Positions 1-64,000 of a stretch of 64,000 nt of DNA are shown here, one piece after another. Each line of letters starts with the position of its first letter. The stretch's first letter is position 1. The notes under the pieces are model-generated. The model saw only the letters and a list, made by a program, of their open reading frames with translations. It was not told the DNA's origin and made no database searches. The stretch spans positions 1 through 64,000 of the forward strand of contig JALSLV010000047.1 in NCBI GenBank assembly GCA_026988115.1. Reading direction: 5' to 3'. The position numbers and the translations under genes were made by a program. This stretch comes from Lysobacterales bacterium (lineage in GTDB: Bacteria; Pseudomonadota; Gammaproteobacteria; Xanthomonadales; Marinicellaceae).

Positions 1-185
1 AAAATGGTTTCAAATTAAGCCTAAAATCTTTAAACAAAATCCTAGCCAATTTAAACAAAGGTTGTTAAGATTAAAGTCTTCTAACAAGATGGGTTTACAT
101 CAACAACGTTGTGAAACCTGACAATTAACCAACCAAGTTAAGGGAGTATAAAAGCTATAAGGTGAATTATTATATTTAGTAACTG

Positions 186-620
186 TTAATTACTATGTGG
201 CAGTTCATAGTCTGGATACAATAACAATAATTTATCAATAACCATATTTGCTTTTTCTGTTTCTCCTGAATTTTCGAACTTAAGCAAAGCTTCAACTAAT
301 TTTTCTGGAGTTTGTAACCGTGAGAGATAAACTTGAAAACTATATGAATTGTGCATTTTTTTAATATCTGTTTTAGTTGGTATAAAAGGCTCAGATTTAA
401 CTTTATTTTTTACTTCAATTTTTTCTTCAGAATTTGCATCTTTAAGCTTATGAATAGTTTGGTTTCTAAAATTTGATTTGACAGGTTTTTCAATTTGAAC
501 AATAGGAGTGATTTTTTCTGAGTTATCAACTTGGAATTTATTCCATACAAATATTGAAATGAATATTAGAACTGAAATTAATATTAATATTATTAATGGG
601 TTAGTTTTTTTTGTAGTCAT
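186..620 (-). CDS. Small single-pass membrane protein, unknown function
   Basis: No family recognised. The 144-residue product starts with a short basic segment followed by a strongly hydrophobic stretch (about residues 9-27), so it is probably anchored in the inner membrane with most of the chain outside the bilayer. The middle is Lys/Glu rich. Residues about 108-140 (VEALLKFENSGETEKANMVI and what follows) read like one TPR-type helical hairpin. It lies on the strand opposite to the glycan genes that follow, so it is a separate transcription unit. No good Shine-Dalgarno sequence precedes the ATG. That it is a real gene is supported by its membrane-protein architecture and the lack of any competing ORF. 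Confidence 0.6.
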   Translation of the reverse strand: MTTKKTNPLIILILISVLIFISIFVWNKFQVDNSEKITPIVQIEKPVKSNFRNQTIHKLKDANSEEKIEVKNKVKSEPFIPTKTDIKKMHNSYSFQVYLSRLQTPEKLVEALLKFENSGETEKANMVIDKLLLLYPDYELPHSN

Positions 621-765
621 AGTAAATTAATTATTAAAGTTTATGTTAAAGTGTTAGAGTGCTGATTATTCAATATGTTCCATATTTTAAATAAAAAACA
701 ATAATTATTCTATATAAATAGTTATATGAATAATATAATGCACTTTTAAAATCTATATAACTCAA

Positions 766-1932
766 TTGTCAGATTTAATAGTAGCAAAAAACATATCTAA
801 ACGATATCCCGTATTAAATACAGCGTCCAATAGATTAAAGTCTTTATTCTCATTAATTTTTAGTAAAAAAAATAGTAATGATATCGTTGTTTTAGAGGGA
901 ATAAATCTTACTATAAAATCTGGAGAATCTTTAGCAATTATAGGAAAAAATGGTGCGGGAAAAAGCACATTATTAAAAATAATTAGTGGCGTTATTAATG
1001 CAAGCACTGGTAGCATTAATGTACACGGTTCTATTGGGGCACTATTAGAGTTAGGTAGTGGATTTCATCCAGAATACTCTGGTAGAGAAAACTTAAAAAT
1101 GTCAGCTGCATTGGCTGGTTTAAGTGAAAAAAATTTAGAACAAAACTTAAATAAAATGATTGAGTTTGCGGATATTGGTGACTACATAGATCAACCAGTT
1201 AAAAATTATTCATCGGGAATGGTGGTTCGCCTTGGCTTCTCGGTGGTCACGGTGACAAAGCCAGATTTATTGATTACCGATGAAGTATTGGCCGTTGGTG
1301 ATGCACAATTTCAAAATAAGTGCATTTCATGGATTGATAGTTATCTTAAAAACGGAGGGACATTATTACTTGTTTCTCATAGTATTTACCATGTTCAAAA
1401 AATGTGTAAGAATGCTATTTGGCTTGAAAATGGTAAAATCAAAAAACAAGGAAACGCTTATGCGATTTCTCAAGAGTACCAGAGTTACTATGAAAAGAAA
1501 AAAGATGGCGTTAAAGTCAGTGGTGATAAAGATGTGTCTAATTATCACGTGATGTCTTTAAAACTTTTTAATGACAATGGTGATGAAACAACATTAATTG
1601 ATACCAATCAAAACCTGACCGTTAAAGTGCAGGTGTTTTCACCCGACAATAGACCTCCAGGTTTAACTCTTGGTATCGTTAGAAAGGATATTCCTGTTTA
1701 TGGGACTATTTCAGACAACCACAATGCGATACCAAAAAAGTTAAAAAATCATTTATTTGAATTCACCGTAAAATATAAAAACATTAAGTTGTTACCTTCA
1801 GATTATGAATTTAAAGCGCATGCTATGGATCCTGAGTGTTTAAGGATAATGGATGAAGAGTCAATAGAATTTAGGGTTCATTCTAAATCGACAGACCTAG
1901 GTGTGGTGATTTTAGATACTCAATGGAGTTAG
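766..1932 (+). CDS. Wzt-like ABC transporter ATPase for polysaccharide/O-antigen export
   Basis: The 388-residue product is the ATP-binding subunit of an ABC exporter of the Wzt/TagH type, which drives lipid-linked glycan across the inner membrane. Visible motifs: Walker A GKNGAGKST (about residue 65), ABC signature YSSGM, and Walker B with the family-typical LLITDEVLAVGD. Residues about 245-388 form an extra C-terminal beta-rich region like the Wzt carbohydrate-binding domain, which in the family selects the finished glycan. The start is a TTG at 766 with no clear Shine-Dalgarno. It is followed after 4 bases by a glycosyltransferase and forms the head of a glycan operon. The partner permease (Wzm) is not next to it in this window, which is unusual; it may lie beyond the left edge. 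Confidence 0.88.
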   Translation: MSDLIVAKNISKRYPVLNTASNRLKSLFSLIFSKKNSNDIVVLEGINLTIKSGESLAIIGKNGAGKSTLLKIISGVINASTGSINVHGSIGALLELGSGFHPEYSGRENLKMSAALAGLSEKNLEQNLNKMIEFADIGDYIDQPVKNYSSGMVVRLGFSVVTVTKPDLLITDEVLAVGDAQFQNKCISWIDSYLKNGGTLLLVSHSIYHVQKMCKNAIWLENGKIKKQGNAYAISQEYQSYYEKKKDGVKVSGDKDVSNYHVMSLKLFNDNGDETTLIDTNQNLTVKVQVFSPDNRPPGLTLGIVRKDIPVYGTISDNHNAIPKKLKNHLFEFTVKYKNIKLLPSDYEFKAHAMDPECLRIMDEESIEFRVHSKSTDLGVVILDTQWS

Positions 1933-1936
1933 TTTA

Positions 1937-2743
1937 ATGCGTAAGATTGATGTGGTTGTTCCGGTTTATAATGCTTATGCGAGTGTTAAAGAGTGTTTAA
2001 AAAGCCTATCTAAACACCAACAACCAGTAGAAAAAATCTACCTTATCGACGATTGCTCAACTGATGTGAGAATAAAGCCTCTATTGAATGAGTTTGCTAA
2101 GGATAATAATTGGGTGGTTGTCTACCAAGACGTAAATCAAGGTTTTGTCAAAACAGCCAATAAAGGACTTAAGCTCAGTAAAAACAACACAATTCTGTTA
2201 AACTCCGATACCATTGTCAGTGATAATTGGCTAATGGGTTTTAAGGATTGTTTAACAAATAATAAAGACATTGCAACGGCAACAGCGTGGTCTAATAATG
2301 CTGAGATTTGTTCTTTTCCTGAGTTTTTGAGAAACAACCCAATACCCGCTGATATAGATATATTCTCAAGAAAACTTTATGACAATTACCTTCCGGTGTA
2401 TCCTGAGATTCCAACGGCTGTTGGTTTTTGTATGTTGATAACCCAGCAAGCAAAGCAAGTGGTTGGTTACTTAGATGAAGAACAATTTGGGCATGGATAC
2501 GGTGAAGAAAACGATTATTCATTGCGAGCAACAAGGGCAGGTTTAAGAAATGTTATATGCGATAATGTCTACGTTGCACACGTTGGAAACCAATCGTTTA
2601 GTGATTTAGGCATTAAGCCCGATGAAAGCAGCATGAAAAGATTGTTAGAAAAGCACCCAAAATACCTTGAGTTAATTCAGGATTTCATAAGCAAAGACCC
2701 TTTGGCAGAAGTGCGCAAAACTATTCTCTCCAAGATTGGATGA
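1937..2743 (+). CDS. Family 2 glycosyltransferase
   Basis: The 268-residue product begins directly with the GT2 signature: a hydrophobic strand VDVVVPVYNA followed by LIDDCSTD, the nucleotide-sugar binding pattern of GT-A folds. ILLNSDTIV supplies the DXD-like metal site and GYGEENDYSLRA is the usual acceptor-side E-D-x-D motif. It probably transfers a sugar to a growing surface glycan on the cytoplasmic face of the membrane. It starts 4 bases after the Wzt-like ATPase gene, so the two are almost certainly co-transcribed. No membrane segment is visible. Sugar specificity cannot be read from the sequence. Confidence 0.88.
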   Translation: MRKIDVVVPVYNAYASVKECLKSLSKHQQPVEKIYLIDDCSTDVRIKPLLNEFAKDNNWVVVYQDVNQGFVKTANKGLKLSKNNTILLNSDTIVSDNWLMGFKDCLTNNKDIATATAWSNNAEICSFPEFLRNNPIPADIDIFSRKLYDNYLPVYPEIPTAVGFCMLITQQAKQVVGYLDEEQFGHGYGEENDYSLRATRAGLRNVICDNVYVAHVGNQSFSDLGIKPDESSMKRLLEKHPKYLELIQDFISKDPLAEVRKTILSKIG

Positions 2744-2806
2744 GTTTAGTGGTGTAATATTGGCTTTTTAGGTAAAATTGTTGCACTTTTAAAATAATAA
2801 ACAGTT

Positions 2807-4612
2807 ATGGAATTTGAATTTGATTTCGGTGCAAAAACTTTAACCCAAGGGGTGAAGAAAAATGTAAAAAAATACGCATCGGTTGCTGGCGTCGCTTTTT
2901 CCTTATCGAGTGAAGAGCTGGTTTTTATGAATAAAGAGACTGGCGAAAATCATGTGATGACTGATAAGGTTTTATTTGCTCTGAGCCTATGCCAACAGTT
3001 CAAGCCGTTAGACCAACACATTGTTACAATTGGACAGAATATTCCAGAACTCCAAAATCAAGTACAAGCCATACAAACAGTTGTTGATTTTCTAATTAAA
3101 AACAAATTGTTGTTAGAAGACCAAGAGTGGTTAGCACAGTTGTCTGAATCTTCTTCGCAGATTAAAGTCTCGAATGCAGGAATAGTCATCAGGGCATTTG
3201 AGAAACCAAACCTACTCAATCGCCTATTAGAATCATTACAAAAATACCAGTTGAAGCACAATAAAAAATTCTCAGTTCAAGTCTATAGCGATTCAAACTC
3301 AGAGAAAATCGAACTAGAAATGGAAGAAGTGTGTAAATCTTTTAAATCTGAAATCCGCATTACTTTTTATGGGCAGGTGTGGCAAAATCAATTTATTAAG
3401 ATGTTAACAACAGAGTTTCCACAAAGACCAGAAGAAATAAAATGGTTGTTGAGTCAATCCAGTCAGCACTATTCTGGAGGGAGAATTTGGAATCTTGCTT
3501 TATTAAACAATGCAGGAAAAAAATTCTTATTTTTCGATGACAATTATATATTTGAAGCCCGAATAAAAAGTGAAAACAATAATTTAGTCAACTTAAATAA
3601 TAAAACAGACTTGAGTGTGGATTTTTCGCTTAATTTAACTGATATTAAGCAAAATTCCAATCAATACGAAGAAGACGTATTAACCCAGATGATAAATAGT
3701 TGTGGGCAAACTACAGGGAACTGGTTGTCAACCAGAGATGTGAAATATTCGGCAGTTGATCACTTGAGCTTAGTGGAGCTGCAAAGAATTCAGTCCACAT
3801 CATTGATAAAATCAGTTGGAACAGGCACTTGGGGAAGCCCTCGTTCGGAACATAATTATTGGCTCTACTACTTAGACGGAGAGCAGAAACAGGCTTTTTG
3901 GGAGTCACGAGAAGTTTATTTGGATAATATTGAAGCCTCAAACTTAATGCACTACTCCAATGAATACGAGTTTCTATCCATGGCTCGATTTTTACCATCT
4001 GCCATTGACAACTCTTCATTGACGCCATTTGCAATGCCAAGTGATACCTTGGAGGATTATTTTTTTAATGCGGTTTCACTTTATTGTTACCCTAACCAAA
4101 TTTCAATGCAGTGCCCATTTATGTTGGGGCATATTCAAGCAGAAAGAAAAGACAGATCGGCAACAAATCATTTGGCGCGAACACCGAATTTTAATAAATT
4201 TATTGCAGATTATGCTTTAACCTTGGTGGATTCAACAGATGCTTTAGATCCAACCATAAGATTGAAAACCCTGAGTGATTACGTATTGGGTTTGTCCGAT
4301 GCAACAGATGAGACAATACATAACCGACTAAAAGAATACTTGTCACAGATTCGTTCCGATATGGTTTTGAGTATGCAGACTCAAATGGCAAATTCTCCCG
4401 ATGCGCCAGTTTATTGGCAGGCCGATGTTAGAGAAATAGTTGAGGCAAATGGCAAAGCACTTATTCAGAATAAACCCCCTATTTTATCGGGTTGGGATAA
4501 GTCAATGGATAAACAAGATTGCGTTGAAACAGCTCGTCATGAACTCAAAAGAGTGGCAACAGCGATGGAGTTATGGCCGCAGTTATGGGAGTTTTGTAAA
4601 ATCAGCCAATAA
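2807..4612 (+). CDS. Large uncharacterised protein with GT-A-like core
   Basis: The 601-residue product has no family I can name. The central part (about residues 125-260) resembles a glycosyltransferase: a hydrophobic strand with R at GIVIRAFEKPNLLNRLLESL, then a region ending in KKFLFFDDN, which looks like the DXD strand of GT-A enzymes. About residues 35-110 look like a small mixed alpha/beta domain (a PqqD-like or winged-helix shape is possible but unproven). The C-terminal third is helical and Trp-rich. Its stop codon overlaps the ATG of the next glycosyltransferase (TAATG), indicating translational coupling and a shared role in glycan building. The 63-base gap upstream carries the word GCACTTTTAAAA also seen before two other genes. 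Confidence 0.6.
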   Translation: MEFEFDFGAKTLTQGVKKNVKKYASVAGVAFSLSSEELVFMNKETGENHVMTDKVLFALSLCQQFKPLDQHIVTIGQNIPELQNQVQAIQTVVDFLIKNKLLLEDQEWLAQLSESSSQIKVSNAGIVIRAFEKPNLLNRLLESLQKYQLKHNKKFSVQVYSDSNSEKIELEMEEVCKSFKSEIRITFYGQVWQNQFIKMLTTEFPQRPEEIKWLLSQSSQHYSGGRIWNLALLNNAGKKFLFFDDNYIFEARIKSENNNLVNLNNKTDLSVDFSLNLTDIKQNSNQYEEDVLTQMINSCGQTTGNWLSTRDVKYSAVDHLSLVELQRIQSTSLIKSVGTGTWGSPRSEHNYWLYYLDGEQKQAFWESREVYLDNIEASNLMHYSNEYEFLSMARFLPSAIDNSSLTPFAMPSDTLEDYFFNAVSLYCYPNQISMQCPFMLGHIQAERKDRSATNHLARTPNFNKFIADYALTLVDSTDALDPTIRLKTLSDYVLGLSDATDETIHNRLKEYLSQIRSDMVLSMQTQMANSPDAPVYWQADVREIVEANGKALIQNKPPILSGWDKSMDKQDCVETARHELKRVATAMELWPQLWEFCKISQ

Positions 4613-5421
4613 TGAACTCTTGTGCCGTTATTATCGTCAATTACAATACTGGGAAATTGTTGTCTCAAGTCATTGATTGCGTGATAAAAGCACAAGGTGT
4701 TGATGAAATTATTGTGGTGGATAATAACTCTACCGATGGCAGCATGGAGTTGTTGCCAGATAACCCTAAGATTAAAACAATTTTACGTAAAACCAATGCA
4801 GGTTTTGGCAGTAGTTGTAACCTAGGAGCTAAACACGCCCAGTCTGAATACCTGCTGTTTCTCAACCCGGATTGCCTCATTCAAAAAGACAGTATCGTTG
4901 AGTCAGTGAAGACTTTTAATAAGAGCTGCAAACTTGCAATTGTTGGAGCTTTGGTAAAGAACTCGGATGGCACTGAACAGCAGGCGACACGCCGAGGTCT
5001 ACCCACTTTATGGCGGGCAATAAAAACCTATACTAAAATAGAAAAACTGGCTAAATACTGTGGTTGTTTTGCCGGAGTCAATCTCAATTACAAGCCAATG
5101 TTTAAGCAAGCAAAACAAGTCGAAGCAATTTCAGGTGCATATATTTTTATTAACGCATCAATTTTCAAGGAACTAGGAGGGTTTGATGAAGGTTTTTTTA
5201 TGCATTTTGAAGATCTAGATTTATGTAAACGCAGTCTTGATGCAGGTTATAGAATTATTCTGAATCCGCAGATTGAAGTTATTCATTACCAAGGGACATC
5301 CAGTCAAAGTAATAATCATGTCAGTGACTATAAAAAACAAAGCTTGCAGCGATATTTCTGCAAGCATTGTTCATTTTTTTCATACTATGTAATTAAAATT
5401 ATAAGTCGTTTTCTACGTTAG
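4612..5421 (+). CDS. Family 2 glycosyltransferase, WbbL/rhamnosyltransferase-like
   Basis: The 269-residue product is a GT2 enzyme of the type that adds deoxysugars such as rhamnose to surface polysaccharides. Motifs: AVIIVNYNTGKLL at the N terminus, EIIVVDNNSTDGS (nucleotide binding), YLLFLNPDC (DXD-like metal site), and GFFMHFEDLDLCKR (E-D-x-D acceptor motif). The size matches the family core without an added membrane domain. It begins inside the stop codon of the preceding gene, so it is translationally coupled to it. Its end overlaps the end of convergent ettA by 9 bases. Donor and acceptor are unknown. Confidence 0.85.
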   Translation: MNSCAVIIVNYNTGKLLSQVIDCVIKAQGVDEIIVVDNNSTDGSMELLPDNPKIKTILRKTNAGFGSSCNLGAKHAQSEYLLFLNPDCLIQKDSIVESVKTFNKSCKLAIVGALVKNSDGTEQQATRRGLPTLWRAIKTYTKIEKLAKYCGCFAGVNLNYKPMFKQAKQVEAISGAYIFINASIFKELGGFDEGFFMHFEDLDLCKRSLDAGYRIILNPQIEVIHYQGTSSQSNNHVSDYKKQSLQRYFCKHCSFFSYYVIKIISRFLR

Positions 5422-7080
5422 TTTTTTATATTTAATTCGATGTGGTTGCGGAATGTCACCAAAACGGCGTTTATAATCTTGTTCGTATTCGCTGTAATTG
5501 CCTTCAAAAAATTCCACATGAGACTCGTCTTCAAAAGCCAAAATGTGTGTGGCAATTCTATCCAAAAACCATCTATCATGCGAGATGACCATAACAGAAC
5601 CTGCAAAGTTTAATACCGCTTCTTCTAAGGCGCGTAAAGTTTCAACATCTAAATCATTGGTTGGCTCATCAAGTAATAACACATTGCCACCTGATTTTAA
5701 CACTTTGGCCAGTTGCAAACGGTTGCGTTCACCACCGGATAAATTCTTTACAAGTTTTTGTTGGTCGGCACCTTTGAAATTAAAGCGGGATAACCACGCA
5801 CGTGCTGGCACGGTATAATTGCCTATTTTTAATACTTCCTGACCATCGCCAATGTCTTCAAATAAGGGTTTGTCATTGTTGAGGTCTTCGCGAGATTGTT
5901 TGACATAAGCCAGTTCAACGGTTTCACCGATTTCAACGGTACCTTTGTCGGGTTCTTCATTGCCATCAATCATGTTAAATAGAGTTGATTTACCTGCTCC
6001 GTTTGGACCTATGATGCCAACGATAGCCCCTTGTGGCACTTTAAAACTTAAATCATCAATTAAGTATTTATCGCCAAAGGCTTTGGAGACATTTTTAAAT
6101 TCAATAACTTTTTCGCCCAAACGAGGACCTTGAGGTATAAAAATTTGGTTAGTTTCATTGCGCGATTGAAACTCTTTGGATTGCAGTTCTTCAAAACGTT
6201 TGAGGCGAGCTTTAGATTTGGTGCGTTTGCCTTTTGCATTGGAGCGAACCCACTCCAATTCGCTTTGTATGACTTTCATGTGCGATGCCTCAGAGCGTTT
6301 TTCTTGAATCAAACGGGCTTCTTTTTGTTCCAGCCACGAAGAATAATTGCCTTCATAAGGAATGCCGTGACCTCTATCTAATTCCAAAATCCATTCGGCG
6401 ACATTATCAAGGAAGTATCTATCATGCGTAACTGCCACAATGGTGCCTGTAAAGTCTGCCAAATAGCGTTCAAGCCATGCAACGGTTTCGGCATCCAAGT
6501 GATTGGTTGGCTCATCAAGCAACAACATATCAGGAGCAGAAAGCAATAGCTTACACAAAGCCACACGCCTTTTTTCTCCACCTGATAATACCTTTACAGG
6601 CTTATCCCACTCAGGTAGACGTAAAGCATCGGCAGCACGTTCTAGTGTTCTATCCAATTCCCAACCATTTGCCGCTTCAATTTTATCTTGTAATTCGGCT
6701 TGTTTTGCGAGTAAGTCTGTCATTTCATCATCGGACATTTCTTCGCCAAATTTTTCTGAAATGGCATCGAATTCATCCAGCATGCCTTTAACTTCACTCA
6801 TACCAAGTTCGACATTTTCACGCACTGTTTTTTCTTCATCCAATTCAGGCTCTTGTGATAAATAACCAATTTTAATGCCAGGTTGTGGACGTGATTCTCC
6901 GTTAAACTCTTTGTCAATGCCTGCCATAATGCGAAGAACGGTGGACTTTCCTGAACCATTCAAACCTAAAACGCCAATCTTGGCACCTGGGAAAAAACTA
7001 ATAGAAATGTCTTTGATGATTTCTTTATTTGGAGGAACCGTCTTACTCACACGGTTCATGGTGTAAATGTATTGTGCCAT
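5413..7080 (-). CDS. ettA: Energy-dependent translational throttle protein EttA (ABC-F)
   Basis: The 555-residue product is an ABC-F protein: two ATP-binding cassettes and no membrane domain. Cassette 1 has Walker A GLNGSGKST and signature LSGGEKRR; cassette 2 has GPNGAGKST and LSGGERNR; both have LLLLDEPTN. The N terminus MAQYIYTMNRVSKTVPP is characteristic of EttA. Between the cassettes lies the charged linker (about residues 245-300) that in EttA contacts P-site tRNA. In E. coli EttA binds the ribosomal E site and gates the first peptide bond according to the ATP/ADP ratio. It is a single-gene unit, convergent with the glycan operon. Confidence 0.96.
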   Translation of the reverse strand: MAQYIYTMNRVSKTVPPNKEIIKDISISFFPGAKIGVLGLNGSGKSTVLRIMAGIDKEFNGESRPQPGIKIGYLSQEPELDEEKTVRENVELGMSEVKGMLDEFDAISEKFGEEMSDDEMTDLLAKQAELQDKIEAANGWELDRTLERAADALRLPEWDKPVKVLSGGEKRRVALCKLLLSAPDMLLLDEPTNHLDAETVAWLERYLADFTGTIVAVTHDRYFLDNVAEWILELDRGHGIPYEGNYSSWLEQKEARLIQEKRSEASHMKVIQSELEWVRSNAKGKRTKSKARLKRFEELQSKEFQSRNETNQIFIPQGPRLGEKVIEFKNVSKAFGDKYLIDDLSFKVPQGAIVGIIGPNGAGKSTLFNMIDGNEEPDKGTVEIGETVELAYVKQSREDLNNDKPLFEDIGDGQEVLKIGNYTVPARAWLSRFNFKGADQQKLVKNLSGGERNRLQLAKVLKSGGNVLLLDEPTNDLDVETLRALEEAVLNFAGSVMVISHDRWFLDRIATHILAFEDESHVEFFEGNYSEYEQDYKRRFGDIPQPHRIKYKKLT

Positions 7081-7148
7081 GATTCTCTGTTATTTTTTAT
7101 TGAAGGCTATCTTACAATAATTATCAATTAAAATCAGAATAACTTAAT

Positions 7149-8132
7149 TTAAATAAATTCATTGCTGGGATTTTTCTTCTCATTTCTTAATTTAATCATG
7201 TGTAAAACTGAAGCATGAAAGTCATCTAATACAAAATTTGCCCAAAATTTCCCGTACCAATTAATTTTTGTGGTCATTCTGTAACTTGTGGTTAGGGATA
7301 AATAAGTTTGTCCTTGGTGTTCTGATAAATAATAATAGCCAGATTCCACATTGAAATACTGGTCACCAACGGTAATATGGGTATCAAGTTCTGCAATTTC
7401 CATGGACTTTTCATCAATAATAACATCATAAGCAAGCAGTTTTTGGGGAATTATATTGGTAATTCTCTCTTGAAAATGAACCCCTCTTTCCCAATAAATT
7501 TCTCTTATGGCGCCAATTTCAACTACTTTTGTTGTGGCCTTTTGTGGTTTTGGTAAGCCAATAAAGTGTGAAATATTCCATTTTAATTCACTGGGCTTAA
7601 TGTTTTCTATATTAGACAAATTTCTCCAAACGCGTTCGATTGGCGCATTTATTTGTATCGAATTAGTGACAGAATAACGTAATGATTTAGCCGTTAAGGG
7701 TTGTTCTAATGGTATCATTAAAAATGGAGCAAGGGCAAAACATGAAATGATACCAGCTTTATATTTTGATTTATATTTGACTTTCATGCCAGCACCAATT
7801 TTGCCACCTAAAAATGCTAATGGCAAATAAAGAGGTAAAAGCATAAAAATACAAATGATTGTTTCCCATTGAACAATGAGTGAAATAATTGACCACCCGA
7901 ATACAGGCAGAAATGCATAGTATTTTCTTTTAGATTTATCTTCTGCTTGTTTTATTGGAATTAAAAACAATGTTAGCGCACCAACAGAAATAGGCGTAAC
8001 AATTAGCATGGCAAAGGATACAAATTGCAACCATTCCAAAGAGTGTTTTTCTCCGTATGTTGCTGCTAAGGCGCACAATAAAAATAATAACGTTCCCCAG
8101 ATAAATCCCATTATAGGTGCTTTGTAGTTCAT
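7149..8132 (-). CDS. Membrane protein with C-terminal SRPBCC-type domain
   Basis: The 327-residue product has four hydrophobic segments in its first about 150 residues (for example FIWGTLLFLLCALAATYG and ICIFMLLPLYLPLAFLGG). The second half matches the polyketide-cyclase/SRPBCC pattern: NSIQINAPIERVWRNLSNIE at its start, a mixed beta core, and a long C-terminal helix containing FVLDDFHASVLHMIKLR. SRPBCC folds bind hydrophobic ligands; the function of this membrane-fused form is unknown. Directly upstream of the ATG, on the minus strand, is the word GCACTTTTAAAA (8147-8158), also present before two plus-strand glycan genes. Confidence 0.7.
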   Translation of the reverse strand: MNYKAPIMGFIWGTLLFLLCALAATYGEKHSLEWLQFVSFAMLIVTPISVGALTLFLIPIKQAEDKSKRKYYAFLPVFGWSIISLIVQWETIICIFMLLPLYLPLAFLGGKIGAGMKVKYKSKYKAGIISCFALAPFLMIPLEQPLTAKSLRYSVTNSIQINAPIERVWRNLSNIENIKPSELKWNISHFIGLPKPQKATTKVVEIGAIREIYWERGVHFQERITNIIPQKLLAYDVIIDEKSMEIAELDTHITVGDQYFNVESGYYYLSEHQGQTYLSLTTSYRMTTKINWYGKFWANFVLDDFHASVLHMIKLRNEKKNPSNEFI

Positions 8133-8148
8133 AAATTCATTTCAATTT

Positions 8149-8363
8149 TTAAAAGTGCCTCCAATGTAATGCAAACACAGCAAGAAAACTTCCTAAATGC
8201 TCATTTAGGAATAAACTTAGAGAAACATTTAAATGAGACCTTTGCATAACTCTGGGATGATGGAAAAAAGTATGAAAAAAGCTCCAATCAAGAAAAAAAT
8301 GAGTCAAATAGTACAAATCCAGCTTTTCTGTAATAGATTTTATGTTCTCGGACAAGCTCCTAG
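8149..8363. mobile_element. Probable remnant of a small transposable element
   Basis: No gene is convincing here, although the minus strand has an open frame of 68 codons (8149-8355). The segment contains a perfect hairpin TCCTAAATG-CT-CATTTAGGA (8191-8210) and the motif GAGACCTTTGCATAA (8235-8249), which resembles IS5/IS1106-type terminal repeats as I remember them. At its right end, 8315-8363 resembles the right end of the 110-base element at 45941-46050 (AAATCCAGCTTTTC, then TAGATT, then TTCTCGG.CA). It looks like overlapping ends of decayed elements. No transposase is present; family assignment is uncertain. Confidence 0.4.
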
Positions 8364-8374
8364 ACTCGTGTTTA

Positions 8375-8618
8375 CACTAGCCCGAATATTTCATATGATA
8401 AGCCAAAAATAAGGCGTTTATCTCTAAATAACAACACCTTAACTCAACATTGTTACGGTTACACATTTGTACAAATGGCTTTAAAGAAAAACTAGCTTCA
8501 TATCTTGCACAAATATCACTAAAACCTATGAATAACTAGGTATATAGTGACATTTATGCAACCTATTTCGCTATTTTTCCCTTAAACTCCATTCTCCTAT
8601 GAAATATTCGGGCTAGTG
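8375..8618. mobile_element. MITE-like element with perfect 20-bp terminal inverted repeats
   Basis: The 244-base segment is bounded by CACTAGCCCGAATATTTCAT (8375-8394) and its exact reverse complement (8599-8618). The interior has no ORF and no transposase, so it would be a non-autonomous element mobilised in trans. No clear target duplication is visible at the edges. It lies in the intergenic space between the SRPBCC membrane-protein gene and the TVNGSI lipoprotein gene, next to another element remnant. Confidence 0.7.
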
Positions 8619-8670
8619 AGATTTAAGGTTAAGTGGCAGAGGTGTATTTCTGCCATGTGACCTGTTGTGA

Positions 8671-9372
8671 CTAATAAGGTTTTTCTTCTCCGCTGTAGTT
8701 GATAATATCTGCATTTTCTATGTCATCATCTATCTCAACACTGTCATGAACGTAGAGTTTAACTTCGCGTTCAAATTCTAAATCACCTTTGATTTCGCTA
8801 TTCTTACCAAGAACAATTTTGGGCGTTTTGGTTTTTGAACTGCTAAACCAACCCTTATTGGGTTTATGTACGATGATGTCATCAACCGTGGATCCTTGTA
8901 ATAAATAGATGTTTCCATTTACCGTTTCAATGTCGCCTTTTATCTCGGAATGATAAACTTTAATACTGCCATTAACGGTTTCCACATTTTCATGGATGAT
9001 ACAACCTGAATTAGTTGTGATTGAGCCGTTTACGGTTTCGACATTCTCTTCAATGTCGCAGTTGTCGCCCAATTTAATTGAACCATTAACCGTTTCTGCG
9101 GATTCGGCTTTGACATTTTCTGCAAAGGTTACACTGCCATTGACGGTGCTTGCATCCCCTACTTGGCTATCGGATGAAACTCGTACTGAACCATTGACAG
9201 TGGATAAGTCGCCAACATTTGCATTGTGCCCAACCTTGATGCTGCCATTGACTGTGTCGTAATCTTTGTTGGGCGCGTTTGTTCCATCTTCAACAGACTT
9301 GCTGCCAAGAAATCCCGCACAAGCAGTTAATGAAAATAATGAGCCTATAATGATGAGTTTGTATTTATTCAT
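8671..9372 (-). CDS. Secreted lipoprotein with seven TVNGSI repeats (beta-solenoid)
   Basis: The 233-residue product has a signal peptide ending in the lipobox LTAC, so it should be processed at Cys 18 and lipidated. The mature part contains seven copies, spaced about 18 residues, of (S/D/E)TVNG(S/N)(I/V), the pattern of polymer-forming or DUF4097-like right-handed beta-solenoids. After the last copy come a short linker rich in Ser, Thr and Lys and an acidic C terminus. Such proteins form rigid rods on membranes; a specific function is unknown. It is monocistronic and lies just downstream of rpoH on the same strand, separated from it by a strong terminator. Confidence 0.75.
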   Translation of the reverse strand: MNKYKLIIIGSLFSLTACAGFLGSKSVEDGTNAPNKDYDTVNGSIKVGHNANVGDLSTVNGSVRVSSDSQVGDASTVNGSVTFAENVKAESAETVNGSIKLGDNCDIEENVETVNGSITTNSGCIIHENVETVNGSIKVYHSEIKGDIETVNGNIYLLQGSTVDDIIVHKPNKGWFSSSKTKTPKIVLGKNSEIKGDLEFEREVKLYVHDSVEIDDDIENADIINYSGEEKPY

Positions 9373-9426
9373 GGTTGTGACCTTTTGTTGTGTTTATTAC
9401 TTAAACGCCTGCAATATAAAAATGTT

Positions 9427-9460
9427 ACAAAAAAAATGGCAACTTATTTAAGTTGCCATT
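9427..9460 (-). terminator. Rho-independent terminator of rpoH
   Basis: An 11-bp perfect stem (AATGGCAACTT at 9435-9445 pairing with AAGTTGCCATT at 9450-9460) with a 4-base loop is followed, in the minus direction, by a run of T (A run at about 9429-9436 on the plus strand). It begins 23 bases after the rpoH stop codon. Confidence 0.85.
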
Positions 9461-9483
9461 TATTGTATCTATTTTGATAAAAA

Positions 9484-10362
9484 TTAAGCTTGCATTTGAG
9501 TTTTAAGTTTTTTCAAAGCAACGGCTTCGAGTTGCCTAACGCGTTCAGCAGAGATGCCATATTTGTCAGCCAGTTGATGCAATGTGGCTTTTTTATCTTG
9601 TAACCAACGGCTTTCGATAATGTCTAAACTGCGTTCATCGAGTTTGTCTAAGCCTTTAAACAATAAGTTGTGGTTTTTATCATCACGTGTTTCTTTTTCA
9701 AGGATGTCTTCAGGTGATGGAGAAGAATTGGTTAACCACGCTTGTGGTGAAAATGTATTGTCTTCGTCATTTTCATCCATTGGCATATCAAAACAGACAT
9801 CTTGTCCATGTAAACGCGATTCCATTTCGACAACCACTTCAGGTTTAACATCTAAATCTTTAGCAATTTTTGCAATTTCTGGTCCACGCAACCAACCCAA
9901 GCGTTTTTTGTTTTTACGTAAGTTAAAAAACAATTTTCGGTGTGCTTTAGTTGTAGCAACTTTAAGTATGCGCCAGTTCTTCAAGATGTACTCGTGTATT
10001 TCGGCACGAATCCAATGCACAGCAAAAGACACTAAGCGAACTTTGTGTGATGGATCAAAGCGTTTAACGGCTTTCATTAAACCAATGTTGCCTTCTTGAA
10101 TGAGGTCGCCAACTGGTAAGCCATAACCTGCATAGGAGCGAGCCACATAGACCACAAAGCGCAAATGCGATGTGACTAAACGGTGAGCCGCTTCTAAATC
10201 GTTGTTTTCAAAGACTTTAAGACCAAGCTCGATTTCTTCTTCTCGTGATAAGATGGCAATCTGATTGACTGCACTGATGTAGCTTTCTAAAGATCCAGAA
10301 AGAGTTGGAATTTTAGCTATGCCTTTTGTATTTGAATTGATTTCTTTTAAATCTTTTTTCAT
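9484..10362 (-). CDS. rpoH: RNA polymerase sigma-32 (heat-shock) factor RpoH
   Basis: The 292-residue product directs RNA polymerase to heat-shock promoters. Seen: region 2 (LRFVVYVARSYAGYGLPVGD, then LIQEGNIGLMKAVKRFDP), the SFAVHWIRAEIHEYIL helix that melts the -10 region, the RpoH-box pattern (RKLFFNLRKNKKRLGW), and a region 4 helix-turn-helix at the C terminus (LADKYGISAERVRQLEAVAL). The frame is open further upstream, but ATG 10362 is preferred: TAGGAG lies about 8 bases before it and the length matches the usual 284-295 residues. A sigma-70-type promoter is visible about 90 bases upstream and a terminator follows. Confidence 0.96.
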   Translation of the reverse strand: MKKDLKEINSNTKGIAKIPTLSGSLESYISAVNQIAILSREEEIELGLKVFENNDLEAAHRLVTSHLRFVVYVARSYAGYGLPVGDLIQEGNIGLMKAVKRFDPSHKVRLVSFAVHWIRAEIHEYILKNWRILKVATTKAHRKLFFNLRKNKKRLGWLRGPEIAKIAKDLDVKPEVVVEMESRLHGQDVCFDMPMDENDEDNTFSPQAWLTNSSPSPEDILEKETRDDKNHNLLFKGLDKLDERSLDIIESRWLQDKKATLHQLADKYGISAERVRQLEAVALKKLKTQMQA

Positions 10363-10448
10363 TTTATTACTCCTAGTTATTCCCGATAATCGGCAAATAA
10401 TTGTGTTAGATAAAAATCTGTCCTTCCTATGAAGCAACAGAGATTCGA

Positions 10449-10478
10449 ATTATATACTAGGACAAGTATTTAACGCAA
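10449..10478 (-). promoter_or_regulatory. Candidate sigma-70 promoter of rpoH
   Basis: On the minus strand a perfect TATAAT (10454-10449) is preceded, after 18 bases, by TTGCGT (10478-10473), a weak -35 box. It would give a leader of about 80 bases before the preferred rpoH ATG. Prediction from consensus only. Confidence 0.45.
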
Positions 10479-10503
10479 TAGTTCAAAAATCATGAAGTTT
10501 AAA

Positions 10504-12366
10504 TTATTGATTAATATCACACAAACAGTGTGCGTATTGAGTTAATTCGCCAGGTTTGGCCTGCGTTACCAGTTCTAAGGACTTTTCTATTGGAGACAAT
10601 ATCTTTTCAATCAACTTATTTTGTTTTGGTAGAATATCAATATCAAAATTATGGCTAACTTGAGCGAGTGTTGACATAAAAAACTGTTGGGTGGCAGTGA
10701 GTTCAGGTTCAATCCAAACCAAGTCAAAATTATTATCAATACTGGCTTTGTTTGCGGCATCAGCAATCGCATCGGATAAGGTGCCAATTTCATCAATAAG
10801 ACCAAATTCTTTGGCTTGTTTGGCGGTCCACACACGTCCACGTGCTATGCTATCAACCAGTTCAATGTCCATGTTTCGTGCCATCGCCACCGATGAAATA
10901 AATTGTTGGTAACCGTGGTCAATATTGGATTGTATCAGTGCGGCTAAGTTTTCGTTTAGTTCTCTGTCCGCTCGAAAAGCTCCCGCCCAATCAGAGGTGC
11001 CAACGCCATCGGTGTGTACACCAATTTTAGCTAGAGTTTTTGGGTAAGTCATAAACATGCCAAAAATACCTATTGAGCCAGTAATAGTGGCATCAGAGGC
11101 ATAAATTTTATCAGCGGTCATGGAAATCCAATAACCACCTGAGGCGGCAACATTGCCCATAGAAACCACCACTGGTTTGCCTGCAATTTTTATGGCATCG
11201 ACTTCTCGTCTGATTTGTTCGGAGGCAAAAACCGCGCCACCGCCAGAATTGACCCTTAGCACTACGGCTTTAACGGATTTATCCAAACGGGCTTGACGAA
11301 GGAGGTTGCTAGTCGAAACACCTCCAATACTGCCTGCATCTTGTTCACCATTCAAAATAGTGCCTTCGGCTACAATGATGGCAATTTTATTGGGTTTTGG
11401 TAGTGATTTTTCTTGCTCAATAACGCTTAAGTAATCAACTAAACCAATATTTCTAAAGCCATTGTTATCCTCGCCTGTGGCACTTAAATCTGCTATGTAC
11501 TTTTCTTTAAAATGTTGGTTTTTGATTTGGTCAACAAGTCCTGCTTTTTTGTACATGCTTGCCATGTCACCGCTGGAATCTTTGAGTAAAGTTGCCTGGT
11601 CTTCAATGATTTTGTTAAAATCTTCCATTGAGATGTTTCTTTTATTCACAATGCCCTGGGCATAAGTTTTCCATAAATCTTTCATGTAGTAGAGAGAGGC
11701 TTCTTTAGCTTCTATTGACATGTCATTACGAATATAGGGTTCGGCAGCTGACTTGTATTCGCCGACGCGAAATAAATGCACATCAACACCAAGCTTATCC
11801 AGTCCATCTTTAAAATAATTGCGGTAACTGCCGTAACCTTGAAAAAACATAAAGGCTTGTGGGTCAACTATGATTTCATCTGCCAAGTTGGCAAAGTAAT
11901 ATTGGTTTTGACTCATGTTTTCTGCTAGTGCAATAATGGGTTTTTGGGAGGTTTTACGAAATTGCGTAATGGCTTTTTCTAATTCTTTTAAATCAGCCAA
12001 ACCAATTCCCCACATAAAATCAGGACTTAGTACCAGTACAGAAATGCGTTCATCGGAGGCTGCTTTTTCGATGGCTTTAATCAAATCCCGCAATTGAGTT
12101 TCGGGCACATCTGAACCTTGCAATTGTTTAATGAATTTTTCGGTTGGTGTGCCACTGAATTGATTGACCACCATGCCATTGGGAGCTATCACCAATGCCG
12201 TATTTCTTTTGAGTTTGATTTTGTCATTAAAGAAAATGACTTTAACCAAAATAAAAAGAATGATGAGGAGGATAAAATGCCGAGTGAAATTTGCCAATTT
12301 AACTAATGTATTTGGAATGAACTCGATAAGTTTACGTAAAGTAGATTTTTGTGTTTGTGTATTCAT
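10504..12366 (-). CDS. sppA: Signal peptide peptidase SppA, long (67K) form
   Basis: The 620-residue product is a membrane-anchored serine protease that degrades cleaved signal peptides in the periplasm. An N-terminal hydrophobic segment (about residues 31-47, FILLIILFILVKVIFF) anchors it. The chain shows two S49 repeats, as in the tandem E. coli enzyme. The catalytic Lys lies in GEYKSAAEP (about residue 204) and the nucleophilic Ser in AASGGYWIS (about 407), followed by TITGSIGIFG. The length agrees with the usual 610-620. The neighbouring SDR gene resembles E. coli yciK, which sits next to the related sohB gene, so this gene association is conserved in a loose sense. Confidence 0.95.
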   Translation of the reverse strand: MNTQTQKSTLRKLIEFIPNTLVKLANFTRHFILLIILFILVKVIFFNDKIKLKRNTALVIAPNGMVVNQFSGTPTEKFIKQLQGSDVPETQLRDLIKAIEKAASDERISVLVLSPDFMWGIGLADLKELEKAITQFRKTSQKPIIALAENMSQNQYYFANLADEIIVDPQAFMFFQGYGSYRNYFKDGLDKLGVDVHLFRVGEYKSAAEPYIRNDMSIEAKEASLYYMKDLWKTYAQGIVNKRNISMEDFNKIIEDQATLLKDSSGDMASMYKKAGLVDQIKNQHFKEKYIADLSATGEDNNGFRNIGLVDYLSVIEQEKSLPKPNKIAIIVAEGTILNGEQDAGSIGGVSTSNLLRQARLDKSVKAVVLRVNSGGGAVFASEQIRREVDAIKIAGKPVVVSMGNVAASGGYWISMTADKIYASDATITGSIGIFGMFMTYPKTLAKIGVHTDGVGTSDWAGAFRADRELNENLAALIQSNIDHGYQQFISSVAMARNMDIELVDSIARGRVWTAKQAKEFGLIDEIGTLSDAIADAANKASIDNNFDLVWIEPELTATQQFFMSTLAQVSHNFDIDILPKQNKLIEKILSPIEKSLELVTQAKPGELTQYAHCLCDINQ

Positions 12367-12398
12367 GGGTTTGATTATAAGTCTTTTAAAGAGTAATG

Positions 12399-13088
12399 CT
12401 ATCTGCCAATAGTCATCTTTAATAATTCTAGGTATTTTTTAACCACTGTTTCGGGTTGTGCTAAGTTTGTCCCTGTTTCAGCTGGCCACGCTTTGGCACG
12501 TAGTTGGGTTTTCATTGGTTGTGGGTACAGGGTATTGACACTGACATTGAAGTCCTCCATTTCTTGTTCTAATATGGAGGCAAAATGGTTGATTCCTGCT
12601 TTTGTTACACCATAAGTAGCCCAATAAGCTTTGGCAACAGTGTCTAAATTTTCTGTTGTAAATATAATTGAACCATGGCTTTTTTTAAGCAAAGGTAATA
12701 AAGCTTGAGTTAAAAAAACAGGGGAGTTGAGGTTTATCTGCATTTCTTGCAACCAGCGAGTGGCTTCATAATGCGAAAATTCAGTCAATCCGCTGAATTC
12801 AGCAGCCGTATGCACCAAAGCATCGAGTTTGCCAATATTTTCATCAACGGTTTTGGATAGTTGATAAAAGTCATCGGGTGTTGCCCCAACCAAATCCATG
12901 GGATAAACCATGGGTTCTTTGCCGCCTTGTTCGACTATTTTGTCACACATGATGTTTAAGGAACGTGGATTTTTATCCGAAATAATGACATCGGCTTGCC
13001 TCTGGCATAATTCTAAAGCCAGAGCAGAGCCTAGTCCGCCACAGGCACCCGTGAGGAAGATTGTTTTATTTTCTAATTTATTTGGCAT
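12399..13088 (-). CDS. YciK-like short-chain dehydrogenase/reductase with altered active site
   Basis: The 229-residue product is an SDR-fold protein. The cofactor motif TGACGGLG near the N terminus fits TGxxxGxG, and the catalytic Tyr-Lys pair is present in YGVTK. Overall it resembles E. coli YciK (LTQALLPLLKKSHGSIIFTT). The catalytic Ser expected 13 residues before the Tyr is replaced by Glu (TTENL instead of TSSSV), so ordinary SDR chemistry is doubtful. ATG 13088 is chosen over a TTG six bases upstream. The start overlaps the end of the DUF302 gene by 11 bases, indicating coupling. Substrate unknown. Confidence 0.85.
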   Translation of the reverse strand: MPNKLENKTIFLTGACGGLGSALALELCQRQADVIISDKNPRSLNIMCDKIVEQGGKEPMVYPMDLVGATPDDFYQLSKTVDENIGKLDALVHTAAEFSGLTEFSHYEATRWLQEMQINLNSPVFLTQALLPLLKKSHGSIIFTTENLDTVAKAYWATYGVTKAGINHFASILEQEMEDFNVSVNTLYPQPMKTQLRAKAWPAETGTNLAQPETVVKKYLELLKMTIGR

Positions 13089-13461
13089 TGTCAATCATTT
13101 GCATAAGTGTTTGTTCCACGCCTAGGGCAATGGTTTTGAGTTCGTCACTATCCGATAAACTACTGAGCATTTTTTCTGGTTTAATCATGCCGATTAAGGT
13201 GTCGCCGTTTTGGGTGTAAACAGAAATTCGACAAGGCAAAGCCATGTTGAGTTGCATATCTTGAGCCATCACTTGAGCTGCAATCTTTGGGTTGCAGACT
13301 TCTAATACATTGCAATTTTCTGCAAATTCCACCCCTTTGCTGCGTAAAGTGTTGCCGATGTTATGGATATGCATAACACCAAAGCCACCATCAATTACAC
13401 ATTTTTCTAGGTCACTTGTGGCGGTTTCGAAATCTTTATTTGTTTGAATTTTATAATACAT
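13078..13461 (-). CDS. DUF302 family protein
   Basis: The 127-residue product matches the DUF302 family: the pattern CNPKIAAQVMAQDMQLNMAL followed by PCRISVY is typical, with the preceding HxxN-type segment HIHNIGNTLRSKGVEF. There is no signal peptide or membrane segment, so it is probably cytoplasmic. Two Cys lie in the conserved core (VCNPK and LPCR). The role of DUF302 proteins is unknown; some sit near redox or metal genes. It lies 13 bases after the M1 peptidase gene and overlaps the SDR gene, so the three may be one operon. Confidence 0.88.
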   Translation of the reverse strand: MYYKIQTNKDFETATSDLEKCVIDGGFGVMHIHNIGNTLRSKGVEFAENCNVLEVCNPKIAAQVMAQDMQLNMALPCRISVYTQNGDTLIGMIKPEKMLSSLSDSDELKTIALGVEQTLMQMIDNAK

Positions 13462-13474
13462 AATTTACCTTTTA

Positions 13475-15799
13475 TTATTCGTTTGCTTCTTTCATGGGTG
13501 AGTCTTTGTACTTCTTCTTCCATAACTGGAAGCGTGTTTTTACCAATTTTGCTGGCCAGTTGTTGTTGTCAACATTGGTGTCTGCTGTTTCTAAGTTTGG
13601 GTCAATTTCTAAGGACTTAATTTCTTTTTTGGTCATAATCATTTTAGAAACTTTATGGTTATTTTTTCGCCAAATTTCAGCAGGTATTCGCATCATCTTT
13701 TCACTGCCATCGGTATAAGTCACTTTTAATAGAATTGGCATAACTAAGCCGCCAATGTTTTCAAAATCAATGACATAAATATTACGTTTGATGTTGAGTA
13801 AAGATTTTTCATTCTCGTCCAGTTTTTCCAGCAACTCTTTATAATCTTTTTTGTCCGTTTTGCTTACATCAAAACGGTCATAACTGTTGTAAAAGTCTTT
13901 GAGTTCAGGTTTGCGCTGAACCAAATAATTATAATCTTTGTTTCGTTGTTGTGTGATTGTGGTTGGTTCTTGTTCGTCATCTTTACGCAAGTTGGCTTTA
14001 TCAATTTTTGGGTTGCGTGTGTCCATTTGCATCAAATGCACTTCTTTAATAGCAATATCAACATGATCAGTGGTGTAAAACCACCCACGCCAAAACCAGT
14101 CTAAGTCAATGCCGCTGGCATCTTCCATGGTGCGGAAAAAATCACTTGGCATGGGGTGCTTAAATTTCCAACGTCGTGCGTATTCTTTAAAGGCAAAGTC
14201 AAACAACTCACGACCCAATATAGTTTCACGCAAAATGTTTAGTGCGGTGGCTGGTTTAGCGTAAGCATTATTGCCAAACTGCAACAAGGATTCGGAATTA
14301 GTCATAATAGGCACTTGGTTGTCGGAACTCATGTAGCCGACAATGTTTTTTGCCTCGCCTCGTCGGGCAGGGTAGTCTTCTTCCCATTCGCTTTCGGCCA
14401 AAAATTGCAAAAAGGTGTTTAAACCTTCATCCATCCAAGTCCATTGGCGTTCGTCGGAATTAACAATCATGGGAAAATAATTGTGACCCACTTCGTGAAT
14501 GATGACAGAAATCAAGCCATATTTTGAATGTTTCCATTCATGGTCTTCATCGGCTTTACCGTTGTAGGTTTTGTCATCAAAGGGACGTGGTCCATTAAAA
14601 CAAATCATCGGGTATTCCATGCCGCCAACAGGTCCATTGACCGACCATGCCACTGGATAAGGGTAATCAAAGGTGTATTTGGAATAGACATCCATGGTGT
14701 GAATAATGCTCGGAGTTGAATACTGGTGCCATAAAGGATTGGCTTCATTGGGATAAGCGCTCATTGCCATGATGACATGACCATTTTGATTAAACCCTTG
14801 AGCATCCCAGATGAATTTACGTGAGGATGCAAAGGCAAAATCACGCACATTTTCGGCTTTAAATATCCAAGTTTTAGAGTCGTTGGACTTTTTCTTTTCG
14901 ATTTTTTGGGCTTCTTTGGGAGTCACGATATAAACAGGAGTATCTGCTGTTTTTGCCTGTGCTAATCGTTTCTTTTGTAGGCTGTTAAGGACATCATCTG
15001 TATTTTGCAACTCACCAGTTGCTGCCACAATATGGTCAGCTGGAACCGTGATGCTAACAGTGAAATCACTCATGTCGAGAGTAAATTCACCATTACCTAA
15101 AAACTGTTTATTTTGCCATCCAGTTACATCCATGTAAGCGACCATACGAGGCTGCCAGCGGGCAATTTCGTAGATGTAATTTTTATTTTTCTCAAAGTAT
15201 TCGTAGCCGCCGCGACCACCAATAACTTTGGCGTCAACAATGTTATACCACCAATCAACACTAAAAGTCATGGATTGCCCTGCTTTTAATGGTTGGGATA
15301 AATCAATTCGCATCATGGTTTTGTTGATGGTGTGCTTTAAGGCTTTGCCATCTTGAGATTTGACTGCGGTTATGGCGTATCCGCCTTTAAACTTTTCTCT
15401 TTTAAGTAGTTTGGCATAGGTTTTGTAATCAAATTTTTCAAAATCTTTCGGTGCGGTTTCGGCTAAGATGTTATCTGAGTCCGCTTGGTATCGGTTTTGG
15501 TCCAGTTGCATCCAAAGGTAACTTAATTCGTGTGGAGATTTATTGTGGTAAGTGATAAGTTCAGAGCCTGTGATTTTTTGATTTTTATCATCTAAGCTTG
15601 CTTCAATTACGTATTGCGTACGTTGTTGCCAATATTTAGGTCCTGGTGCACCACTGGCTATGCGTTGATCGTTAGGTGTTGGCAAAATTTCTTCGAGTTG
15701 GCGAAATTTATCGTTGGTGTCGTATAGAGACTCTGCCTGAATAAAGGCACTAAAGAATAAGGTGACCAAAGCAAGGAAAGGGAGATTTTTTATATGCAT
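13475..15799 (-). CDS. Secreted M1-family metallopeptidase (aminopeptidase)
   Basis: The 774-residue product is a zinc peptidase of the gluzincin M1 family. The zinc site HEVGH (about residue 434) is followed 18 residues later by the third ligand Glu in WMDEGLNTF, and the exopeptidase motif appears as GGMEYP in place of GAMEN. The N terminus (MHIKNLPFLALVTLFFSAFI, then QAES) is a cleavable signal peptide, so the enzyme works in the periplasm or outside. The frame is open to 15967, but that extension would run into the divergent transporter gene and hide the signal peptide; ATG 15799 is preferred. Placing it next to two POT transporters suggests extracellular peptide breakdown feeding uptake. 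Confidence 0.92.
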   Translation of the reverse strand: MHIKNLPFLALVTLFFSAFIQAESLYDTNDKFRQLEEILPTPNDQRIASGAPGPKYWQQRTQYVIEASLDDKNQKITGSELITYHNKSPHELSYLWMQLDQNRYQADSDNILAETAPKDFEKFDYKTYAKLLKREKFKGGYAITAVKSQDGKALKHTINKTMMRIDLSQPLKAGQSMTFSVDWWYNIVDAKVIGGRGGYEYFEKNKNYIYEIARWQPRMVAYMDVTGWQNKQFLGNGEFTLDMSDFTVSITVPADHIVAATGELQNTDDVLNSLQKKRLAQAKTADTPVYIVTPKEAQKIEKKKSNDSKTWIFKAENVRDFAFASSRKFIWDAQGFNQNGHVIMAMSAYPNEANPLWHQYSTPSIIHTMDVYSKYTFDYPYPVAWSVNGPVGGMEYPMICFNGPRPFDDKTYNGKADEDHEWKHSKYGLISVIIHEVGHNYFPMIVNSDERQWTWMDEGLNTFLQFLAESEWEEDYPARRGEAKNIVGYMSSDNQVPIMTNSESLLQFGNNAYAKPATALNILRETILGRELFDFAFKEYARRWKFKHPMPSDFFRTMEDASGIDLDWFWRGWFYTTDHVDIAIKEVHLMQMDTRNPKIDKANLRKDDEQEPTTITQQRNKDYNYLVQRKPELKDFYNSYDRFDVSKTDKKDYKELLEKLDENEKSLLNIKRNIYVIDFENIGGLVMPILLKVTYTDGSEKMMRIPAEIWRKNNHKVSKMIMTKKEIKSLEIDPNLETADTNVDNNNWPAKLVKTRFQLWKKKYKDSPMKEANE

Positions 15800-15911
15800 A
15801 ATTATTGTAAAAAGTTTAGGGTTCAAAATTTCAGTACTACAAAAGTTATGATATGATAATACGCTTTGATTAAAAACCGAAGTAGAAAAGCTAAAAGAGG
15901 GCAATTTATAC

Positions 15912-17465
15912 ATGAGTACTACAGCAAATAATTTAAACAACAAACTGGGCGCAGGTGCTACTGGCACAGTTTTAGACCATCCAGCAGGATTATTTATCCT
16001 GTTTTTTACCGAAATGTGGGAACGATTTAGTTATTACGGGATGAGGGCATTATTGGTTTTATTCTTGGTCAGTGATATTTCAGCCAATGGTTGGGGCTGG
16101 GAGAGAGCCGATGCTTTAAAGCTTTACGGTACTTATACGGGACTTGTCTATTTAACGCCAATATTAGGGGGCTGGATTGCTGATAAGTTTCTTGGCGCGC
16201 GTTTTTGTGTAGTACTCGGCGCATTAATCATGACGCTTGGGCATGCATCCATGGCAATGGAAACTGAAATATTCTTTTATCTTGGTTTAGGATTGTTGAT
16301 TGCAGGTAATGGCTTTTTCAAACCAAATATTTCAACTATTGTTGGTGGTTTATACGATAAAGGCAGTGATAAAAAAGATTCGGCTTATACTATTTTTTAC
16401 ATGGGTATTAATGCAGGTGCATTTTTAGGCATAATGCTCTGTGGTTATATTGGTGAAAGTGTCGGTTGGAATTATGGATTTGGACTAGCAGGTATTTTCA
16501 TGTTTGTGGGCATGATGCAATTTTATTTAGCGCAAGGCATTTTTGGTCATATAGGAGCTAAACCTTCTGAACGTTTTGAAGAAGAGGATGAACACGAAGA
16601 AAAGGATCCAACAGTTATTCGAGATCGATTAATAGTTATTGGTGTTCTTGCCTTTTTTACTATTTTCTTCTGGATGGCATTTGAGCAAGCTGGTGGTTCT
16701 ATGACCATTTTTGCTAAAGACTACACTCAGCGTGCTTTGACGGGTACTACTGCCACTTTATTTACCACAGTGAATTTGATATTGACTGTTGGTCCAGTTG
16801 CTATAATTACTTGGGTTCTACTATTGTTGTTTAAACAAACTTTCCATAAATACACACTTTCAAACATTATCTTAGGTCTAGGGTTTGCTTTTATTTGGTT
16901 TCTTGTTCTTTGGATGTTATATCGTCAATACACTGGTGGTGATACTGTCACTGTTCCTGCTTCTTGGTTTGGTATATTAAATTCTTTCTTTATTATTGCC
17001 TTTGCACCACTGTTTTCAAAATTATGGGCAACAAAATATAACCCCTCAGGTCCTGTCAAATTTGCGTTAGGTTTGATATTAATGGGCGTTGGTTTTGCAG
17101 TGCTTGCATATGGTTCTCAAAGCATTGGTCTAGGTGACCAAACGGCAACAGTTTCTATGTGGTGGCTAATTATTGCTTATTGGTTACATACTATGGGTGA
17201 ATTGTGCTTATCTCCTGTTGGCTTATCATATGTCAGCAAGTTGGCTCCTGCTAAATTCATGAGTTTAATGTTTGGTATTTGGTTTTTATCCAATGCCATC
17301 GCCAATAAGCTCGCTGGTGCATCTGGTAGTTATATTGACAAAATTTCTGAAGAGTATGGCTTATCAACCTTCTTTTTATTGTTTACAGGAATAACAATTG
17401 GTGCAGGTGTTTTAATGCTTATCATTTCACCATTTTTGAAAAAGCGTATGCACGGCATACACTAA
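15912..17465 (+). CDS. POT-family proton-coupled oligopeptide transporter (copy 1)
   Basis: The 517-residue product is an inner-membrane MFS carrier for di- and tripeptides. It shows the POT E-x-x-E-R motif (TEMWERFSYYGMRALL), the signature GGWIADKFLGAR, and the second POT motif FYMGINAGAFLG; 12 or more hydrophobic segments are visible. GELCLSPVGLSYVSKLAP near the C terminus is also typical. A ribosome-binding sequence (AGAGGG) lies about 11 bases before the ATG. It is divergent from the M1 peptidase gene and 24 bases upstream of a second POT gene with the same C-terminal ending (K-x-MHGI). Confidence 0.94.
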   Translation: MSTTANNLNNKLGAGATGTVLDHPAGLFILFFTEMWERFSYYGMRALLVLFLVSDISANGWGWERADALKLYGTYTGLVYLTPILGGWIADKFLGARFCVVLGALIMTLGHASMAMETEIFFYLGLGLLIAGNGFFKPNISTIVGGLYDKGSDKKDSAYTIFYMGINAGAFLGIMLCGYIGESVGWNYGFGLAGIFMFVGMMQFYLAQGIFGHIGAKPSERFEEEDEHEEKDPTVIRDRLIVIGVLAFFTIFFWMAFEQAGGSMTIFAKDYTQRALTGTTATLFTTVNLILTVGPVAIITWVLLLLFKQTFHKYTLSNIILGLGFAFIWFLVLWMLYRQYTGGDTVTVPASWFGILNSFFIIAFAPLFSKLWATKYNPSGPVKFALGLILMGVGFAVLAYGSQSIGLGDQTATVSMWWLIIAYWLHTMGELCLSPVGLSYVSKLAPAKFMSLMFGIWFLSNAIANKLAGASGSYIDKISEEYGLSTFFLLFTGITIGAGVLMLIISPFLKKRMHGIH

Positions 17466-17489
17466 TTATTTTTTAAGGGGATTTAATTT

Positions 17490-19037
17490 ATGAGTACAGA
17501 ATTTACTCGTGATGCAAAGGACGAGCTTTTTGGGCATCCAAAAGGTTTATATGTGTGCTTTTTTACTGAGATGTGGGAAAGGTTTTCTTTTTATGGAATG
17601 AAGTTTTTATTGGTGCTTTATGTCACCAAATACCATTTATTTACCGATGAAATGGGCTTGCAAACTTTGGGAGCTTATGCTGGATTGGCGTATACTTTTC
17701 CGTTGATTGGAGGGATGTTGGCTGACAGGTATTTGGGTGAGAAAAAAGCCATTTTATGGGGTGGAATTCTACTGGTTATGGGGCACTTTCTCATGGCGTT
17801 TGAAGGCACAAAAGCGCATGTAGATGCCGCTGGTGTTATTGTAAGGGATACAGTTGCCTTGGATGTTTTTTATTTGGCACTTTCTTTGATTATTATTGGA
17901 GTGGGTTTCTTAAAACCCAATGTGTCGACTGTTGTTGGTCGGCTTTATAAAGATGGTGATCCACGACGAGACTCGGGTTTCACCATTTTCTATATGGGCA
18001 TTAATATTGGTTCTGTCTTGGCAACCTTAATTTGCACTTACTTGGGTGAAACTTATGGATGGAAGTATGGCTTTGGGGCGGCAGGTATCGGCATGCTCGT
18101 GGGTTTGGTTATGTGGATGGCAGGGCAAAAATACCTGCACGGTGAGTCTGAACCTAAAAATCCAGGCGTATTAAAAGAATCCTTTTTAGGGCCGATTAAT
18201 AAAGAGTGGGCGATTTATCTTGGTTCTTTCTTTATAGTTGCATTTGTGTGGTTAATAGTAAAACGTGAACCTTGGGTCTTAGCTACTCAATATACTTTAT
18301 TAACCTTATCTGTTGGTGGAACCATGATATATGCCTTTATGAAAACAGATAAGGTTACACGAGATCGATTAATTGCTTTAATGATTATGATTGTATCTAC
18401 GATTATATTTTGGGCTTTGTTCGAACAAGCAGGAGCAAGCATGACTTTGTTTGCAGACAGAGTTGTGGACAGAAATATTATGGGACTTAATCCAACAGCG
18501 GGTCAATTTGGATCGCTTAATGCGGCATTTATTGTAATACTAGCACCTGTTTTTGCTTGGATGTGGATGAAATTAGATAAAATGAATCTTGATCCAAGTA
18601 TCCCGATGAAGTTTGCCATTGGTCTCATTCAAGCAGGCCTTGGGTTTGGTGTTTTGGTTTATGGGTCACAGCACCCAAATGAATTAGGACAAGTTGGAGC
18701 AATCTGGTTAATTTTGGCCTATTTACTTCATACTACAGGTGAACTAGCTTTGTCACCAGTAGGTCTGTCAGCAGTAACAAAACTTTCACCAAAACACATG
18801 GTTGGTTTTGTCATGGGGACTTGGTTTTTAGCCACCGCTTTTTCCGAAACCTTAGCGGCTCGGTTATCACAAATGGCAGCAATAGATATAACTACAGGTG
18901 AAACGGCAACTATTGCAGAACAAGCTGCTAAATACTCAGAGTTATTCTATTTTCTCTTTAAGTTAGGAATTGGTGCTGGGATTGTTTCTATTTTATTAAC
19001 TCCTGTCTTGAAAAAGATGATGCATGGCATTAAATAG
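17490..19037 (+). CDS. POT-family proton-coupled oligopeptide transporter (copy 2)
   Basis: The 515-residue product is a second POT carrier, a tandem duplicate of the preceding gene but clearly diverged. Motifs: TEMWERFSFYGMKFLL, GGMLADRYLGEKKA, FYMGINIGSVLA and GELALSPVGLSAVTKLSP. It carries a longer loop after transmembrane segment 4 (around EGTKAHVDAAGVIVRD). AAGGGG lies about 9 bases before the ATG. The pair is probably co-transcribed and ends at a terminator at 19064. Different peptide preferences of the two copies are likely but not readable. Confidence 0.94.
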   Translation: MSTEFTRDAKDELFGHPKGLYVCFFTEMWERFSFYGMKFLLVLYVTKYHLFTDEMGLQTLGAYAGLAYTFPLIGGMLADRYLGEKKAILWGGILLVMGHFLMAFEGTKAHVDAAGVIVRDTVALDVFYLALSLIIIGVGFLKPNVSTVVGRLYKDGDPRRDSGFTIFYMGINIGSVLATLICTYLGETYGWKYGFGAAGIGMLVGLVMWMAGQKYLHGESEPKNPGVLKESFLGPINKEWAIYLGSFFIVAFVWLIVKREPWVLATQYTLLTLSVGGTMIYAFMKTDKVTRDRLIALMIMIVSTIIFWALFEQAGASMTLFADRVVDRNIMGLNPTAGQFGSLNAAFIVILAPVFAWMWMKLDKMNLDPSIPMKFAIGLIQAGLGFGVLVYGSQHPNELGQVGAIWLILAYLLHTTGELALSPVGLSAVTKLSPKHMVGFVMGTWFLATAFSETLAARLSQMAAIDITTGETATIAEQAAKYSELFYFLFKLGIGAGIVSILLTPVLKKMMHGIK

Positions 19038-19063
19038 AGGATAACAATCATTGTTTTAACAAG

Positions 19064-19098
19064 CCTGTTAGGATAATTGTTCTAGCAGGTTTTTTTTT
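19064..19098 (+). terminator. Rho-independent terminator of the POT transporter pair
   Basis: CCTGTTAG (19064-19071) pairs with CTAGCAGG (19082-19089) with one G-T pair, loop of 10 bases, followed by nine T. Confidence 0.7.
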
Positions 19099-19114
19099 GG
19101 TGGGCAAGCCCACC
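19099..19114. repeat. REP-like palindrome
   Basis: GGTGGGC-AA-GCCCACC is a perfect 7-bp stem directly after the T run of the terminator, followed by CTACGA. Short GC-rich palindromes of this form are dispersed in many gammaproteobacterial genomes. Only one copy was noticed in this window. Confidence 0.5.
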
Positions 19115-19136
19115 CTACGACTTTATTGAGATTCTT

Positions 19137-19421
19137 ATGCCTTTTTATACCTACCAATGTGCGACTGATGAATGTTGTGAGTATTGTCAAGCTGGTTTTG
19201 ATGTATTGCAACGCATGAGCGCACAGCCAGTTGAACGGTGTCCTGAATGTGGTAATTTGGTCAAAAAAGTGATTTCAGCTCCCAATGTGGTGGCAGGTAA
19301 AGCACACTTAACTACGGATAAAGCGGCTCAAAAAGGTGGGTTTACTAAGTATAAACGTGCGGGCAAAGGGGTTTATGAAAAAGTCACCGGTTCTGGCCCT
19401 AAGTATATTTCGGGTGATTGA
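19137..19421 (+). CDS. FmdB-like zinc-ribbon protein
   Basis: The 94-residue product belongs to the FmdB/CxxC_CxxC_SSSS putative regulatory group: it starts MPFYTYQCAT and has two cysteine clusters, CCEYC and CPECG, spaced to bind one zinc. The tail is basic with a Gly-rich end. This version carries extra Cys residues in the first cluster (CATDECCEYC). The function of the family is unknown. It lies between a terminator/REP sequence and the convergent rsmA gene, so it is transcribed alone. Confidence 0.8.
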   Translation: MPFYTYQCATDECCEYCQAGFDVLQRMSAQPVERCPECGNLVKKVISAPNVVAGKAHLTTDKAAQKGGFTKYKRAGKGVYEKVTGSGPKYISGD

Positions 19422-19431
19422 GTCTTTTTAA

Positions 19432-20226
19432 CTACTTTGCAGGCGAGCCGCTTGCGCTCCCATAAGTGTTGGTTAACTTAACATAATCTGCAACGGTGAG
19501 TGTTTCTGGCCGAGCTTTTGGCTCGATTCCTAAATCCAATAACTGTTGTTCAGTAATGAGTTTCTTTAAGTTGTTTTTGATGGTTTTACGTCTTTGTGCG
19601 AAGGCTTGTTTCACCAATGCTTCTAAGGATGGCAAGTGCACTTTTGGTGGGTTCTCTCGAGTGGTTAAGCGGATGATTTGTGAGTCCACTTTGGGTCTAG
19701 GGATGAATGCCTCTGGTGGCACGATAAAGAGCTCTTCGCATTCAAAAGCGTATTGCAGCATGACACTTAAGCGACCATAGGCTTTGATTCCTGCTGGTGC
19801 GCATATTCTTTTGACCACTTCTTTTTGCAACATAAATACCATGTCCTTAATGTGAGTGGCTTGGTATAAAAAACTAATCAAGAGAGGTGTTGAAATATTG
19901 TAGGGTAGGTTGCCTATGATGCGCGTATTTGTATTGGAAAATTTGAGTGCTAAGGCATCTTGATGGTGAATGGTAACATTGTTTTTGCCTGCAAATTTTG
20001 CTTGCAGTTTTGGCACTAAATCGTTATCAATCTCGACAAGGTTGAGGTTGTCAGAATATTCTACCAAGTGGTCAGTAAGTGCGGCTTGTCCTGGCCCTAT
20101 TTCCCATACTTCATCCTCTTTTTGTGGATTAAATGCGTTAATAATACGCTCTATTACTGATTGATCTTGCAAAAAATTTTGCCCAAATTTTTTCTTAGCA
20201 CGTATTTTAGTTGACATTTTTGACAT
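19432..20226 (-). CDS. rsmA: 16S rRNA dimethyladenosine transferase RsmA (KsgA)
   Basis: The 264-residue enzyme dimethylates two adjacent adenines in the 3'-terminal hairpin of 16S rRNA using S-adenosylmethionine, a late check in 30S assembly. Seen: KKFGQNFLQD at the N terminus, the SAM motif VWEIGPGQAALT, and the catalytic GNLPYNISTPLL (motif IV, NLPY). The length is typical. Two in-frame ATGs are 9 bases apart (20226 and 20217); the gene overlaps the end of pdxA by up to 20 bases, so it is translationally coupled. It is the last gene of the lptD-surA-pdxA-rsmA operon, an order conserved with E. coli. Confidence 0.96.
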   Translation of the reverse strand: MSKMSTKIRAKKKFGQNFLQDQSVIERIINAFNPQKEDEVWEIGPGQAALTDHLVEYSDNLNLVEIDNDLVPKLQAKFAGKNNVTIHHQDALALKFSNTNTRIIGNLPYNISTPLLISFLYQATHIKDMVFMLQKEVVKRICAPAGIKAYGRLSVMLQYAFECEELFIVPPEAFIPRPKVDSQIIRLTTRENPPKVHLPSLEALVKQAFAQRRKTIKNNLKKLITEQQLLDLGIEPKARPETLTVADYVKLTNTYGSASGSPAK

Positions 20227-21130
20227 TTTTAATGAGTTCTCGTGTTAGTTTTATCGCTTCGAGCAAACTATCACTTGATGCTAAATTTTTTCCTGCTATA
20301 TCAAGTGCGGTTCCATGATCAACGCTAGTGCGAATAAAGGGTAGTCCAAGAGTGATGTTAACTGATTTGCCAAATCCTGCGTATTTCAATGGTGCTAAAC
20401 CTTGATCATGGTACATGGCAAGTACCGCATCAATGCCTTTTAGTTTTTCTGTAGTAAACAAGGTGTCAGCAGGTATTGCTCCAATAATATTGTGTCCTTT
20501 GTTTTGATAGGATTTAATTAATGGATTAATAATTTCAATTTCTTCGCTACCCAGATGACCATCCTCACCTGCATGAGGGTTGAGTCCACAGACGGCAATA
20601 ATGGGTTTTTCGATGCCGAATTTCGTTTGCATGTCCTTTATTAGTATGTCAAGTACTTGGCTAATATTGTGGGCTGTGATGTTTTGTGCGACTTGTTTGA
20701 GCGGCATGTGGGTTGTGACTAGTGCAACGCGCATGTGTTGATTGAGCAACATCATGACGACTGTTTTTGTTTGGCTTAGTGCCGCTAAATATTCGGTGTG
20801 ACCAGTAAAGTTAAGTCCTGAGTCATTAATAATGCCTTTGTGCAAGGGGCAAGTTACCATGGCAGAATAAGTGCCGTTTATGCATCCATGTGCGGCAGTG
20901 TCCAGCAGTTGTAGAACATAGGCTGAATTATTAACATCCAATACCCCGAGTTTTACTTTTTCTTTGGTGGGGATATGCTTTGTTTTTATGGTGTTTGGCA
21001 GTCCTTTGAGTAAAGTGGAGTCACCAATAATGACACAATCATCTAGTTGCCCTTGGTTTGCCAAATCGACGACAATTTCTGCACCAATTCCTGCAGGTTC
21101 ACCAAGGGTAATGGCTATGGGTTGTGGCAT
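20207..21130 (-). CDS. pdxA: 4-hydroxythreonine-4-phosphate dehydrogenase PdxA
   Basis: The 307-residue enzyme oxidises 4-phosphohydroxy-L-threonine in pyridoxal phosphate synthesis. Motifs: GEPAGIGAE at the N terminus, FTGHTEYLAAL, NPHAGEDGHLGSEE, and the metal-binding YHDQGLAPLKY. An in-frame extension up to 21166 exists, but ATG 21130 starts the conserved MPQPIAITLGEPAG and lies 4 bases after the surA stop codon, so it is preferred. It sits in the conserved envelope/ribosome operon between surA and rsmA. Confidence 0.95.
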   Translation of the reverse strand: MPQPIAITLGEPAGIGAEIVVDLANQGQLDDCVIIGDSTLLKGLPNTIKTKHIPTKEKVKLGVLDVNNSAYVLQLLDTAAHGCINGTYSAMVTCPLHKGIINDSGLNFTGHTEYLAALSQTKTVVMMLLNQHMRVALVTTHMPLKQVAQNITAHNISQVLDILIKDMQTKFGIEKPIIAVCGLNPHAGEDGHLGSEEIEIINPLIKSYQNKGHNIIGAIPADTLFTTEKLKGIDAVLAMYHDQGLAPLKYAGFGKSVNITLGLPFIRTSVDHGTALDIAGKNLASSDSLLEAIKLTRELIKNVKNVN

Positions 21131-21134
21131 GGGT

Positions 21135-22406
21135 TTAGATGCGAATGTCCACAAAGGCTTCGCCACGAATCTCGGTCAACCAACTTTCAATTTGTTCATT
21201 CATTTTACGGGCGTGGATGGCTCTTTTAGCTCGAATGCGTTTAATTTCATCAGAAATATCATTTTTCCGTGAACCTAATTTTTGCACAATATGCCATCCA
21301 GCTTGAGTTTGAAATGGGGCAGATACCTCTTGATCATCAAGTTTCTCAACGACACTTCCAAATCGTTGTCCAAATTCATTAGGTTGAAACCAACCCAAAT
21401 CACCACCCAATGCCGCTGAGTTAACGTCATCTGATTTTTCTTCTGCCAGTTTGGCAAAGTCTTCACCTTCTTGTAAACGTTGATAGATTTCGTTGATGAT
21501 TTCCATGCCTTGGGCTGGCGTCACTAATTCTGAGTTTTCGATAAGAATATGGCGCGCTTTGACTTGATCAATCATTTGACTGGCTTGTTCACGTTTGTCG
21601 GTTAATTTTAGAATGTGCAGACCGCTTTGGCTGCGAACAGGGTGAGTGAATTCTCCTACTTTCATGGCTTTAATCTGGTCAGCAAATAAAGTAGGAAGTT
21701 CACTGCTGGCTCTCCAGCCTAAATCGCCACCTTCTAGTGCTTTTTGACCAGCAGAATATTTAGTAGCAAGTTCTGCGAAGCCTGTTCCTTTTTCCAGTTC
21801 TTGATAGATTTTGTCCACTTTAGCTTTAGCCTTAGCTATTTCATCTTGTTTTGCATCGGGTGCTAAGGGTATTAGAATGTGCCCCAGACGTACTTCAAAT
21901 TGAGAGAGTTGATTATCTGCCAAAAATAAATCAATTTCTTGCTCACTGACTTTGACTTCTTGGTTGGCTAGACCGTTGCGAATTTTTTCAGCTTTTAACT
22001 CTTTGCGCATGTCATTTCGAAATTCGGCAAAGTTCATGCCATCATTTTCAATAGCCATTTGCATTTGTTTCAAAGTTAAATTGTTTTTTGATGCAACCTC
22101 AGCTAGAGCGGCATCAATTTCAGCATCAGATATGCGAACACCTGCCAAATCGGCTTGTTGCAACTGTATTTCTTCTGTTATTAAACGTTCTAAAACTTGC
22201 TTGTCAAGAATTGATTTAGGTGGTAATTGTGTGCCACTGCTTTTGAGTTGTTTGGTAATATTTGAAACAGCTCTATCCAATTCACTCCGAAGTATAACGC
22301 CTTCTTCAACAACTGCGACAATTTCATCGAGTAATTCCTCTTCTGCATAACTTCTGTTTACAAAGTGAGTGGCAAGTAATGTGGTGATTAATAGTATTTT
22401 CTTCAT
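21135..22406 (-). CDS. surA: Periplasmic chaperone and peptidyl-prolyl isomerase SurA
   Basis: The 423-residue protein escorts unfolded outer-membrane proteins through the periplasm to the BAM complex. A signal peptide ([21 protein letters not shown]) is followed by the chaperone N-domain ([20 protein letters not shown]) and two parvulin domains, each visible by ARHILI/LGHILI and GGDLGW motifs (about residues 170-270 and 280-380), then a short C-terminal helix. The length is the usual 425-430. It lies 3 bases after lptD, a client of SurA, in one operon. Confidence 0.96.
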
Positions 22407-22409
22407 GTT

Positions 22410-24578
22410 TTAAAATTCCTCTGAATAACCCAGGATTGATTGTTTGAGTAACCGTCTTGGGTTACGGCCGATGGCACCTAAGCCATCTAATTGTAATTCA
22501 AAATATATGCCATTTGTTGAGTCGCCAGCTTCATTAATAATATGCCGTCTTCCAATAATTCGCGCTGCCCAACAGCAGTTTTTAAACTCAATACCTGCAA
22601 TGGCTTCAATTGTTCTATTGGCATCAAGTGAATAATTCCAACGGGAAACAAAACGCTTGTTTTTGCCAAACGGTAAGACAACTGATGAGTCTATTTGTTC
22701 AATTTTACCCTGTCTAAAGCGATAGGCGAAGTTAAAAAGTGAATTATTATTGCCTTTGCGCTGAATTTTAAACAGCGCCCGTTCCGATTGATTGATTTGA
22801 GTGTCCCAATGAACACTCATTGTGGCTTTCCAATTTCGGTAAAAATAATTAAACTCTGTAATAATTGGTGAAGTGCTTCGTGTTTCGATCGTATTGTTGG
22901 TTTGCACTTGACGATCTTCAAAATAGGCAATTTGCCCTAAAGTAAAATTCCACTGTTCTTTGCCATTGTAATCAAAGCGTCTTTGCGAAATGGCAACAGA
23001 AAGTTGATTGGCGTCACTTTGTCGATCCGCTCCTGAGAAAGCGTTAGGCAAAAACAATAAGCTATTGCCGAAAGTGAGATTGCGCGTATCAAATAAAGGG
23101 ATATCTTGTTGATTCCGGTAGGGTACATACAAATAATACAAATGAGGCTCAATGCTGCTGAAGCTTCCATCTTCGAAAGATTTTTCAAAATTAATCGTAT
23201 AATCCAGTGACGCAATAGGTAAAGACCGAGAGCGAGTCAAGTTGGTTTGATTGGAAAATTGGGTATTTGAATAATCCCAATTGGTTGTGCGATAAGCCAG
23301 TCGAGGTGTTAAACGAGAATAATTGTTTTGAAAGGATTTCTCGATATAAGGGGTTAAGTCTAATCGAGAGGCGGTAATGGATTTTTCTTTATAAAAATTG
23401 ACCCATTGGCTGTCAAAACCATAACGCAATAATGAATCGTCATCAATGAAATAATTATAGGATAGTTTAGGCAGTGTTTGGTAGGGTTGACTGCCAAGGC
23501 TGACGGTGTCGCTAATAATCTGGTAATCATTAAGTTGACTCTTAAAATTCCAATGCTCGCCATATCCAGTGACATTGAGGTAGGAGTAGACAAAGGCTTG
23601 GGCAGTGGTGTTGATGTTGTTACCAAAGTCTTCAAAGTATCGTATGTCTGAAACATGCCTGAGTCGTGTATTTAAAAACCAATGGTTTGATAGGTTTTGG
23701 TTGTGTTTGTAGTCGATTCGACCTCTATCAATCTTATCGGTGCGATCATTGGGTAAATACTCCGCATTTATTTCCCCTTTAAAACTTTGACCAAGATACC
23801 TAAACTGTGCTCCTAACATACTCCCTCTTTTTGATAAATAACGAGGGGTTAATGTGGCATCCATATTTTCGGCAATATTAAGGTAATAAGGCAGAGCAAT
23901 GTCGAAACCTGTGGTTGTTGAATTGCTAATTTCTGGTACCAATAAACCCGATTGCCTTTTGTTGGTTAGGGGCATTTTGGCATAAGGCAAATAAAGAATA
24001 GGTACACCCTTAAAGCGCAGAGTCATTTTTCGAAATGTACCTATTTCAGATTCTTGGTCTAAGTCGGCGCTTTGGGCTTTGATAAACCATTGTTGGTTCT
24101 CAATTGGACAGGTTGAATAAGTTAAATCAACGAGGTGACTGGTTGATTCTTGAGTTATCAACGACTGGGCAGAACCGTTGGCATTGCTTGCTTGTAACTG
24201 ATAGGATACATGAGAGAGTTCGGCGCGGTTGTTGTTAAGGTCTATTTTTGCAGACTGTGCTTGAATGGATTGGTTTTTGTCGTGGTACTTTAACTTGGTT
24301 GCAATGCTAATATTTTGGTTTTTATCGTCGTAAACCAGTTCTTTGGTTGTAATGGATTGTTTGGTGGTAGAAATACATACATTCCCACCAATTTTAATTG
24401 TTTCGTTGTCTTGTGGGATAAAATATTCCGCATCAATAGAGGTCGATTCTTGAATGGCTGATTCGACGCAAGATGCTTGTTGGGATTTTTCAACAAGGCT
24501 TTGCGCTATTGAAAAAGAGGCTGATAAGGTAAGACTAAGTAAAAATAGCGAAATTTTTACTGAAATGGTGTTATTCAT
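22410..24578 (-). CDS. lptD: LPS-assembly outer-membrane protein LptD
   Basis: The 722-residue protein is the beta-barrel that inserts lipopolysaccharide into the outer leaflet together with LptE. A signal peptide (about residues 1-25) precedes an OstA/LptA-like periplasmic domain (about 50-190) and the barrel. The Cys set needed for the two inter-domain disulfides is present: Cys 37, Cys 157 and the adjacent Cys 668-669 (KNCCWAA); Cys 68 is additional. It is somewhat shorter than E. coli LptD (784). It heads the lptD-surA-pdxA-rsmA operon and the only upstream neighbour is a divergent small gene. Confidence 0.96.
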   Translation of the reverse strand: MNNTISVKISLFLLSLTLSASFSIAQSLVEKSQQASCVESAIQESTSIDAEYFIPQDNETIKIGGNVCISTTKQSITTKELVYDDKNQNISIATKLKYHDKNQSIQAQSAKIDLNNNRAELSHVSYQLQASNANGSAQSLITQESTSHLVDLTYSTCPIENQQWFIKAQSADLDQESEIGTFRKMTLRFKGVPILYLPYAKMPLTNKRQSGLLVPEISNSTTTGFDIALPYYLNIAENMDATLTPRYLSKRGSMLGAQFRYLGQSFKGEINAEYLPNDRTDKIDRGRIDYKHNQNLSNHWFLNTRLRHVSDIRYFEDFGNNINTTAQAFVYSYLNVTGYGEHWNFKSQLNDYQIISDTVSLGSQPYQTLPKLSYNYFIDDDSLLRYGFDSQWVNFYKEKSITASRLDLTPYIEKSFQNNYSRLTPRLAYRTTNWDYSNTQFSNQTNLTRSRSLPIASLDYTINFEKSFEDGSFSSIEPHLYYLYVPYRNQQDIPLFDTRNLTFGNSLLFLPNAFSGADRQSDANQLSVAISQRRFDYNGKEQWNFTLGQIAYFEDRQVQTNNTIETRSTSPIITEFNYFYRNWKATMSVHWDTQINQSERALFKIQRKGNNNSLFNFAYRFRQGKIEQIDSSVVLPFGKNKRFVSRWNYSLDANRTIEAIAGIEFKNCCWAARIIGRRHIINEAGDSTNGIYFELQLDGLGAIGRNPRRLLKQSILGYSEEF

Positions 24579-24739
24579 ATAAACTTTTGTTAAATTTTAG
24601 GATTTCCATTTTACAACGGAGGAGACTTATTTTAATATGTGTAATGAAGAATGTCTGCGGATATTGCTGATTTTTTTCCTTAAAACTTGGTTTCGGCAAG
24701 TTTATGGGATGTTTATTTTAATTTAAGAGGATTTTAATT

Positions 24740-25072
24740 ATGGCTGGTAAATTTGTAATAAGTAAAGGTAAGGACGGTAAAGACTATTTTGTTCTTAAAG
24801 CAGGTAATGGCGAGGTGATTATGTCATCTCAAGGTTACAAATCTGCTTCGGGTTGTGAAAATGGTATCGAGTCAGTACGAGTAAACTCACAAGATGAGTC
24901 AAAATTTGAAGTTAGACAAGCTAAAAATGGTCGTGATTATTGGGTTTTGAAAGCCAACAATGGTCAAGAGATTGGACGTAGTCAAATGTATAAAACTAAG
25001 AGCGGTTGCGCTAATGGCATGAAATCGGTGGCTAAAAATGCACCTGATGCTAAGCTTGTTGATGAAAGATAA
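24740..25072 (+). CDS. YegP-like protein, two DUF1508 repeats
   Basis: The 110-residue product consists of two copies of the DUF1508 module: GKFVISKGKDGKDYFVLKAG followed by SSQGYKSASGCENGI, and KFEVRQAKNGRDYWVLKANN followed by RSQMYKTKSGCANGM. No signal peptide is visible, so it is cytoplasmic. The function of YegP proteins is not established. AAGAGG lies about 9 bases before the ATG. It ends at a clear terminator and appears to be transcribed alone, divergently from lptD. Confidence 0.9.
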   Translation: MAGKFVISKGKDGKDYFVLKAGNGEVIMSSQGYKSASGCENGIESVRVNSQDESKFEVRQAKNGRDYWVLKANNGQEIGRSQMYKTKSGCANGMKSVAKNAPDAKLVDER

Positions 25073-25094
25073 GTTTTAATGAATTAAATTTTTT

Positions 25095-25122
25095 AAAGAG
25101 CACTCTTTGTGCTCTTTTTTTA
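25095..25122 (+). terminator. Rho-independent terminator after the YegP-like gene
   Basis: AAAGAGCAC (25095-25103) pairs perfectly with GTGCTCTTT (25109-25117), 5-base loop, followed by further T. Confidence 0.85.
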
Positions 25123-25135
25123 TGCGAGAAAAAAT

Positions 25136-25873
25136 ATGGCTTGGTATGAAGACGATAAATTATGGGAAATGTTTTATGAGTGCATGTTTGATGAAGAAAG
25201 TTTCATTCAGGCTCAAGAGCAAGTACCCGAGCTGCTCTCATTAGTCTCTACTGATGTATGCAGAGTCTTAGATTTAGGCTGTGGTCCAGGGCGTCATTGT
25301 TTAGCTTTGGCAAAAATGGGTTATGAAGTTACTGGTGTAGATACCAGTGCGTTTTTGTTATCTAGGGCTAAAGAAAAAGCACTCAAATCTAATCTGTCGG
25401 TTAAGTTTATTCGGGCAAATATGCTTGATTTTAAGAGTGATAAAAAATTTGATTTAATCGTCAATATGTTTAACTCATTTGGGTATTTTGATACCCAAGA
25501 AGACAACCAAATGGTGTTAAATGCCGCCTATGAAAACCTCGGGGACAAAGGAACCTTACTGCTGGATACAGTAGGCAAAGAAACGCTAGCACGAACCATA
25601 CAACCCGTGCATTTGTCGGAATATGAAAATGGAGATATTCGCATTGAAAGACCAGTGCTGATTGAAAATATGCAAATTTTTTCAAATCAATGGATGCTTA
25701 TTCGAGGTGACAAAGTCTTTACACGAGACTACCAGCATTTTGTTTACACGCCAATGGAACTATCGCAGATGTGTTATCAAGCTGGATTTAAGCAGGTGGA
25801 TTGTTATGGCTCATTGCAAGCCGATACTTATGATTTAGCCTCTGATCGGTTAGTTGTGGTGGCGCAAAAATGA
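25136..25873 (+). CDS. SAM-dependent class I methyltransferase
   Basis: The 245-residue product shows the SAM-binding motif I VLDLGCGPGRHCLALAKMG, an acidic motif II (VTGVDTSAFLLSRAKEK) and motif IV (FDLIVNMFNSFGYF), as in Rossmann-fold small-molecule methyltransferases of the Methyltransf_25 type. The open frame extends 27 bases upstream into the preceding terminator, so ATG 25136 (MAWYEDDKLWEMF) is preferred. Its stop codon overlaps the ATG of a 58-codon membrane-protein gene. Substrate unknown. Confidence 0.88.
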   Translation: MAWYEDDKLWEMFYECMFDEESFIQAQEQVPELLSLVSTDVCRVLDLGCGPGRHCLALAKMGYEVTGVDTSAFLLSRAKEKALKSNLSVKFIRANMLDFKSDKKFDLIVNMFNSFGYFDTQEDNQMVLNAAYENLGDKGTLLLDTVGKETLARTIQPVHLSEYENGDIRIERPVLIENMQIFSNQWMLIRGDKVFTRDYQHFVYTPMELSQMCYQAGFKQVDCYGSLQADTYDLASDRLVVVAQK

Positions 25874-26046
25874 AGAATATGAAAAATAAAACTCACGCAG
25901 CAATAAAGGTCGTATCGGTATTGATTATACTTTATGCCATTGGATTAAAAACAATGCCAGAAAGCATGCCATTTAGTCAAACGAAATCTGTGGATGATTT
26001 TTATGCCCCGCATGCAGGGTATTGTGTTCCAGAGTTAGAATTTTAA
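25870..26046 (+). CDS. Small coupled membrane protein (58 residues), unknown function
   Basis: A 58-codon frame starts at the ATGA overlap with the methyltransferase stop and ends at TAA 26044-26046. The product has a basic N terminus, one hydrophobic segment (VVSVLIILYAIGL) and a hydrophilic tail with a single Cys (HAGYCVPELEF), so a one-pass membrane protein or uncleaved signal peptide is likely. The ATGA coupling argues that it is translated. No family is recognised. It ends 4 bases into the convergent OYE-family gene. Confidence 0.5.
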   Translation: MKNMKNKTHAAIKVVSVLIILYAIGLKTMPESMPFSQTKSVDDFYAPHAGYCVPELEF

Positions 26047-27080
26047 ATAAGTTTTGCTAACATCGACATATCGTACTCAACTAAATCTTGATTGTTTTTA
26101 ATTTTTTGAATGTAATCTGGATTTGCAATAAGGGGTCGACCGATGGCCGCTAAGTCGGCCTTTTTCTCACTAATTGCTCTATTTGCTGCCTGTGCATCAT
26201 AACCTCCGCAGGTAATGAAATTGCCTTTGTAGTGCTTTCTAATAAACTCACTGGCTTTACCCTTATTCAGATACTCAAAAGTATAATGGTCACTAAAAGC
26301 ACCAAGGTGAACATAGGCAATTTTTTTCTTATTTAGTTTTTTGAGTAAGTATTGGTAAGTTTTTTCATCTCCTTTAGTGTATTCAAGATGAACATAGGCT
26401 TGAGGAGAAAGACGTATGGCAGTCTTTTGTGAACCAACAGCATGGCTAATGCCATTGACAACTTCTAAGGCAAACTTAGCTCTTTTTTTCTTGCTACCAC
26501 CAAACTTGTCTGTTCTTTTATTGGTTTCTTGACGTAAAAATTGGTCGACTAAATAACCATTAGCGCCATGAATTTCAACACCGTCGAAGCCGGCTTTAAT
26601 AGCATTTTTTGCTGCTTTTACGTATTTTTTTATGAGTCTTTTGACTTCTTTAGTTGTGAGCTCTCTTGATGTTTCGTATTCTAAATTTTCGGTGCGTGGT
26701 ACTTTGCCATGCCATGAGGTGGCGGATGCTGAAATGGGTTGTTCTTGAGTATAGCATGAGTGAGCAACTCGACCGCAATGCCATAATTGACAAAATATTT
26801 TCCCGCCTTTTTTATGCACAGCCTGAGTGACTTTTTTCCACCCTTTTATTTGCTTTTTAGTATAGATGCCAGGTGTGTTTGGGTATCCTTGTCCAAGAGG
26901 GTCAATAATCGTCGCCTCAGATACGATTAACCCCACATCTGCCCGACGAGCATAGTAGTCAGCAATTAATTGCGTAGGTACTAAATTATTATCAGCAAAG
27001 CACCGCGTTAATGGCGCCATAATAATTCGGTTGGAAAGAGTGATTGTATTATTAAGTTGGTAGGGTGTAAAAATCGTCAT
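26043..27080 (-). CDS. Old Yellow Enzyme family NADH:flavin oxidoreductase (alkene reductase)
   Basis: The 345-residue product is an FMN-dependent TIM-barrel reductase of the OYE/NemA type, which reduces activated C=C bonds or nitro compounds. Seen: NRIIMAPLTRCFADNNLVPT at the N terminus, DYYARRADVGLIVSEATII, CQLWHCGR, and the substrate/FMN region FDGVEIHGANGYLVDQFLRQ followed by NKRTDKFGGS; AIGRPLIANPD near the end binds the FMN phosphate. The length is typical. It carries many Lys residues in the C-terminal half. It is preceded by the terminator of the upstream lipoprotein gene, so it needs its own promoter. Confidence 0.92.
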   Translation of the reverse strand: MTIFTPYQLNNTITLSNRIIMAPLTRCFADNNLVPTQLIADYYARRADVGLIVSEATIIDPLGQGYPNTPGIYTKKQIKGWKKVTQAVHKKGGKIFCQLWHCGRVAHSCYTQEQPISASATSWHGKVPRTENLEYETSRELTTKEVKRLIKKYVKAAKNAIKAGFDGVEIHGANGYLVDQFLRQETNKRTDKFGGSKKKRAKFALEVVNGISHAVGSQKTAIRLSPQAYVHLEYTKGDEKTYQYLLKKLNKKKIAYVHLGAFSDHYTFEYLNKGKASEFIRKHYKGNFITCGGYDAQAANRAISEKKADLAAIGRPLIANPDYIQKIKNNQDLVEYDMSMLAKLI

Positions 27081-27114
27081 ATTATTTTGCTCTATCTATT
27101 AGGACATTTTCAAT

Positions 27115-27139
27115 AAAAAAAAGGTTGCATAAAGCAACC
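27115..27139 (-). terminator. Rho-independent terminator of the PAxY-repeat lipoprotein gene
   Basis: On the minus strand GGTTGC-TTTAT-GCAACC (27139-27123) is followed by eight T (A run 27115-27122 on the plus strand). Confidence 0.85.
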
Positions 27140-27174
27140 CTTTTTTAGTATTGAAATGTTATTATAATTAATTC

Positions 27175-28260
27175 TTATAAAACACCAAGCTTTTTAAGAG
27201 CTTCCATTGTCAATTGACCTGATGCCAAACCATTGGCTTCTTGGAATGAACTTAAAGCAGACATTGTTGCACTGCCCATAACGCCATCGATAGTTCCAGG
27301 ATTGTATCCTGCTTTATCTAAGGCTTTTTGGATGCGTAAAATAATACCAGAATTTGTGTTAGTTTCACACAAAATTGGCTTCCATTTCATTTCAGCACTT
27401 GTCACTTTTTCTTGCTGAACAACAGTGTCATAAACAGCAGGAATTTCAATCACATTCTCTTGTGGAGGTGTGGCAACTTTCTTAACTGTAATGGTTTTGT
27501 ATTCTGCAGGAATTGGAGTTCTTACCACTTGAGGAGGCTTGACCATAACTTTTTTCTTCACTGTTTTGTAAACAGCAGGAATAACAATAGTTTCAGTCCA
27601 AGCTGGCTTTGTTACCACGCGAGTGGTGACTGTTCTATATTGCGCAGGAACTTCAACTAAACACATAATTTCACCCGTACCATTGTCTAGTTTTTCAATT
27701 GGACCACGGCCTTTTTTCCACGTTGTGTAAGCAGGTTTTACTAAAATTTGCTCACTTTCGGTGCCATACTCAGCAGGGTGGCTAACCAGCTTAGTTGATT
27801 CAGCAGAAACTAATACTTGGTCTTCAACCCAATCGTATACAGCAGGAATTGTGGAAATAGTTTCGCCAGCTTCTTTAACGAGAACTTGTTCTGTTACGGT
27901 TTCGTATGTGGCAGGGATAACTTCAATTTTCTTTGAGGCCTTCTTCTTTATAACGTCTTTGCTAACCGTTCTGTAAGTGGCAGGAGTCAAAACACGTGCA
28001 TAACACTCACCCGCTTTCGCATTAGGTGGCAATAATGAGTCGCTTTGAGAAACCATTGCTGTGTCACCACTTATATTGGCATTAGCAAGTGCACTTCTTA
28101 CGCGATTTAACTCGGCATCTTGAGATGCTAGTCTTGCTTGTAATTGTTTAACTTGATCTGAATGATCGGTTGTTGACACTGTATTTTGCGATGTCGATTT
28201 ACATCCGCCTAATCCCAGTGCTAAAGCAACGGCACTAATTATTAATAAATTCTTTTTCAT
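27175..28260 (-). CDS. Lipoprotein with eight PAxY repeats and peptidoglycan-binding domain
   Basis: The 361-residue product has a signal peptide ending in a lipobox (LGLGGC), so it is a lipoprotein. A short coiled-coil stretch (QVKQLQARLASQDAELNRVR) follows. Eight imperfect repeats of about 24 residues with the core P-A-x-Y-x-(T/W)-(V/I/E) then fill about residues 95-275. The C terminus (RIQKALDKAGYNPGTIDGVM, GSATMSALSSFQ) is a PG_binding_1 domain. It probably links the outer membrane to peptidoglycan. ATG 28260 is preferred over 28272 because GGAG lies 8 bases before it. The repeat family is unnamed to my knowledge. Confidence 0.82.
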   Translation of the reverse strand: MKKNLLIISAVALALGLGGCKSTSQNTVSTTDHSDQVKQLQARLASQDAELNRVRSALANANISGDTAMVSQSDSLLPPNAKAGECYARVLTPATYRTVSKDVIKKKASKKIEVIPATYETVTEQVLVKEAGETISTIPAVYDWVEDQVLVSAESTKLVSHPAEYGTESEQILVKPAYTTWKKGRGPIEKLDNGTGEIMCLVEVPAQYRTVTTRVVTKPAWTETIVIPAVYKTVKKKVMVKPPQVVRTPIPAEYKTITVKKVATPPQENVIEIPAVYDTVVQQEKVTSAEMKWKPILCETNTNSGIILRIQKALDKAGYNPGTIDGVMGSATMSALSSFQEANGLASGQLTMEALKKLGVL

Positions 28261-28459
28261 ATTACTCTCCATTAAATTAAATTTGATAAAACTTGTTTTT
28301 TATTATAGTCAAATAATCACATTAAACAAATTAACAGTTACAGCAACTAGGTACAGTAAATTATCGATTTATTGCGCATCTTATTGAAGTAAAAAGAAAT
28401 TTATTTCATTTCCGGGCTTTGTTTAAGCTAATCACAGAATGTAAAGAATTATGAAATCA

Positions 28460-30352
28460 TTAAATTAGTTTAAAATTGATATAAAATTCAACAGTTTTGA
28501 GTGAAATATGGTTTCTTGCTTGAATTTCGGTGCCATGAAATCGAGCAATTAATTGGGCCAAATAAAGTCCTAAACCTAAATGAATGGCATTCTCGGTCTT
28601 TTCTTTTCTCTGTGATTGCATGGAGGCAAATACATTGATGCCTTTGGGAAGTTGAGAACCCGTATTGGTGACAGATAAATAGGCGCGATTTTCTTTTTGT
28701 TGCAGTTTCAAAACTATATCACCGTCAGGTGGGGTAAAATCAACTGCGTTATCAATGAGTTTGTCAATGAGTTGCGATAATAGTTCGTTTGATCCATTTA
28801 TAAATATATTATCTCGCGTGGTGTTGAGTTTTAACTGCGGTATATAGCTTTGGTATGCTTGACCCAGCTCTGTGCATAAAGTTGTTAGGTTAATTTTTTG
28901 TTTTGTGGTTGTTTCTAAGCTGTGTTTGAGTTGACCAAGTTGACTCAATTGCGTGAGTATGAATTTTAGGCGGTGTAAACCATCAAGTGCTCTGGTCAAG
29001 AATATTTGTTCATCTTTTGAGGTCGTGGGAACCAAGTTGTCCAATGAGGATTGCACAATAGCAAGTGGTGTCTTCATTTCGTGAGAGAGTCGAGAGCCCA
29101 GTTCTTTTAAATAAGAGGTGTACTCTTGCATTTCTGACAACATCGACTCAATGCCTCGAGCCAATTGTCCGATTTCATCTTGTGCTTGACTGGAGGGCAT
29201 CTCAATCGTCAGTTGTCCCGATTCATCAAGAACTTTATGTAAAGCATTATTTAATCGGCGAATACGCCAAGCGAGCCAAAGAGAATACATCAAATAGGCA
29301 AGCACGAGTAACAAAACAACAAGTATCATTGCTAAAGAGGCTTTTAGAAGTGTTTGAATCATGCTTTGTTGACCTTCAGGCATCATGCTCTTAAGTTGAT
29401 AGGAGATGCCACCAAGCTTTTTAGTTGCTATAACACCAGCCATGCCATCAGACTCGCGGTAAAACCACTGTTGATTCGTTGCATTTTTTTTGCCAAATAA
29501 CCAACTGTATAAAGGCGTAATAAGCCATTGTCTTGGTGAAGCTGAAGTGCTGTCTGGGAGTTTGTTTTTTTGGTAAATAATGCGTTTGTCTTGATCGCTT
29601 ATTATAAAGTGATTGTTATGTGGCGTAATACTATCAACAAACAATTGCATTTTCTTTTGGTGTGAAACTATCGGCAGTAGTTTTAATGAGGTATTGTTTT
29701 GGTCTTCTAAAGTGCCTGTGATTGTTTTTTGCATGCCATCGGTATTAGTCCAGATATTAATCGAGGCTATTCCAAGGTGGCTAATATTTGAATGTTTAAG
29801 TGCCAGTTCTAAAATATAACCGTTAGAATTTTCATGCCAAATTGCGGTAATAAAAGGACTGTTTTGGGAGTTGTTTTTTGGAGTTATTGTTCCTTCAGCT
29901 TGACGATAAAACTTATATTGATGCATGCCGCTTTCATCAACAATGCCTAATAAAATATAATCATTTTTATCATAATTTGTTGGATTTATTTTTATTGAAC
30001 GGTCATTGCTTTTTACCAAGAGAGCCAGTTGATTAGCATAACGAGCAATTTTAAATGATAATTCATCGCGGTTATTTGAAAACACATAGGCTTTAATGTC
30101 ATGCCATTCACTTTCATAGCCATTAAGTGTTAACTCGGTTAAATCCGCTAAAACCAGTCCAGAAAGATTAAGAGATTCATCATTAGCGACAATTTGAGAA
30201 ACAGAAGCTTGCAGAGAGGTTAAGTTATTGTTTGTCGCATTTATTAAACCCTTACGAAATTCATTATCAACACTTTTTAGGGCATACCAACCAGTAATAG
30301 GGAAAATAAGACTTAATAACCCCAAGAGTAACAGTTGGTATTTTAATTTCAT
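28460..30352 (-). CDS. Sensor histidine kinase, PdsS-like
   Basis: The 630-residue product has an N-terminal membrane segment (about 5-25), a periplasmic sensor region of about 300 residues, a second membrane segment (about 335-358), a HAMP-like linker, and a kinase core. The phospho-acceptor His is in SRLSHEMKTPLAIVQSS (about 425), the N box in LIDKLIDNAVDFTPP and the G box in HLGLGLYLAQLIARFHG. It follows the response regulator gene directly (stop and start adjacent), so they are one operon. Length and partner resemble the two-component pair of the proteobacterial dedicated sortase system, though no sortase is visible here. Signal unknown. Confidence 0.88.
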   Translation of the reverse strand: MKLKYQLLLLGLLSLIFPITGWYALKSVDNEFRKGLINATNNNLTSLQASVSQIVANDESLNLSGLVLADLTELTLNGYESEWHDIKAYVFSNNRDELSFKIARYANQLALLVKSNDRSIKINPTNYDKNDYILLGIVDESGMHQYKFYRQAEGTITPKNNSQNSPFITAIWHENSNGYILELALKHSNISHLGIASINIWTNTDGMQKTITGTLEDQNNTSLKLLPIVSHQKKMQLFVDSITPHNNHFIISDQDKRIIYQKNKLPDSTSASPRQWLITPLYSWLFGKKNATNQQWFYRESDGMAGVIATKKLGGISYQLKSMMPEGQQSMIQTLLKASLAMILVVLLLVLAYLMYSLWLAWRIRRLNNALHKVLDESGQLTIEMPSSQAQDEIGQLARGIESMLSEMQEYTSYLKELGSRLSHEMKTPLAIVQSSLDNLVPTTSKDEQIFLTRALDGLHRLKFILTQLSQLGQLKHSLETTTKQKINLTTLCTELGQAYQSYIPQLKLNTTRDNIFINGSNELLSQLIDKLIDNAVDFTPPDGDIVLKLQQKENRAYLSVTNTGSQLPKGINVFASMQSQRKEKTENAIHLGLGLYLAQLIARFHGTEIQARNHISLKTVEFYINFKLI

Positions 30353-31042
30353 TTAGGTTTTCCAGCGATAACCCATGCCATGAACGGTATCGATGCAGTT
30401 AAAACTACTGTCTACTAGCTGAAACTTTTTTCGAATGCGTTTGATATGCGAAGTGATAGTGGATTCATCGACGTAAACGTTGGCATCGCTCATCAGTTGA
30501 TCACGGGTTTTGACATGCCCTTTGTGACGCGCTAATGAAACAATCATCCAGAATTCAGTAACGGTTAAGTCAATTGCCTTGCTTTTCCATAAAATTTGTA
30601 AGTTATCAGTTAAAATTGTTAAATCGCCTTGCTTAATGGTATTTTCTTCAACAGAATGATTGCTTAAGTCTTGTCGCCTAAATAAAGCCGCTACGCGTGC
30701 TAATAAATGTGGAATAGAAATATCTTTGCTTAAGTAATCATCCGCCCCAAGCCGCAAACCTGATACCATATCAAACTCATTATCACGTGCGGTTAGGAAT
30801 AACAGTGGTAAGGATTCTGATTGCGTGCGTAAAAATCGGCACAGTTCAAAACCACCATCAGGTTCATCGCCTAAACCAACATCAATAATGACTAAATCGG
30901 GTAAAGTATCGGCTAAAGCCTTTTTTGCTTGATGTAATTCGTTATAGCCTTGGGTAAGGTAGCCCTGTCTTTCGAGTGCTGCCTGATAGTTCGCTAAGAT
31001 ACTTGGTTCATCTTCAACAATAACAATGTGTTTTTTTGGCAT
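30353..31042 (-). CDS. OmpR-family response regulator, PdsR-like
   Basis: The 229-residue product has a receiver domain with the phospho-acceptor Asp in LVIIDVGLGDEPDGGFELC (about residue 54) and the conserved Lys in DDYLSKD, then an OmpR-type winged helix (LTVTEFWMIVSLARHKGHV, STITSHIKRIRKKF, GMGYRW). The stretch GLGDEPDGGFELCRFLR and overall spacing agree, from memory, with the PdsR regulators of the dedicated sortase system. It is the first gene of the operon and divergent from the DUF5916 outer-membrane gene, a possible target. A G7 tract lies 22 bases upstream of the ATG. Confidence 0.92.
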   Translation of the reverse strand: MPKKHIVIVEDEPSILANYQAALERQGYLTQGYNELHQAKKALADTLPDLVIIDVGLGDEPDGGFELCRFLRTQSESLPLLFLTARDNEFDMVSGLRLGADDYLSKDISIPHLLARVAALFRRQDLSNHSVEENTIKQGDLTILTDNLQILWKSKAIDLTVTEFWMIVSLARHKGHVKTRDQLMSDANVYVDESTITSHIKRIRKKFQLVDSSFNCIDTVHGMGYRWKT

Positions 31043-31185
31043 CTTTTTGCTGCATTTAATAATGGGGGGGATTATCTCAGTATTGTTCGTCCCAAGTCAA
31101 GCACAGGGGAGTCTTGCGTGATTTGAAATTAAATTGTTACTTTTGCCCTATGTTTTCGTTTAATAAGAAAATATAGAATGAAGCC

Positions 31186-33378
31186 ATGAAAAAAATACTA
31201 CTTACCTTATTATTACCATTGCTGCTCAATGCAAAAACTTATCAAGTGCCTTTATTTGATCAGGAAGTTAACATTGACGGTGTGTTAGATGAGTCAATCT
31301 ATCAAAACGCTTTAAAAATTGAGTTGAACTATGAAGTTGACCCTGGGTATAACATTAATCCTGGAGTAAAAACGACGGCTTATATCATTGACAGAGGAAA
31401 CTCCATTGTTTTTGCTTTTAAAGCCAGTGATCCAAACCCTAAAAAAATTCGTGCTTTTTTGCGCGATAGAGATTCAGCTTATCAGGATGATTTTGTTGGT
31501 GTCATGCTGGATACTTATAATGATGAAAGGCGGGCTTTGGAATTTTTTGTTAATCCTTTAGGTGTGCAAATGGATCTAATCCGAGATGAAACAGGAGGTG
31601 GTGGCAATGAAGATGATTCTTGGGATGCCATTTGGGATTCCGCAGGTAAGATTACTGATGAAGGCTATGTGGTGGAAATGGAAATCCCCTACAATGAGTT
31701 GCAAATGCCAAGTGCAGCAGGTGAAAAAACGTGGGGAATTAGTTTATTTCGTTCGTACCCTCGCAGTGTTAGAAAGCAGATTCAAAACGATAAACTCGAT
31801 CGAGATGTTAGTTGTTTTTTGTGTCAATTAAGTAAATACACAGGGTTTGCTAATGCCAAACGAGGAATGGACTTGGAAATTACGCCAAGTGTGACGGTTA
31901 TCGCTAATCAATTGCGTCCTTCTGTATCCAGTGATTATTCTCCAGTTGATTATAATGTTGAGCCCTCTTTAGATGTCAACTGGGGAATTAATTCAAACCT
32001 CACATTAAATGCCACTTTAAATCCAGATTTTTCACAAGTCGAGTCCGACTCGGCTCAATTAGATGTAAACCAAACCTTTGCCTTGTTTTTTCCTGAGAGA
32101 AGGCCTTTTTTCTTAGAAAATTCAGATTATTTTAATACCCACATGAATTTAATTCATACCCGCAATGTCGCCAACCCTGATTACGGTGTTCGATTGGTTG
32201 GTAAAAGCGACAAAAACGCTTACGGATTTTTCTTTACCGATGACACCTTGACCAATATTTTATTGCCAGGAGTGTTTGGTTCTAATTTGGCAAGCTTGAA
32301 CCAAAGCAGTATAAATCTGGTTGGACGTTACCGCCGTGATTTTGGCAATTCTTCAACGGTTGGTGGGCTTGTTACTCGAAGAAGTGCAGGGAATTACGAT
32401 AATACCGTAACCTCAATTGATGGAACTTATCGAATAACAGACAAAAATTCAGTTCAATTTCAATACGCTAATTCCTCAACACAAAACTCACAAGAATTGA
32501 TGAATGACTTTGATTTAGAGCAAAAAACATCAGGCGATGCTTATTCTTTACGTTATGTTCATTCGGATGAAAACTGGTTTTACCATTTAAGGCATGTGGA
32601 TTACAGTGATGATTTTCGTGCAGATTTAGGTTTTATAAGTCAAGTTGGTTATCGAAAATCACTTATTGGTTCACAATACACTTGGCGACCTAAAAAGAGT
32701 TCATGGTGGAACCGCTTTAGCATTTATTCAGACTGGGACATTACCCATGATCAGCAAGGTCGATTAATAGAGAAAGAATTGGAAGCCAGTATTAATCTAA
32801 ATGCCAATAAGCAATCTTATTTTGGAATCAGTGGTTACACGCGTGTGGCACTTTGGAATGATGTGATGTATGACGAGGATAGAGTTGGAATGGATTTTGC
32901 TTTTCAACCTAAATCGGGCCTGACATTGGGTGGAGGGGTTTCTATCGGAGATGCGATTGATTTTTCTAATGATAAGATAGCTCGGAGAACAGGTGCTTAT
33001 GTCTTTAGTAACATAAACCTTGGTCAACATTTAAGTATGAATCTTAATCATACTTTTAGAAAATATTCGCGAGATGGCGGTAATGTGTTTATCGCTAATC
33101 AGTCCGATTTGCGTTTTTCTTATCAGTTTAATATTCGTCAAAGATTGCGTTTGTCAATAATCAATACCAATGTGAATAGAGATACCAGTCTTTATTCTTC
33201 ATCAGTTGATAGTCACACAAGACGTTTAAGCAACCAATTGATATACTCGTACAAAGTCAACCCAAAAACGTTATTATTTTTAGGTTATTCGGATTCGGGT
33301 CGCGAAGCTCAAGACTTTGATTTAACCACAACCAACCGAACCTTTTTTATGAAATTTAGTTATGCGTGGAAACGTTAG
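31186..33378 (+). CDS. DUF5916-type outer-membrane protein with CBM9-like domain
   Basis: The 730-residue product has a signal peptide (MKKILLTLLLPLLLNAKTY), an N-terminal carbohydrate-binding family 9-like domain (about 20-215; INIDGVLDE-type opening DGVLDESIYQNA, then GVMLDTYNDERRALEFFVNP), and a long C-terminal part with alternating strands typical of the DUF5916 putative beta-barrel, with the conserved FFPERRPFFLENSDYF at about residue 305. The last residues (FFMKFSYAWKR) look like a final strand. Probably in the outer membrane; cargo unknown. Divergent from the PdsR-like regulator. Confidence 0.85.
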   Translation: MKKILLTLLLPLLLNAKTYQVPLFDQEVNIDGVLDESIYQNALKIELNYEVDPGYNINPGVKTTAYIIDRGNSIVFAFKASDPNPKKIRAFLRDRDSAYQDDFVGVMLDTYNDERRALEFFVNPLGVQMDLIRDETGGGGNEDDSWDAIWDSAGKITDEGYVVEMEIPYNELQMPSAAGEKTWGISLFRSYPRSVRKQIQNDKLDRDVSCFLCQLSKYTGFANAKRGMDLEITPSVTVIANQLRPSVSSDYSPVDYNVEPSLDVNWGINSNLTLNATLNPDFSQVESDSAQLDVNQTFALFFPERRPFFLENSDYFNTHMNLIHTRNVANPDYGVRLVGKSDKNAYGFFFTDDTLTNILLPGVFGSNLASLNQSSINLVGRYRRDFGNSSTVGGLVTRRSAGNYDNTVTSIDGTYRITDKNSVQFQYANSSTQNSQELMNDFDLEQKTSGDAYSLRYVHSDENWFYHLRHVDYSDDFRADLGFISQVGYRKSLIGSQYTWRPKKSSWWNRFSIYSDWDITHDQQGRLIEKELEASINLNANKQSYFGISGYTRVALWNDVMYDEDRVGMDFAFQPKSGLTLGGGVSIGDAIDFSNDKIARRTGAYVFSNINLGQHLSMNLNHTFRKYSRDGGNVFIANQSDLRFSYQFNIRQRLRLSIINTNVNRDTSLYSSSVDSHTRRLSNQLIYSYKVNPKTLLFLGYSDSGREAQDFDLTTTNRTFFMKFSYAWKR

Positions 33379-34117
33379 CTGGTAAAAAATCAGTATAAAT
33401 CCCACTGACTCCATACTTGTTTGTCATTTTTTTTAGTGTGCTTTTTGTGTTTAAGGTGTAAACAAATAGATTTATCCCTTTTTCTCTTAAGCTTTGCATA
33501 GGCTTTTTCTTGACTTGTGATGCGCGCATACTCAAGGCAAATAAATCCATGTTTTCAGCCAAGGTAGCAACAGACTTTAAAGAACCTTGGTATTGGTATA
33601 AAATCCAAATTAAGTTTTTAAAGCCTAATTTTTTTAAAACACTGTATTCTTCAGGTTGATAAAACTGAACGATAAGTTGTTTTTGTATTTTAGGGTGGTT
33701 TTTAAGAATAAGTTTGATTGCTTTAAGGTTATCGCGCTTCACATCAGTAACGATTTGAACATCGGGAAAATCAAGTACCCAATTAGCAAGCGTTTCGGGT
33801 GTGCAGGGATGCGCGCCATCGGTGTGGTATAGAGCCATTTGAAATTCGTGGTAACTTAATGGTTTTTTGATCGAATAACCAAAAACTTTTTTAAAGCGCT
33901 TATCCCAATCATGCAAACACACCAATTGTCCGTCGGATGTCCATGAGAAATCAATTTCAAAGACTCGAAAACCCTTGTTATAGTTGGTTTCTAATGATTC
34001 CAGTGAATTAGTGTAGTCTAGCCCATTAAAACCACCACTGGCATGAGCAATCAATAGAGGTTGTGCATGTGACAGTGTTGTAGCAGTCATGAAAAATAAT
34101 ATTTTATAAAAAGGCAT
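33356..34117 (-). CDS. Secreted glycerophosphodiester phosphodiesterase-like protein
   Basis: The 253-residue product has a signal peptide (about residues 1-18) and a GDPD TIM-barrel: IAHASGGFNGLDYTNSLESL, then FEIDFSWTSDGQLVCLHDWD, which holds the metal-binding Glu, Asp and the catalytic His. The first motif lacks the Arg usually found in H-R; it reads H-A-S-G-G, so this is a divergent subgroup and the phosphodiester substrate is uncertain. It overlaps the end of the DUF5916 gene by 23 bases, tail to tail. Confidence 0.82.
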   Translation of the reverse strand: MPFYKILFFMTATTLSHAQPLLIAHASGGFNGLDYTNSLESLETNYNKGFRVFEIDFSWTSDGQLVCLHDWDKRFKKVFGYSIKKPLSYHEFQMALYHTDGAHPCTPETLANWVLDFPDVQIVTDVKRDNLKAIKLILKNHPKIQKQLIVQFYQPEEYSVLKKLGFKNLIWILYQYQGSLKSVATLAENMDLFALSMRASQVKKKPMQSLREKGINLFVYTLNTKSTLKKMTNKYGVSGIYTDFLPANVSTHN

Positions 34118-34175
34118 GACTCGATTATAATGTATAGAAATGCAAGCAGGTAGATAAAAATTAGGTCTTTAAGTT

Positions 34176-35303
34176 ATGAATACAAATAAATCTAAAATCG
34201 CGTTAATGTTGCCAGGTGGAGGAGCGCGTGGTTCTTACCAAGTGGGTGTTATGAAAGGCATTATGGAATTGTTACCTAAAAATAAAGCACCTTTTCCTAT
34301 CATAACAGGGACTTCTGCCGGTGCGATTAATGCGGTCGTCTTGGCAAGTTATGCCGATGATATAAAATACGGTACACATCGGCTTGAAAAGTTTTGGATG
34401 ACTTTGCATTGCCCAGATGTTTATCGAACCGATGGTTGGATGATTGCTAAAACGATGGCAAAAGTATTGGGTTCCATGTTTTTTGGTAAATTGGGAGTAA
34501 AAGCACCACGCTCACTATTGGATAATGAGCCATTGTTTCATTACTTATCAAAAACCATGCATTTATCACAAATACAGGAATGTATAGAGAAGGGAAGTTT
34601 GGATGGGTTGGCTATTACGGCATCCTCTTATGATACTTCAGTTGCTAAGAGTTTTTTTCAAGCAAAAGAATCTATAAATGCATGGAACCGAACCCGAAGA
34701 ATTGGACTTCCGCAGAAAATTGGGGTTGAGCATATTTTAGCCTCTGCGGCTTTGCCCTTTTTGTTTCCAGCACAACTCATTGGAAAAGAATACTATGGCG
34801 ATGGCGGCTTGCGCATGAGTGCGCCGTTATCTCCTGCCATACATTTGGGAGCAGAAAAAATTCTAGTCATTGGTACACGCGATGAGAGTCCGATACCAAC
34901 TCCTACTGAAGTTCCTGAATACCCTTCCATGGGAGAGTTGGGTGGTTATATGTTGGATACAATATTCATGGATACCTTGATGGCGGACTTATCTCGACTA
35001 AGGCGAATTAATCGAACCCTTGATTTAATTAGTGAGGAAAATAGAAGCAAAACTCAACTGCAAAAACTAGAGACTTTAATCATTAAACCCAGTGTTGATG
35101 TACGAGAAATCACTAAGGAGCATGCCAAAGACATACCTGCACCAGTTCGACGATTACTCAAAGCAATAGGCGGTTGGGGAAAAGAGTGGCGCATGCCCAG
35201 TTACCTTCTTTTTGAACCAGGATATACCAAGGCATTGATAGAACTGGGTTATCAAGATGCGTTGGCTCAAGAAGAAAAAATTAAAGCGTTTATGGCGACT
35301 TAG
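34176..35303 (+). CDS. Patatin-like phospholipase
   Basis: The 375-residue product carries all patatin elements: oxyanion motif GGGARGSYQVGV near the N terminus, nucleophile elbow GTSAGAINA (Ser about 47), and the catalytic Asp in YGDGGLR (about 209). The C-terminal region matches the DUF3336-less bacterial patatins; no signal peptide is present. It probably hydrolyses ester bonds of phospholipids or storage lipids on the cytoplasmic side. Transcribed away from the GDPD-like gene, from a 58-base shared upstream region. No downstream gene on the same strand for 3.6 kb. Confidence 0.92.
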   Translation: MNTNKSKIALMLPGGGARGSYQVGVMKGIMELLPKNKAPFPIITGTSAGAINAVVLASYADDIKYGTHRLEKFWMTLHCPDVYRTDGWMIAKTMAKVLGSMFFGKLGVKAPRSLLDNEPLFHYLSKTMHLSQIQECIEKGSLDGLAITASSYDTSVAKSFFQAKESINAWNRTRRIGLPQKIGVEHILASAALPFLFPAQLIGKEYYGDGGLRMSAPLSPAIHLGAEKILVIGTRDESPIPTPTEVPEYPSMGELGGYMLDTIFMDTLMADLSRLRRINRTLDLISEENRSKTQLQKLETLIIKPSVDVREITKEHAKDIPAPVRRLLKAIGGWGKEWRMPSYLLFEPGYTKALIELGYQDALAQEEKIKAFMAT

Positions 35304-35391
35304 GTTTGTGTGAGAATAAGGCACTTTAGCCCTAACTCTTGATGGAATTTCTATTAAAATCCTGTAAGTTGTTGTTTTATAATAGCTAAAC

Positions 35392-35621
35392 GACTTATCC
35401 ACAGAGCCTGTGGATAAGTCTGTGAGTAACTGCACAAAAGTATTCTATTTAACGAGTATCTATAAGGATTTTTATCATTTTGGTTAATTATTAACCAGTC
35501 TATAAAAACACAATAAATTCAATGAGTTAGATGTGAGAGTCGCTTTTTTATGCACAGAGTCAGAAAAAAAATAATGAAAAAATCTCTTGACAGCTCTTCG
35601 TGTGCATAAATCAATAACTTA
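35392..35621. other. DnaA-box cluster with IHF-type site (origin-like region)
   Basis: Four perfect DnaA boxes (TTATNCACA) lie in two head-to-head pairs. Pair one is TTATCCACA (35395-35403) and TGTGGATAA (35409-35417), inside a 13-bp inverted repeat with loop AGC. Pair two is TTATGCACA (35548-35556) and TGTGCATAA (35601-35609). A 13-base match to the IHF consensus WATCAANNNNTTR follows at 35609-35621. The spacer is very AT-rich, as expected for an unwinding element. No GATC occurs in this stretch. No dnaA or mnmG is nearby, so whether it is oriC, a DnaA-titrating site, or something else is open. Confidence 0.6.
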
Positions 35622-35770
35622 GCGTAGTAATCTTAGGATTTAAATGAAATAACAAGGCTATGTCACGATTTAAATAAAAAGAGAAAAATGGATTTTACAC
35701 GAAACAAAAAAGGCGACAATAATCCACCAAATAATAAATTATCCATGAACTTATTTCTCAATGCCAAACT

Positions 35771-35927
35771 AAAACCAACGGTGCCTCTAAAATAATATGA
35801 TTTAGCGGGGTTCGGACTTTAGTCCGTCTTCAAAACAACGGGACTAAAGTCCCTGCCCCAGGTGGTCATTGGCATCAGGGTGAAGCCCTTAAACTAGAAT
35901 TCATCGGCAAGTGGGATTTATCCCACT
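35771..35927. repeat. REP-like composite repeat, intact copy
   Basis: The unit holds a hairpin with 12-bp arms (GGACTTTAGTCC pairing with GGACTAAAGTCC) and a second hairpin AGTGGGA-TTTA-TCCCACT. A second copy of the whole unit begins 206 bases downstream. Nothing coding is seen. Confidence 0.8.
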
Positions 35928-35976
35928 CAAAACTCAATTAAAGACCTAACCACTGATTACTTAATTGAAAGAAAAT

Positions 35977-36361
35977 AAAACCAACAGTGCCTCTAAAATA
36001 ATATGAGTTAGCGGGGTTCGGACTTTAGTCCGTCTTCAAAACAACGGGACTAAAGAGACTATGAAAGTATTCTGATGACGAGTAAAAATGGCATAAATTT
36101 CGCTACTATGCGTTGAAAAACTTGGAATTAGCTAGCTAGTCACTGCGTTTTCCGTCTTTATTAGCAAATTTTCTGCTCATTTTTATGCGTATCGTCCTGA
36201 TACTTACCGCTTCGCGGCTTGCGTGAAAAAACACTCCATGTGTTTTTTTCTTTCGCCCCATAATACTTTCACAGTCTCTAAAGTCCCTGCCCCAGGTGGT
36301 CATTGGCAACAGGGTAGAGTCCTTAAACTAGCATTCATCGGTAAGTGGGATAAATCCCACT
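35977..36361. repeat. REP-like composite repeat, copy interrupted by a MITE
   Basis: Same unit as at 35771, starting AAAACCAACAGTGCCTCTAA, but its second arm GGACTAAAG is split by the element at 36056-36277 before continuing with AAAGTCCCTGCCCCAGG. The terminal hairpin is AGTGGGA-TAAA-TCCCACT (36344-36361). Confidence 0.8.
36056..36277. mobile_element. 222-bp MITE inserted in the REP-like repeat, with target duplication
   Basis: The ends are AGACTATGAAAGTATT (36056-36071) and AATACTTTCACAGTCT (36262-36277), inverted with one mismatch. They are flanked by CTAAAG on both sides (36050-36055 and 36278-36283), which occurs once in the intact sister copy. The exact boundary is ambiguous: inverted repeats of 16, 17 or 18 bases would give target duplications of 6, 4 or 2. 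The interior has no transposase; a predicted ORF there is an accident. Confidence 0.85.
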
Positions 36362-36458
36362 TATCAATAAATGCAAATCGATTGGGTTTTCGTAAAAAAT
36401 GGTGTTCGCAAGGAGCTCCACTGTATTTTTCCTTGAGGGCTTTGCGTTCCGTGTTTCT

Positions 36459-37595
36459 TTATGCTCTTTGCGATAGTGGTGTCACTTTTCTTGGGCCAAC
36501 TCCAACGTAATCAGCATTGGGTCGAATAATGCGGTTATTGGCGCGTTGTTCCATCACATGAGCAGCCCAACCTGTGATTCGTGAACAGACAAATATCGGG
36601 GTGAACAGTTTGGTTGGGATGTTCATAAAATGATAAGCCGATGCGTGGAAAAAATCGGCATTCGGAAAAATGTGTTTTTCATCCCAGAGTTTTTTCTCAA
36701 CCGCGCAACTAACATCATACAGACATTCATCACCGACATCTTCGGACAATTCTTTTGACCAGCGTTTGATTAAAGCATTTCTGGGATCACTTTCGGTGTA
36801 AACTGCGTGCCCAAATCCCATGATTAATTGTTTGGTTGCCAACATATCATCGATTCCTGCAATGGCTTCATCAACCGATTTCCATTGCGACAACATTGCC
36901 ATGGCTGCTTCGTTAGCCCCACCATGAAGTGGTCCGCGTAGTGCGCCAACGGCTGCAGTTACGCACGAATACATATCCGATAAAGTCGAGGCAACAACGC
37001 GTCCTGTAAAAGTTGAAGCATTAAACTCGTGTTCGGCATACAAGATTAAGGACACGTCCATCACACGTGCATGTAAAGCATTGGGTTTTTCGCCACGTAG
37101 CATATGCAAAAAGTGTCCACCGATTGAATCATCATCCAAAGCCGTTTCGATACGCACACCTTCATGGGTAAACTTATACCAATAACAGATAATGGATGGA
37201 AAAGCACCAAGTAACCTATCGGCGGCATCTTGTTGCTGTGAAAAATCCATTTCAGGCTCTAAGTTACCCAACATAGAGCAACCTGTGCGCATGACATCCA
37301 TTGGGTGCGTGTCTTTTGGAATCATCTCCAAAGTGGCTTTTAAGGCTTCGGGTAAATCACGGTTAGCCATGATTTTGGCTGAATATTCTTGCAGTTGTGT
37401 TTGGTTTGGCAATTCACCATGAAAAATGAGGTATGCTGTTTCATAAAAGGTGGTGTTTTCGGCTAAATCTGCCACATCGTAACCGTTGTAAGTTAAGCCT
37501 GAGCCTGAAACGCCCACGGTGCATAATTTTGTTTCGCCAGCTGATTGTCCACGAAGACCTGCTCCGCCTGCTTTCTTTGCTTTTTGATCTGCCAT
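36459..37595 (-). CDS. prpC: 2-methylcitrate synthase PrpC
   Basis: The 378-residue enzyme condenses propionyl-CoA with oxaloacetate. It is a citrate-synthase fold protein with LCTVGVSGSGLTYNGYDVAD near the N terminus, the active-site His regions GPLHGGANEAAM and GFGHAVYTESDPRN, and the Asp/Arg region NADFFHASAYHFMNIPTKLF followed by SRITGWAAHVMEQ. Short length and the HGGANE form fit PrpC rather than GltA. ATG 37595 is preferred; upstream in-frame residues lack conservation. It lies downstream of prpB on the same strand, 96 bases apart. prpD or acnD are not in view. Confidence 0.92.
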   Translation of the reverse strand: MADQKAKKAGGAGLRGQSAGETKLCTVGVSGSGLTYNGYDVADLAENTTFYETAYLIFHGELPNQTQLQEYSAKIMANRDLPEALKATLEMIPKDTHPMDVMRTGCSMLGNLEPEMDFSQQQDAADRLLGAFPSIICYWYKFTHEGVRIETALDDDSIGGHFLHMLRGEKPNALHARVMDVSLILYAEHEFNASTFTGRVVASTLSDMYSCVTAAVGALRGPLHGGANEAAMAMLSQWKSVDEAIAGIDDMLATKQLIMGFGHAVYTESDPRNALIKRWSKELSEDVGDECLYDVSCAVEKKLWDEKHIFPNADFFHASAYHFMNIPTKLFTPIFVCSRITGWAAHVMEQRANNRIIRPNADYVGVGPRKVTPLSQRA

Positions 37596-37691
37596 AATGT
37601 TTTCTCTTATAATTTGTAGGATAGGCACTGCCCATCAGTTCTTATTAAATAGTTGTTAGTTGTTCCATGATGGGTCAGTCCCATCTTAGGA

Positions 37692-38576
37692 TTATTTTTT
37701 TGAAAATAACTCGTCTAATTTTTGTTCGTATCTGTGGTAGCCTAAAAACTCATACATGTCTTCACGCGGTTGCATAATGTCGATGACATTGCGTTGATGA
37801 CCGTCTTTTAATAGCGCTTCGTAAACATTTTGTGCTCCTTTATTCATAGCTCGGTAAGCACCACAGCAATAAAGAACAATGTCGACATCGTGTACGCTCA
37901 GTTCTTTTTGAGAGTATAATTCAGTTTTTCCAAATTCGGTTATATTGGCAAGTATTGGCACTTTTACAGCCTTTTTAATTTGTTGGTATTGGGCTAGTGA
38001 CTGTACCGCTTCAGGGAATATCATGTCGGCTCCCGCTTCTACATAAGCCACCATGCGTTCGATGGCTGAGTCTATGCCTTCAATGGCGATGGCATCGGTA
38101 CGTGCCATAATGACAAATTCATCATCTGTTCGGGCATCAACAGCTGCTTTGACTCTATCGACCATTTCTTGTTTGGTAACCACTTCTTTATTGGGTCGGT
38201 GACCACAGCGTTTTTCTGCTACTTGGTCTTCCATGTGCATGGCTGCAGCGCCTGCTTTGATAACACTGCGTGTGGTTCGAGCAATATTAAAAGCACCGCC
38301 CCAACAGGTATCAACATCAATTAACAGTGGCAATTTACACACATCGGTGATTCTTCTGGTATCAATTAATACATCCTCTAATGATGAAATACCTAAATCA
38401 GGCATGCCCAAAGAATTAGCTGCCACACCTCCACCTGATAAATAAATGGCTTTGTGTCCAATCTTTTCTGCCATAAGTGCGGTTAATGCAGTAATTGTTC
38501 CCACAACGCTCAGGGGTTTATTGTTGGTAACAGCCGCGCGAAATAAGGATCCTGCTGATTGATTTAGATTTGTCAT
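37692..38576 (-). CDS. prpB: 2-methylisocitrate lyase PrpB
   Basis: The 294-residue TIM-barrel enzyme splits 2-methylisocitrate into pyruvate and succinate in the methylcitrate cycle. Signatures: [20 protein letters not shown], the metal-binding DVDTCWGG, the catalytic [10 protein letters not shown] (isocitrate lyase superfamily KKCGH) and [16 protein letters not shown]. The length is the family's usual 290-297. It is the first gene of a prpB-prpC unit that disposes of propionyl-CoA, for example from branched amino acids. No PrpR-type regulator lies next to it. Confidence 0.95.
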
Positions 38577-38804
38577 AGTATAGCCTGATTAGATTCGCGC
38601 GTATTATACCAAGTTTGGATTTAAAAGACTAATTAGCATTTGCTTATATTATCTAGCAGGTTTAATTATTGAGACCACTAAAAGGGTTGTGAAATGGTTC
38701 GTTTGTTTTTTAATTTAGATTGATAAATTTAGTTGGGTTCTCTAATCAACAAAGTACGTCACTTTCCCCTGTTGGTTTAGTTAATCAGGTTAAAAAAGGA
38801 GTTT

Positions 38805-38827
38805 AAATGTGATACCAATCACAAATT
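38805..38827. promoter_or_regulatory. CRP-type binding site
   Basis: TGTGA-TACCAA-TCACA (38808-38823) matches both consensus half-sites of the cAMP receptor protein, flanked by A/T triplets (AAA and AAATT). Its centre is about 69-70 bases upstream of the start point expected from the promoter at 38851, close to the class I activating positions. A crp gene is not in the window. Confidence 0.65.
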
Positions 38828-38843
38828 GTAAATATATTTACAA
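38826..38843. promoter_or_regulatory. Perfect palindrome, candidate operator
   Basis: TTGTAAATATATTTACAA is an 18-bp perfect palindrome between the CRP-type site and the -35 box (8 bases upstream of it). It fits a dimeric repressor or activator site. TyrR boxes are TGTAAA-N6-TTTACA; here the spacer is N4, so TyrR is not assigned. Confidence 0.55.
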
Positions 38844-38850
38844 ATAGGTG

Positions 38851-38878
38851 TTGACTATTGTTTTGAGCTAGGTATAAA
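38851..38878 (+). promoter_or_regulatory. Sigma-70 promoter of the five-gene operon
   Basis: TTGACT (38851-38856) and TATAAA (38873-38878) with a 16-base spacer; each differs from consensus at one position. The expected start is near 38885, leaving a leader of about 42 bases before ATG 38927. Confidence 0.7.
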
Positions 38879-38926
38879 TGGATTTATTGAAAATGGAAAG
38901 TACTAATATTAATGCAAGAGGTTATT

Positions 38927-40060
38927 ATGAAGAATACACAGACAAGAAAGATAGAGTTGGTTAAATCACAAGCTAATAAAAACATCCAGGTGCAACCCAT
39001 ACCTGTTGTTCTTAACCAGTGCAAGCGAGCGTTTACCACAAGACATGTCAATTTAGGTGATGCGCATACCCTGTTAACAGGAGAAGTCAAGCCCAAAGCA
39101 GGAGATTTGGTTCTTTGTGAAGTGACCCGTTTGAGGCAACATTGCCGCATTGAACAGCCAAATGGACGGCGTAGTCGAATGTTTGTGCATGATAAGATTG
39201 TTGTTTGTTATGGAAACCGCTATGCGCCTGATCAATTTGAATCAGTTGTTCCTGATGATTTAAGTGCATGCCATTTGGTGGCAGGTGGTGGCGTTGCCTC
39301 TCACATGCGTTTTAAAAGCCCGAAGGTTAAACCCGCTACTGAAATTCAGCCTTTAGGGTTGTTGGGCAATAAACATGGACAAGTTTTAAATCTGAATCAA
39401 TACAATGTTTTGACTCCTTCTAAAACAGAAACTTCAAAAAACATTCCAATTCTTCTTGTCTCTGGATCTTCCATGAACGCAGGCAAAACAACAACAGTTG
39501 CTAGCCTGATTAAAGGGTTAACAGCGGATGGCTTTAATGTTTCGGCTGCAAAAGTTACGGGCACAGGCTCTGGTGGTGATTTATGGCATTTTATTGATGC
39601 AGGTGTATCAAAAGCAATTGATTTTACCGATGCAGGGCTGGTTTCAACTTACCTTATGTCAAATCAAAGCTTGGTTCGGTTATTTGATGAAATGATAACT
39701 TATTTAAAAACACCGCAAACAGATGTAATCGTAGTGGAAGTGGCAGATGGTATTTTACAAGGTGAAACGAAAGCATTGCTTGAATCACCAGAAATAATCA
39801 ATGCAACAACAGCAATGGTTTATACGGCAGGTGATAGTTCTTCCGCAGTTTATGGCGATAATTGGTTGCAATCACTGGGTTATCAAGTTTTGGGAATATC
39901 AGGGGTCGTTTCATCTAATCCATTGGGTGTTCAAGAAGTGGAAAAAATGACCTCTACTCCAATTTTTAAGAAAAAAGAAACGGTGGCGGCGGGTTTTGGT
40001 CATCAATTGCATGACATGCTCTTGGAATTAAGTCTTTCACCCCTAAGAGTGGATAAATAA
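38927..40060 (+). CDS. P-loop NTPase, DUF1611-like, operon head
   Basis: The 377-residue product has an N-terminal region of about 165 residues without a recognised domain and a C-terminal P-loop domain. The P loop is GSSMNAGKTTT (about 180-190), followed by LIKGLTADGFNVSAAKVTGT and VIVVEVADGILQGET, a pattern shared by DUF1611-type and BioD/MobB-like NTPases. AGAGG lies 6-7 bases before ATG 38927, which is preferred over 38912. It starts a five-gene operon with an exporter, a hydrolase, a porin and a secreted repeat protein; gap to the next gene is 6 bases. Function unknown. Confidence 0.7.
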   Translation: MKNTQTRKIELVKSQANKNIQVQPIPVVLNQCKRAFTTRHVNLGDAHTLLTGEVKPKAGDLVLCEVTRLRQHCRIEQPNGRRSRMFVHDKIVVCYGNRYAPDQFESVVPDDLSACHLVAGGGVASHMRFKSPKVKPATEIQPLGLLGNKHGQVLNLNQYNVLTPSKTETSKNIPILLVSGSSMNAGKTTTVASLIKGLTADGFNVSAAKVTGTGSGGDLWHFIDAGVSKAIDFTDAGLVSTYLMSNQSLVRLFDEMITYLKTPQTDVIVVEVADGILQGETKALLESPEIINATTAMVYTAGDSSSAVYGDNWLQSLGYQVLGISGVVSSNPLGVQEVEKMTSTPIFKKKETVAAGFGHQLHDMLLELSLSPLRVDK

Positions 40061-40066
40061 AACGCC

Positions 40067-41743
40067 ATGAAAAATCAATTTTCACCCTTTAACCCTCCAG
40101 CCAATTATTGGAAGAAATCTCGATTCCAAATAGTGCAACTGATTATTAATGGTTTACTCAAATCATCGGTTGTTGTTGGCAGTTATTATTGGGTGAAAAA
40201 CCTTTCTTCGCAGATAAGGAATCAACAAGAAATCAATACGCACACCATTGTTTATTTGTTAATCGCAGCAGGATTAATTGTGGCTTTACGGGTGCATGAA
40301 CGCTACGTGTCAGAAAAAATGTCACAACGTTACATCAATTCACTTCGTTCGGGCTTGCTTAAACGTTTAATGCGTGCCTCGGTTAGAAACATTCAAGCGC
40401 GGACTATCGGAAACTTATCTTCACGTTTGGCAGGTGATTTATCTGCTTTAAAGCGATGGTTGAGTCTAGGGATTTCACGATTAATCACACACAGCTTGTT
40501 GTTGCTATTGACGACACTATTGGTTTTTAAGATAAATGCGTCATTGGGTGTTGTTATTTCATTAACCTTAATGGCTTTGTTGGTGTTGTCGGTGCTTGTT
40601 GGTGGTTTTTTAAAAAATAGCATTAGGGTTGTTCGGCGCAATAGGATTGCCATTCACAGTTTGTTGGTGGAACGCTTGTCGTCATTGGCTACAATTCGCT
40701 CTATGGGAAAAGAAGGGCGTGAAGTGGCACGAATTAATAAACAAGCAAAAAAATTAGAAAAAAACATTGCAAAACAGGGGGTGTTTTTGGGTTTTATCCG
40801 CGGCATAGGAGACTCTTCTTCATTAATTTTAATCAGTGTGTTTTTTGTCTTTAATGGGCTAAATAATCATGTTTTGGCATTAGATGAAATCACGGCTTTG
40901 ATAAGTATTATTTTGTTTTTAAATTCCCCAATTAGGGAATTGGGTAGGACGCAAGAATATTACCAAGGAGCGAAATTATCCATCGCAAAAATTGAAGAAT
41001 TGTATGCCATTCCCAGAATAGTCAGAGGCAAAAGCAGTCACGAAACGATTGAAAAAGATTCGGCTTCGCTTGGGCGAATTGAGTTAAGAAATACCACCGT
41101 AAAAGAAACGTTTAAACAGCTGTCTGTACGTGCCCAAAATGGTGAGCATATTGCATTGACTGGAACTAATGGCTCAGGCAAGAGCACATTAATTCAGATT
41201 GTACTTGGCTTGATAAAAGTGGACTCAGGTTTTGTTCGAGTTAATGGCAGTGCGCCCAATAAGACACCTTCGTTAGATAGAGCAAATCATATTGGTTTTG
41301 CCTCGGCAGAAGCGGGTCTTATCAAAGGCACTTTGTTGGAAAATTTATGTTACCGTAAAGGCAAAGAAAATTTGCAAGGATTTGATGAATTAATGGAGTT
41401 TTGTCAATTAAATAACCTAGTCAAAAAACTTCCCAAGGGTTTGAATACACGCATTTTAGAAAAAGGAAAGAACTTATCTTCGGGCGAAAAAGCACGCATT
41501 TTATTATTTAGGGCCTTATTAGGGAAACCTGCCATATTGATATTAGATGAGCCTGAGAGTTATCTAGATAAACAAGGTCTTGAAATCATAAAAAGCCTAT
41601 TAGGAGAGTATAAAGGTACTATTTTAATGGCGACACACAATATCGAATTAATAAAGCTTTGCCATAAAGAGTGGAATATGGATAGTTTAAAGAAAAACAA
41701 ATCTCCAGTGAGACTAATAAATGATTATGCAGAAAACAAATAA
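40067..41743 (+). CDS. ABC exporter (fused permease and ATPase) with altered Q loop
   Basis: The 558-residue product has six hydrophobic segments in residues about 20-300 and a C-terminal ATPase. Walker A is GTNGSGKST (about 367), signature LSSGEKAR, Walker B ILILDEP, and the H loop MATHN. The Q-loop Gln expected in V-P-Q before the GT(L/I)xEN segment is absent (FASAEAGLIKGTLLEN). It is probably a homodimeric inner-membrane exporter. The downstream hydrolase gene starts 23 bases before its stop codon. Cargo is unknown; no peptidase C39 domain is present, so a processed bacteriocin-type cargo is not indicated. Confidence 0.88.
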   Translation: MKNQFSPFNPPANYWKKSRFQIVQLIINGLLKSSVVVGSYYWVKNLSSQIRNQQEINTHTIVYLLIAAGLIVALRVHERYVSEKMSQRYINSLRSGLLKRLMRASVRNIQARTIGNLSSRLAGDLSALKRWLSLGISRLITHSLLLLLTTLLVFKINASLGVVISLTLMALLVLSVLVGGFLKNSIRVVRRNRIAIHSLLVERLSSLATIRSMGKEGREVARINKQAKKLEKNIAKQGVFLGFIRGIGDSSSLILISVFFVFNGLNNHVLALDEITALISIILFLNSPIRELGRTQEYYQGAKLSIAKIEELYAIPRIVRGKSSHETIEKDSASLGRIELRNTTVKETFKQLSVRAQNGEHIALTGTNGSGKSTLIQIVLGLIKVDSGFVRVNGSAPNKTPSLDRANHIGFASAEAGLIKGTLLENLCYRKGKENLQGFDELMEFCQLNNLVKKLPKGLNTRILEKGKNLSSGEKARILLFRALLGKPAILILDEPESYLDKQGLEIIKSLLGEYKGTILMATHNIELIKLCHKEWNMDSLKKNKSPVRLINDYAENK

Positions 41744-42536
41744 AAACAACCCAAAGTTTAGCGGCAGCATAAAGAAAGGCAGTTTATCTTCTTGTGATAA
41801 ATTAAAGTACTATTATGTTAAGGGCGGTGACGAAATAAGCAATATTGTGGTTTTGGTTCATGGTATTTCCAGAAATGCTGAAGAAATAATTAACAGTTTT
41901 AGTCAACAGATGAGTCCTGACAGCTTACTAATCGCACCAGTTTTTTCTAAAGATTATGCCACTGATTACCAACGCTTAGGTCGGAAAAGTAAAGGACCAA
42001 GAGCCGATTATATACTGCAAGCCACCATCAATGAGTTGTCAACTCAGTATGATATTGAAGTGAATAAGATAAATTTATTTGGCTTTTCAGCAGGAGCTCA
42101 ATTTGTGCAACGATATGCCTTTGCCCATCCTGCTCAGGTGAAAAAAGTAGCCATTGTGTCAGCAGGTTGGTATACCATGCCAAGCTTTAGTGAGTATTAC
42201 CCTTATGGTTTAAAGCTCAGAAATGAATTTTCGGATATTGATTTTAAGTTCATGCGATTCTTGAGAGTTAAATACCGTGTGTATGTTGGAGAAAAAGATT
42301 ATTTGCGTGATAAATCACTAAATAAAAGCAAAAAAGTTGACAGATTGCAGGGTCAAAACCGATTAGAAAGAGCTGAAAGTTGGACAAATAAAATGAATAA
42401 GTGTTTTGAAAAATACGCGATAAAAAACAGAGTCAGTTTAGAAGTTTTAGAGAATGTTACCCACGATTTTAGTTTAGCTGATAATTTGGGTCATCTGTGT
42501 GGAAAAGTTTCTCGTTGGTTTAAGCAAGAAGATTAA
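41721..42536 (+). CDS. Alpha/beta hydrolase (esterase/peptidase-like)
   Basis: The 271-residue product shows VVLVHGISRNAEEI (oxyanion region), the nucleophile elbow LFGFSAGAQF (Ser about 122) and a C-terminal His in NVTHDFS (about 247), the elements of a serine alpha/beta hydrolase; the acid residue is probably in VYVGEKD. No signal peptide is visible. Several Lys-rich stretches occur near the end (LNKSKKVDRLQ). It overlaps the ABC exporter gene by 23 bases and precedes the porin gene by 3 bases, so it belongs to the same system. Substrate unknown. Confidence 0.82.
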   Translation: MIMQKTNKNNPKFSGSIKKGSLSSCDKLKYYYVKGGDEISNIVVLVHGISRNAEEIINSFSQQMSPDSLLIAPVFSKDYATDYQRLGRKSKGPRADYILQATINELSTQYDIEVNKINLFGFSAGAQFVQRYAFAHPAQVKKVAIVSAGWYTMPSFSEYYPYGLKLRNEFSDIDFKFMRFLRVKYRVYVGEKDYLRDKSLNKSKKVDRLQGQNRLERAESWTNKMNKCFEKYAIKNRVSLEVLENVTHDFSLADNLGHLCGKVSRWFKQED

Positions 42537-42539
42537 AAC

Positions 42540-43643
42540 ATGAAATTTTTAATTTGTTTACTAATAATGGCATTTAGTTTGAACCTGAATGCAAAAATCA
42601 GCTACGATTTTGGTGCAAGAATGGAGGCTGATTATAGTTTTTATGATGACGACCAAAATATATTTCCTGATAAAGAATGGGATGTTAGGCGGTTTCGATT
42701 TGGTTTGTTTACTAAGTTTAATGAGAAGTTTTCTGCCTATTTTCAATCTGATATTTCTAATTTTGAGAGGAAGCGAAAAGGTGCAACACAAGCGGTATGG
42801 TTGCGTTATCGACCAAATAAGAGAAATGAATTTTTTGCAGGTAAAATGGAAATGCCATTTAGTCTTGAGAGCGTCAGTAACTCTAAATACCATTTTTTTA
42901 TGGAACGTTCTATTTCTAGTGCCTTAACTGAGCGTTTTGGAACTGGGATTAACTACATCCATTATGGGAAAGATTGGAATATTCGATTTGGACTATTTGG
43001 TGATGATCACTACGAACTGGGAAGTTCAAGTTTTTATGGCAAAGCCATGACGACCCGATTTGGTAAAAAAATAAAAATAGCTGGCAATAAGTTTTATTTT
43101 GGTGCTTCTTTTCAATATAGAAAACCTAATACATCAATCAGAATTAGAACGCGGCCAGAATCTAATGCATTTAATTATAAACTACTTGATACAGGTACAT
43201 TGTTTTTTATTAATTCGATTGAAAAGTATGGGTTGGAGGCTCTATGGAAGAAAGGCTTATGGACAATGCAAGCAGAATACATACAGAATAAGTTTACCCG
43301 AGATTTTGTGCAGCCAGACCTTAAATACGACGGTGGGTATTTTATTATAAGTAAAATATTTAATGGTCAAAGGCGATTTAGTTTTAGGAAAGGTGAGTGG
43401 GCATCGACCAAGGTAAAAAAACACAGAACTTGGGAAGTGTCGGCTCGTTACAGTTATTTAGATTTAACAGATGAAAACTTAAATGCAGGATACGAAGAAA
43501 ATATTTCATTAGGAATAAATTATTATATAAGCAATAAAAATCGTTTAATGTTTAATTACATACAAGCGAAAACAACACCCAATAGTTTTGGAATAAATCA
43601 AACACTAAATATACTTCAAGCCAGATTTCAGCTTGAGTTTTAA
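42540..43643 (+). CDS. OprP/OprO-like outer-membrane porin
   Basis: The 367-residue product has a signal peptide (MKFLICLLIMAFSLNLNAK) and a barrel of amphipathic strands resembling phosphate-selective porins: DVRRFRFGLFTKFNEKFSAY, LRYRPNKRNEFFAGKMEMPF, and FMERSISSALTERFGTGINY. It ends in the strand LQARFQLEF with the terminal Phe that BAM recognises. Many Arg and Lys residues suggest an anion-selective pore. It is gene four of the operon, 3 bases after the hydrolase and 12 before the repeat protein. Confidence 0.85.
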   Translation: MKFLICLLIMAFSLNLNAKISYDFGARMEADYSFYDDDQNIFPDKEWDVRRFRFGLFTKFNEKFSAYFQSDISNFERKRKGATQAVWLRYRPNKRNEFFAGKMEMPFSLESVSNSKYHFFMERSISSALTERFGTGINYIHYGKDWNIRFGLFGDDHYELGSSSFYGKAMTTRFGKKIKIAGNKFYFGASFQYRKPNTSIRIRTRPESNAFNYKLLDTGTLFFINSIEKYGLEALWKKGLWTMQAEYIQNKFTRDFVQPDLKYDGGYFIISKIFNGQRRFSFRKGEWASTKVKKHRTWEVSARYSYLDLTDENLNAGYEENISLGINYYISNKNRLMFNYIQAKTTPNSFGINQTLNILQARFQLEF

Positions 43644-43655
43644 TCAGAGGATATT

Positions 43656-45899
43656 ATGAAAATTTTTATATTACTTTTATTGATTGCGATTAGTGGTCAA
43701 GTTACAGCCATTAATGTGACCGCACCTATACGAACAAGCCATGTTGGACCCGATTCGAATAAAGAATACGATGCTGAAGAGTCTGCTGTTGCATTCAACT
43801 CACAAAATAATGAGTACCTAATCGTCTTTGAAGGAACAGACTCTATTACAGGAACAGGTGTTAATGTTAAGGCAGCTATAGAAATCTTTGCCCAAAGAAT
43901 TGATGCCACAACAAATGCCCCGCTTGCTCAACTGATAAAAATAAGCGAAATGGGACCCTCTGGCAATACCACCTATGATGCCAGAAAACCAGATGTAGTC
44001 TATAACCCACAAGCCAATGAATACATAGTGGTGTGGTATGGAGACACCAACTCTGTAAGCGGGGCTAATACGGTAGAAGGAGAGTTTGAGATATGGGGAA
44101 GAAGGATAAATGCAGCAAATGGACAGCCTGTTGGCTCGCAATTTAAAATTTCAGAAATGGGGCCGACTGCCAACCGTTCTTACGATGCTGTCGATCCTGT
44201 GATTGCTTATAATGAAATAGAAAACACTTATTTAGTGGTATGGCGTGGAGAAGATGGTAACACAGTAAATGCAATAGGAGAGTTTGAAATTTATGGTCAG
44301 CAGTTAAGTGCCTCTGGTGCTCAGATTGGTGCCAATGATTTTAGAATTTCGGATATGGGTGCGAATGGCCAGCCCATTTTTGATGCCTATTCACCATCAA
44401 TTGCCTACAATAAAACCAATAATGAATTTTTAGTGGTTTGGTATGGGGATGACGATAAAAATGGACATGTCAGTGGTGAGTTTGAGATATATGGCCAGCG
44501 CTTAAATGCAAGTAACGGGGCAGAAGTAGGGGTTAATGATTTTCAAATTTCTGAAACAGGTGTTCCTGGTTTTGCCACGCGATCAGCTCAGTTTCCATCA
44601 GTTGCGTGGAACAGCATTGATAACCAATACCTCGTTGTTTGGTCTGCTGATCCAGCCACAGGGGTTTATGTCGGTAATGAGTTTGAAATATTCGGGCAAA
44701 TATTAGCAGCAGATGGTAGTGAAATTGGAGATGATGATTTTGCTATCAGCCACATAGGACCCGATGGAAACAATAACTACGATGCCTTTAGACCACAGGT
44801 CGAATACATGAAGCAATCAAAGCAATATTTGGTGGCTTACCGAGCGGATACTGATGTGGATGGTGAGTTTGAAATATTTATGCAAAGACTTGATGGAAAA
44901 ACACAGCTTAGGCTAGGGCAAACAAGCCAAAGGATTTCACACGCAGGTCCTGAGGGGTCATTGGTCTATGATGCTAGGCGAGTGGACCTTGGCTATAACA
45001 GCAATACAGGCGAAGCCCTATTAATTTGGGAACAAGAAGATAATAACACTTCGCAAATATTGGGTGAATTAGAAATCTATGCCAGCACAGTAACTCCCTC
45101 AGAGTTCATTGCGGATTACACCACCTCAGGTTCGTGGTATGACGTCAATCGCAGTGGAGAAGGCTACATAATCGAAATGTTGCCCAATAATGGCGTGCTT
45201 GTGATGTGGTTTACGTATTTACCCAATCAAGCTGAACAGGCGTGGTTGATAGGCACAGGGAGTTATAATGGTAATAGAATCCTTTTGGAAAATGTACAAA
45301 TTACCTCGGGCGGTGTTTTTGGCCCTACTTTTGATCCTGCATTAGTGCAACGTCAAGTGTGGGGAGATATTTCCTTTGAATTTGATGGCTGCAATGCAGG
45401 AATTATCAATTACAATGCCATAAGTAGCAGTTACGGTGATGGCGATCACGCAACAACCCGATTAACCAGTTTATCTGGAGCAAATTGTACAACACATGCT
45501 CAATCAACAGATGTTTTAGATGGAATATCTGGTGCGTGGTATGACCCAACACATGATGGTGAGGGGTGGTTTTTAGAATACCTTGGAAGCAATAATGTCC
45601 TGATGTATTGGTTTTCTTATGATAACCTAGGTAACCAAAAGTGGATGTTAGATGTCGGAACGATTGATGCAAATAACCTCATTACTTTTGCCAATATGAG
45701 TCAAAAGAATGGCACGTTTTTTGGAGAAAACTTTAACCCAGCGAATGTCAATAATATCAACTGGGGAACCATGCAAATGCAGATAAATGACTGCAACTCA
45801 CTGTCGGTGAGTTACGATTCGCCTATCGGAATTTATGGTCAAGGTGTATTAAATGCTACCCGAATTACTGATATTGATCAGATAGAATGTCAGTTATAA
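43656..45899 (+). CDS. Secreted protein: seven propeller-like repeats plus two C-terminal WYDP/GEGW domains
   Basis: The 747-residue product has a signal peptide (about residues 1-19). Residues about 27-475 hold seven repeats of 60-70 residues with the core (I/T)S-x-x-G-x-x-x-x-x-x-(Y/F)DA, AYN, (E/Q)-(Y/F)-L-V-V-W, then FEI(Y/F)GQ; seven copies suggest a seven-bladed beta-propeller. Two related domains of about 110 residues follow (SGSWYDVNRSGEGYIIEML and SGAWYDPTHDGEGWFLEYL), each ending near a Cys pair region (DGCNAG, DCNSL). This C-terminal domain occurs in secreted proteins of Xanthomonas-like bacteria, as I remember. Last gene of the operon; probably surface-exposed or released, role unknown. 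Confidence 0.8.
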   Translation: MKIFILLLLIAISGQVTAINVTAPIRTSHVGPDSNKEYDAEESAVAFNSQNNEYLIVFEGTDSITGTGVNVKAAIEIFAQRIDATTNAPLAQLIKISEMGPSGNTTYDARKPDVVYNPQANEYIVVWYGDTNSVSGANTVEGEFEIWGRRINAANGQPVGSQFKISEMGPTANRSYDAVDPVIAYNEIENTYLVVWRGEDGNTVNAIGEFEIYGQQLSASGAQIGANDFRISDMGANGQPIFDAYSPSIAYNKTNNEFLVVWYGDDDKNGHVSGEFEIYGQRLNASNGAEVGVNDFQISETGVPGFATRSAQFPSVAWNSIDNQYLVVWSADPATGVYVGNEFEIFGQILAADGSEIGDDDFAISHIGPDGNNNYDAFRPQVEYMKQSKQYLVAYRADTDVDGEFEIFMQRLDGKTQLRLGQTSQRISHAGPEGSLVYDARRVDLGYNSNTGEALLIWEQEDNNTSQILGELEIYASTVTPSEFIADYTTSGSWYDVNRSGEGYIIEMLPNNGVLVMWFTYLPNQAEQAWLIGTGSYNGNRILLENVQITSGGVFGPTFDPALVQRQVWGDISFEFDGCNAGIINYNAISSSYGDGDHATTRLTSLSGANCTTHAQSTDVLDGISGAWYDPTHDGEGWFLEYLGSNNVLMYWFSYDNLGNQKWMLDVGTIDANNLITFANMSQKNGTFFGENFNPANVNNINWGTMQMQINDCNSLSVSYDSPIGIYGQGVLNATRITDIDQIECQL

Positions 45900-45940
45900 A
45901 TTGTAAATTAGTTTACATTCATCAAATTTGAGAATATAGT

Positions 45941-46050
45941 TAGTGCCTGACCGCGAAAGGAATCGTAGCGAGGGAATGTCTGGTTTGAAGCAATTTATGC
46001 ATAAATCCAGCTTTTCAGCAGTAGATTACTTCTTTCTCGGTCAGGCACTA
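45941..46050. mobile_element. 110-bp MITE with TAGTGCCTGACCG terminal repeats
   Basis: TAGTGCCTGACCGCGAAAG (45941-45959) and CTTTCTCGGTCAGGCACTA (46032-46050) are inverted repeats with one mismatch. The outer TA may be a duplicated TA target. The right end resembles 8315-8363, so both may belong to one family. No coding capacity. Confidence 0.75.
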
Positions 46051-46093
46051 TTAAATGAATCTGAGAATTAACACTAAAATAAAGGAAAATATT

Positions 46094-46366
46094 ATGAAAA
46101 TCAAAAATAAAATAAAAATTATGTCTTGTACATTGGTACTTATTTCAAATTTTGCATGGTCACAACAAGTCACGAAAGTGAATAAAAACTGTTATGTTAT
46201 CAATAAAGATATTGTTGGCACTGGAGGATCTCCATCGGATGTTATTGGTACTGGAGGATCTCCAAGTGAAATAATAGGTATTGGAGGATCTCCAAGTGAA
46301 ATAATAGGTATAGGTGGTATTACTACTTATTGTACCCCAAAAAATAGTAGTGGCACAGATAGTTAA
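46094..46366 (+). CDS. Small secreted peptide with GIGGSPSE(I/V)I repeats
   Basis: The 90-residue product starts at ATG 46094, with AAGGA about 9 bases upstream; an earlier in-frame ATG at 46055 lacks a site. A signal peptide (about residues 1-26, ending FAWSQ) leads to a mature peptide of about 65 residues. Three to four 10-residue repeats, G(T/I)GGSPS(D/E)(V/I)I, sit between two Cys residues (KNCYV and TYCTP), so a disulfide could close the repeat region into a loop. No family recognised. The motif EIIGIGGI recurs at the C terminus of the DUF5666-like protein two genes downstream. A terminator follows. Confidence 0.65.
   Translation: MKIKNKIKIMSCTLVLISNFAWSQQVTKVNKNCYVINKDIVGTGGSPSDVIGTGGSPSEIIGIGGSPSEIIGIGGITTYCTPKNSSGTDS
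46217..46306 (+). repeat. 30-bp in-frame tandem repeat, three copies plus a partial
   Basis: Units begin at 46217, 46247 and 46277 (GG.A.TGGAGGATCTCCA), with a partial fourth at 46307. Copies two and three differ by one base. They encode the 10-residue repeat of the secreted peptide; copy number could change by slippage. Confidence 0.85.
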
Positions 46367-46393
46367 TAATTGTATTTCACAATAAAATAAAAG

Positions 46394-46420
46394 CCTTAAC
46401 AATTGTTTTAAGGTTTTTTT
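46394..46420 (+). terminator. Rho-independent terminator of the GIGG-repeat peptide gene
   Basis: CCTTAA (46394-46399) and TTAAGG (46408-46413) form a stem around an inner self-complementary ACAATTGT, followed by seven T. Confidence 0.65.
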
Positions 46421-46507
46421 AACATTGGAATAATATATTTGCAAATAACTTTACAATTTAAATATTATGTTTTTTTAGAGATTAAATAACTTTGATAATA
46501 ACTTTAA

Positions 46508-47344
46508 ATGACTCATATGCCTAAAATTGCTGAACTCAATCGTTTATTAAGCTACATGGCTTATCGTATCTTTGAGCCGTTGGTTATTCTGTTTTTGAGA
46601 AATTCTGTTCCTTATCAAACTGCGTCGGATTGGTTAAAAAGAATCTATGTCGATGTGGCATTGGAAAATAAGGAGTTTAGGATAAACCCTGATAAAAAAC
46701 AAACCAAAACCAGAGTGGCTGTTTTAACGGGTTTATCGCGTGTTGAAATAGATCGGGTGTTGAAAATTGAAAAACCCCTAGAAGTAACAGAACAAAAATG
46801 GAATCGAGCAACCAAAGTTTTATCTGGGTGGTCGAATGACTCTAGGTACGTTAGTCAAAATGGACAACCTAAAGATTTACCAATTTATGGAGAGCATTCA
46901 TTTAGTTCACTAGTTGACAATTACAGCGGTGGAGCTACCATGCGTTCAGTTTTAGATGAATTAGTTTATGTGGGTTCCGTAGAAATTTGTAATAATAATG
47001 TTAGGTTAATAAGAACAGATTATGCACCAACTCCGAATAAGGCAAAATTGATTGATCTAGAGTTTTATGGAATATATATTGGGGAACTCTTAAACACCAT
47101 TACATATAACGATATTGAGGTTGATGAAGAGAAAAAAAGATTTCAAAAAATAGTTTTTCATCGAACTATTCCAGAATCTAATAAAAAAGAAGCCATTGAT
47201 TTTATTAAAGAAAAAACGGATGTACTGTTGTCAGTAGTTGATCAAAAATTGTCAGAGCTCGCGGAGAGTAAGTTATCAGAACCTACAACTCGATTAGGGT
47301 TGGGAACATATTATTTTGAAGAGGTAAATCATGAAAAAAATTAA
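46508..47344 (+). CDS. DUF6502 family protein
   Basis: The 278-residue product has the features I associate with DUF6502: an N-terminal helical region (LNRLLSYMAYRIFEPLVILF, then RIYVDVALENKEF), the putative helix-turn-helix-like stretch KTRVAVLTGLSRVEIDRVLK, and WNRATKVLSGWSNDSRYVSQ followed by a Gly-rich segment and a helical C-terminal half. There is no membrane segment, so it is cytoplasmic; the HTH-like part hints at DNA binding but this is inference. Its end overlaps the start of the DUF5666-like gene by 14 bases, a coupled pair. The function of the family is unknown. Confidence 0.75.
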   Translation: MTHMPKIAELNRLLSYMAYRIFEPLVILFLRNSVPYQTASDWLKRIYVDVALENKEFRINPDKKQTKTRVAVLTGLSRVEIDRVLKIEKPLEVTEQKWNRATKVLSGWSNDSRYVSQNGQPKDLPIYGEHSFSSLVDNYSGGATMRSVLDELVYVGSVEICNNNVRLIRTDYAPTPNKAKLIDLEFYGIYIGELLNTITYNDIEVDEEKKRFQKIVFHRTIPESNKKEAIDFIKEKTDVLLSVVDQKLSELAESKLSEPTTRLGLGTYYFEEVNHEKN

Positions 47345-48836
47345 AACTATCCTTGTGTTGTTAATTATAATATTTTCTACACTTATAAATGCCCAGTTGA
47401 TAAAAGTGAATGGTATTCGAGATTTTATTATCGATAGCAAAACATTGGTTTCTCTTGATGGTGTAATCATAGACAATAATACACTGTTTGAAATAATAGG
47501 ACATGGCGGATATAAAATTAGATTTAGAGTCGGTGGGGATGTAAACACTACAATTTCTACCGGAACTTTGAGTGAACTAGACTTTATATCTGATATTAAG
47601 GGGCCTATAACTAACCTTAATCCTTTAACTATATTGGAGCAACCGACTTTTATTACATCAGACACAAATCTTATAAATTTAATATCTGTAGCAGACTTGA
47701 ATGTAAGTGACTTATTAAAAGTTAGTGGTTCAATTAACGAGGTTGATAACTCTATGCAATTATCACGATTAGAATTAGATAACGGTCTTTCGGAATGGAA
47801 ACTCCGTGGTTTTGCAAGAAATATTACGGCACTAAATTTTACCATTGGTAATTTAACCATTAATATTAATGCAGTATCCGCAATAGATTGTAGCAATGGT
47901 TTTATTGAAAATGTTTTTGTTGAGGTTAAGGCAATGCCTGATGCCAGTTATGTTGCAGGCAATCCATTGTCGACGCTAACAAGTATACAGTGCCAGACTC
48001 CAGATGTTTATGAAGACCCTAATAACAGTATTCCAGTCGTAGTTGAAGCGATGGTTTCGGAAATTATAGACTTATCATCGTTTAGAATTAATGACTTAGT
48101 GGTGTTTTTTGATGGCAGTACAAGTTTTGATAACGGTGAGTCAGAGCATATAGATGTCGGGACCAAAATAGAAGTGCAAGGATTTCTTGATACCAATACC
48201 CGTTTTATTAATGCAACAACTATTCGATTTATTCACCACAGAGTTAAATTTGTGGCGCCAGTTAAGCCTGCCGATATTACCATAGGCGAGGGTGTTTTAA
48301 TTTTTGGCAAGCAGGTTTCTATTACACCACAAACAAGAGATGACGATGCCATTGTTTCATCTGGTCTTATAGCAGAACGACAAGTAGAAGTAAGAGGTTT
48401 TGTCGACTCAATGGGAAATGTTTATGCCTTGCGAGTCAAAGACAAAGGCACACCCGATAATACAGACACTAAACTGAGAGGTGACATTACCGCTTTAAAT
48501 CAGCCAATCTTTGAACTGGATGGAGTTGCAATAGATGCAAGCGCCTCGCTATTTGAGATAGAGACTGGTTTTGTTGATATTAATGCATTTTTTGCAATGC
48601 TTCAAGTGGGTATGCAGGTCAAAATTGAACATGCAACATACGATGTAAATACGCAAATACTGACGGGAGGCGTGATTGAATTGATAGAACAGGAATTAGA
48701 AGATGATCCCGAAAATACGAACAAATCAAACGTGATTTCAGCACCAAAAGAAATAATTGGTATTGGTGGAATAGGATTAGCGACTGTGACTAAAGTTTCC
48801 GTTATAGAAACAATATTTAAGGCAAGTTTTGAATAA
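47331..48836 (+). CDS. Secreted DUF5666-like protein with C-terminal GIGGIG motif
   Basis: The 501-residue product has a signal peptide (about residues 1-22, ending INA) and is built of several repeated OB-like beta units with hallmarks such as VKVNGI, DFIIDSKTLVSLDG, VEVRGFVDSMGNVYALRVKD and LRGDITALNQPIFELDGVAI, the pattern of DUF5666 proteins. Cys residues are few (DCSNGF, IQCQTP). Near the C terminus EIIGIGGIG repeats the motif of the secreted peptide at 46094. The ATG lies inside the DUF6502 gene, so the two are translated together. Probably periplasmic or extracellular; role unknown. Confidence 0.7.
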   Translation: MKKIKTILVLLIIIFSTLINAQLIKVNGIRDFIIDSKTLVSLDGVIIDNNTLFEIIGHGGYKIRFRVGGDVNTTISTGTLSELDFISDIKGPITNLNPLTILEQPTFITSDTNLINLISVADLNVSDLLKVSGSINEVDNSMQLSRLELDNGLSEWKLRGFARNITALNFTIGNLTININAVSAIDCSNGFIENVFVEVKAMPDASYVAGNPLSTLTSIQCQTPDVYEDPNNSIPVVVEAMVSEIIDLSSFRINDLVVFFDGSTSFDNGESEHIDVGTKIEVQGFLDTNTRFINATTIRFIHHRVKFVAPVKPADITIGEGVLIFGKQVSITPQTRDDDAIVSSGLIAERQVEVRGFVDSMGNVYALRVKDKGTPDNTDTKLRGDITALNQPIFELDGVAIDASASLFEIETGFVDINAFFAMLQVGMQVKIEHATYDVNTQILTGGVIELIEQELEDDPENTNKSNVISAPKEIIGIGGIGLATVTKVSVIETIFKASFE

Positions 48837-49108
48837 AACTAAAGTTTGGTAGAATCTCAAACCGAATGTGAGGATTTAGTTGCTTTAAAATATAAATCAA
48901 AAGGCAGAATGCTCTTAAGTTGTCATCATTGTTTGGGTTTAGGCTAAATTAAAACGATTGTTTTTTTGATTGTATCGCTCTTAGTAAAGAGAGTTATACC
49001 TTTTCAAAATCGCATTGGTTTCTTTTATATTCTTATCTACTATTCTTGAATAGCCTGAGTTTAAAAGTTACTATATGTAATTATTATTACTTTAGTATAA
49101 AATATTAA

Positions 49109-50773
49109 ATGACAGAGCAATCGGAACAACCAAAAAAAATTGGCAGATTTCCTATCATTGGCACCTTGGGTGTTGGCGGTATGGGGGTTGTTTACCTTGG
49201 GCAAGACCCTGATATTGGGCGAAAAGTAGCCATCAAGGTGCTGCACACGACAGGTGACAAGGAAGCTTTAGAACGGTTTAAAAACGAAGCGCGAACCATG
49301 GGCGAAATATCTCACCCCAATATAGTTATACTGTTGGAATATGGAATCGATGACAATAAACCTTTTTTAGTCATGGAATATTTGGATGGTTTGTCTTTGG
49401 AAAAATGGATTAACCAGACCCATACCTTAGCAGAACATAAAAAAGTATTGTTGAATTTATGCAGTGCTATTAGTTTTGCCCATCGAAAGGAAATACTCCA
49501 CCGAGATTTAAAGCCTGGCAATGTTCAAGTATTGCCATCGGGAGATGCCAAACTATTGGATTTTGGCATTGCAACGGGTGAAGATACAGGCTTGACAGCT
49601 ACGGGTTTTTTTATTGGTACCCCTAAGTACCTAGCTCCAGAGATTTTACAAGAAACAACGCACACGAAAACATCGGATAGTTACTCTTTGGGTTTATTGG
49701 CTTATACCATGCTTTGTGGAAGCAATCCTTTTGCGACCGAAACATTTGAAGCAACAATGACACGTTTATTAACCAAGATTCCAGTTTCCTTACACAAGAT
49801 AAACCCCAACATCCCTGTTGATTTATCAAAGGTTGTTGATGACTATTTGGAAAAAGACCCTGAAAAAAGACCCAATTCACCCAAAGAGTTACAAATGGCA
49901 TTGGAATTAATCTCCAAACCATCGGTGTTGCAAAAGAAAATTGTGCCCAGCACTGACTCAAAGGATTTAAGGTCACAAGAAAAAACAGTTTTAATCGGTG
50001 AATCGCCTAAAAAGAATCTTAAGTGGTTGGCATTAACGGCTTTATTGATGGTCGTTGTCGCAGTTGGCTTTGTTTATAAAAATCATGTTGAGCAGATAAA
50101 GGCTCAAGAATTAGCGCAATTAGAACGCGCTAAACAAGAGCGCATAGAACAACAAAAGCTTGCTAAGCAAAAGGAACGGGCAAAGCAAGAAGCACTGGCA
50201 AAGCAGGAGCAAATTAAACAAGAACAAGCCAAACAAGAAGACTTGGCTAGACAGGAAGAACGAGCCAGACAAGAGCAAGAGCGCATTCAACAAGAACAAG
50301 CAAAACGAGAAGAATTGGCGAAACAAAAGGCAAAAAAACCTAAGAAAAAACCAGTAAAAGTGGTAAAAACGCCTGTTAAGGAGTCAGTGGAAGAAGAGTA
50401 CAAACCCCCTGTTATTGTTTACCAAAAACCCAAAAAGAAAGTCAATACAAAACCTGTGTTTAAGTTGCCAGAACTTACACCAAATGCGAATAAAGTGGCA
50501 TTGAAAACACGTTCAGATACGCAAATATCCAGAGGCACGACGAAGTCTATTACTGTTGAGTTGCCCACTGGCATAACGATTGACAAATTTAAAGTTATGC
50601 GCGGACTTTCTGAATTCAATCAAGTGGAAATTAGAAAGATAAAAGATTTACAAGACAGTTTGATTCAGGTCACCTTATACGCACAGTCCAATGCGTCAAT
50701 GGGAGATTTTTCTCTTGTTGGCTTTTACCAAAACAAAAAAACGAAACCGTTATTGATGGAAGTAACCTTATGA
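49109..50773 (+). CDS. Transmembrane Ser/Thr protein kinase with coiled-coil and C-terminal domain
   Basis: The 554-residue product has a eukaryotic-type kinase domain (about 12-270): Gly loop LGVGGMGVVYLGQD, catalytic Lys in VAIKVL (about 43), HRDLKPGNV, DFGIATGE, and GTPKYLAPEI. All catalytic residues are present. A membrane segment lies at about 303-322, then a Gln/Lys/Glu-rich coiled coil (about 329-407) and a basic, Pro-rich stretch (KKPKKKPVKV). The last about 110 residues form a beta-type domain of unknown family that should be periplasmic. The next gene, an outer-membrane protein, starts within its stop codon (ATGA). Confidence 0.92.
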   Translation: MTEQSEQPKKIGRFPIIGTLGVGGMGVVYLGQDPDIGRKVAIKVLHTTGDKEALERFKNEARTMGEISHPNIVILLEYGIDDNKPFLVMEYLDGLSLEKWINQTHTLAEHKKVLLNLCSAISFAHRKEILHRDLKPGNVQVLPSGDAKLLDFGIATGEDTGLTATGFFIGTPKYLAPEILQETTHTKTSDSYSLGLLAYTMLCGSNPFATETFEATMTRLLTKIPVSLHKINPNIPVDLSKVVDDYLEKDPEKRPNSPKELQMALELISKPSVLQKKIVPSTDSKDLRSQEKTVLIGESPKKNLKWLALTALLMVVVAVGFVYKNHVEQIKAQELAQLERAKQERIEQQKLAKQKERAKQEALAKQEQIKQEQAKQEDLARQEERARQEQERIQQEQAKREELAKQKAKKPKKKPVKVVKTPVKESVEEEYKPPVIVYQKPKKKVNTKPVFKLPELTPNANKVALKTRSDTQISRGTTKSITVELPTGITIDKFKVMRGLSEFNQVEIRKIKDLQDSLIQVTLYAQSNASMGDFSLVGFYQNKKTKPLLMEVTL

Positions 50774-52083
50774 AAAAAATAATACTTATACTTTTGACCA
50801 GCTGTTTGATTTTATTGACAAACGTAGGTGCAACAGCAGACTACCAAACAAAAATAAAGAGACTCGAAGCAGGCTTTGCTAGTTTGCAACAGCAAATTAA
50901 TGACTTGAGAAGAGATATGGGCGCTGATGTTTCTGAGGAAAATGCGCAAAGGCTAGCAAACCTTGAGGCTTATGCTGTTCAATTAAATGAAGTCCTTAGC
51001 GAAGTGCAAGAAAAAATTGAAGAAAATAAAAGCGAGGTAGCAAGGATAACTGTTGAACAACAGAACAAACCCAATATTGGTGTTTATGGAACAATAACAG
51101 CAGGAAAAGCCAATGGGCAGGATTCTATAATAGATGGGCAGTCTTTTGAGTTGATTATTAGTGGTCAACCGCATAAAAGAATCAGTTATTTTACCGAATT
51201 GGAGTTTGAGCGCGCAGCAGCGGTTGGCACCTCACGGGGTGGGGAAGTTTTGGTTGAACAGGCTTATACCGATATTCAGTTAACTTCGTGGATGAACTTT
51301 AGGGGAGGCATTTTATTGGTGCCCTTTGGTAATATCGAGCGAGATCACTTTGCTCCCATACGAGAAGTGGTGTCGCAACCCTTAACCAGTTACGCCATTG
51401 CCCCAGCAGCTTGGTCTGATAATGGCTTCGGGATAAATGGACGATTTAATCTTTCTGATGCATGGATAGCCGATTACCAAGCTTATGTTATGGCAGGCTT
51501 AGATGATAACATCACCACAACAGGTTTGAGAGGCACGCGTCAGGGTTTTGGCTTGGATAACAATAACAGTAAAGCATTTGCAGGCAAGTTAACACTGCAA
51601 AACACCACAGGTTTCAACATAGGGCTGAGTTATTATAAAGGCGCCTACAATGATACGGGAACCAAAGACATGACTGGCTTTAATGTTGACTTTGATTACA
51701 AGAAAGGTTGGTTTGAAATTTTGGGAGAATACACGGATATGGATATTGAACAAGAAATTGGAAAAGACACTCATTTAGATGGCTACTATTTACGAAACAT
51801 TCTCTCTTTGAATGGCTTATTGCCCGAAAACTTTTTGGGAGCAGATTTTCCACACGCACGTTTAAGTTTTGTCACCCAGTATGATGAAGCAACAATTGAA
51901 AACTTTTTTGATCCATCAGTAGCAGAGAATTATGAAAGACGCATTACCCTTGGATTAAGGTTGCAACCAACGTCTTCTGTCATGTTAAATCTCAACTACG
52001 AAGATGCCAATGCCAGAGGTCCTGATCGAATTTTGCGTGGCAATGACGAATTGTGGATTTTTTCCTTAGGTTATGTTTTTTAA
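50770..52083 (+). CDS. Outer-membrane porin-like protein coupled to the kinase
   Basis: The 437-residue product has a signal peptide (about residues 1-23), a periplasmic coiled coil (YQTKIKRLEAGFASLQQQIN, then about 50 further residues with heptad spacing) and a barrel domain starting near NIGVYGTITAGKA. Strand patterns such as FRGGILLVPFGNIERDHFAP and the terminal LWIFSLGYVF (ending in Phe) indicate an outer-membrane barrel similar to coiled-coil-anchored porins. It is translationally coupled to the Ser/Thr kinase gene by ATGA. A terminator follows. Substrate unknown. Confidence 0.8.
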   Translation: MKKIILILLTSCLILLTNVGATADYQTKIKRLEAGFASLQQQINDLRRDMGADVSEENAQRLANLEAYAVQLNEVLSEVQEKIEENKSEVARITVEQQNKPNIGVYGTITAGKANGQDSIIDGQSFELIISGQPHKRISYFTELEFERAAAVGTSRGGEVLVEQAYTDIQLTSWMNFRGGILLVPFGNIERDHFAPIREVVSQPLTSYAIAPAAWSDNGFGINGRFNLSDAWIADYQAYVMAGLDDNITTTGLRGTRQGFGLDNNNSKAFAGKLTLQNTTGFNIGLSYYKGAYNDTGTKDMTGFNVDFDYKKGWFEILGEYTDMDIEQEIGKDTHLDGYYLRNILSLNGLLPENFLGADFPHARLSFVTQYDEATIENFFDPSVAENYERRITLGLRLQPTSSVMLNLNYEDANARGPDRILRGNDELWIFSLGYVF

Positions 52084-52109
52084 TAAATTGTAGTTTGATA
52101 ATTTTTAAC

Positions 52110-52133
52110 AAGGGTTCATATAGAACCCTTTTT
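52110..52133. terminator. Bidirectional terminator between the kinase operon and putA
   Basis: AAGGGTTC (52110-52117), loop ATATA, GAACCCTT (52123-52130), then T; A/T-rich on the other side, so it can also serve putA. Confidence 0.75.
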
Positions 52134-52142
52134 AATTTGCAT

Positions 52143-55100
52143 CTAATCCTCACTAATCTCTAATAAATCCGCATTGCCACCGACTGCGGCGATGTTATTG
52201 GTGATGGTTTTTTCGGTCACAAAGCTTTCTAAATAAGCAGGGCCACCCGCCTTTGGACCTGTGCCTGATAATCCCATCCCGCCAAATGGATGAACACCGA
52301 CGACTGCACCGATGGTGGTGCGATTAATATAACAGTTGCCGACACGAATTTTATTGGCAATATGCTCAATAGTGTTATTAATGCGGCTGTGGATGCCAAA
52401 GGTTAAGCCGTAACCCGTGTTGTTTATTTCATTAATCACCTTGTCCAGTTCGTTGGCTTTGAAGCGGATGACATGCAAGAAAGGGCCAAAAACTTCTTCC
52501 TTTAATAAGCTTATGGAGTCAATTTCATATGCATGTGGTGCAAAATAAAACCCATTTAGTTGCGGTGGCACTATTAAAGACTTAATTAATTTACCTTGTT
52601 GGTTCATAAAATCCACATGGGCATTAAGTTTATCAAGTGCGGTTTTGTCAATTAAAGAACCCACATCGCAGGCATAGTCTTGTGGATGAGTGATGGTCAT
52701 TTCATCCATTGCTCCTGCCAGCATTTTCATAACATTATCAGCAATATCCTCTTGAATAAATAAAACCCGTAAAGCTGAACAGCGTTGCCCTGCACTGACA
52801 AAGGCCGATGCCACAACATCTTTGACCAATTGCTCTGGTAGAGCAGAGGAATCAGCAATCATGCAATTTTGACCACCAGTTTCGGCAACGAATGTGGCAA
52901 TGGCAGCATTTTCACGGCAAGCAAGGTTTTTGTTTATGATTTGTGCAGTGGCTGTTGAGCCGGTAAAGACGACGCCAGTGGTTTTATTGGATTGGCATAA
53001 GGTGTTGCCAATATCGCGACCCAATCCAGGGACGTATTGTAAAACCGATTGAGGCACGCCTGCTTGGTGCATTAAGGTGGCAACATAATAGCCGATAATT
53101 GAGGTTTGTTCAGCAGCCTTGGCTATGACCGTATTGCCAGTAACTAAGGCAGCGACAATTTGTCCTGCGTAAATTGCTAACGGAAAATTCCATGGACTGA
53201 TGCAAACAAATACTCCTTTGCCTTGTAGCTGTAAATAATTACTTTCGCCAGTAGGCCCTGGCATTTTTATGGGTTCGTTCATCTTATTGATTGCTTGGGC
53301 AGCGTAATATCGGCAAAAGTCAATGGCCTCTTTTATTTCGGAGATGCTATCAGTCAATGATTTGCCCGCTTCGTGGCGCAATAAATACATCAGCATGTCC
53401 TGATTTTCTTGCATCAAGTCACCAATTTTATTAATAATTTTGGCGCGTTGAGTCACTTGGGTTTCATTCCAGCGGGTAAATGATTTTTGCGCATTGGATA
53501 AGGCCAGTTTGGCATCTTGTTGATTTGCATAAATGGCATGACCAACAATAAAGTCTAAATCAACGGGAGAGTGAACTTCTCTTGATTCAGCGGTGCCTTT
53601 ATAACCAGGAATTAACGGTGTTGCGGTTATCTTTTGTTGCTTGAAAGCCGCCAAATTTTTTTCTAGGTTTTGTAAGGTTGCCACATCTTGTAAATTTATG
53701 CCCATAGAATTTACCCGATCGGGTTGAAATATATCGCGTGGCAAAGGAATTTGAGGATGGCGGTGGTCTTGGTGTTTACGCACCACTTCAATGGGGTCTT
53801 TGGTGATATCATTGATGTCTAATTCCAAGTCCACCAAACGGTTAACAAAAGAAGTATTGGCACCATTTTCTAGCAATCGGCGCACCAAATACGGCAACAA
53901 ATCTTCGTGCGTTCCCACGGGTGCATATACTCGACAAGGCACATTTAATCCTTTGGGGTCGATACTTTGTTGGTGCAATGCTTGACCCATGCCGTGTAGG
54001 CGTTGGTACTCGTATCCTAGATTATCACCTGCCATTACCCGAACAGCAGCGACCGTATTGGCGTTGTGGGTGGCAAATTGCGGGTAAAATTTATCGCGAT
54101 TGTCTAATAGTTTTTGTGCACAAGCCAAATAGGAAATATCGGTATTAACTTTGCGTGTGAATACGGGATAGTCACTTAAGCCTTGTTCTTGTGAACGTTT
54201 GATTTCCGTATCCCAATAAGCTCCTTTAACCAATCGTAAGGGTATTTTATGCCCATGTTTCTCAACCAGTTGGATTAAATATTCTATCACATTTGTTGCA
54301 CGTTTTGAAAAGGCTTGAACCACTAACCCAAAGCCATCATAGCCGGCTTGTGTTTGTGCATAGACTTGTTCAAAAACCATTAACGATAATTCAAGTCGGT
54401 CGGCTTCTTCTGCATCAACAGTCACCGCCACATTTAAAGAGGTGGCTAAATCCACAATTTTTTTAACATTGGGCACCAGTTCGGCTAAGACGCGCTTAAC
54501 ATGAGCAATTTCATAACGCGGGTGCAAAGCCGATAATTTAATGGAAATACTAGCAGCATCTTGTGCCATTTTTTTACGGTTGCCTTCTGCTATGGATTTA
54601 ATTGCATTGAGGTACGATTCTAAGTATCTATCGGCATCGGCTTTAGTCAAAGCGGCTTCACCTAACATGTCAAAAGAATAACGGTAGGCTTTGTGTCTTT
54701 TGTTGGTTGCCCTTTTTAGGGCTTTTTTAATGGTTTCACCCATAACAAATTGTCGACCCATTACTTTCATCGCTTGATAAACACCTTGTCTGACAACGGG
54801 TTCGCCCGTTCTATTGATGAGTTTATCTAAAATCCTTGAAAAGCCTTTTTTAGCCGAATCCACATCAATGATTTTTCCTGTCAACATCAAACCCCAAGTC
54901 GATGCATTCACAAACATCGAGTCACTCTTGCCCATGTGCGATTTCCAGTCCGCATCCAGTAATTTGTCTTTAATGAGTTTTTCAGCGGTTTCTTTATCAG
55001 GAATTCGTAATAAGGCTTCTGCCATGCACATGAGGACAATGCCTTCTTTTGAGGATAAATCGTACTCCTTCATAAAAGCATCAACACCATCCATTTCATC

Positions 55101-55265
55101 AATTTTTGAGCGAACATTGTTGACCAATTTAACGGCTAACTTTTTTATCTCTTGACGTTTTTCAAAACCAGGGTTGGCCTGTTCAAGTAATTGATTGATG
55201 AGTGTATTCTCGTCAGCGAGGTAGTTTTTAGAGCATTCTAAAGCAATTAGGGTATTTGCATTCAT
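52143..55265 (-). CDS. putA: Bifunctional proline dehydrogenase / P5C dehydrogenase PutA (short form)
   Basis: The 1040-residue enzyme converts proline to glutamate. Residues about 100-480 form the FAD-dependent proline dehydrogenase barrel (MAQDAASISIKLSALHPRYE, LVVQAFSKRA, RLVKGAYWDTEIKRSQEQGL). Residues about 510-1035 form the aldehyde dehydrogenase, with CISPWNFPLAIYAGQI, ETGGQNCMIADS and the catalytic Cys in GQRCSALRVLF (about 830). The N-terminal ribbon-helix-helix of E. coli PutA is missing, so this is a short, non-repressor type. It stands alone and is divergent from the DUF2244 gene with only 46 bases between the starts. Confidence 0.96.
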   Translation of the reverse strand: MNANTLIALECSKNYLADENTLINQLLEQANPGFEKRQEIKKLAVKLVNNVRSKIDEMDGVDAFMKEYDLSSKEGIVLMCMAEALLRIPDKETAEKLIKDKLLDADWKSHMGKSDSMFVNASTWGLMLTGKIIDVDSAKKGFSRILDKLINRTGEPVVRQGVYQAMKVMGRQFVMGETIKKALKRATNKRHKAYRYSFDMLGEAALTKADADRYLESYLNAIKSIAEGNRKKMAQDAASISIKLSALHPRYEIAHVKRVLAELVPNVKKIVDLATSLNVAVTVDAEEADRLELSLMVFEQVYAQTQAGYDGFGLVVQAFSKRATNVIEYLIQLVEKHGHKIPLRLVKGAYWDTEIKRSQEQGLSDYPVFTRKVNTDISYLACAQKLLDNRDKFYPQFATHNANTVAAVRVMAGDNLGYEYQRLHGMGQALHQQSIDPKGLNVPCRVYAPVGTHEDLLPYLVRRLLENGANTSFVNRLVDLELDINDITKDPIEVVRKHQDHRHPQIPLPRDIFQPDRVNSMGINLQDVATLQNLEKNLAAFKQQKITATPLIPGYKGTAESREVHSPVDLDFIVGHAIYANQQDAKLALSNAQKSFTRWNETQVTQRAKIINKIGDLMQENQDMLMYLLRHEAGKSLTDSISEIKEAIDFCRYYAAQAINKMNEPIKMPGPTGESNYLQLQGKGVFVCISPWNFPLAIYAGQIVAALVTGNTVIAKAAEQTSIIGYYVATLMHQAGVPQSVLQYVPGLGRDIGNTLCQSNKTTGVVFTGSTATAQIINKNLACRENAAIATFVAETGGQNCMIADSSALPEQLVKDVVASAFVSAGQRCSALRVLFIQEDIADNVMKMLAGAMDEMTITHPQDYACDVGSLIDKTALDKLNAHVDFMNQQGKLIKSLIVPPQLNGFYFAPHAYEIDSISLLKEEVFGPFLHVIRFKANELDKVINEINNTGYGLTFGIHSRINNTIEHIANKIRVGNCYINRTTIGAVVGVHPFGGMGLSGTGPKAGGPAYLESFVTEKTITNNIAAVGGNADLLEISED

Positions 55266-55311
55266 GATTATATATGGTAAATTAAAGGCGCAATGCTATT
55301 ATATTCTCGTT

Positions 55312-55782
55312 ATGATTGATGTCCAAACAAATAATGATAAAACACACATACTGATTTATCCAAACCAGTCAATGTCATTCCACGCTTATTGGTTGATGTT
55401 TTCAGTTTTGGCAAGTATCACCATGATAATAGCAGTGGTGTTGGCATATCAGGGTACATGGGTTATCGTACCCTTTGCCGCATTGCATTTGTTATTCGTC
55501 TGGTGGGGGTTTAAAAAAGCCTACCAAAGCAGTGAAAATGTACAATACATCACCATTGATTCAAAGAACACCTACTTCGGCTCCTCTTTGGAGGGACAAA
55601 TAAATAAATTTCAAACCTCTTGGCTTCGTGTCGAAATGATTAATGACACAAAAAAACATGACGAGCCTAAGCTTTATTTAAAGCTGCACAATAAAAGAAC
55701 AGTCATTGCAAGTTGTTTAGTGAAAGAGGAAAAATACGAGTTGATGGAAATCTTACAAGAGAAACTTACAAGATTAAAATAA
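55312..55782 (+). CDS. DUF2244 family membrane protein
   Basis: The 156-residue product matches DUF2244: an N-terminal segment ending in SFHAYWLMFSVLASITMIIA, a second membrane segment (WVIVPFAALHLLFVWWGFKK) and a soluble C-terminal beta/alpha part (ITIDSKNTYFGSSLEGQ ending LQEKLTRLK). These proteins are found upstream of cytochrome c oxidase genes, as here, and are presumed to help oxidase assembly. ATG 55312 (MIDVQTNNDK) is preferred to 55264, which would overlap the putA start. Confidence 0.85.
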   Translation: MIDVQTNNDKTHILIYPNQSMSFHAYWLMFSVLASITMIIAVVLAYQGTWVIVPFAALHLLFVWWGFKKAYQSSENVQYITIDSKNTYFGSSLEGQINKFQTSWLRVEMINDTKKHDEPKLYLKLHNKRTVIASCLVKEEKYELMEILQEKLTRLK

Positions 55783-55950
55783 AAAATATTGATAAAAATC
55801 AAAAATCCACAAGACTAATTGTGATAGCTCGTGATAAAATTCCAAAAATTAGCAAAAACAAGTCTTAAAACTGTGCTTGCTATCTTTAAATGCTTATATT
55901 GGCACGTATTTAAAATTTGTTAGAAAAGAATAATTGAGGGTAAAAAATAG

Positions 55951-57129
55951 ATGAACAAAGAGAAAAGCTACTCAAGCAGTGGTTTAAAAATATTCCTATG
56001 GGTTGCATTAGTCCTGTTAGTCAATGGCTCTGCACTGGCAAAGTCATCACTTAACATGACGCAAGGCGTAACCGAATTTTCAAAAATTGCCTATGATTTA
56101 CACATGATTGTTTTATGGGTTTGTGTCGTCATTGGTGTATTGGTGTTTGGTGCTATGATTTATTCTATGTTTGCTCATAGAAAATCAAAAGGTGTTACCG
56201 CTGCGCAGTTTTCACACAGCACCACAGCGGAAATAATATGGACAGTTATTCCCATTGTTATTTTGATTATTATCGCTTTTCCTGCAACAAAAGCACTGAT
56301 AAAGATGGAAGCACCAACCGATGCCGAGGGCAAAAATATTGTTATGGACATGACAATTAAGGTCACAGGCTTTCAATGGAAATGGAAATACGATTACTTA
56401 GATGAAGGCATTTCATTTTTAAGTACATTGAAATCTGACAGCAATACTGCTCGCCAAATTGGATCAGGAATAAACCCAGCAACAGTTGAAAATTATTTAT
56501 TAGATGTTGATCATCCATTGGTGATACCTGTTGATACAAACATCCGCATTTTGTTAACGGCTAATGATGTTATTCATTCTTGGTGGGTTCCAGAATTTGG
56601 GTGGAAACGCGATGCGGTTCCTGGTTTTGTCAATGAAGCGTGGACAAATGTCAAAACAATCGGTACTTACCGTGGACAGTGTGCAGAATTATGCGGTAAA
56701 GACCATGGATTTATGCCAGTAGTGGTTAATGTTGTTTCAAAAGAAGATTATGCTAACTGGGTTGAATCACAAAAAGGTGAGCAAAAAGTTGCTGCCGTTA
56801 AAAACAATGCTCAGTGGTCAAAGGCGGATTTAATCAGTAAGGGCAAAGAAGTGTTTAATTCACAATGTGCAACGTGCCATCAAGCAACAGGAAAAGGCAT
56901 GCCGCCAACATTTCCTGCTTTAGATGGCAGTGCGGTTGTTAATGGTCCAATTGATGAGCAAATAAAGACTGTAGTTTTTGGTCGTAAAGGCACATCAATG
57001 GCGGCATTTGGTGGCATATTGTCAGAGAGTGATATCGCCGCTGCAATTACATACACAAGAAACGCTTGGGGTAATACAGCAAAAGATGCTGCACAGCCCA
57101 AAGATGTTAAAAAGATAAAGAATAGTTGA
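55951..57129 (+). CDS. coxB: Cytochrome c oxidase subunit II with fused cytochrome c (caa3 type)
   Basis: The 392-residue subunit carries the CuA centre that accepts electrons. A signal sequence (ending ALAKSS) and two membrane segments (DLHMIVLWVCVVIGVLVFGA; TTAEIIWTVIPIVILIIIAF) precede the cupredoxin domain with the CuA ligands in RGQCAELCGKDHGFMPVVV and the upstream His in DVIHSWWVP. The C-terminal extension holds a class I cytochrome c motif CATCH (about 306-310), giving a caa3 architecture. It is 12 bases upstream of coxA and heads the oxidase operon. Confidence 0.96.
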   Translation: MNKEKSYSSSGLKIFLWVALVLLVNGSALAKSSLNMTQGVTEFSKIAYDLHMIVLWVCVVIGVLVFGAMIYSMFAHRKSKGVTAAQFSHSTTAEIIWTVIPIVILIIIAFPATKALIKMEAPTDAEGKNIVMDMTIKVTGFQWKWKYDYLDEGISFLSTLKSDSNTARQIGSGINPATVENYLLDVDHPLVIPVDTNIRILLTANDVIHSWWVPEFGWKRDAVPGFVNEAWTNVKTIGTYRGQCAELCGKDHGFMPVVVNVVSKEDYANWVESQKGEQKVAAVKNNAQWSKADLISKGKEVFNSQCATCHQATGKGMPPTFPALDGSAVVNGPIDEQIKTVVFGRKGTSMAAFGGILSESDIAAAITYTRNAWGNTAKDAAQPKDVKKIKNS

Positions 57130-57140
57130 GGGTATAAATA

Positions 57141-58760
57141 ATGAGTCACGCAGAAACACATTCGCATGATCACGATCATGACCACAAGCCAAAGGGTTTT
57201 GTGAAACGTTGGTTAATGACAACCAACCATAAAGATATTGGTACTTTATACTTAATCTTTTCACTCATCATGTTTATATTTGGTGGGGCTTTAGCCATGA
57301 TAATCCGATTGGAATTGTTCCAACCTGGATTGCAATTTGTGCAACCCGATTTTTTCAACCAGTTAACCACAATGCATGCACTAATTATGGTGTTTGGGGC
57401 TGTTATGCCTGCTTTTGTTGGTTTTGCCAATTGGATGATTCCTATTATGATTGGTGCGCCAGATATGGCATTGCCACGCATGAATAACTGGTCCTTTTGG
57501 ATTTTGCCTTTTGCATTTACCATGCTTGCTTCAACATTCTTTATGGATGGGGGTGCTCCAGCTGCAGGCTGGACCTTATATCCTCCATTGGTATTACAGG
57601 GTGGTCATAATTTAGCCTTTGCGGTTTTTGCTATTCACATGTTGGGCATTTCATCCATTATGGGCGCCATTAATGTTATTGCCACCATTATGAATATGCG
57701 TGCACCAAACATGGGCTACTTAAAAATGCCACTATTTGTTTGGACGTGGTTGATTACTGCATTCTTGTTGATTGCGGTTATGCCTGTATTTGCCGGTGCA
57801 GTTACAATGTTGTTAACTGATCATTATTTTGGTACGAGTTTCTTTAATGCTGCAGGTGGTGGGGATCCAGTCTTGTTCCAGCACATATTCTGGTTTTTTG
57901 GTCATCCTGAAGTTTACATTATGATTTTACCTTCATTTGGTATTATTTCCGAAATCATTCCAACCTTCGCACGCAAGCCTTTATTTGGTTATGTGTCGAT
58001 GGTTTATGCTACTGCAGGCATTGCCTTTTTGTCATTTATCGTTTGGGCACATCACATGTTCTCAGTGGGCATGCCATTAGGTGGTGAATTGTTCTTTATG
58101 TACGCAACCTTCCTTATTTCCATCCCAACAGGTGTGAAAGTCTTTAACTGGGTTTCTACCATGTGGAAGGGTTCCATGACTTTTGAAACGCCGATGTTGT
58201 TTGCTGTTGCATTTATCATTTTGTTCACTATTGGTGGGTTCTCTGGATTGATGCTTGCAATTGCTCCTGCTGATTTTCAGTATCATGACACTTATTTTGT
58301 AGTGGCACATTTCCACTATGTTTTGGTTACTGGTGCGGTCTTTGCTATTATTGGTGGTGTTTATTACTGGATACCAAAATGGACGGGTAATATGTATTCA
58401 GAAAGATTGGGTAAGATTCATTTTTGGTGGTCTGTTATTTCCGTCAACGTCTTATTCTTCCCACAACATTTCTTGGGATTAGCAGGTATGCCACGCCGTA
58501 TCCCTGATTATTCCGTTCAATTTGCTAATTGGAATATGTGGTCAAGTATTGGTGGTTTTGCCTTTGGATTGGCACAAATATTCTTCTGTATTATTGTGTG
58601 GCGAACCATTAAAGGTAAAGGCACAAGCAAAGCAACAGACAGAGTTTGGGAAGGAGCAAAAGGATTGGAGTGGTTTATTCCATCACCTGCACCTCACCAT
58701 ACTTTCCAAGATGGAGCACCAGTAAACGATGAACATTTAGCTCACGTGTCTTCACATTAA
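57141..58760 (+). CDS. coxA: Cytochrome c oxidase subunit I
   Basis: The 539-residue catalytic subunit holds haem a, haem a3 and CuB, and pumps protons. Visible: TTNHKDIGTLYLIF at the start, TTMHALIMVFGAVMPAFVGF (haem a His), WFFGHPEVYIMILPSFGI (CuB His and the cross-linked Tyr), VWAHHMFSVG (CuB ligands), DTYFVVAHFHYVLVTGAVF (haem a3 and a His), twelve membrane segments. N-terminal His/Asp-rich tail (ETHSHDHDHDHKPK) is unusual and may bind metal. It is followed by a small membrane protein and ctaG. Confidence 0.97.
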   Translation: MSHAETHSHDHDHDHKPKGFVKRWLMTTNHKDIGTLYLIFSLIMFIFGGALAMIIRLELFQPGLQFVQPDFFNQLTTMHALIMVFGAVMPAFVGFANWMIPIMIGAPDMALPRMNNWSFWILPFAFTMLASTFFMDGGAPAAGWTLYPPLVLQGGHNLAFAVFAIHMLGISSIMGAINVIATIMNMRAPNMGYLKMPLFVWTWLITAFLLIAVMPVFAGAVTMLLTDHYFGTSFFNAAGGGDPVLFQHIFWFFGHPEVYIMILPSFGIISEIIPTFARKPLFGYVSMVYATAGIAFLSFIVWAHHMFSVGMPLGGELFFMYATFLISIPTGVKVFNWVSTMWKGSMTFETPMLFAVAFIILFTIGGFSGLMLAIAPADFQYHDTYFVVAHFHYVLVTGAVFAIIGGVYYWIPKWTGNMYSERLGKIHFWWSVISVNVLFFPQHFLGLAGMPRRIPDYSVQFANWNMWSSIGGFAFGLAQIFFCIIVWRTIKGKGTSKATDRVWEGAKGLEWFIPSPAPHHTFQDGAPVNDEHLAHVSSH

Positions 58761-58782
58761 GACATATTGAATAAACTAAAAA

Positions 58783-58896
58783 GTGGATAAAGAAGAATTA
58801 GAAAAGCGAAGAAAAGCAGCCCGTCGCACAGCGATTGGGTTGGTTTTCTTTGCGGTTGCCATTTTTGCAGCATTTTATATGCTCAATATTAGGTAA
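58783..58896 (+). CDS. Small membrane protein between coxA and ctaG
   Basis: A 37-codon frame with GTG start 58783 and TAA 58894-58896. The product has a highly charged N terminus (VDKEELEKRRKAARRTAIGL) and one membrane helix (VFFAVAIFAAFYML). Cox clusters of proteobacteria often carry a small one-helix protein at this position, thought to help assembly. Spacing supports it: 22 bases after coxA and 8 before ctaG. Confidence 0.65.
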   Translation: MDKEELEKRRKAARRTAIGLVFFAVAIFAAFYMLNIR

Positions 58897-58904
58897 TAAT
58901 AACA

Positions 58905-59417
58905 ATGAAAAAAACGGTTTTAAAAACGGCTCTCTTTGCGGTTTTAATGTTTGGCTTTGCTTTTGCTTTAATTCCTTTGTACAACACATTTTGTGAGATT
59001 ACAGGATTAAATGGAAAAACAAGTGGTCAAGTAGAGGCGAGTTTAGTTAAAAATCAAGTCATTGATGAAAACCGTAAAGTGATTGTTCAATTCGACAGCA
59101 GTGTAAATTCTGAACTTAACTGGGAATTTAGACCGACTGAGTTTGAAATGGAAGTCATACCAGGTAAATTTTATCACACGGAATTTTATGCAAAAAACTT
59201 ATCTAGTAAAGACATTACAGGACAAGCTACTTATAGCGTAACTCCTGCAAAAGCGTCTTTATATTTTAATAAGACAGAGTGTTTTTGTTTTACCAAACAA
59301 ACTTTAAAAGCACACGAAGAAGTTAAGATGCCAGTGACGTTTATCGTTGATACTAAATTGGCAAATGATGTAAAAATAATGACTTTATCATATACATTTT
59401 TTAAGTTAGAGTCGTAA
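58905..59417 (+). CDS. ctaG: Cytochrome c oxidase assembly protein CtaG (Cox11)
   Basis: The 170-residue protein delivers copper to the CuB site of subunit I. It has one N-terminal membrane helix (TALFAVLMFGFAFALIPLYN, with TFCEITGLNGKT following) and a periplasmic beta domain. The copper-binding CFCF motif is present in KTECFCFTKQTL, followed by the conserved MPVTFIVD. Position between coxA and coxC is the usual one. Confidence 0.95.
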   Translation: MKKTVLKTALFAVLMFGFAFALIPLYNTFCEITGLNGKTSGQVEASLVKNQVIDENRKVIVQFDSSVNSELNWEFRPTEFEMEVIPGKFYHTEFYAKNLSSKDITGQATYSVTPAKASLYFNKTECFCFTKQTLKAHEEVKMPVTFIVDTKLANDVKIMTLSYTFFKLES

Positions 59418-59445
59418 AGAAGAAATACATAAACAAGAGGGTAAT

Positions 59446-60321
59446 ATGTCACAAACAAACACAAATAATGATCAATACTATGTACCGCATTTAGCTAAAT
59501 GGCCAATTGTTGGTTCGATAGGCATGACGATGACAGCAGTAGGTGCTGCTATTTACATGAACAATCAATTCGATTCTCCTATTGTCATGTATTTGGGTTT
59601 CGCTACATTAATTTTCATGATGTTTGGTTGGTTCGGAGAAGTGATAAAAGAATCAGAAAGCAATAAGTATAATCCACAAGTTGATGCCTCTTTTCGCATG
59701 GGGATGATTTGGTTCATTTTCTCAGAAGTTATGTTTTTTGCTGGCTTTTTTGGCGCTCTTTGGTACGTCAGAAATATGGCAGTACCTTGGTTGGGCGGTG
59801 AAGGCACGGGTGTTTTTACAAATACAGAATTATGGTCGGGTTATGAAGGTGTTTGGCCAACAAATGGGCCTGGCAATATAGGGGGCAAATTTGAGTTAGT
59901 TGACCCATTCCATTTGCCTTTAATAAATACAGTTCTTTTAATGGCAAGTTCGATAACATTGACAATTGCTCATCATGCACTTGTTGATGGCGCTCGTAAA
60001 AAAGTTATTGGTTGGCTTATTGCAACGGTTGTTCTGGGAGCTACATTCTTATTTTTCCAAGTGGATGAATATATCGAAGCTTATCAGCACCTAGATTTAA
60101 CATTGAAATCTGGCATCTATGGTTCAACCTTTTTTATGTTGACAGGTTTTCATGGCATGCACGTGACATTAGGGGCGATTATGCTAACAGTTATTACCAT
60201 TCGAATGATGCGAGGTCATTTTAAACCTGAATCTCATTTTGGTTTTGAAGCAGTGGCATGGTATTGGCATTTTGTTGATGTCGTCTGGTTGGGTCTGTTT
60301 ATATTTGTTTATATTATCTAA
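59446..60321 (+). CDS. coxC: Cytochrome c oxidase subunit III
   Basis: The 291-residue membrane subunit stabilises the oxidase and proton uptake. Seven hydrophobic segments are visible; family motifs are YYVPHLAKWPIVGSIGMT, FRMGMIWFIFSEVMFFAGFF, LMASSITLTIAHHALVDGAR, and GFHGMHVTLGAIMLTVITIR with FEAVAWYWHFVDVVWLGLF at the end. It closes the oxidase operon; a terminator follows 30 bases later. Confidence 0.96.
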   Translation: MSQTNTNNDQYYVPHLAKWPIVGSIGMTMTAVGAAIYMNNQFDSPIVMYLGFATLIFMMFGWFGEVIKESESNKYNPQVDASFRMGMIWFIFSEVMFFAGFFGALWYVRNMAVPWLGGEGTGVFTNTELWSGYEGVWPTNGPGNIGGKFELVDPFHLPLINTVLLMASSITLTIAHHALVDGARKKVIGWLIATVVLGATFLFFQVDEYIEAYQHLDLTLKSGIYGSTFFMLTGFHGMHVTLGAIMLTVITIRMMRGHFKPESHFGFEAVAWYWHFVDVVWLGLFIFVYII

Positions 60322-60350
60322 CTTTGATAGTTATCAATAATAAGTCAGTA

Positions 60351-60377
60351 AACGCCTTAGAGATAAGGCGTTTTTTT
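60351..60377 (+). terminator. Rho-independent terminator of the cox operon
   Basis: AACGCCTTA (60351-60359), loop GAGA, TAAGGCGTT (60364-60372), then T to 60377. Confidence 0.88.
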
Positions 60378-60418
60378 ATTTCTGTATTAGAATACACCAT
60401 TTCATCAGAAAATATTAT

Positions 60419-61552
60419 ATGAAAGAAGCAAAAAAATTGTATCAACAGGGTTTGTTAAAATTTAGTCAGGGTGATTTCCCGAATGGCATAAAGGACTTTA
60501 TTGCAGCCTCTTCCCAAGATTACGCACCTGCGAGTAAGGAAATTGGATTGTGTTATCTGCACGGTATTGGTTTAAATCAAAACACAATTAAGGCAGTTAA
60601 ATATTTCAAGAAATCAAAGAAAAACTCAGAATCTCAATACGAATTAGCTAAACTTTATTATTTTGGGTATGGGTTGAAAAGAGATTTCAAAAAATCACAA
60701 AAATACTTAATTAAATCGGTCAAACAAGGTTTTAGTCCAGCGATAAACCTGATGGCATTGGCTTATCAATTAAAGAATAAAACAAAAAAATGCCAAAACC
60801 TTTTATACCATAATTTTATACTAAAGGACCTGTTTGCAACACACCTTAATAATAAAGGTTTATTGAACAAAAAAAGCAAACAAATTCAGTTTGTATCTAA
60901 ATTTAAGTGGCCAGTTAAATTTCAAAAGCAGGAAAGAGAAACGATTAATTCTAAGCCAGATATTTTTACCGTTTCAAATCTTTTATCGGCAATCGAGTGC
61001 GAATACATAAAATTTATTGCTTCTCCCTATATGAGGGAATCCATGACTGTTGATCCAATTACTGGAAATCATGTAAAGGATGAAATTAGAACAAGTTTTT
61101 CAGCGTCAATTGATTGGTTAGCAGAAGATCCTGTAATAAATTTAATAATCAAAAAGTGCACTGGACAATTTCAAGTGGCTCAAAGGCAATCAGAAGTTAT
61201 GCAGGTGTTGCATTATTCGGTAGGAGAGGAATATAAACCGCACTATGACTTTTTTGGTGGAGCTGATGGTATGCATAACTTTAATAATGAACTGCAAAGA
61301 ATAAAAACAATTTGTTTATACTTAAACGATGTAGAACAAGGCGGTGAGACGAGTTTTCCTAGATTAAAGAAAAGCGTCATACCAGAAAAAGGCAAGGTGG
61401 TGTTTTTTGAAAATATAGATTTTCAGACAGATGAACCTTATTTAGAATCTTTACATGCAGGTCAACCTGTCTTAAAGGGTGAAAAATGGTTGGCAACACT
61501 TTGGATTAGACCAGAAAATACAAACAGAGGACCAACCTATGAGTCAATTTAA
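60419..61552 (+). CDS. Sel1-repeat plus prolyl-4-hydroxylase-type 2OG/Fe(II) oxygenase
   Basis: The 377-residue product joins two parts. Residues about 1-135 contain Sel1/TPR-like repeats (KEIGLCYLHGIGLNQNTIKA, YELAKLYYFGYGLKRDFKKS). Residues about 180-370 form a P4H-type dioxygenase: YKPHYDFFGG gives His and Asp iron ligands (about 274-276), the distal His is in LHAGQPV (about 345), and the 2-oxoglutarate-binding Lys in LKGEKWLATLWIR. It would hydroxylate a protein or peptide bound by the repeats. It overlaps the next oxygenase gene by 14 bases. Confidence 0.85.
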   Translation: MKEAKKLYQQGLLKFSQGDFPNGIKDFIAASSQDYAPASKEIGLCYLHGIGLNQNTIKAVKYFKKSKKNSESQYELAKLYYFGYGLKRDFKKSQKYLIKSVKQGFSPAINLMALAYQLKNKTKKCQNLLYHNFILKDLFATHLNNKGLLNKKSKQIQFVSKFKWPVKFQKQERETINSKPDIFTVSNLLSAIECEYIKFIASPYMRESMTVDPITGNHVKDEIRTSFSASIDWLAEDPVINLIIKKCTGQFQVAQRQSEVMQVLHYSVGEEYKPHYDFFGGADGMHNFNNELQRIKTICLYLNDVEQGGETSFPRLKKSVIPEKGKVVFFENIDFQTDEPYLESLHAGQPVLKGEKWLATLWIRPENTNRGPTYESI

Positions 61553-62114
61553 ACCCAAAAGAAGTGTTTCAGTAGATGGTAGACCAATTTATGTGTTTGA
61601 TGATTTGCTCGATAAAAAAATTATCGATGAAGTTACCAATGCTCTGTCGGTAGCACCTTTTACTCATACAGAAATTGCAAGACCTGATGTTGGGGCTTAT
61701 CGTCACTGGGCTTTTAATATGCCCTTAGATAAAGCTAAGGATTTGCCTCTGGTGCAAAAGGCAAATGATGTCATTGCTTCATTATTTGACAATAAATACA
61801 GATTATACCGTTGTTATTGTAATGTTGCTTCGCATGGAGATATGCTCTACCCTCATACAGACTGTATGCCCAATGCAAAAGAAATGACAGCCCTGTGGTT
61901 TATACAAGATGAATGGAATTTTGAGTGGGGTGGTGAAACTATCTTTTATAATAAAGAGGATGATGCTGAGGTTGTTGTGACGCCAAAACCTGGAAGATTA
62001 GCCATATTTGATGGTGCTATTAAACATGCAGGCAATGCTCCTCACAAGGTGTGTACAAAACCCAGGTATACATTTGCCTTAAAATATGAGTTGATTCCTC
62101 GGACAAGCTCCTAG
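61539..62114 (+). CDS. Second 2OG/Fe(II)-dependent oxygenase
   Basis: The 191-residue product is a smaller dioxygenase: iron ligands in YPHTDCMPNA (His and Asp, about 106-108) and IKHAGNAP (His, about 163), with the 2OG-binding Arg in KPRYTFALKYEL; WGGETIFYNKEDDAEVVVTP links them. ATG 61539 is preferred (MSQFKPKRSV); earlier in-frame residues lie inside the previous gene. AGAGG is about 11 bases before it. The last codons are encoded by a 17-base word that also occurs at 8347-8363, so the native C terminus may have been altered by an element end. Confidence 0.82.
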   Translation: MSQFKPKRSVSVDGRPIYVFDDLLDKKIIDEVTNALSVAPFTHTEIARPDVGAYRHWAFNMPLDKAKDLPLVQKANDVIASLFDNKYRLYRCYCNVASHGDMLYPHTDCMPNAKEMTALWFIQDEWNFEWGGETIFYNKEDDAEVVVTPKPGRLAIFDGAIKHAGNAPHKVCTKPRYTFALKYELIPRTSS

Positions 62115-62320
62115 CTCTTAGGTAAAATAGAGTGCGCTTGTATCCAACCCATTTTTAAGGCAATAATAATTAACAGAAATAAGGCAAAACTGATTGCGAT
62201 TCTAACCGTTAAGAATCGCACCGTATTTTTGCCTTGTCCTTTGTCTCTTATCATGTAATACATGGCTAAACCAAGGTTGTATATAATAAATGCCAATACT
62301 ATAAGAATGAATATTTTCAT
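62111..62320 (-). CDS. DUF2909 twin-transmembrane protein
   Basis: The 69-residue product has two membrane helices (FILIVLAFIIYNLGLAMYYM and VRIAISFALFLLIIIALKM) joined by a conserved loop with DKGQGKNTVRFLTVR, the DUF2909 pattern. These proteins usually sit inside cox clusters. Here it is on the opposite strand beyond two oxygenase genes, and its ATG overlaps the prc stop codon (ATGA), so it is coupled to prc. Its end overlaps the neighbouring oxygenase gene by 4 bases. Confidence 0.85.
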   Translation of the reverse strand: MKIFILIVLAFIIYNLGLAMYYMIRDKGQGKNTVRFLTVRIAISFALFLLIIIALKMGWIQAHSILPKS

Positions 62321-64000
62321 GTTTTTGGTTTAGTTTTATTTGTTTGAGCCAATAATTTCTCACTTTTAAGTTCAACCAAGTCGGTCACAATTCGTGCCGC
62401 TTCCATTAGAATAAAGTCATCAGCAGGTTCCGAATTATTCTCTGTATTGGTTAACTCATCCTCATCATCAGTTTTATCAATTTCGGCATTATCATCTTCT
62501 GAATCAAATAAGATATCAACAGCAGAAATTAAAGGATTAAGTTCACCTTTGAGAATGGCTTCTCTTTTCTTCTTGCGTTCAATTTTCTTATTTTCTCGGT
62601 CTTGAGTTTCTTCCTTTCTTACTTTTTCAGAAAGAGAGACAGTAATATCCTCTTTGAGTTTGTCATATTCCTTGCGGTCTTCATCGATAAAACCAAATTC
62701 AGGATTAACCGTTTCTCTGGTCTTATAGTTTTTCCGCAAAACTGGTATATCTTGGGTTAAATTTCCTTGCATTGTATAATTTGAGCGTTTAATGCTTGTC
62801 CATGGCAATGCATTTTCGTATTCACTTTCGCCGTAACTATCTGCTCCAGCATGTGATGGAAAATTTATATCGGGAATAACACCACGATTTTGTGTGCTGC
62901 CACCGTTAATTCTAAAAAACTGAGATAAAGTTAATTTTAACTGACCCATTGGGTGTTCTTTGTTGTTGCTGTAGTTGTCTAATGGAATCAGGCTTTGAAC
63001 GGTGCCTTTGCCGAAACTGCGTTCACCAACGATAACAGCTCTACCATAGTCTTGTAAAGCAGCCGCAAAAATTTCTGAGGCAGAAGCAGAAGAACGATTT
63101 TCGAGAACCACCATTGGTTTGTCCCAGGCAACTGATTTGTCAGTGTCACGGTCAACTTGAATGTTCCCTCTTGAGTTTTTAATCTGAACCACAGGTCCTT
63201 TATCAATGAATAAACCAGTAAGATCACGAGCCTCAAGTAAAGAGCCGCCTCCGTTATTTCTTAAATCCATGACCAAAGCTTCAACATTTTTCGATTTGAA
63301 TTCTTGCAAAATCTTTCTTACATCGCGGGTCGTACTGCGGTAGTCTTTATCCCCGCGCGCTTTGGCTTCAAAATCAAGATAGAAGGCAGGTAGATTAATA
63401 ACCCCAATTTTATGCAGTTTGTCACCTGAGTGAACTTTGAGTATTTTGTATTGTGCGGCTTGTTCTTCAAGTTTAACCTTATCTCTGGTAATGGTAATGG
63501 TATGAGGCTTAGCACCAATTAGATCATCATCACTGATGACAGATAACCTAACTACTGTGCCTTTTTTGCCTCGAATTTTTTCAACCACATCATCGGTTCG
63601 CCAACCCACAACATCAACAAATTTACCCGAGTCGCCTTGACCAACGGCGACTATTTTATCGCCATTTTTAAGTCCGCCTTGTTTTTCTGCAGGACCACCT
63701 TTAATTATTTTTTTGATTGTTACGTGGTCGTCCTCAAAACCAAGCAAAGCACCAATTCCCTGTAACGAGAGGCTCATGTTGATTTTAAAGTTTTCAGATG
63801 TTCTGGGTGCTAAATACGAAGTATGAGGCTCAATCAAATTAACATAGGAGTTGATAAAATATTGAAAAACATCCTCATTATTTGATTCACTGACTCGTTT
63901 ATAGATGCGCTTATACCGTTTGGAAAGTATTTCCTTTATTTTACTTTCTTCTTTAGAAGCGAGTTTTAAATTTAAATAATCATTTTTAACTCTTTTTCTC
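62317..64000 (-). CDS. prc: Tail-specific protease Prc (C-terminal processing peptidase), 5' end beyond window
   Basis: About 560 codons are present; the reading frame is open to the window edge, so the N terminus is missing. The upstream part (SKRYKRIYKRVSESNNEDVF, then INSYVNLIEPHTSYLAPRTS) matches E. coli Prc, so a TTG around 63837 is not the start. Next come MSLSLQGIGALLGFEDDHV (PDZ domain), MDLRNNGGGSL, the nucleophile region ENRSSASASEIFAAALQD and the catalytic Lys in FGKGTVQSL, then the C-terminal DUF3340-type tail. Prc degrades SsrA-like tagged and envelope proteins in the periplasm. Confidence 0.93.
   Translation of the reverse strand, partial: RKRVKNDYLNLKLASKEESKIKEILSKRYKRIYKRVSESNNEDVFQYFINSYVNLIEPHTSYLAPRTSENFKINMSLSLQGIGALLGFEDDHVTIKKIIKGGPAEKQGGLKNGDKIVAVGQGDSGKFVDVVGWRTDDVVEKIRGKKGTVVRLSVISDDDLIGAKPHTITITRDKVKLEEQAAQYKILKVHSGDKLHKIGVINLPAFYLDFEAKARGDKDYRSTTRDVRKILQEFKSKNVEALVMDLRNNGGGSLLEARDLTGLFIDKGPVVQIKNSRGNIQVDRDTDKSVAWDKPMVVLENRSSASASEIFAAALQDYGRAVIVGERSFGKGTVQSLIPLDNYSNNKEHPMGQLKLTLSQFFRINGGSTQNRGVIPDINFPSHAGADSYGESEYENALPWTSIKRSNYTMQGNLTQDIPVLRKNYKTRETVNPEFGFIDEDRKEYDKLKEDITVSLSEKVRKEETQDRENKKIERKKKREAILKGELNPLISAVDILFDSEDDNAEIDKTDDEDELTNTENNSEPADDFILMEAARIVTDLVELKSEKLLAQTNKTKPKT

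Follow-up and report, generated by a model that had tools for sequence, protein, structure and literature searches.

A probable DARS2-like site between the patatin and prpC genes of a Lysobacterales (Marinicellaceae) genome, and the spread of its three-box core among Gammaproteobacteria

What is a tight cluster of DnaA boxes doing between a patatin-like gene and a citrate-synthase-family gene, far from dnaA? The stretch of DNA analysed here (hereafter the window: 64,000 nucleotides, i.e., bases 1-64000 of the 112,340-base contig C47) belongs to the draft genome (3.51 Mb, 121 contigs) of a Lysobacterales bacterium of the Marinicellaceae. An initial annotation, made from the letters of the window, had pointed to four perfect DnaA boxes in the 230-bp stretch 35392-35621, and had offered three readings of them, namely a displaced oriC, a datA-like sink for DnaA and a secondary origin. 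By analogy with the well-studied sites of Escherichia coli, we propose that this element is probably a DARS2-like site, controlled by IHF and Fis, that exchanges ADP for ATP on DnaA.

The three-box core and its flanking sites

The four exact TTATNCACA boxes are indeed present within 215 bases, starting at 35395 (+), 35409 (-), 35548 (+) and 35601 (-). The window as a whole holds eight such sites for a mean of 4.37 in dinucleotide shuffles (5/100 shuffles reach eight), a mean that agrees with the earlier estimate of one box per about 15 kb. The clustering is the unusual part: by our own Poisson estimate, the chance of finding four exact boxes within 215 bp anywhere in the window is about 1e-6 to 1e-5, so that the cluster had rightly been called unlikely by chance. 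The initial annotation had missed a fifth box, which completes a three-box core. Box I (TTATCCACA, 35395-35403, + strand) and box II (TTATCCACA, 35409-35417, - strand), both exact matches to TTATNCACA, stand head-to-head 5 bp apart, and box III (TTACTCACA, 35421-35429, - strand, one mismatch) follows 3 bp from box II and in the same direction, to form a triple that reads forward, 5 bp, reverse, 3 bp, reverse (the 5/3 triple).

The DNA on the box III side carries several other candidate sites. The nearest is a palindromic 15-mer, GGTTAATTATTAACC, located 52 bp beyond box III (35482-35496), which fits the Fis consensus GnnYAnnnnnTRnnC found in the accessible text of PMC4245941. It is followed by an IHF-like site read by eye (ATTCAATGAGTTA, 35517-35529, + strand, one mismatch) and by two accessory DnaA boxes with the exact sequence TTATGCACA, at 35548-35556 (+ strand; +118 from the core end) and 35601-35609 (- strand; +171). 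An exact match to the IHF consensus (WATCARNNNNTTR), namely AATCAATAACTTA, abuts the last box at 35609-35621 (+ strand), at the edge of the cluster where it had been announced; such matches number 13 in the whole window for 12.1 expected, so that a single one means little. Left of the core, the motif TAAGTTGTTGTTTTA (35365-35379, + strand), for which we know of no binder, recurs largely unchanged around -30 in 18 elements of the genus.

The element occupies a convergent gap, between the 3' ends of the patatin-like gene (34176-35303, + strand, PF01734) and of the prpC-like gene of the citrate synthase family (36459-37628, - strand, PF00285; the name prpC is that of the initial annotation), and is upstream of neither. 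Between the element and prpC, the region 35766-36372 contains repeated blocks (84 nt twice and 95 nt twice) that look like a small interspersed repeat, and their palindrome GGACTTTAGTCC occurs nowhere else in the window with up to one mismatch. An RNA element was rejected, the window having neither an Rfam match at the gathering score nor a tRNA.

When searched with up to three mismatches, the genome contains exactly two copies of the triple, both on C47 and 32 kb apart, and zero matches to the reversed-pattern control. The second core (C47:67648-67682, reverse strand, no mismatch) lies upstream of priA and, together with further boxes, makes up a second DARS-type element (C47:67470-67682, i.e., 5470-5682 of the stretch L004). 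Upon alignment, the two copies have in common the TAAGTTGTTGTTTTA motif (identical in both), the core, an IHF-like TCAATnAGTTA and, some 50 bp past box III, the GGTTAAnnnTTAACC palindrome; in both of them the Fis-type palindrome and the IHF-type sites stand on the box III side, at fixed distances. An exact IHF consensus occurs at +86/87 in the priA copy as well as in the stretches L046, L054 and L056.

Conservation of the element and its neighbours

Nearly all genomes of the family (31/33) possess at least one core (from one to four), and the control pattern gave zero matches in 33/33; a genome of completeness 100 (G001) has no core, which counts against the proposal. We analysed 43 family cores out of 59 listed places (41 from relatives and our own two). 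Within the 200 bp to the right of box III, the Fis consensus was found at 40/43 of them (shuffle mean 4.8) and the IHF consensus at 31/43 (shuffle mean 1.8), it being understood that the shuffles treat related sequences as independent and that some elements of the genus are near-identical. On the left flank, Fis matches are at the shuffle level (4/43), and the IHF consensus is somewhat enriched (11/43 vs 1.5), another point against the proposal. In the genus, the Fis consensus starts 51/52 bp beyond the core in 18/18 elements, with the palindrome in 17/18, and an IHF consensus lies within 200 bp in 13/18. The TTAANNNTTAA palindrome, present at 34/43 family cores and in 4/61 right flanks of the class sample (shuffle mean 1.6; 6/100 shuffles reach four), is a family trait only.

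The idea that the element always resides at the patatin locus was rejected. The closest named relatives of the patatin belong to metagenome-assembled genomes labelled Alcanivoracaceae and Lysobacterales and, further off, to Marinicella, and a core accompanies 5/24 of the named patatin loci (in two others the DNA ends within 150 bp of the gene); the locus L089 has a patatin that is 84% identical and no core. Where the core does occur beside the patatin gene, 5/5 relatives have the Fis consensus at +52 and an exact last box at +170/171, 3/5 have an exact +118 box, and the IHF consensus stands at +178/179 in 4/5 and at +87 in the fifth. In one of them (L088), TTATGCACA is replaced by TTATACACA in both accessory boxes, a change that affects the free N position alone.

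The core extends well beyond the family. With up to three mismatches, it was found in 294/369 genomes of the class sample, for two matches to the reversed pattern; 75/369 genomes have no core at that threshold, which also counts against the proposal. When the spacing was shifted to 6/2, only 3/114 genomes matched, once each and with three mismatches, as compared to 92/114 of the same genomes with the true spacing; on these two controls, we rejected chance as an explanation. The flanks and neighbours of the class cores were studied in 60 stretches (63 cores), hand-chosen for spread among the matches listed. With 61 of these cores, two being excluded as too near a contig end, the right flank shows the Fis consensus in 34/61 cases (shuffle mean 7.6) and the IHF consensus in 17/61 (shuffle mean 2.1). 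Cores avoid coding sequence: 1/43 in the family and 2/63 in the class lie inside an open reading frame of at least 150 amino acids, as compared to 77% and 82% of the control positions, respectively.

Two genes of replication recur beside the core. First, a priA-like open reading frame is located within 1.5 kb of 31/106 cores (16/43 in the family and 15/63 in the class), and 14 of the 15 class cases are directly adjacent, the other one being weak (L117, 1.2 kb away); the cores that have no priA-like neighbour have varied neighbours. When 30 class genomes were picked regardless of their cores, 29 had a priA over the family cut-off, and six of these priA stretches carried a core directly upstream of the gene, in a single orientation; none of the stretches had a core elsewhere. 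Second, polA is also a repeated neighbour of DARS-type cores, its 3' end adjoining the core in five sister-genus stretches (L070, L072, L074, L081 and L085); in the first four of these, the 3' end of a TauE-family gene stands on the opposite side of the core. In the class stretches L144, L161 and L167, the polA open reading frame begins 0.8-1.3 kb from the core. One member of each of these groups was checked against Pfam.

Comparison with DARS1, DARS2 and datA

We applied the same scan to the E. coli K-12 sequence (NC_000913). It returned a 5/3 triple with two mismatches between bioD and uvrB, and another one with three mismatches between rppH and ygdT, upstream of mutH; from their known places, and from their match to the published description, we take these triples to be DARS1 and DARS2, respectively. 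No triple was found with up to five mismatches in the oriC, dnaA and datA regions of E. coli, datA being presumably located in the glyV-queG region. The founding paper on DARS is reportedly that of Fujimitsu et al. in 2009.

DARS1 and DARS2 have a common, identically spaced core, whose box I runs counter to boxes II and III (PMC5742627), and the accessible text of that review regards the head-to-head contact of DnaA on boxes I/II as a prominent DARS feature. The core in the window has these three boxes, with box I opposite to II and III, and the DARS1/DARS2 spacing. Like DARS, it is intergenic and away from the origin, being in the patatin/prpC gap with dnaA and parS on another contig. Box III is imperfect here, with one mismatch, and it is imperfect in E. 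coli too. Boxes I and II are closely alike in DARS1 (TTATCCACt-attcC-TGTGGATAA) and in the window (TTATCCACA-gagcC-TGTGGATAA). Beyond the core geometry DARS1 differs, having no IHF consensus in the 300 bp to its right and a sole Fis consensus there at +228; as far as the accessible text of PMC5742627 goes, DARS1 is active in vitro without IHF or Fis.

The resemblance is greater with DARS2, whose right arm must be occupied by IHF and Fis (accessible text of PMC4245941). Both elements are intergenic and have the three-box core with its 5 bp and 3 bp spacing and its orientation, Fis- and IHF-type sites beyond box III (predicted here from consensus matches) and more DnaA boxes further right. They differ in four respects. 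First, the Fis palindrome is at +52 here, whereas the nearest Fis consensus is at +110 in E. coli. Second, the order is core, Fis (+52), IHF (+87 and +179) here, whereas the available passages of PMC4245941 place the IHF sites of E. coli DARS2 between the core and the Fis sites. Third, the window element has the extra left motif TAAGTTGTTGTTTTA. Fourth, it lies between patatin and prpC (and its second copy beside priA), not between rppH and ygdT near mutH. From the Fis-then-IHF order, we regard it as a variant of DARS2 rather than as an orthologue. It is worth noting that, in the 300 bp to the right of the E. coli DARS2 core, the known IHF sites all escape the IHF pattern used here, so that matches to a consensus are unreliable for locating IHF sites.

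The genome encodes the proteins that such a site would use. Its DnaA is 49% identical to that of E. coli and has kept D269, R285 and L290. A Fis-like gene (82 amino acids, PF02954) lies in a cluster with prmA (PF06325), the E. coli order being prmA, dusB, fis; an IhfA gene is present, and a second DnaA-domain protein, of 229 amino acids and Hda-like, is probably Hda. By analogy with the E. coli work, we propose that ADP-DnaA would bind to boxes I, II and III, and that the head-to-head I/II pair together with box III would force DnaA into an oligomer that lets go of ADP. The right arm, which also holds the two other DnaA boxes, would be bent by Fis (at the palindrome 52 bp past box III) and by IHF (near +87/+179), and the exchange would thereby be switched on. 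The resulting apo-DnaA would take up ATP, so as to provide more ATP-DnaA for initiation at oriC, which would lie elsewhere, near dnaA. Binding, ADP release, control by IHF and Fis and the effect on initiation are thus modelled on E. coli; what the DNA itself shows is the arrangement of the boxes, the presence of two copies, the fixed Fis/IHF-consensus positions and the conservation.

Two other ways of acting on DnaA deserve attention. A datA-like site, where DnaA-bound ATP would be hydrolysed in an IHF-dependent manner, seems unlikely. In E. coli, datA has a set arrangement of essential boxes (2, 3 and 7) and an IHF site. The element does resemble datA, which acts via DnaA boxes and IHF (accessible text of PMC5742627), as an assembly of several DnaA boxes with IHF consensus sites, probably under IHF control, away from oriC, and the general idea of the initial annotation, a DnaA-controlling site remote from the origin, holds. 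Its geometry, however, is that of DARS, the effect of which on DnaA is opposite to that of datA: the conserved 5/3 triple, with its head-to-head pair, is the mark of DARS and is missing from the datA region of E. coli, and a Fis palindrome at a fixed distance is a DARS2-like feature, a Fis requirement of datA not being stated in the texts consulted here. We also attribute a low probability to a passive sink that would titrate DnaA without changing its nucleotide state. High-affinity boxes should bind DnaA regardless, and chromosomal titration has been argued for in E. coli (accessible text of PMC12371093), but a sink needs neither the 5/3 spacing, kept in 92/114 genomes vs three with the shifted spacing, nor a Fis consensus at a fixed distance on one side only.

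The origin of the chromosome and the spread of the core

That the element is a displaced or secondary chromosomal origin, with an oriC-like unwinding site, is very improbable, in spite of its strong DnaA-box cluster, AT-rich DNA and IHF consensus, all of which resemble oriC. Several lines of evidence stand against it. First, replication origins sit at GC-skew reversals, and the skew on C47 is positive in 26/29 four-kb bins, the ones that flank each of the two clusters among them; the cumulative skew, which had been put forward as a check that could support oriC, climbs along nearly all of C47 with no reversal at either cluster. On contig C1, the skew increases from close to zero to +0.14 a short way downstream of dnaA. 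Second, the dnaA, dnaN, recF and gyrB genes are on C1 (dnaN, recF and gyrB, unlike dnaA, being named there by reading of the proteins) and mnmG is on C97, so that, as first noted, neither dnaA, dnaN nor mnmG is near the element. Third, three exact parS sites (TGTTTCACGTGAAACA) lie within recF and gyrB, beside dnaA, and mark C1 as the origin region, no further parS being found in the genome with up to one mismatch. The window element thus shows neither a skew reversal nor origin-linked genes or parS nearby. Fourth, the genome has two such elements, 32 kb apart, and the E. coli oriC region is without the triple. Fifth, in the relatives too the element persists outside the origin region, and genomes with two or more copies are common: none of dnaA, dnaN, recF, gyrB, yidC, mnmE and mnmG was found within 1.5 kb around the 43 family cores, and none of dnaA, yidC, rnpA, mnmE, mnmG, rsmG and mioC was matched within 2 kb around the 63 class cores, only one of which adjoins gyrB/recF/dnaN. 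This one class core (L129, three mismatches) separates gyrB from recF, close to a gene cluster of the origin type, and counts against the DARS reading.

We therefore rejected the displaced oriC on GC skew, parS and the position of dnaA, and the secondary origin fared no better; overall, the initial interpretation is partly supported. The dnaA locus (6500-8750 of L003, on C1) has only one exact box, between dnaA and dnaN, a caveat in rejecting the origin reading, since the precise position of oriC is not fixed by it. The 4.2-kb mnmG stretch (L007) has one exact box and no triple with up to five mismatches, and an mnmG-linked origin was rejected on these grounds.

A DnaA-controlled promoter element for the neighbouring genes is most unlikely, and was rejected. 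The second copy is directly upstream of priA, in a single orientation wherever seen (DnaA control of priA is possible there), and a promoter-like match is found immediately before the window core, at 35354-35383. But the region has five such matches, close to the number given by shuffles (mean 3.2); the window copy has a 3' end on either side, those of patatin and prpC, as do four second copies in the sister genus (TauE-family gene and polA); and the priA-like neighbour is found at 31/106 cores only, the neighbours of the others being varied.

Returning to the DARS2-like reading, the accessible text of PMC4245941 (2014) describes conservation of the DARS2 core as specific to those gammaproteobacteria that are related to E. 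coli, and that of the review PMC5742627 assigns DARS to E. coli-proximal beta- or gammaproteobacteria. It is thus surprising that the core occurs far beyond the close relatives of E. coli, and often beside priA. Among the papers listed on DARS (including DARS outside enterics and near priA) and on Marinicella, none announces a priA-linked or Marinicella DARS in its title or the opening of its abstract. With evenly balanced confidence, we suggest that the DARS core could be an ancient control element, near-universal in Gammaproteobacteria and present in some other proteobacterial groups, usually in few copies. Its ancestral copy would be the one upstream of priA, with movable second copies in convergent gaps (patatin/prpC; TauE-family gene/polA), and E. 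coli DARS1 and DARS2 would be relocated descendants. If so, the DNA-driven recharging of DnaA would be a mechanism common to a large group of bacteria, instead of one restricted to E. coli and the species close to it. The rigid core found in 294/369 class genomes and, in the family, the one-sided arm of Fis/IHF consensus sites provide a sequence signature, which makes this generality testable in culturable, non-enteric species, and the repeated priA and polA neighbours tie the element to replication genes.

A sample of the phylum gave matches in 62/120 genomes, i.e., 24/30 inside the class and 38/90 outside it. The matches outside the class come from six families only, one of which supplies 23 of them. 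Some of these outside genomes are peculiar in the number or arrangement of their cores: the number reaches nine in G432, and G436, G462 and G483 each have two cores that overlap on opposite strands.

Follow-up and report, generated by a model that had tools for sequence, protein, structure and literature searches.

A palindrome between a CRP-type site and a sigma-70-like promoter as a probable operator of a HetR-like DUF6502 protein

The 18-bp palindrome at 38826-38843 of the window, by which we mean the whole 64,000-nucleotide stretch of Lysobacterales DNA analysed, is best explained as an operator of the DUF6502 protein encoded at 46508-47344 on the plus strand, a protein that would control both its own gene and an operon of five genes (probability roughly 0.83). 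The first-pass annotation of this region had proposed catabolite control plus a specific regulator; the specific regulator would probably be this DUF6502 protein, whose gene stands at the end of the cluster. Three features read directly from the sequences argue for this: the conserved order of CRP-type site, operator and promoter, the recurrence of the operator before DUF6502 genes, and the co-variation of the DUF6502 recognition helix with the operator half-site. In the proposed mechanism, DUF6502 would be a dimeric helix-turn-helix factor, with both dimerisation and binding predicted, that recognises 16-bp dyads made of two 5-bp halves around six bases (5-N6-5). It would act on its own gene and, in this and a sister genus, on the promoter that drives genes 1-5. 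At that promoter the dyad lies between the putative site of a CRP/Clp-type activator (~ -70) and the -35 box, and bound DUF6502 would, somewhat more probably than not, block the contact between CRP and RNA polymerase (anti-activation).

All three elements claimed for the 74 bases from 38805 to 38878 were present when the sequence was read directly. A CRP-type site, TGTGATACCAATCACA, occupies 38808-38823 (TGTGA-N6-TCACA, centre 38815.5) and is kept in relatives. It is followed by a perfect 18-bp palindrome, TTGTAAATATATTTACAA, at 38826-38843 (centre 38834.5, near -50), the proposed DUF6502 operator, which encloses the dyad TGTAA-N6-TTACA at 38827-38842, and by a sigma-70-like promoter on the plus strand, TTGACT-N16-TATAAA, at 38851-38878 (-35 at 38851-38856, -10 at 38873-38878). 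With transcription predicted to start ~ 7 bp past the -10, at ~ 38885, the centre of the CRP-type site falls near -70, in agreement with the distance first estimated. The promoter alone is not above chance, because a consensus promoter scan of the window returned 7 promoter-like sites compared to 5.4 in shuffles; the TTGACT-N16-TATAAA pair was absent from the list produced by that scan. With up to three mismatches allowed, the palindrome was found twice in the window compared to 0.21 expected. Genome-wide it was found at 10 sites compared to 8 for its backward control and is therefore not a dispersed motif, and the exact TGTAA-N6-TTACA dyad, with 6 copies in the genome compared to 7 for the control, showed no overall enrichment. 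On these two genomic counts, a large palindrome regulon was rejected. A TyrR box, TGTAAA-N6-TTTACA, was also rejected, as its hexamers stand 4 bp apart at 38826-38843, not 6. TGTGA-N6-TCACA occurred 10 times in the 3.51-Mb genome compared to 0 for its backward control, and three of the 10 copies are one repeat at contig ends: a CRP-like palindrome, TGTGAAAGTATTCACA, lies ~ 100 bp from the contig end in L030, L031, and L033 of the same genome and is probably part of a repeated element, because the same copy stands near three contig ends. It is conservation in relatives that decisively sets the sites of the promoter region apart from chance.

The site sits between the divergent prpB-prpC genes on the minus strand and a cluster on the plus strand. 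The prpC and prpB genes (2-methylcitrate cycle) occupy 36459-38576, and they and the operon may share control from the intergenic region. Gene 1 (38927-40060) encodes a P-loop NTPase with weak MobB/CobB similarity; its reading frame opens at 38912, and the likely start is the ATG at 38927, which has AGAGG before it and is matched by relatives. Gene 2 (40067-41743) encodes an ABC transporter of the exporter type with fused membrane and ATPase domains, gene 3 (41721-42536) an alpha/beta hydrolase with matches below the curated cut-offs, gene 4 (42540-43643) a Porin_O_P outer-membrane porin identified by a family match, and gene 5 (43656-45899) a 747-aa protein without a family match. The operon had been likened to uptake or degradation operons, a description that this set of products does not support. 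Downstream, a second exact dyad, TGTAAATTAGTTTACA (45902-45917, one of the six in the genome), lies upstream of a small reading frame and the DUF6502 gene. The small reading frame (46094-46366, plus strand, opening at 46055) encodes four (V/I)(V/I)G(T/I)GG repeats after a start that appears by eye to be signal-peptide-like, and a one-mismatch dyad, TGCAAATAACTTTACA (46440-46455), overlaps the likely -35 of the DUF6502 gene, whose product is the proposed HetR-like regulator of the dyads. A gene for a DUF5666 repeat protein, the usual partner of DUF6502, follows on the same strand at 47331-48836.

Matches to gene 1 were found in 18 of the 61 genomes searched, the window's own genome included. 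The core of gene 1, ABC transporter and hydrolase (38927-42536 in the window) is widely conserved without the operator: at 66 distant gene-1 loci (L078-L143), from cyanobacteria, alpha- and gammaproteobacteria, actinobacteria, and others, an ABC match accompanied gene 1 at 55, a hydrolase match at 45, and a porin match at 19. A search of the neighbours of these distant genes for the function of the operon found no pathway in common; the neighbours included a histidine kinase pair, PGA_cap, and an OprB porin in a cyanobacterium, a phosphatase and an antiporter in a symbiont, and a subtilase in Novosphingobium.

When the palindrome was looked for before gene 1 in relatives, as the first-pass annotation had suggested, it was found to be kept together with the CRP-type site and the promoter. 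The named close relatives are MAGs that carry labels such as Alcanivoracaceae and Lysobacterales. TGTAA-N6-TTACA was present exactly before gene 1 in nine genomes (L001, L004, and L006-L012), a count that leaves out L002 and L019 as near-copies of L001 and includes L011 and L012, a closely similar pair; L006 has a second dyad nearer gene 1, and the conserved element counted is the other one. In eight of the nine genomes, a CRP-like site stands 19-21 bp upstream of the dyad with no more than one mismatch, and in the ninth (L008) with two; a TTGAC/TTGAT-like -35 followed 6-8 bp downstream of the dyad in all nine. Chance placement would put a site of one mismatch or none at these offsets with a probability of ~ 0.0009 per locus. 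The G and C and the symmetry of the TGTAA/TTACA half-sites were kept in 9/9, although the central six bases vary. Neither dyad nor CRP-like site was found before gene 1 in L013, L014, L069, and L076. Counted over the 14 named close loci, the exact dyad precedes gene 1 in 9 of the 12 with upstream sequence and was not found there in L069, L076, and L077.

The product of 46508-47344 matched PF20112 with 124.2 bits (cut-off 27) over residues 12-273. Pfam assigns no function to this family; we propose for it a role in DNA binding, with predicted operators. DUF6502 matches were found in 37 of the 61 relatives, in 99 of the 369 genomes sampled from the class, and in none of 14 control genomes, and for a family of this breadth with no assigned function the predicted operators and specificity pattern make a DNA-binding role testable. 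The exact dyad precedes the DUF6502 gene in six of the eight named close loci that hold one, L073 and L074 excepted; L074 has the operon dyad, but no copy with up to two mismatches before DUF6502. Gene 1 and DUF6502 diverge in L071, where each has one dyad. Only two of the 66 distant gene-1 loci have DUF6502 nearby. One of them, L079, is the only distant locus with an exact dyad within 400 bp before gene 1; here DUF6502 is divergent from gene 1 with three dyads between, and a CRP-like site is lacking. The other, L098, has a DUF6502 of the K type described below and no TGTAA dyad.

This association extends to DUF6502 genes in general. Perfect 5-N6-5 dyads were present before 33 of 52 non-redundant DUF6502 genes, mostly from relatives (mean 18.8 and maximum 26 in 100 shuffles), with spacers of 8, 10, and 12 likewise above their shuffles; 7 of 59 upstream regions had been dropped as near-duplicates or as shorter than 150 bp. 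A held-out set of 69 DUF6502 genes was drawn from other families and fetched by family, not by motif (one of 70, the near-duplicate L193, was dropped), and only the spacing was fixed beforehand. In this set, 5-N6-5 dyads preceded 48 genes (mean 15.8 and maximum 29 in 60 shuffles) and dyads with 6-bp halves preceded 31 (mean 4.6, maximum 11); spacers of 4, 8, and 10 were also raised, and odd spacers were mostly near background. TNNAA halves, the letters that had been expected, occurred in none of the 69 genes, so that the spacing rule stood and the letter rule was rejected. Exact TGGGA dyads number 1-8 per genome in the K type, with a total of 49 over 15 genomes compared to 12 for the control. 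In L038, three overlapping TGCAA-N6-TTGCA dyads 12 bp apart, with one more nearer the gene, lie before DUF6502, an arrangement as for cooperative binding.

The half-site was found to vary with the predicted recognition helix. DUF6502 genes were classed by the residue following the conserved GLxR, a grouping by sequence pattern that put a few genes into odd residue classes; 7 of 127 genes were dropped as near-duplicates, those with less than 150 bp upstream having been excluded earlier. Alignment A2 contained one or few genes per genome, with L057, L059, and L070 excluded for an in-frame stop in the matched stretch, and alignment A4 contained 66 of the 70 held-out proteins. In the K class, 29 of 63 genes had TGGGA upstream and none had another of the named half-sites, whereas TGTAA was present in 8 of 12 genes of the V-then-E class. 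The 11 genes of the T/M class had TGCAA in six cases and TGTAA and TGAAA in one each, and all three genes of the W class, in which W replaces R, had TCTAA. Across 88 protein clusters, 37 agreed with this helix/half-site pattern and one contradicted it, a T/M type with TGTAA, and none of 5000 permutations reached 37, a test made on the data that had also yielded the pattern. In 30 of the 58 K clusters, no half-site of the four was found upstream. The arginine and the half-site G change together in the W group, which would fit a contact in which this arginine reads the G.

The position of the dyads before DUF6502 genes bears on the direction of control. In the K type, the TGGGA dyad is centred on the gene's own -10 box in 17 of 32 genes (the 32 include one near-duplicate pair), and these 17 promoters have a TTGACA-like hexamer 16-18 bp upstream. 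Because of this placement, autorepression by DUF6502 is likely. Members of the subfamily to which the window protein belongs (L066, L067, and L070) have a dyad whose right half serves as the DUF6502 -35 or overlaps it. For the operon promoter, we lean modestly toward anti-activation. The strongest competing explanation, to which we give real but clearly lesser weight, is co-activation, in which DUF6502 and CRP would activate the operon from ~ -50 and ~ -70, with DUF6502 repressing its own gene. Co-activation would account for an operon dyad that lies upstream of the -35 and does not cover it, and the 19-21 bp between CRP-like site and dyad in nine genomes is the distance expected of side-by-side proteins; HetR, according to PMC7476756, activates many targets. 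It fits less well with the own-gene operators of the K type, which occupy a repressor's place on the -10 in 17 of 32 genes, and with the operon promoters, several of which retain a consensus TTGACA and would need less help.

The promoter region resembles that of the CytR-CRP system of E. coli, in which a specific operator is likewise packed against a CRP site before a sigma-70 promoter, although CytR belongs to the LacI family and lies between two CRP sites, whereas the arrangement here has one CRP-type site, involves another protein family, and is predicted from sequence.

The expectation of two regulators stood in part. The CRP-type site and the specific operator were borne out by their retention in relatives, and the genome encodes a protein (L145) that we take, by eye from its recognition helix, to be of the CRP/Vfr/Clp type. 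Control by cAMP or carbon catabolites stays a conjecture, as Clp-type proteins can respond to ligands besides cAMP. Nine cNMP-domain matches were found in the genome, several belonging to helix-turn-helix proteins, together with one class III cyclase match, so that a TGTGA-N6-TCACA site at an activating position, a CRP-type protein, and a cyclase, as looked for in a CRP-dependent promoter, are all present. These proteins raise the alternative that a CRP/FNR-family paralogue of altered specificity occupies the palindrome, which we consider improbable. TGTAA-N6-TTACA does share the 5-N6-5 geometry of the CRP site and contains the NtcA-type site, TGTA-N8-TACA, and the nine matches would supply candidates. 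Judged by eye, however, the recognition helices are presumably CRP-like (L145) or FNR/DNR-like (L149-L152) and none is NtcA-like, and such a paralogue would leave unexplained both the tracking of DUF6502 by the dyad across families and the match between half-site and DUF6502 helix. Least probable of all is that the palindrome is no more than an UP element, a stretch of A/T-rich DNA touched by the alpha subunit of RNA polymerase and here spanning ~ -42 to -59. Its position and A/T tract do resemble the UP-element consensus, but the half-site G, C, and symmetry are kept in 9/9 although the centre varies, and before DUF6502 genes this dyad occupies other places relative to the promoter.

The closest structural match of DUF6502 is HetR. 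For the window protein, an AlphaFold model (pLDDT 87.5) had HetR as its best Foldseek match (E 0.029, probability 0.96), and in VIA-align HetR held ranks 1-3 (Z 9.4, rmsd 6.5, 228 residues, model residues 15-273), the next unrelated row having Z 6.7 over 53 residues. The K subfamily, modelled from 66 other sequences (pLDDT 88.9), also had HetR as its best Foldseek match (E 0.0068) and at ranks 1-5 in VIA-align (best Z 8.1, rmsd 10.5, 216 residues). In a comparison of the HTH-flap-hood arrangement, HetR rows spanned the whole chain in both models (Z 6.3-9.4, rmsd 6.5-10.9); Z values of this size are middling for helical proteins. Foldseek gave no match at E 0.001 or better for either model. Searched up to E 10, the window protein showed no match to PF03574 (HetR), and hhalign of DUF6502 against HetR, with 4 or with 34 HetR sequences (34 of 39 HetR loci), was not significant (probability at most 1.8%); we gave no weight to a weak second alignment in the C-terminal part. 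PDB sequences searched with the DUF6502 profile yielded no helpful match (best E 0.043). Because the Z values are middling, Foldseek gave no E of 0.001 or better, and the sequence profiles are unconnected, we call DUF6502 HetR-like rather than HetR, with homology unproven.

Besides giving the best full-length structural match of two models, HetR resembles DUF6502 in a helix-turn-helix near the N-terminus, in autoregulation (predicted for DUF6502), and in the GGG-based inverted repeat of the K subfamily. The HetR site needs GGG-N5-CCC (PMC4192349), whereas K-type DUF6502 would use GGG-N8-CCC; the dyads upstream of DUF6502 genes are TGGGA-N6-TCCCA, TGTAA-N6-TTACA, and others, not GGGnnnnnCCC. 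HetR autoregulation is positive (PMC7476756), whereas the DUF6502 operators suggest repression, and HetR belongs to filamentous cyanobacteria, DUF6502 to gammaproteobacteria. PMC7476756 and PMC12756182 call the HetR fold unique and place the patX-hetR module only in filamentous cyanobacterial clades, and a comparison with the HetR helix-turn-helix is made in PMC10359603 for another domain, DUF2285. No mention of DUF6502 was found in the literature searched, which leaves most subscription papers outside.

A further likeness is that proteins encoded beside DUF6502 carry G-[TS]-G motifs, like PatS, HetN, and PatX. A DUF5666-like gene lies inside the fetched flank of 63 of 80 DUF6502 loci. In the genes directly 3′ of DUF6502, G-[TIS]-G occurred 245 times in 108 genes (shuffled mean 66.7, maximum 88), and G-[ALV]-G was depleted in the same genes (31 compared to 68.8); ten locus identifiers were skipped as repeats in this count, and loci with less than 120 bp downstream or no 30-aa reading frame were excluded. 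K-type partners often have GIGGTG near the N-terminus. Repeats near some DUF6502 loci read EGTGI, and DEGTGG or NGTGR, and neighbours with these repeats are presumably Marinicella-type. In cyanobacteria, HetR is inhibited by RG(S/T)GR peptides (PMC7761841), and HRGTGR is named among the inhibiting peptides (PMC12756182). A link between G-[TIS]-G and these hood-binding peptides, drawn by analogy, is speculative; the resemblance is short, and the motif may instead be a structural turn of DUF5666. It is a doubtful proposal, and one that we would sooner expect to fail than to hold, that DUF6502 is a branch of the HetR kind widespread in gammaproteobacteria, autoregulated and set by an adjacently encoded G-[TS]-G peptide or exported protein. 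The candidate signals would be DUF5666 proteins with GIGGTG or small proteins repeating EGTG, NGTGR, SGTGI, or VIGTGG. If true, HetR-PatX would be one case of an older and broader signalling module with the window operon as one target, and a HetR-like regulator with G-[TS]-G partners in gammaproteobacteria would bear on the origin of the cyanobacterial developmental switch. Beside divergent DUF6502 paralogues, long EGTG, NGTGR, SGTGI, or GGGTGVQV arrays were observed (L063, L163-L168, and L170-L172), with EKSGTGIEK repeats in L170 and L171.

Follow-up and report, generated by a model that had tools for sequence, protein, structure and literature searches.

What a single operon would do with a P-loop enzyme, an ABC half transporter, a hydrolase, an outer-membrane porin and a secreted protein is the question raised by five adjacent genes, here called A to E, in the 64,000-nucleotide stretch of a Lysobacterales contig that we analyzed (the window). 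The window ORF list places all five on the forward strand with spacings of +6, −23, +3 and +12 bases, as the original prediction had given them, and domain scans agreed with its labels of P-loop protein, ABC exporter, hydrolase (of the alpha/beta type) and porin for genes A to D. Since gaps of −23 to +12 bases are too small to hold one, a RiPP-type precursor within the operon was rejected. For gene A (377 aa), a start at 38927 (38927..40060) seems more plausible than one at 38912, the first ATG, which gives a longer ORF reading of 382 aa (38912–40060), based on an AAGAGG motif immediately 5' of ATG 38927 and the fact that the alignment of its relatives begins at MKN. The intergenic region between gene A and the divergent prpB (38577..38926, no strand assigned) presumably holds the operon promoter; the site scan was at chance level, with 39 promoter-like sites versus 40.1 expected and 5 terminator-like sites versus 7.4, and we dropped any promoter or terminator claim because these counts are at or below expectation. 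Downstream on the same strand, domain scans and neighborhood comparison identified a DUF6502 gene (46508..47344), which is overlapped by a gene for a DUF5666 protein (47331..48836). In the window's family the module has the latter as a neighbor, and the former was near it in only 6 of the 18 genomes tested, so neither was retained as a core member.

The module is widely conserved. Among the 12 related loci whose A is at least 52% identical, 10 keep the order and strand of A-B-C-D-E (L022–L025, L027–L031 and L033, with E of L023 truncated by the contig end), and this recurrence shows that the arrangement is not due to chance. In the two exceptions, L026 carries A to D without E, and the contig of L032 ends at A. 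In five distant loci (L034–L038) of the 17 compared, A was the sole window protein, except for a kinase match in L036. The core A-B(-C) was found across Gammaproteobacteria, in the order A-B-C, and Rhodobacterales, in the order C-A-B. ABC-linked A proteins form a single clade in a tree omitting rows of <250 aa or <200 aligned residues (for example, L038 and L152), and 50 of its 55 members have a B-family ABC gene on the same strand at most 3.5 kb from A, contrary to the possibility, raised with the original prediction, that these genes are mostly apart in other genomes. Outside the window, strong matches to B (E ≤1e-50, in a survey that scored three candidates per genome) turned up at 12 sites, every one an A cluster; at one site the distance to A is about 6 kb. 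Strong matches to C (E ≤1e-27) were found in 11 places besides the window, all at A-B clusters; that in G146 is on a separate contig, adjoining the end of a B gene. Neither C nor D is essential to the module, as one or the other is missing from L076, L082, L083, L086, and L087, and of 18 gammaproteobacterial genomes, 13 have the porin in the cluster. Gene E accompanied the module in the window's family and, among the other loci compared, in G057 alone. The conserved unit is therefore an A-B core with C and D as frequent partners and E as a lineage add-on: the conserved linkage supports the view of one system spanning cytoplasm to exterior that matches no nameable pathway, but all five genes are not the unit of conservation. 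Our literature search found no description of the module, a widely conserved envelope system of Gammaproteobacteria and Rhodobacterales without a named function, whose central enzyme has no curated family.

That enzyme, gene A, has an N-terminal domain (residues ~1–168 of the 382-aa reading), whose fold was left unassigned because the structure model is unreliable there, and a C-terminal BioD/CTP-synthase-like domain. The latter carries a P-loop, GSSMNAGKT, at residues 185–193, and K214, D223, and E276 show no variation among 35 sequences (all numbered from 38912). In VIA-align the P-loop domain model (pLDDT mostly 60–95) was most similar to BioD (Z 16.4, 3.2 Å, 190 residues) and CTP synthase (Z 15.3, 3.5 Å, 191 residues), and it also matched 2g0t, the putative nucleotide-binding protein TM0796 (Z 14.8). 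SRP GTPases had Z values of 14–15 in the same list and came first in the Foldseek list; the predicted BioD-like fold is based on VIA-align Z values only 1–2 units above theirs. Gene A had been described as DUF1611-like, a label we do not retain: in profile scans it fell short of every curated model, that of DUF1611 among them (PF07755, 14.1 bits, gathering cut-off 25), that cut-off was reached by none of seven distant A members scanned (best 21.7), and window A was not listed for the BioD equivalog TIGR00347 at E 0.1.

Gene B (40067..41743, 558 aa) matches PF00664 (84.3 bits, cut-off 28) and PF00005 (86.9 bits, cut-off 25) and is presumed to act as a homodimer. Its closest models are exporters and it resembles peptide and lipid exporters, although its best NCBIfam match, CydD, scored 185.2 bits, below the 435-bit equivalog cut-off. 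In PADLOC, gene B had only partial matches of the ATPase type, and genes A, C, D, and E had none; an anti-phage defense role was rejected for lack of a specific match.

The best solved relatives of gene C (41721..42536, 271 aa) are poly(aspartic acid) hydrolase-1, PahZ1 (9o7u, E 1.1e-15; 6ve6, 5e-10), and LpqC. A triad of S123, D193, and H248 is kept in 31, 31, and 30, respectively, of 32 aligned rows, two of which are halves of one split gene. Based on the closest of these relatives and the triad, we rejected a generic esterase, and of the esterified or peptide-like compound envisaged in the original prediction, the peptide-like (amide) alternative gained support and the ester bond did not. 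PahZ1 is described in PMC4456602 as cleaving beta-Asp amide bonds. No signal peptide was seen by eye in window C, which is probably cytoplasmic, and a leader is visible in some relatives.

Gene D (42540..43643, 367 aa) matches Porin_O_P (PF07396) at 146.4 bits against a cut-off of 20.9, over positions 4–370 of the 370-position profile, and has a signal-like stretch at its N-terminus. The Porin_O_P family comprises substrate-selective porins. Gene E (43656..45899, 747 aa), a predicted secreted protein, was modeled as a seven-bladed beta-propeller (residues ~20–485), as had been suspected, with two similar C-terminal domains of ~125 aa; a search of the PDB found no sequence relative of it.

Our preferred reading, to which we give a probability of roughly 35%, is that the unit serves the synthesis and export of an acidic amino-acid compound with an amide linkage, derived from Asp or Glu and possibly a short oligomer. 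Gene A would be an ATP-dependent enzyme forming an amide or N-acyl bond on such a compound, its reaction being a guess since BioD-fold enzymes catalyze several. The homodimeric transporter B would move the product to the periplasm and D would provide its passage through the outer membrane, while C, in the cytoplasm, may open the same kind of amide and so recycle or limit the product, and E could bind the product or a surface partner outside the cell. The A-B linkage, the PahZ1 relatives of C, and the fold and invariant residues of A support this reading. The chemical class (an acidic amino-acid amide or N-acyl compound) is moderately supported, by sister clades of A in arginine operons or by an M20 gene and by the poly-Asp neighbors of rhodobacterial modules, both described below. 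Counting against the reading are the missing leader of C and its remote match to PahZ1, the nearness of SRP GTPases to BioD in Z, the loci without C or D and the lack of poly-Asp neighbors in the window. In addition, exporter-type ABC proteins are capable of import.

A reading in the reverse direction is possible but doubtful: an external isopeptide or poly-acid would be captured at D and E, imported through B and hydrolyzed by C, leaving A to process the amino acid set free. It would suit a probably cytoplasmic C that is degradative in kind, a porin of a substrate-selective family, and a secreted protein whose propeller fold is shared with lectins, among others; however, the closest models of B are exporters, the operon has no substrate-binding protein or TonB receptor, and A, the most constant partner of B, fits synthesis better than catabolism.

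In Rhodobacterales the module adjoins genes for a HAMP histidine kinase and response regulator and for secreted proteins of the EF-hand or PepSY type that have poly-Asp tracts, or it adjoins ECF sigma, anti-sigma and S8 peptidase genes. Poly-Asp neighbors were detected in four of six alphaproteobacterial loci of the first set (L068 and L070 being the exceptions), versus no ORF with at least 10 D in 20 residues over 349,505 control bases; the control for the second set had none with at least 9 D in 20 over 233,609 bases. The comparison counts related genomes separately, five of the nine positive loci being from one clade, and 1 of 10 Asp-rich ORFs in the second set is gene A itself (L151). No such neighbor occurs in the window or, apart from two weak cases, in the gammaproteobacterial loci. 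These surroundings would fit an envelope stress or cation response, in which the unit defends the cell surface from stress by metals or cationic peptides and the exported acidic compound serves as a chelator or shield. We regard this as unlikely, since the window operon has no such regulator and the EF-hand scores of the rhodobacterial neighbors are below curated cut-offs.

Of the sister clades of A, one sits in arginine operons and another adjoins an M20-type hydrolase gene. ArgJ was detected in none of the 11 arginine-operon-clade genomes tested and ArgA exceeded its cut-off in none, in a test confined to these two enzymes; PMC3827942 also names or reports the short NAGS (S-NAGS), ArgO, and the Corynebacterium type. 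Activity of A on acidic amino acids, if real, could explain the operon together with the arginine operons without ArgA and ArgJ, and also why relatives of a poly(aspartate)-cutting enzyme occur in bacteria with no known need of one. In its boldest form, which we consider quite unlikely, A founds an unrecognized family forming N-acyl or amide bonds on acidic amino acids: the arginine-operon clade would be an N-acetylglutamate synthase of unknown type, and the ABC-linked clade would make an exported Asp-based oligomer that a poly(Asp) hydrolase in the cytoplasm opens and that is tied in Rhodobacterales to poly-Asp/EF-hand surface proteins and two-component signaling. Gene A need not be the housekeeping N-acetylglutamate synthase of the window's organism, a role we rejected because its genome has another TIGR01890 match (1.2e-21, positions 13–372, below the cut-off).

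A reading as a natural-product cassette, in which A would be the tailoring ligase for one specific siderophore- or peptide-like secondary metabolite that is then exported, is improbable. The resemblance of B to peptide and lipid exporters and an A relative on a Priestia plasmid among ATP-grasp, M20, and PEP-mutase genes speak for it, but most loci have no further biosynthetic genes, the genus- and family-wide conservation is unlike that of a mobile product cluster, and the Priestia protein falls outside the ABC clade in the tree. Least probable is a conserved yet functionally mixed operon: the variability of E, DUF6502 and DUF5666 and the absence of C and D from some loci would suit it, but genes overlap or nearly touch (−23, +3 bases) and A, B and C recur in differing orders.

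The proposed synthesis and export unit has partial counterparts among known systems. The predicted propeller of E resembles CylK (Z 35.1), YncE (34.3) and the Photorhabdus PLL lectins (about 31), from which E differs by its ~9–15% identity and two additional C-terminal domains; the shared fold says nothing of function. Gene B has the TMD-NBD half-transporter layout of CydD-type and related ABC exporters but is far under the equivalog cut-off and has unlike partner genes. With the DUF1611/DgcN family, of which we take 2g0t to be a member, A shares weak P-loop similarity, and two of its plasmid relatives are labeled "DUF1611 domain-containing protein" by NCBI, although window A itself is below the PF07755 cut-off. 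In predicted P-loop domain fold it resembles BioD and the synthetase domain of CTP synthase, and its invariant Lys, Asp, and Glu are presumably at places comparable to BioD residues; unlike BioD, A has an extra N-terminal domain of ~170 residues, reaches no curated BioD or MobB model and keeps other gene company. Finally, C, a putative PahZ1-like hydrolase, aligns with PahZ1 at the GFSAG-QFV and SAG-YTMP motifs and its family keeps the triad, but window C has no visible signal peptide, and strong matches to it always accompany A and B.

The five plus-strand genes A–E (38927–45899) lie in a window that comprises positions 1–64000 of a 112-kb contig from a 3.5-Mb genome. They run head to tail with gaps of +6, −23, +3 and +12 bases, in agreement with the original prediction of a single operon. 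Scans for sigma-70 promoters and terminators gave no excess over shuffled sequence and the operon call therefore rests on spacing, strand and conservation. Based on an AAGAGG motif directly 5' of it, the ATG at 38927 is most likely the start of gene A. Upstream and divergent is a gene pair (36459–38576) which we name prpC-prpB from its protein sequences; this pair also adjoins the module in three of the compared genomes (G003, G006, and G010). Downstream of E are a small repeat protein and then a DUF6502-DUF5666 pair. The small ORF (46055–46366) has a signal-like leader and IIGIGGSPSE-type repeats, and had no family match; in G003 the space at this site is too small to hold it.

Among 61 relatives, A is present in 18 genomes, including the window's own. 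We fetched the 17 loci of the relatives and compared twelve window proteins against them. The order A-B-C-D-E is kept in 10 of the 12 loci in which A has at least 52% identity (L023 is counted here, though a contig end cuts its E), the others being L026, which has A–D only, and L032, whose contig stops at A. The remaining five loci, with A at 26–37% identity, have A without B–E. The class set of 369 genomes has 29 with A, again counting the window's own. Besides the window, 18 places there have A matches of E 6e-50 or better, and profile searches found B directly adjoining A in 16 of these, B-C-D about 6 kb from A in L080, and none of B–D near A in L090. In the reverse direction, all strong matches elsewhere to B (12/12, three candidates being scored per genome) and to C (11/11) were at A clusters. 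The order C-A-B occurs on plasmids of Sulfitobacter, two Paracoccus and Tritonibacter. In G509's order, A is present in 20 of 195 genomes; leaving out G509 itself, a B-family ABC gene is labelled in 18 of the 19 loci, L152 being the sole exception, and in L143 the B gene is near A on the opposite strand. Lastly, a maximum-likelihood tree built from 73 rows contains a 55-row clade, 50 members of which have B on the same strand within 3.5 kb. Since A-B(-C) linkage recurs in the relatives, the class, the plasmids, G509's order and the tree clade, these genes are not mostly apart, which is the finding that the original prediction had named as counting against it.

Other parts of the module vary between loci. 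C is absent from L076, L082, L083, L086, and L087. Of 18 gammaproteobacterial genomes tested, 13 have a Porin_O_P gene within the cluster, and DUF6502 is close to the module in six of 18 genomes. E was found next to it only in the window's family and G057, and a small lipoprotein-like gene accompanies it in L068, L108, and L113. The core is therefore A-B, usually with C, and the outer layer is interchangeable (porin, propeller protein, or small lipoprotein-like gene). In the G267 module (L077, 12200–13105) gene C is broken by a TAA stop and is perhaps a decaying copy.

Neither A nor E is covered by a curated family in Pfam or NCBIfam. All P-loop matches of A were below threshold (MobB, 23.8 bits vs. 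a cut-off of 26.6; DUF1611, 14.1 bits vs. 25), and its family profile matched BioD in the PDB at 2.3e-4, in the P-loop region only. The AlphaFold model is good only at residues about 170–375, and this predicted domain has BioD as its best structural match (Z 16.4), followed by CTP synthase, 2g0t and SRP GTPases (Z 14–15). Invariant residues in 35 sequences (numbered from the ATG at 38912) include G185, G191, K192, T193, K214, G217, D223, F238, G242, and E276, of which we liken K214 and E276 to BioD active-site residues. In two related loci, L070 (7950–9713) and L151 (8566–10389), A continues into a long C-terminal extension; the L070 protein is labelled a transposase by NCBI and a fusion of the A domain to a transposase fragment is possible in both.

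The sister clades of A are the most informative evidence on its chemistry. Twelve relatives (L035–L037, L091–L097, L101, and L110) form one clade with support of 100/100 and sit in arginine operons, such as argR-argG-X-argC-argD-argF'-argB-argH, where X is the A relative (gene names were read by eye and parts of the series differ between loci). Our check for NAGS-type enzymes took in ArgJ and TIGR01890 ArgA. None of the 11 genomes with an arginine-operon X has ArgJ or an ArgA over cut-off, and so X may supply the missing first step of arginine synthesis. All three controls with the ABC module (G080, G227, and G120) have both enzymes; in the window's genome and in G006, no match to either enzyme passes the cut-off. 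A second sister clade of four rows adjoins an M20-type hydrolase gene. A relatives are directly downstream of such a gene in L038, L098, L099, L100, and L111, and four of these five are in the tree, as that clade. On a Priestia megaterium plasmid (L072), the genes around an A relative encode ornithine carbamoyltransferase, two ATP-grasp proteins, a split TPP enzyme, an M20 protein, an LLM oxidoreductase and a PEP-mutase-like protein. This set resembles a cluster for a phosphonate or amino-acid product that has not yet been described. Together, the two clades and the Priestia cluster suggest amide or N-acyl chemistry with acidic amino acids as substrates.

The best solved relatives of C are poly(aspartic acid) hydrolase-1 (PahZ1; 9o7u, 1.1e-15; 6ve6, 5.1e-10) and LpqC (3d0k), and the triad S123/D193/H248 is conserved in the C family. 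PahZ1 is an enzyme that cuts beta-Asp amide bonds (PMC4456602). The window's C has no hydrophobic leader and is thus probably cytoplasmic; leaders seen by eye in unlinked relatives (L112, L114) and linked ones (L073, L075, L079) count against a strictly cytoplasmic C in every lineage.

The rhodobacterial module is accompanied either by a HAMP histidine kinase gene and one for an OmpR-type regulator, or by genes for an ECF sigma factor, an anti-sigma factor and an S8 peptidase. Nine of 19 loci encode, at most about 3 kb from A, a secreted protein with a poly-Asp tract, taken as at least 9 D in a stretch of 20; the positive loci are related to each other. With the threshold at 10 D or above in 20, Asp-rich ORFs occurred in four of six loci of a first set, which includes G509's own locus and has S8 genes up to 4 kb away. 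Such secreted poly-Asp proteins, comprising EF-hand types, S8 peptidases and others, are beside the module in L069 (4077–5600), L071 (6474–6926 and 10639–11979), L109 (8571–8999), L115 (10959–12434), L134–L138, L143, L149, and L150. Control stretches of the same replicons or genomes (349,505 + 233,609 bases, about 580 kb) contained no Asp-rich ORF. Gammaproteobacterial loci had no tract at the scan threshold except for a weak case near L081, a DEG repeat near L086, and a tract within one L089 ABC gene. The poly-Asp neighbors and PahZ1-like C provide a lead, not proof, that the product is aspartate-based.

B has the complete TMD-NBD layout of a half exporter and is similar to many PDB exporters; CydD is its nearest match, at a score far under the CydD cut-off. 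D belongs to the Porin_O_P family and weakly matches Porin O and Porin P. E has no sequence relative in the PDB; its model (mean pLDDT 71, pTM 0.79) predicts a propeller, seven-bladed by our count, resembling CylK (Z 35.1), YncE (Z 34.3) and Photorhabdus lectins (Z about 31), a common fold that implies no function.

Our analysis shows the gene content, linkage, domain folds and triad. From these we favor a reading in which A would make an acidic amino-acid compound with amide links and the module would export it; we infer this reaction, product and direction, as well as any roles for D and E. Transport may instead run in the opposite direction, and the module may have a natural-product role or one in cation stress. 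Our literature searches found no paper on the module. Its central enzyme, A, is unstudied; systems that combine an ABC exporter with a dedicated enzyme and a porin are already known in kind.

Follow-up and report, generated by a model that had tools for sequence, protein, structure and literature searches.

The window, the whole 64,000-nucleotide stretch of Lysobacterales DNA that we analysed (GCA_026988115.1 JALSLV010000047.1:1-64000), carries a block of three plus-strand genes flanked by a gene for a secreted protein (43656-45899) and one for a Ser/Thr kinase (49109). The first, coding for a 90-aa exported repeat peptide (46094..46366), is followed by a 278-aa DUF6502 gene (46508..47344), a member of PF20112 (124 bits against a cut-off of 27, E 5.6e-36) predicted to encode a HetR-like transcription factor, and this gene overlaps by 14 nt that of a 501-aa exported DUF5666 protein (47331..48836), which matches the PF18914 profile above its cut-off in three stretches (E 2.6e-20). 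Open-reading frames, Pfam assignments and the overlap agree with the initial annotation, which had described a repeat peptide followed by a DUF6502 gene coupled to a secreted DUF5666 gene; no function is recorded for either Pfam family. The motif EIIGIGGI, which that annotation had placed in both the peptide and the C terminus of the DUF5666 protein, is indeed present in both, in the latter as EIIGIGGIG (48750..48776, plus strand), and an additional copy that had escaped it, EIIGHGG, lies near the N terminus of the same protein (47490..47510, plus strand). The sharing of EIIGIGG is not a chance match, because the pattern [IV]IG[IT]GG occurs only five times in the whole genome, three times in the peptide, once in the DUF5666 C terminus and once in a 21-aa frame. 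Across the genus, in-frame matches in such a context were limited to peptide and DUF5666 genes, the remainder falling in unrelated proteins. The DUF5666 protein ends in a FKASFE tail (48810-48836), and similar F-x-x-[SG]-F-[ED] ends (FKASFE, IFKNGFE) are found on many secreted proteins of the family and order (L016, L058, L068, L088 and others), possibly as a C-terminal sorting signal.

The peptide reading frame runs from an ATG at 46094 to a stop at 46364-46366, with an RBS-like AAGGA upstream and a predicted Sec-like leader (MKIKNKIKIMSCTLVLISNFAWS, about residues 1-23). Two cysteines, Cys33 and Cys80 (the latter in ITTYC), bracket four VGTGG/IIGIGG repeats, whose G[TI]GG cores start at residues 42, 52, 62 and 72 and which form the tandem array DIVGTGGSPS-DVIGTGGSPS-EIIGIGGSPS-EIIGIGGI (46208..46327, plus strand), encoded by a 30-bp repeat family. 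The repeats gave pS 0.62 and pN 0.13, indicating purifying selection between the copies. The gene is followed by a terminator-like hairpin with a T-run on the same strand (about 46389..46420; RNA fold -9 kcal/mol, z -2.85), which is AT-rich and was overlooked by a GC-based consensus terminator scan and seen by direct folding. Upstream lies a MITE-like element of 110 bp with 19-bp terminal inverted repeats (45941..46050), which has 29 matches in the genome of the window and up to 57 in a congener. By analogy with PatX, we propose the peptide as a ligand precursor. In none of the relatives searched was a GIGG peptide found between the secreted-protein gene and DUF6502. The expectation that GIGG peptides would stand beside other DUF6502/DUF5666 pairs is consequently borne out only in altered form: none occupies the equivalent site in relatives, whereas tags recur on the partners, and DUF6502-like paralogs adjoin repeat peptides whose cores differ.

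Three putative operators were found at the locus. O1 (TGTAAATATATTTACA, 38827..38842) lies upstream of an exporter/porin operon and is kept there in L366, L367 and L368, three relatives in which the palindrome likewise heads the operon; O2 (TGTAAATTAGTTTACA, 45902..45917), an exact copy where 0.01 are expected per window, lies 192 bp upstream of the peptide ATG, or 82 bp once the 110-bp MITE is subtracted; and O3 (TGCAAATAACTTTACA, 46440..46455), with one mismatch, precedes the DUF6502 ATG by 68 bp. The 3.5-Mb genome of the window holds two exact copies of TGTAAAN4TTTACA, namely O1 and O2, ca. 7 kb apart and both at this cluster, and the weight of the observation rests on clustering and conservation, because ~1.4 chance copies are expected genome-wide. 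Exact copies also precede DUF6502 in five relatives, by 68-71 bp in four of them and by 158 bp in the other, and in L369 the operon and DUF6502 are divergent with a single copy between them. In the main DUF6502 clade a different palindrome, TTGGGA-N6-TCCCAA, was found upstream of DUF6502 in 41/76 loci, against 0.29 expected by shuffling and 23/1497 in other windows, often right before the start codon, and it was also present in 13/56 loci of the class survey. The exporter/porin operon (38912..45899, plus strand) is a conserved set of five genes assigned by Pfam: a P-loop protein, an ABC exporter (40061), an alpha/beta hydrolase (41721), a porin O/P (42540) and the secreted protein next to the block (43656). 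Congeneric relatives and one relative from another genus keep this set adjacent or close to DUF6502, and on these sequence grounds we propose the operon as a member of the DUF6502 regulon.

DUF6502 was present in 37 of 61 relatives and, among 370 gammaproteobacterial genomes, in 100; a named survey contributed 80 more loci, some of them from Ca. Thiodiazotropha, Nitrospirota and Desulfobacterota. Of the 99 non-redundant DUF6502 genes in the class survey, 88 had a same-strand downstream neighbour, 84 of them within 30 bp, and GTG occurred in the first 200 aa of 70/88 of these partners compared with 46/456 other ORFs (Fisher p 8e-40; such p-values overstate independence, because the surveyed loci share descent). 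Partners lacking GTG mostly carried variants such as EIIGSG, ENDGTTG or RGSGV, and a few had no visible tag. Among the named loci, a frame with G[ITVMLF][GSTV][GS][TS]G lay directly behind DUF6502 in 68/73, against 2/267 random windows of the same loci. A tagged exported protein after DUF6502 is therefore a well-supported and widespread sequence pattern, of which the window is one instance.

The partners belong to mutually unrelated families with only the tag in common. The majority are DUF5666 lipoproteins with GGIGGTGIS after the lipobox, most of these carrying a single copy within a large protein, and the others range from 80- and 93-aa peptides (L087, L146) to a 1505-aa protein (L138). Several hold arrays: a small partner in L086 has IEKSGTG six times before its signal peptide and AGGGTGV 15 times after it, that in L083 has AETEGTGI (four copies) and SDEGTGG (six copies) on the two sides of its signal peptide, the L139 partner ends in 18 copies of RAIRGSGV, and GIGGTG arrays occur in L156, L157 and L278. 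Arrays ahead of the signal peptide were seen in L079-L086, L089 and L295. We rejected GIGGTG as a genome-wide regulon mark: 40 of 72 strict DNA-pattern matches in the 370 genomes adjoin DUF6502, the remainder are equally rare whether or not a genome has DUF6502, and the ones inspected fell in unrelated proteins or in other frames, L278 excepted. This last (G341:C1:2291000), a 632-aa orphan tagged paralog that contains seven G[IV]GGTG repeats, lies far from DUF6502, and its genome also has a normal DUF6502 pair.

The tag is conserved as protein, its amino acids being kept amid synonymous scrambling. Third positions of tag codons vary as in other Gly codons, and tag arrays reach pS 0.82 with pN of 0-0.21, giving pN/pS of 0-0.36 where pS is at least 0.38; array units are 21 to 39 bp long with no fixed phasing, and a few loci hold recent array copies (L139, L344, L346). 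Among 24 DUF5666 partners from relatives of the window, tag copies lying 34 to >400 residues apart shared 99% identity within a protein and 60% between proteins, a within-protein match that none of 5000 permutations reached (kinship being ignored in these). Such uniformity is what would be expected if one partner reads all copies.

With the window peptide as query, a weak homology search pointed to a diverged DUF6502-like gene (G006:C53) followed by a peptide with six VVGDGSS repeats. These DUF6502-like paralogs, which occur in the genome of the window and in its relatives, are joined to DUF6502 by hhalign (E 4e-43), and in ~15 of the 20 paralog loci read there was an adjoining small exported repeat peptide, usually with a Cys before and after the array. 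At least three such pairs are present in the genome of the window itself, with VVGDGSNVS (C12, L344), VGGDGTGNK (C112, L345) and KIDSDGSGVT (C85, L346) repeats, and in the last of these, as in the window, the peptide gene precedes that of the regulator. Within an array the repeats are uniform or nearly so, and the arrays differ from one another. The layout of these paralog peptides is also that of the window peptide, whose core, however, matches that of its own DUF5666 neighbour. The paralogs did not share a single upstream operator: some had dyads of their own and others had none. A long DUF6502-like gene paired with a short one was also found in L347 and L348 (same genome) and in L354; these pairs have no repeat peptide, and those of L347 and L348 are divergent with dyads in between, for example AACTATCGTAAAAAGTTACGATAGTT.

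An AlphaFold model of DUF6502 based on 49 sequences (pLDDT 86) contains a helix-turn-helix at 67-85 and a winged helix at 93-167. The top VIA-align match of the window model was HetR (4j00, Z 8.1, 219 residues), with four more HetR entries listed, and HetR also came first for the Ca. Thiodiazotropha model (Z 8.4, 217 residues), where it made up five of the first six; for both models the match spanned the full length, the rmsd was 10-11 A and Z barely exceeded the level of unrelated models. The non-HetR rows near the top were single helix-turn-helix or winged-helix pieces. Foldseek alone gave no significant PDB match, the DUF6502 profile retrieved no PDB sequence, and the Pfam HetR family was not listed for any of the 49 DUF6502 proteins at E up to 10. 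Using HetR chain sequences from the PDB, hhalign paired DUF6502 weakly (E 0.0012-0.0034) with HetR 185-282, the flap end and most of the hood, the HetR side consisting of just two near-identical sequences because no HetR was found in plasmids and viral contigs. In a single comparison, 250 unrelated ORFs and 100 shuffles scored below single HetR sequences, and in the profile alignment the PatS-contacting HetR residues Glu253/254 were not kept. Agreeing, individually weak results from sequence and models thus make homology of DUF6502 and HetR likely, although not proven. The HetR fold has three domains, a helix-turn-helix DNA-binding domain, a flap and a hood. The last two were described as new folds, and PatS6 binds on the hood by adding a strand to beta-3 (PMC4649674). 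In the main clade (L168-L246) DUF6502 itself ends in a tag-like GTGRK-x-AGIGIYYFE, corresponding to about residues 258-278 in the window, which might be an internal mimic of the tag.

The resemblance to the HetR-PatS/PatX/HetN system of filamentous cyanobacteria, which sets the pattern of heterocysts, extends beyond HetR being the best structural match of the modelled regulator. In Anabaena, RGSGR or RGTGR is the sole feature common to PatS, PatX and HetN (PMC7761841), and the DUF6502 partners are likewise otherwise unrelated proteins with a short G-[ST]-G core in common. PatX is exported by Sec and matures outside the cytosol (PMC12756182), as the DUF6502 partners are predicted to be exported; the ABC exporter HetC acts in the HetR network (PMC4133259), and an exporter operon is in the proposed DUF6502 regulon; and the operators of HetR and of the main DUF6502 clade are both palindromes with GGG/CCC half-sites. 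The two differ in that DUF6502 has no significant Pfam match to HetR, in that the tag lacks the flanking Arg of RG[ST]GR (RGSG was found only in L139), and in operator spacing or sequence, HetR requiring GGGN5CCC (PMC4192349) where the main clade has GGGAN6TCCC and the window clade TGTAAAN4TTTACA. DUF6502 also differs in the direct linkage of its ligand gene to the regulator, the tandem arrays, the DUF5666 carriers and the non-cyanobacterial hosts. The locus may accordingly be said to work like HetR-PatX by analogy, in the absence of that system's defining Pfam match, RG[ST]GR and GGGN5CCC. In the RRNPP systems of Gram-positive bacteria (Rap-Phr, PlcR-PapR), the regulators are TPR proteins, a small exported peptide gene adjoins the regulator gene, and paralogous pairs have diverged peptides. 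DUF6502 shares the regulator-peptide adjacency and the diverged paralog pairs, but has a helix-turn-helix and winged helix and no TPR.

We consider it probable that a peptide controls transcription at this locus through a switch like that of HetR-PatS/PatX, in which the tagged exported proteins are ligands of the HetR-like DUF6502. DUF6502 would occupy the TGTAAAN4TTTACA palindromes and through them control the operon to which it belongs, that of the exporter and porin and, in the species of the window, the peptide gene. The 90-aa peptide and the DUF5666 protein would carry the ligand core x-G-[TSI]-G-x, the tandem arrays acting as multi-copy precursors; export followed by trimming outside the cytosol, as for PatX, would free the tag, which would re-enter the cytoplasm, dock on the hood-like C-terminal domain of DUF6502 and alter DNA binding. 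This switch is supported by the association of the tag with DUF6502, its unrelated carriers, pN/pS, within-protein uniformity, the paralog peptides, the HetR match and the palindromes, and also by the PatX precedent of Sec export with extracytosolic maturation. That DUF6502 is a regulator, as the initial annotation had suggested, is well supported, and the tag-DUF6502 association is equally well supported. Both this regulatory role and the reading of the shared motif as a recognition element are strengthened independently by the cross-phylum tag association, protein-level conservation, concerted change within proteins, the modelled HetR-like fold and the shared operator. These features are computational results, whereas binding of the tag to DUF6502, its processing, secretion and re-entry, the sign of regulation and a cell-cell role are inferred. 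Against the switch count that no importer or processing protease for the tag was identified, and that a large DUF5666 lipoprotein with a single tag seems no obvious pheromone precursor. The missing Pfam match to HetR, the high rmsd and modest Z, the negative Foldseek result, the two-sequence HetR profile, the loss of Glu253/254 in the alignment and the lack of flanking Arg in the tag likewise weigh against it.

The main rival is that DUF6502 is a dedicated adaptor, a chaperone or sensor for export that recognises tags on unexported precursors, so that any regulation reports an export backlog and there is no extracellular peptide signal. Translational coupling and tags ahead of the signal peptide would enable capture of nascent partners, and such an adaptor would account for the chaperone-then-substrate order of overlapping genes and for the arrays ahead of signal peptides, which would remain cytosolic. 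However, the helix-turn-helix and winged-helix fold and the operators common to a separate operon fit a ligand better than cargo, as do small peptides that hold little beyond the array, and we regard the adaptor as unlikely. Similarly doubtful is that DUF6502 is a local repressor of its own operon, the tag being a surface assembly or anchoring motif recognised extracellularly and never by DUF6502. The position of the tag after the lipobox in DUF5666 lipoproteins suits a surface role, and the operators would suffice for the linkage to DUF6502, but the sharing of the tag among unrelated DUF6502 partners and the presence of arrays ahead of signal peptides, on their cytosolic side, are left unexplained.

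Two further readings concern the sequences themselves. Were the ORF of the window peptide decayed or fortuitous, the DUF6502-DUF5666 pair alone would matter; the absence of the peptide from the equivalent site in all relatives searched and the adjoining MITE are in keeping with this, but the leader, the RBS-like sequence, a Cys-bracketed array as in the paralog peptides, the hairpin with its T-run, the exact operator copy and purifying selection between the repeats make it quite improbable. A nucleic-acid element (a binding site or recombination repeat) that is in frame by coincidence could be imagined from repeats at gene starts adjoining a DNA-binding protein gene and from the recent copies in some arrays. 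The freedom of third codon positions, pN/pS far below 1 and units without fixed phasing speak against it, and with the codon test and pN/pS we reject a motif at the DNA level as largely refuted and scarcely credible.

We found no mention of DUF6502, the tag or the pairing in the open-access literature (preprints and most subscription papers lying outside this scope), and no report there of HetR-PatS outside cyanobacteria; HetR has so far been viewed as a lone cyanobacterial invention. A putative HetR-like regulator with its linked, tagged and exported partner would be found in about a quarter of the sampled gammaproteobacterial genomes (100/370), plus Nitrospirota and Desulfobacterota. If true, the proposed switch would assign a role to two Pfam families that are so far uncharacterised, would set the origin of the heterocyst switch in a broader context, and would represent Gram-negative peptide signalling amenable to tests in ordinary laboratory hosts; because the ligand gene is linked and the operators are palindromic, the idea can be tested directly. 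More tentatively, and with somewhat less than even confidence, we suggest that DUF6502 and its paralogs form a HetR-related superfamily outside cyanobacteria, each member with a private exported repeat-peptide signal and several parallel channels in some species; heterocyst patterning would then represent a specialised branch of an older and widespread family of bacterial peptide signalling.

Individual loci showed other arrangements. In L090 and L297, two convergent DUF6502 genes with overlapping ends were found with no tagged partner. In one related genus (L079-L085), the gene immediately upstream of DUF6502 resembles, by eye, an EAL-type (c-di-GMP) protein, a hint of a possible link to c-di-GMP signalling.
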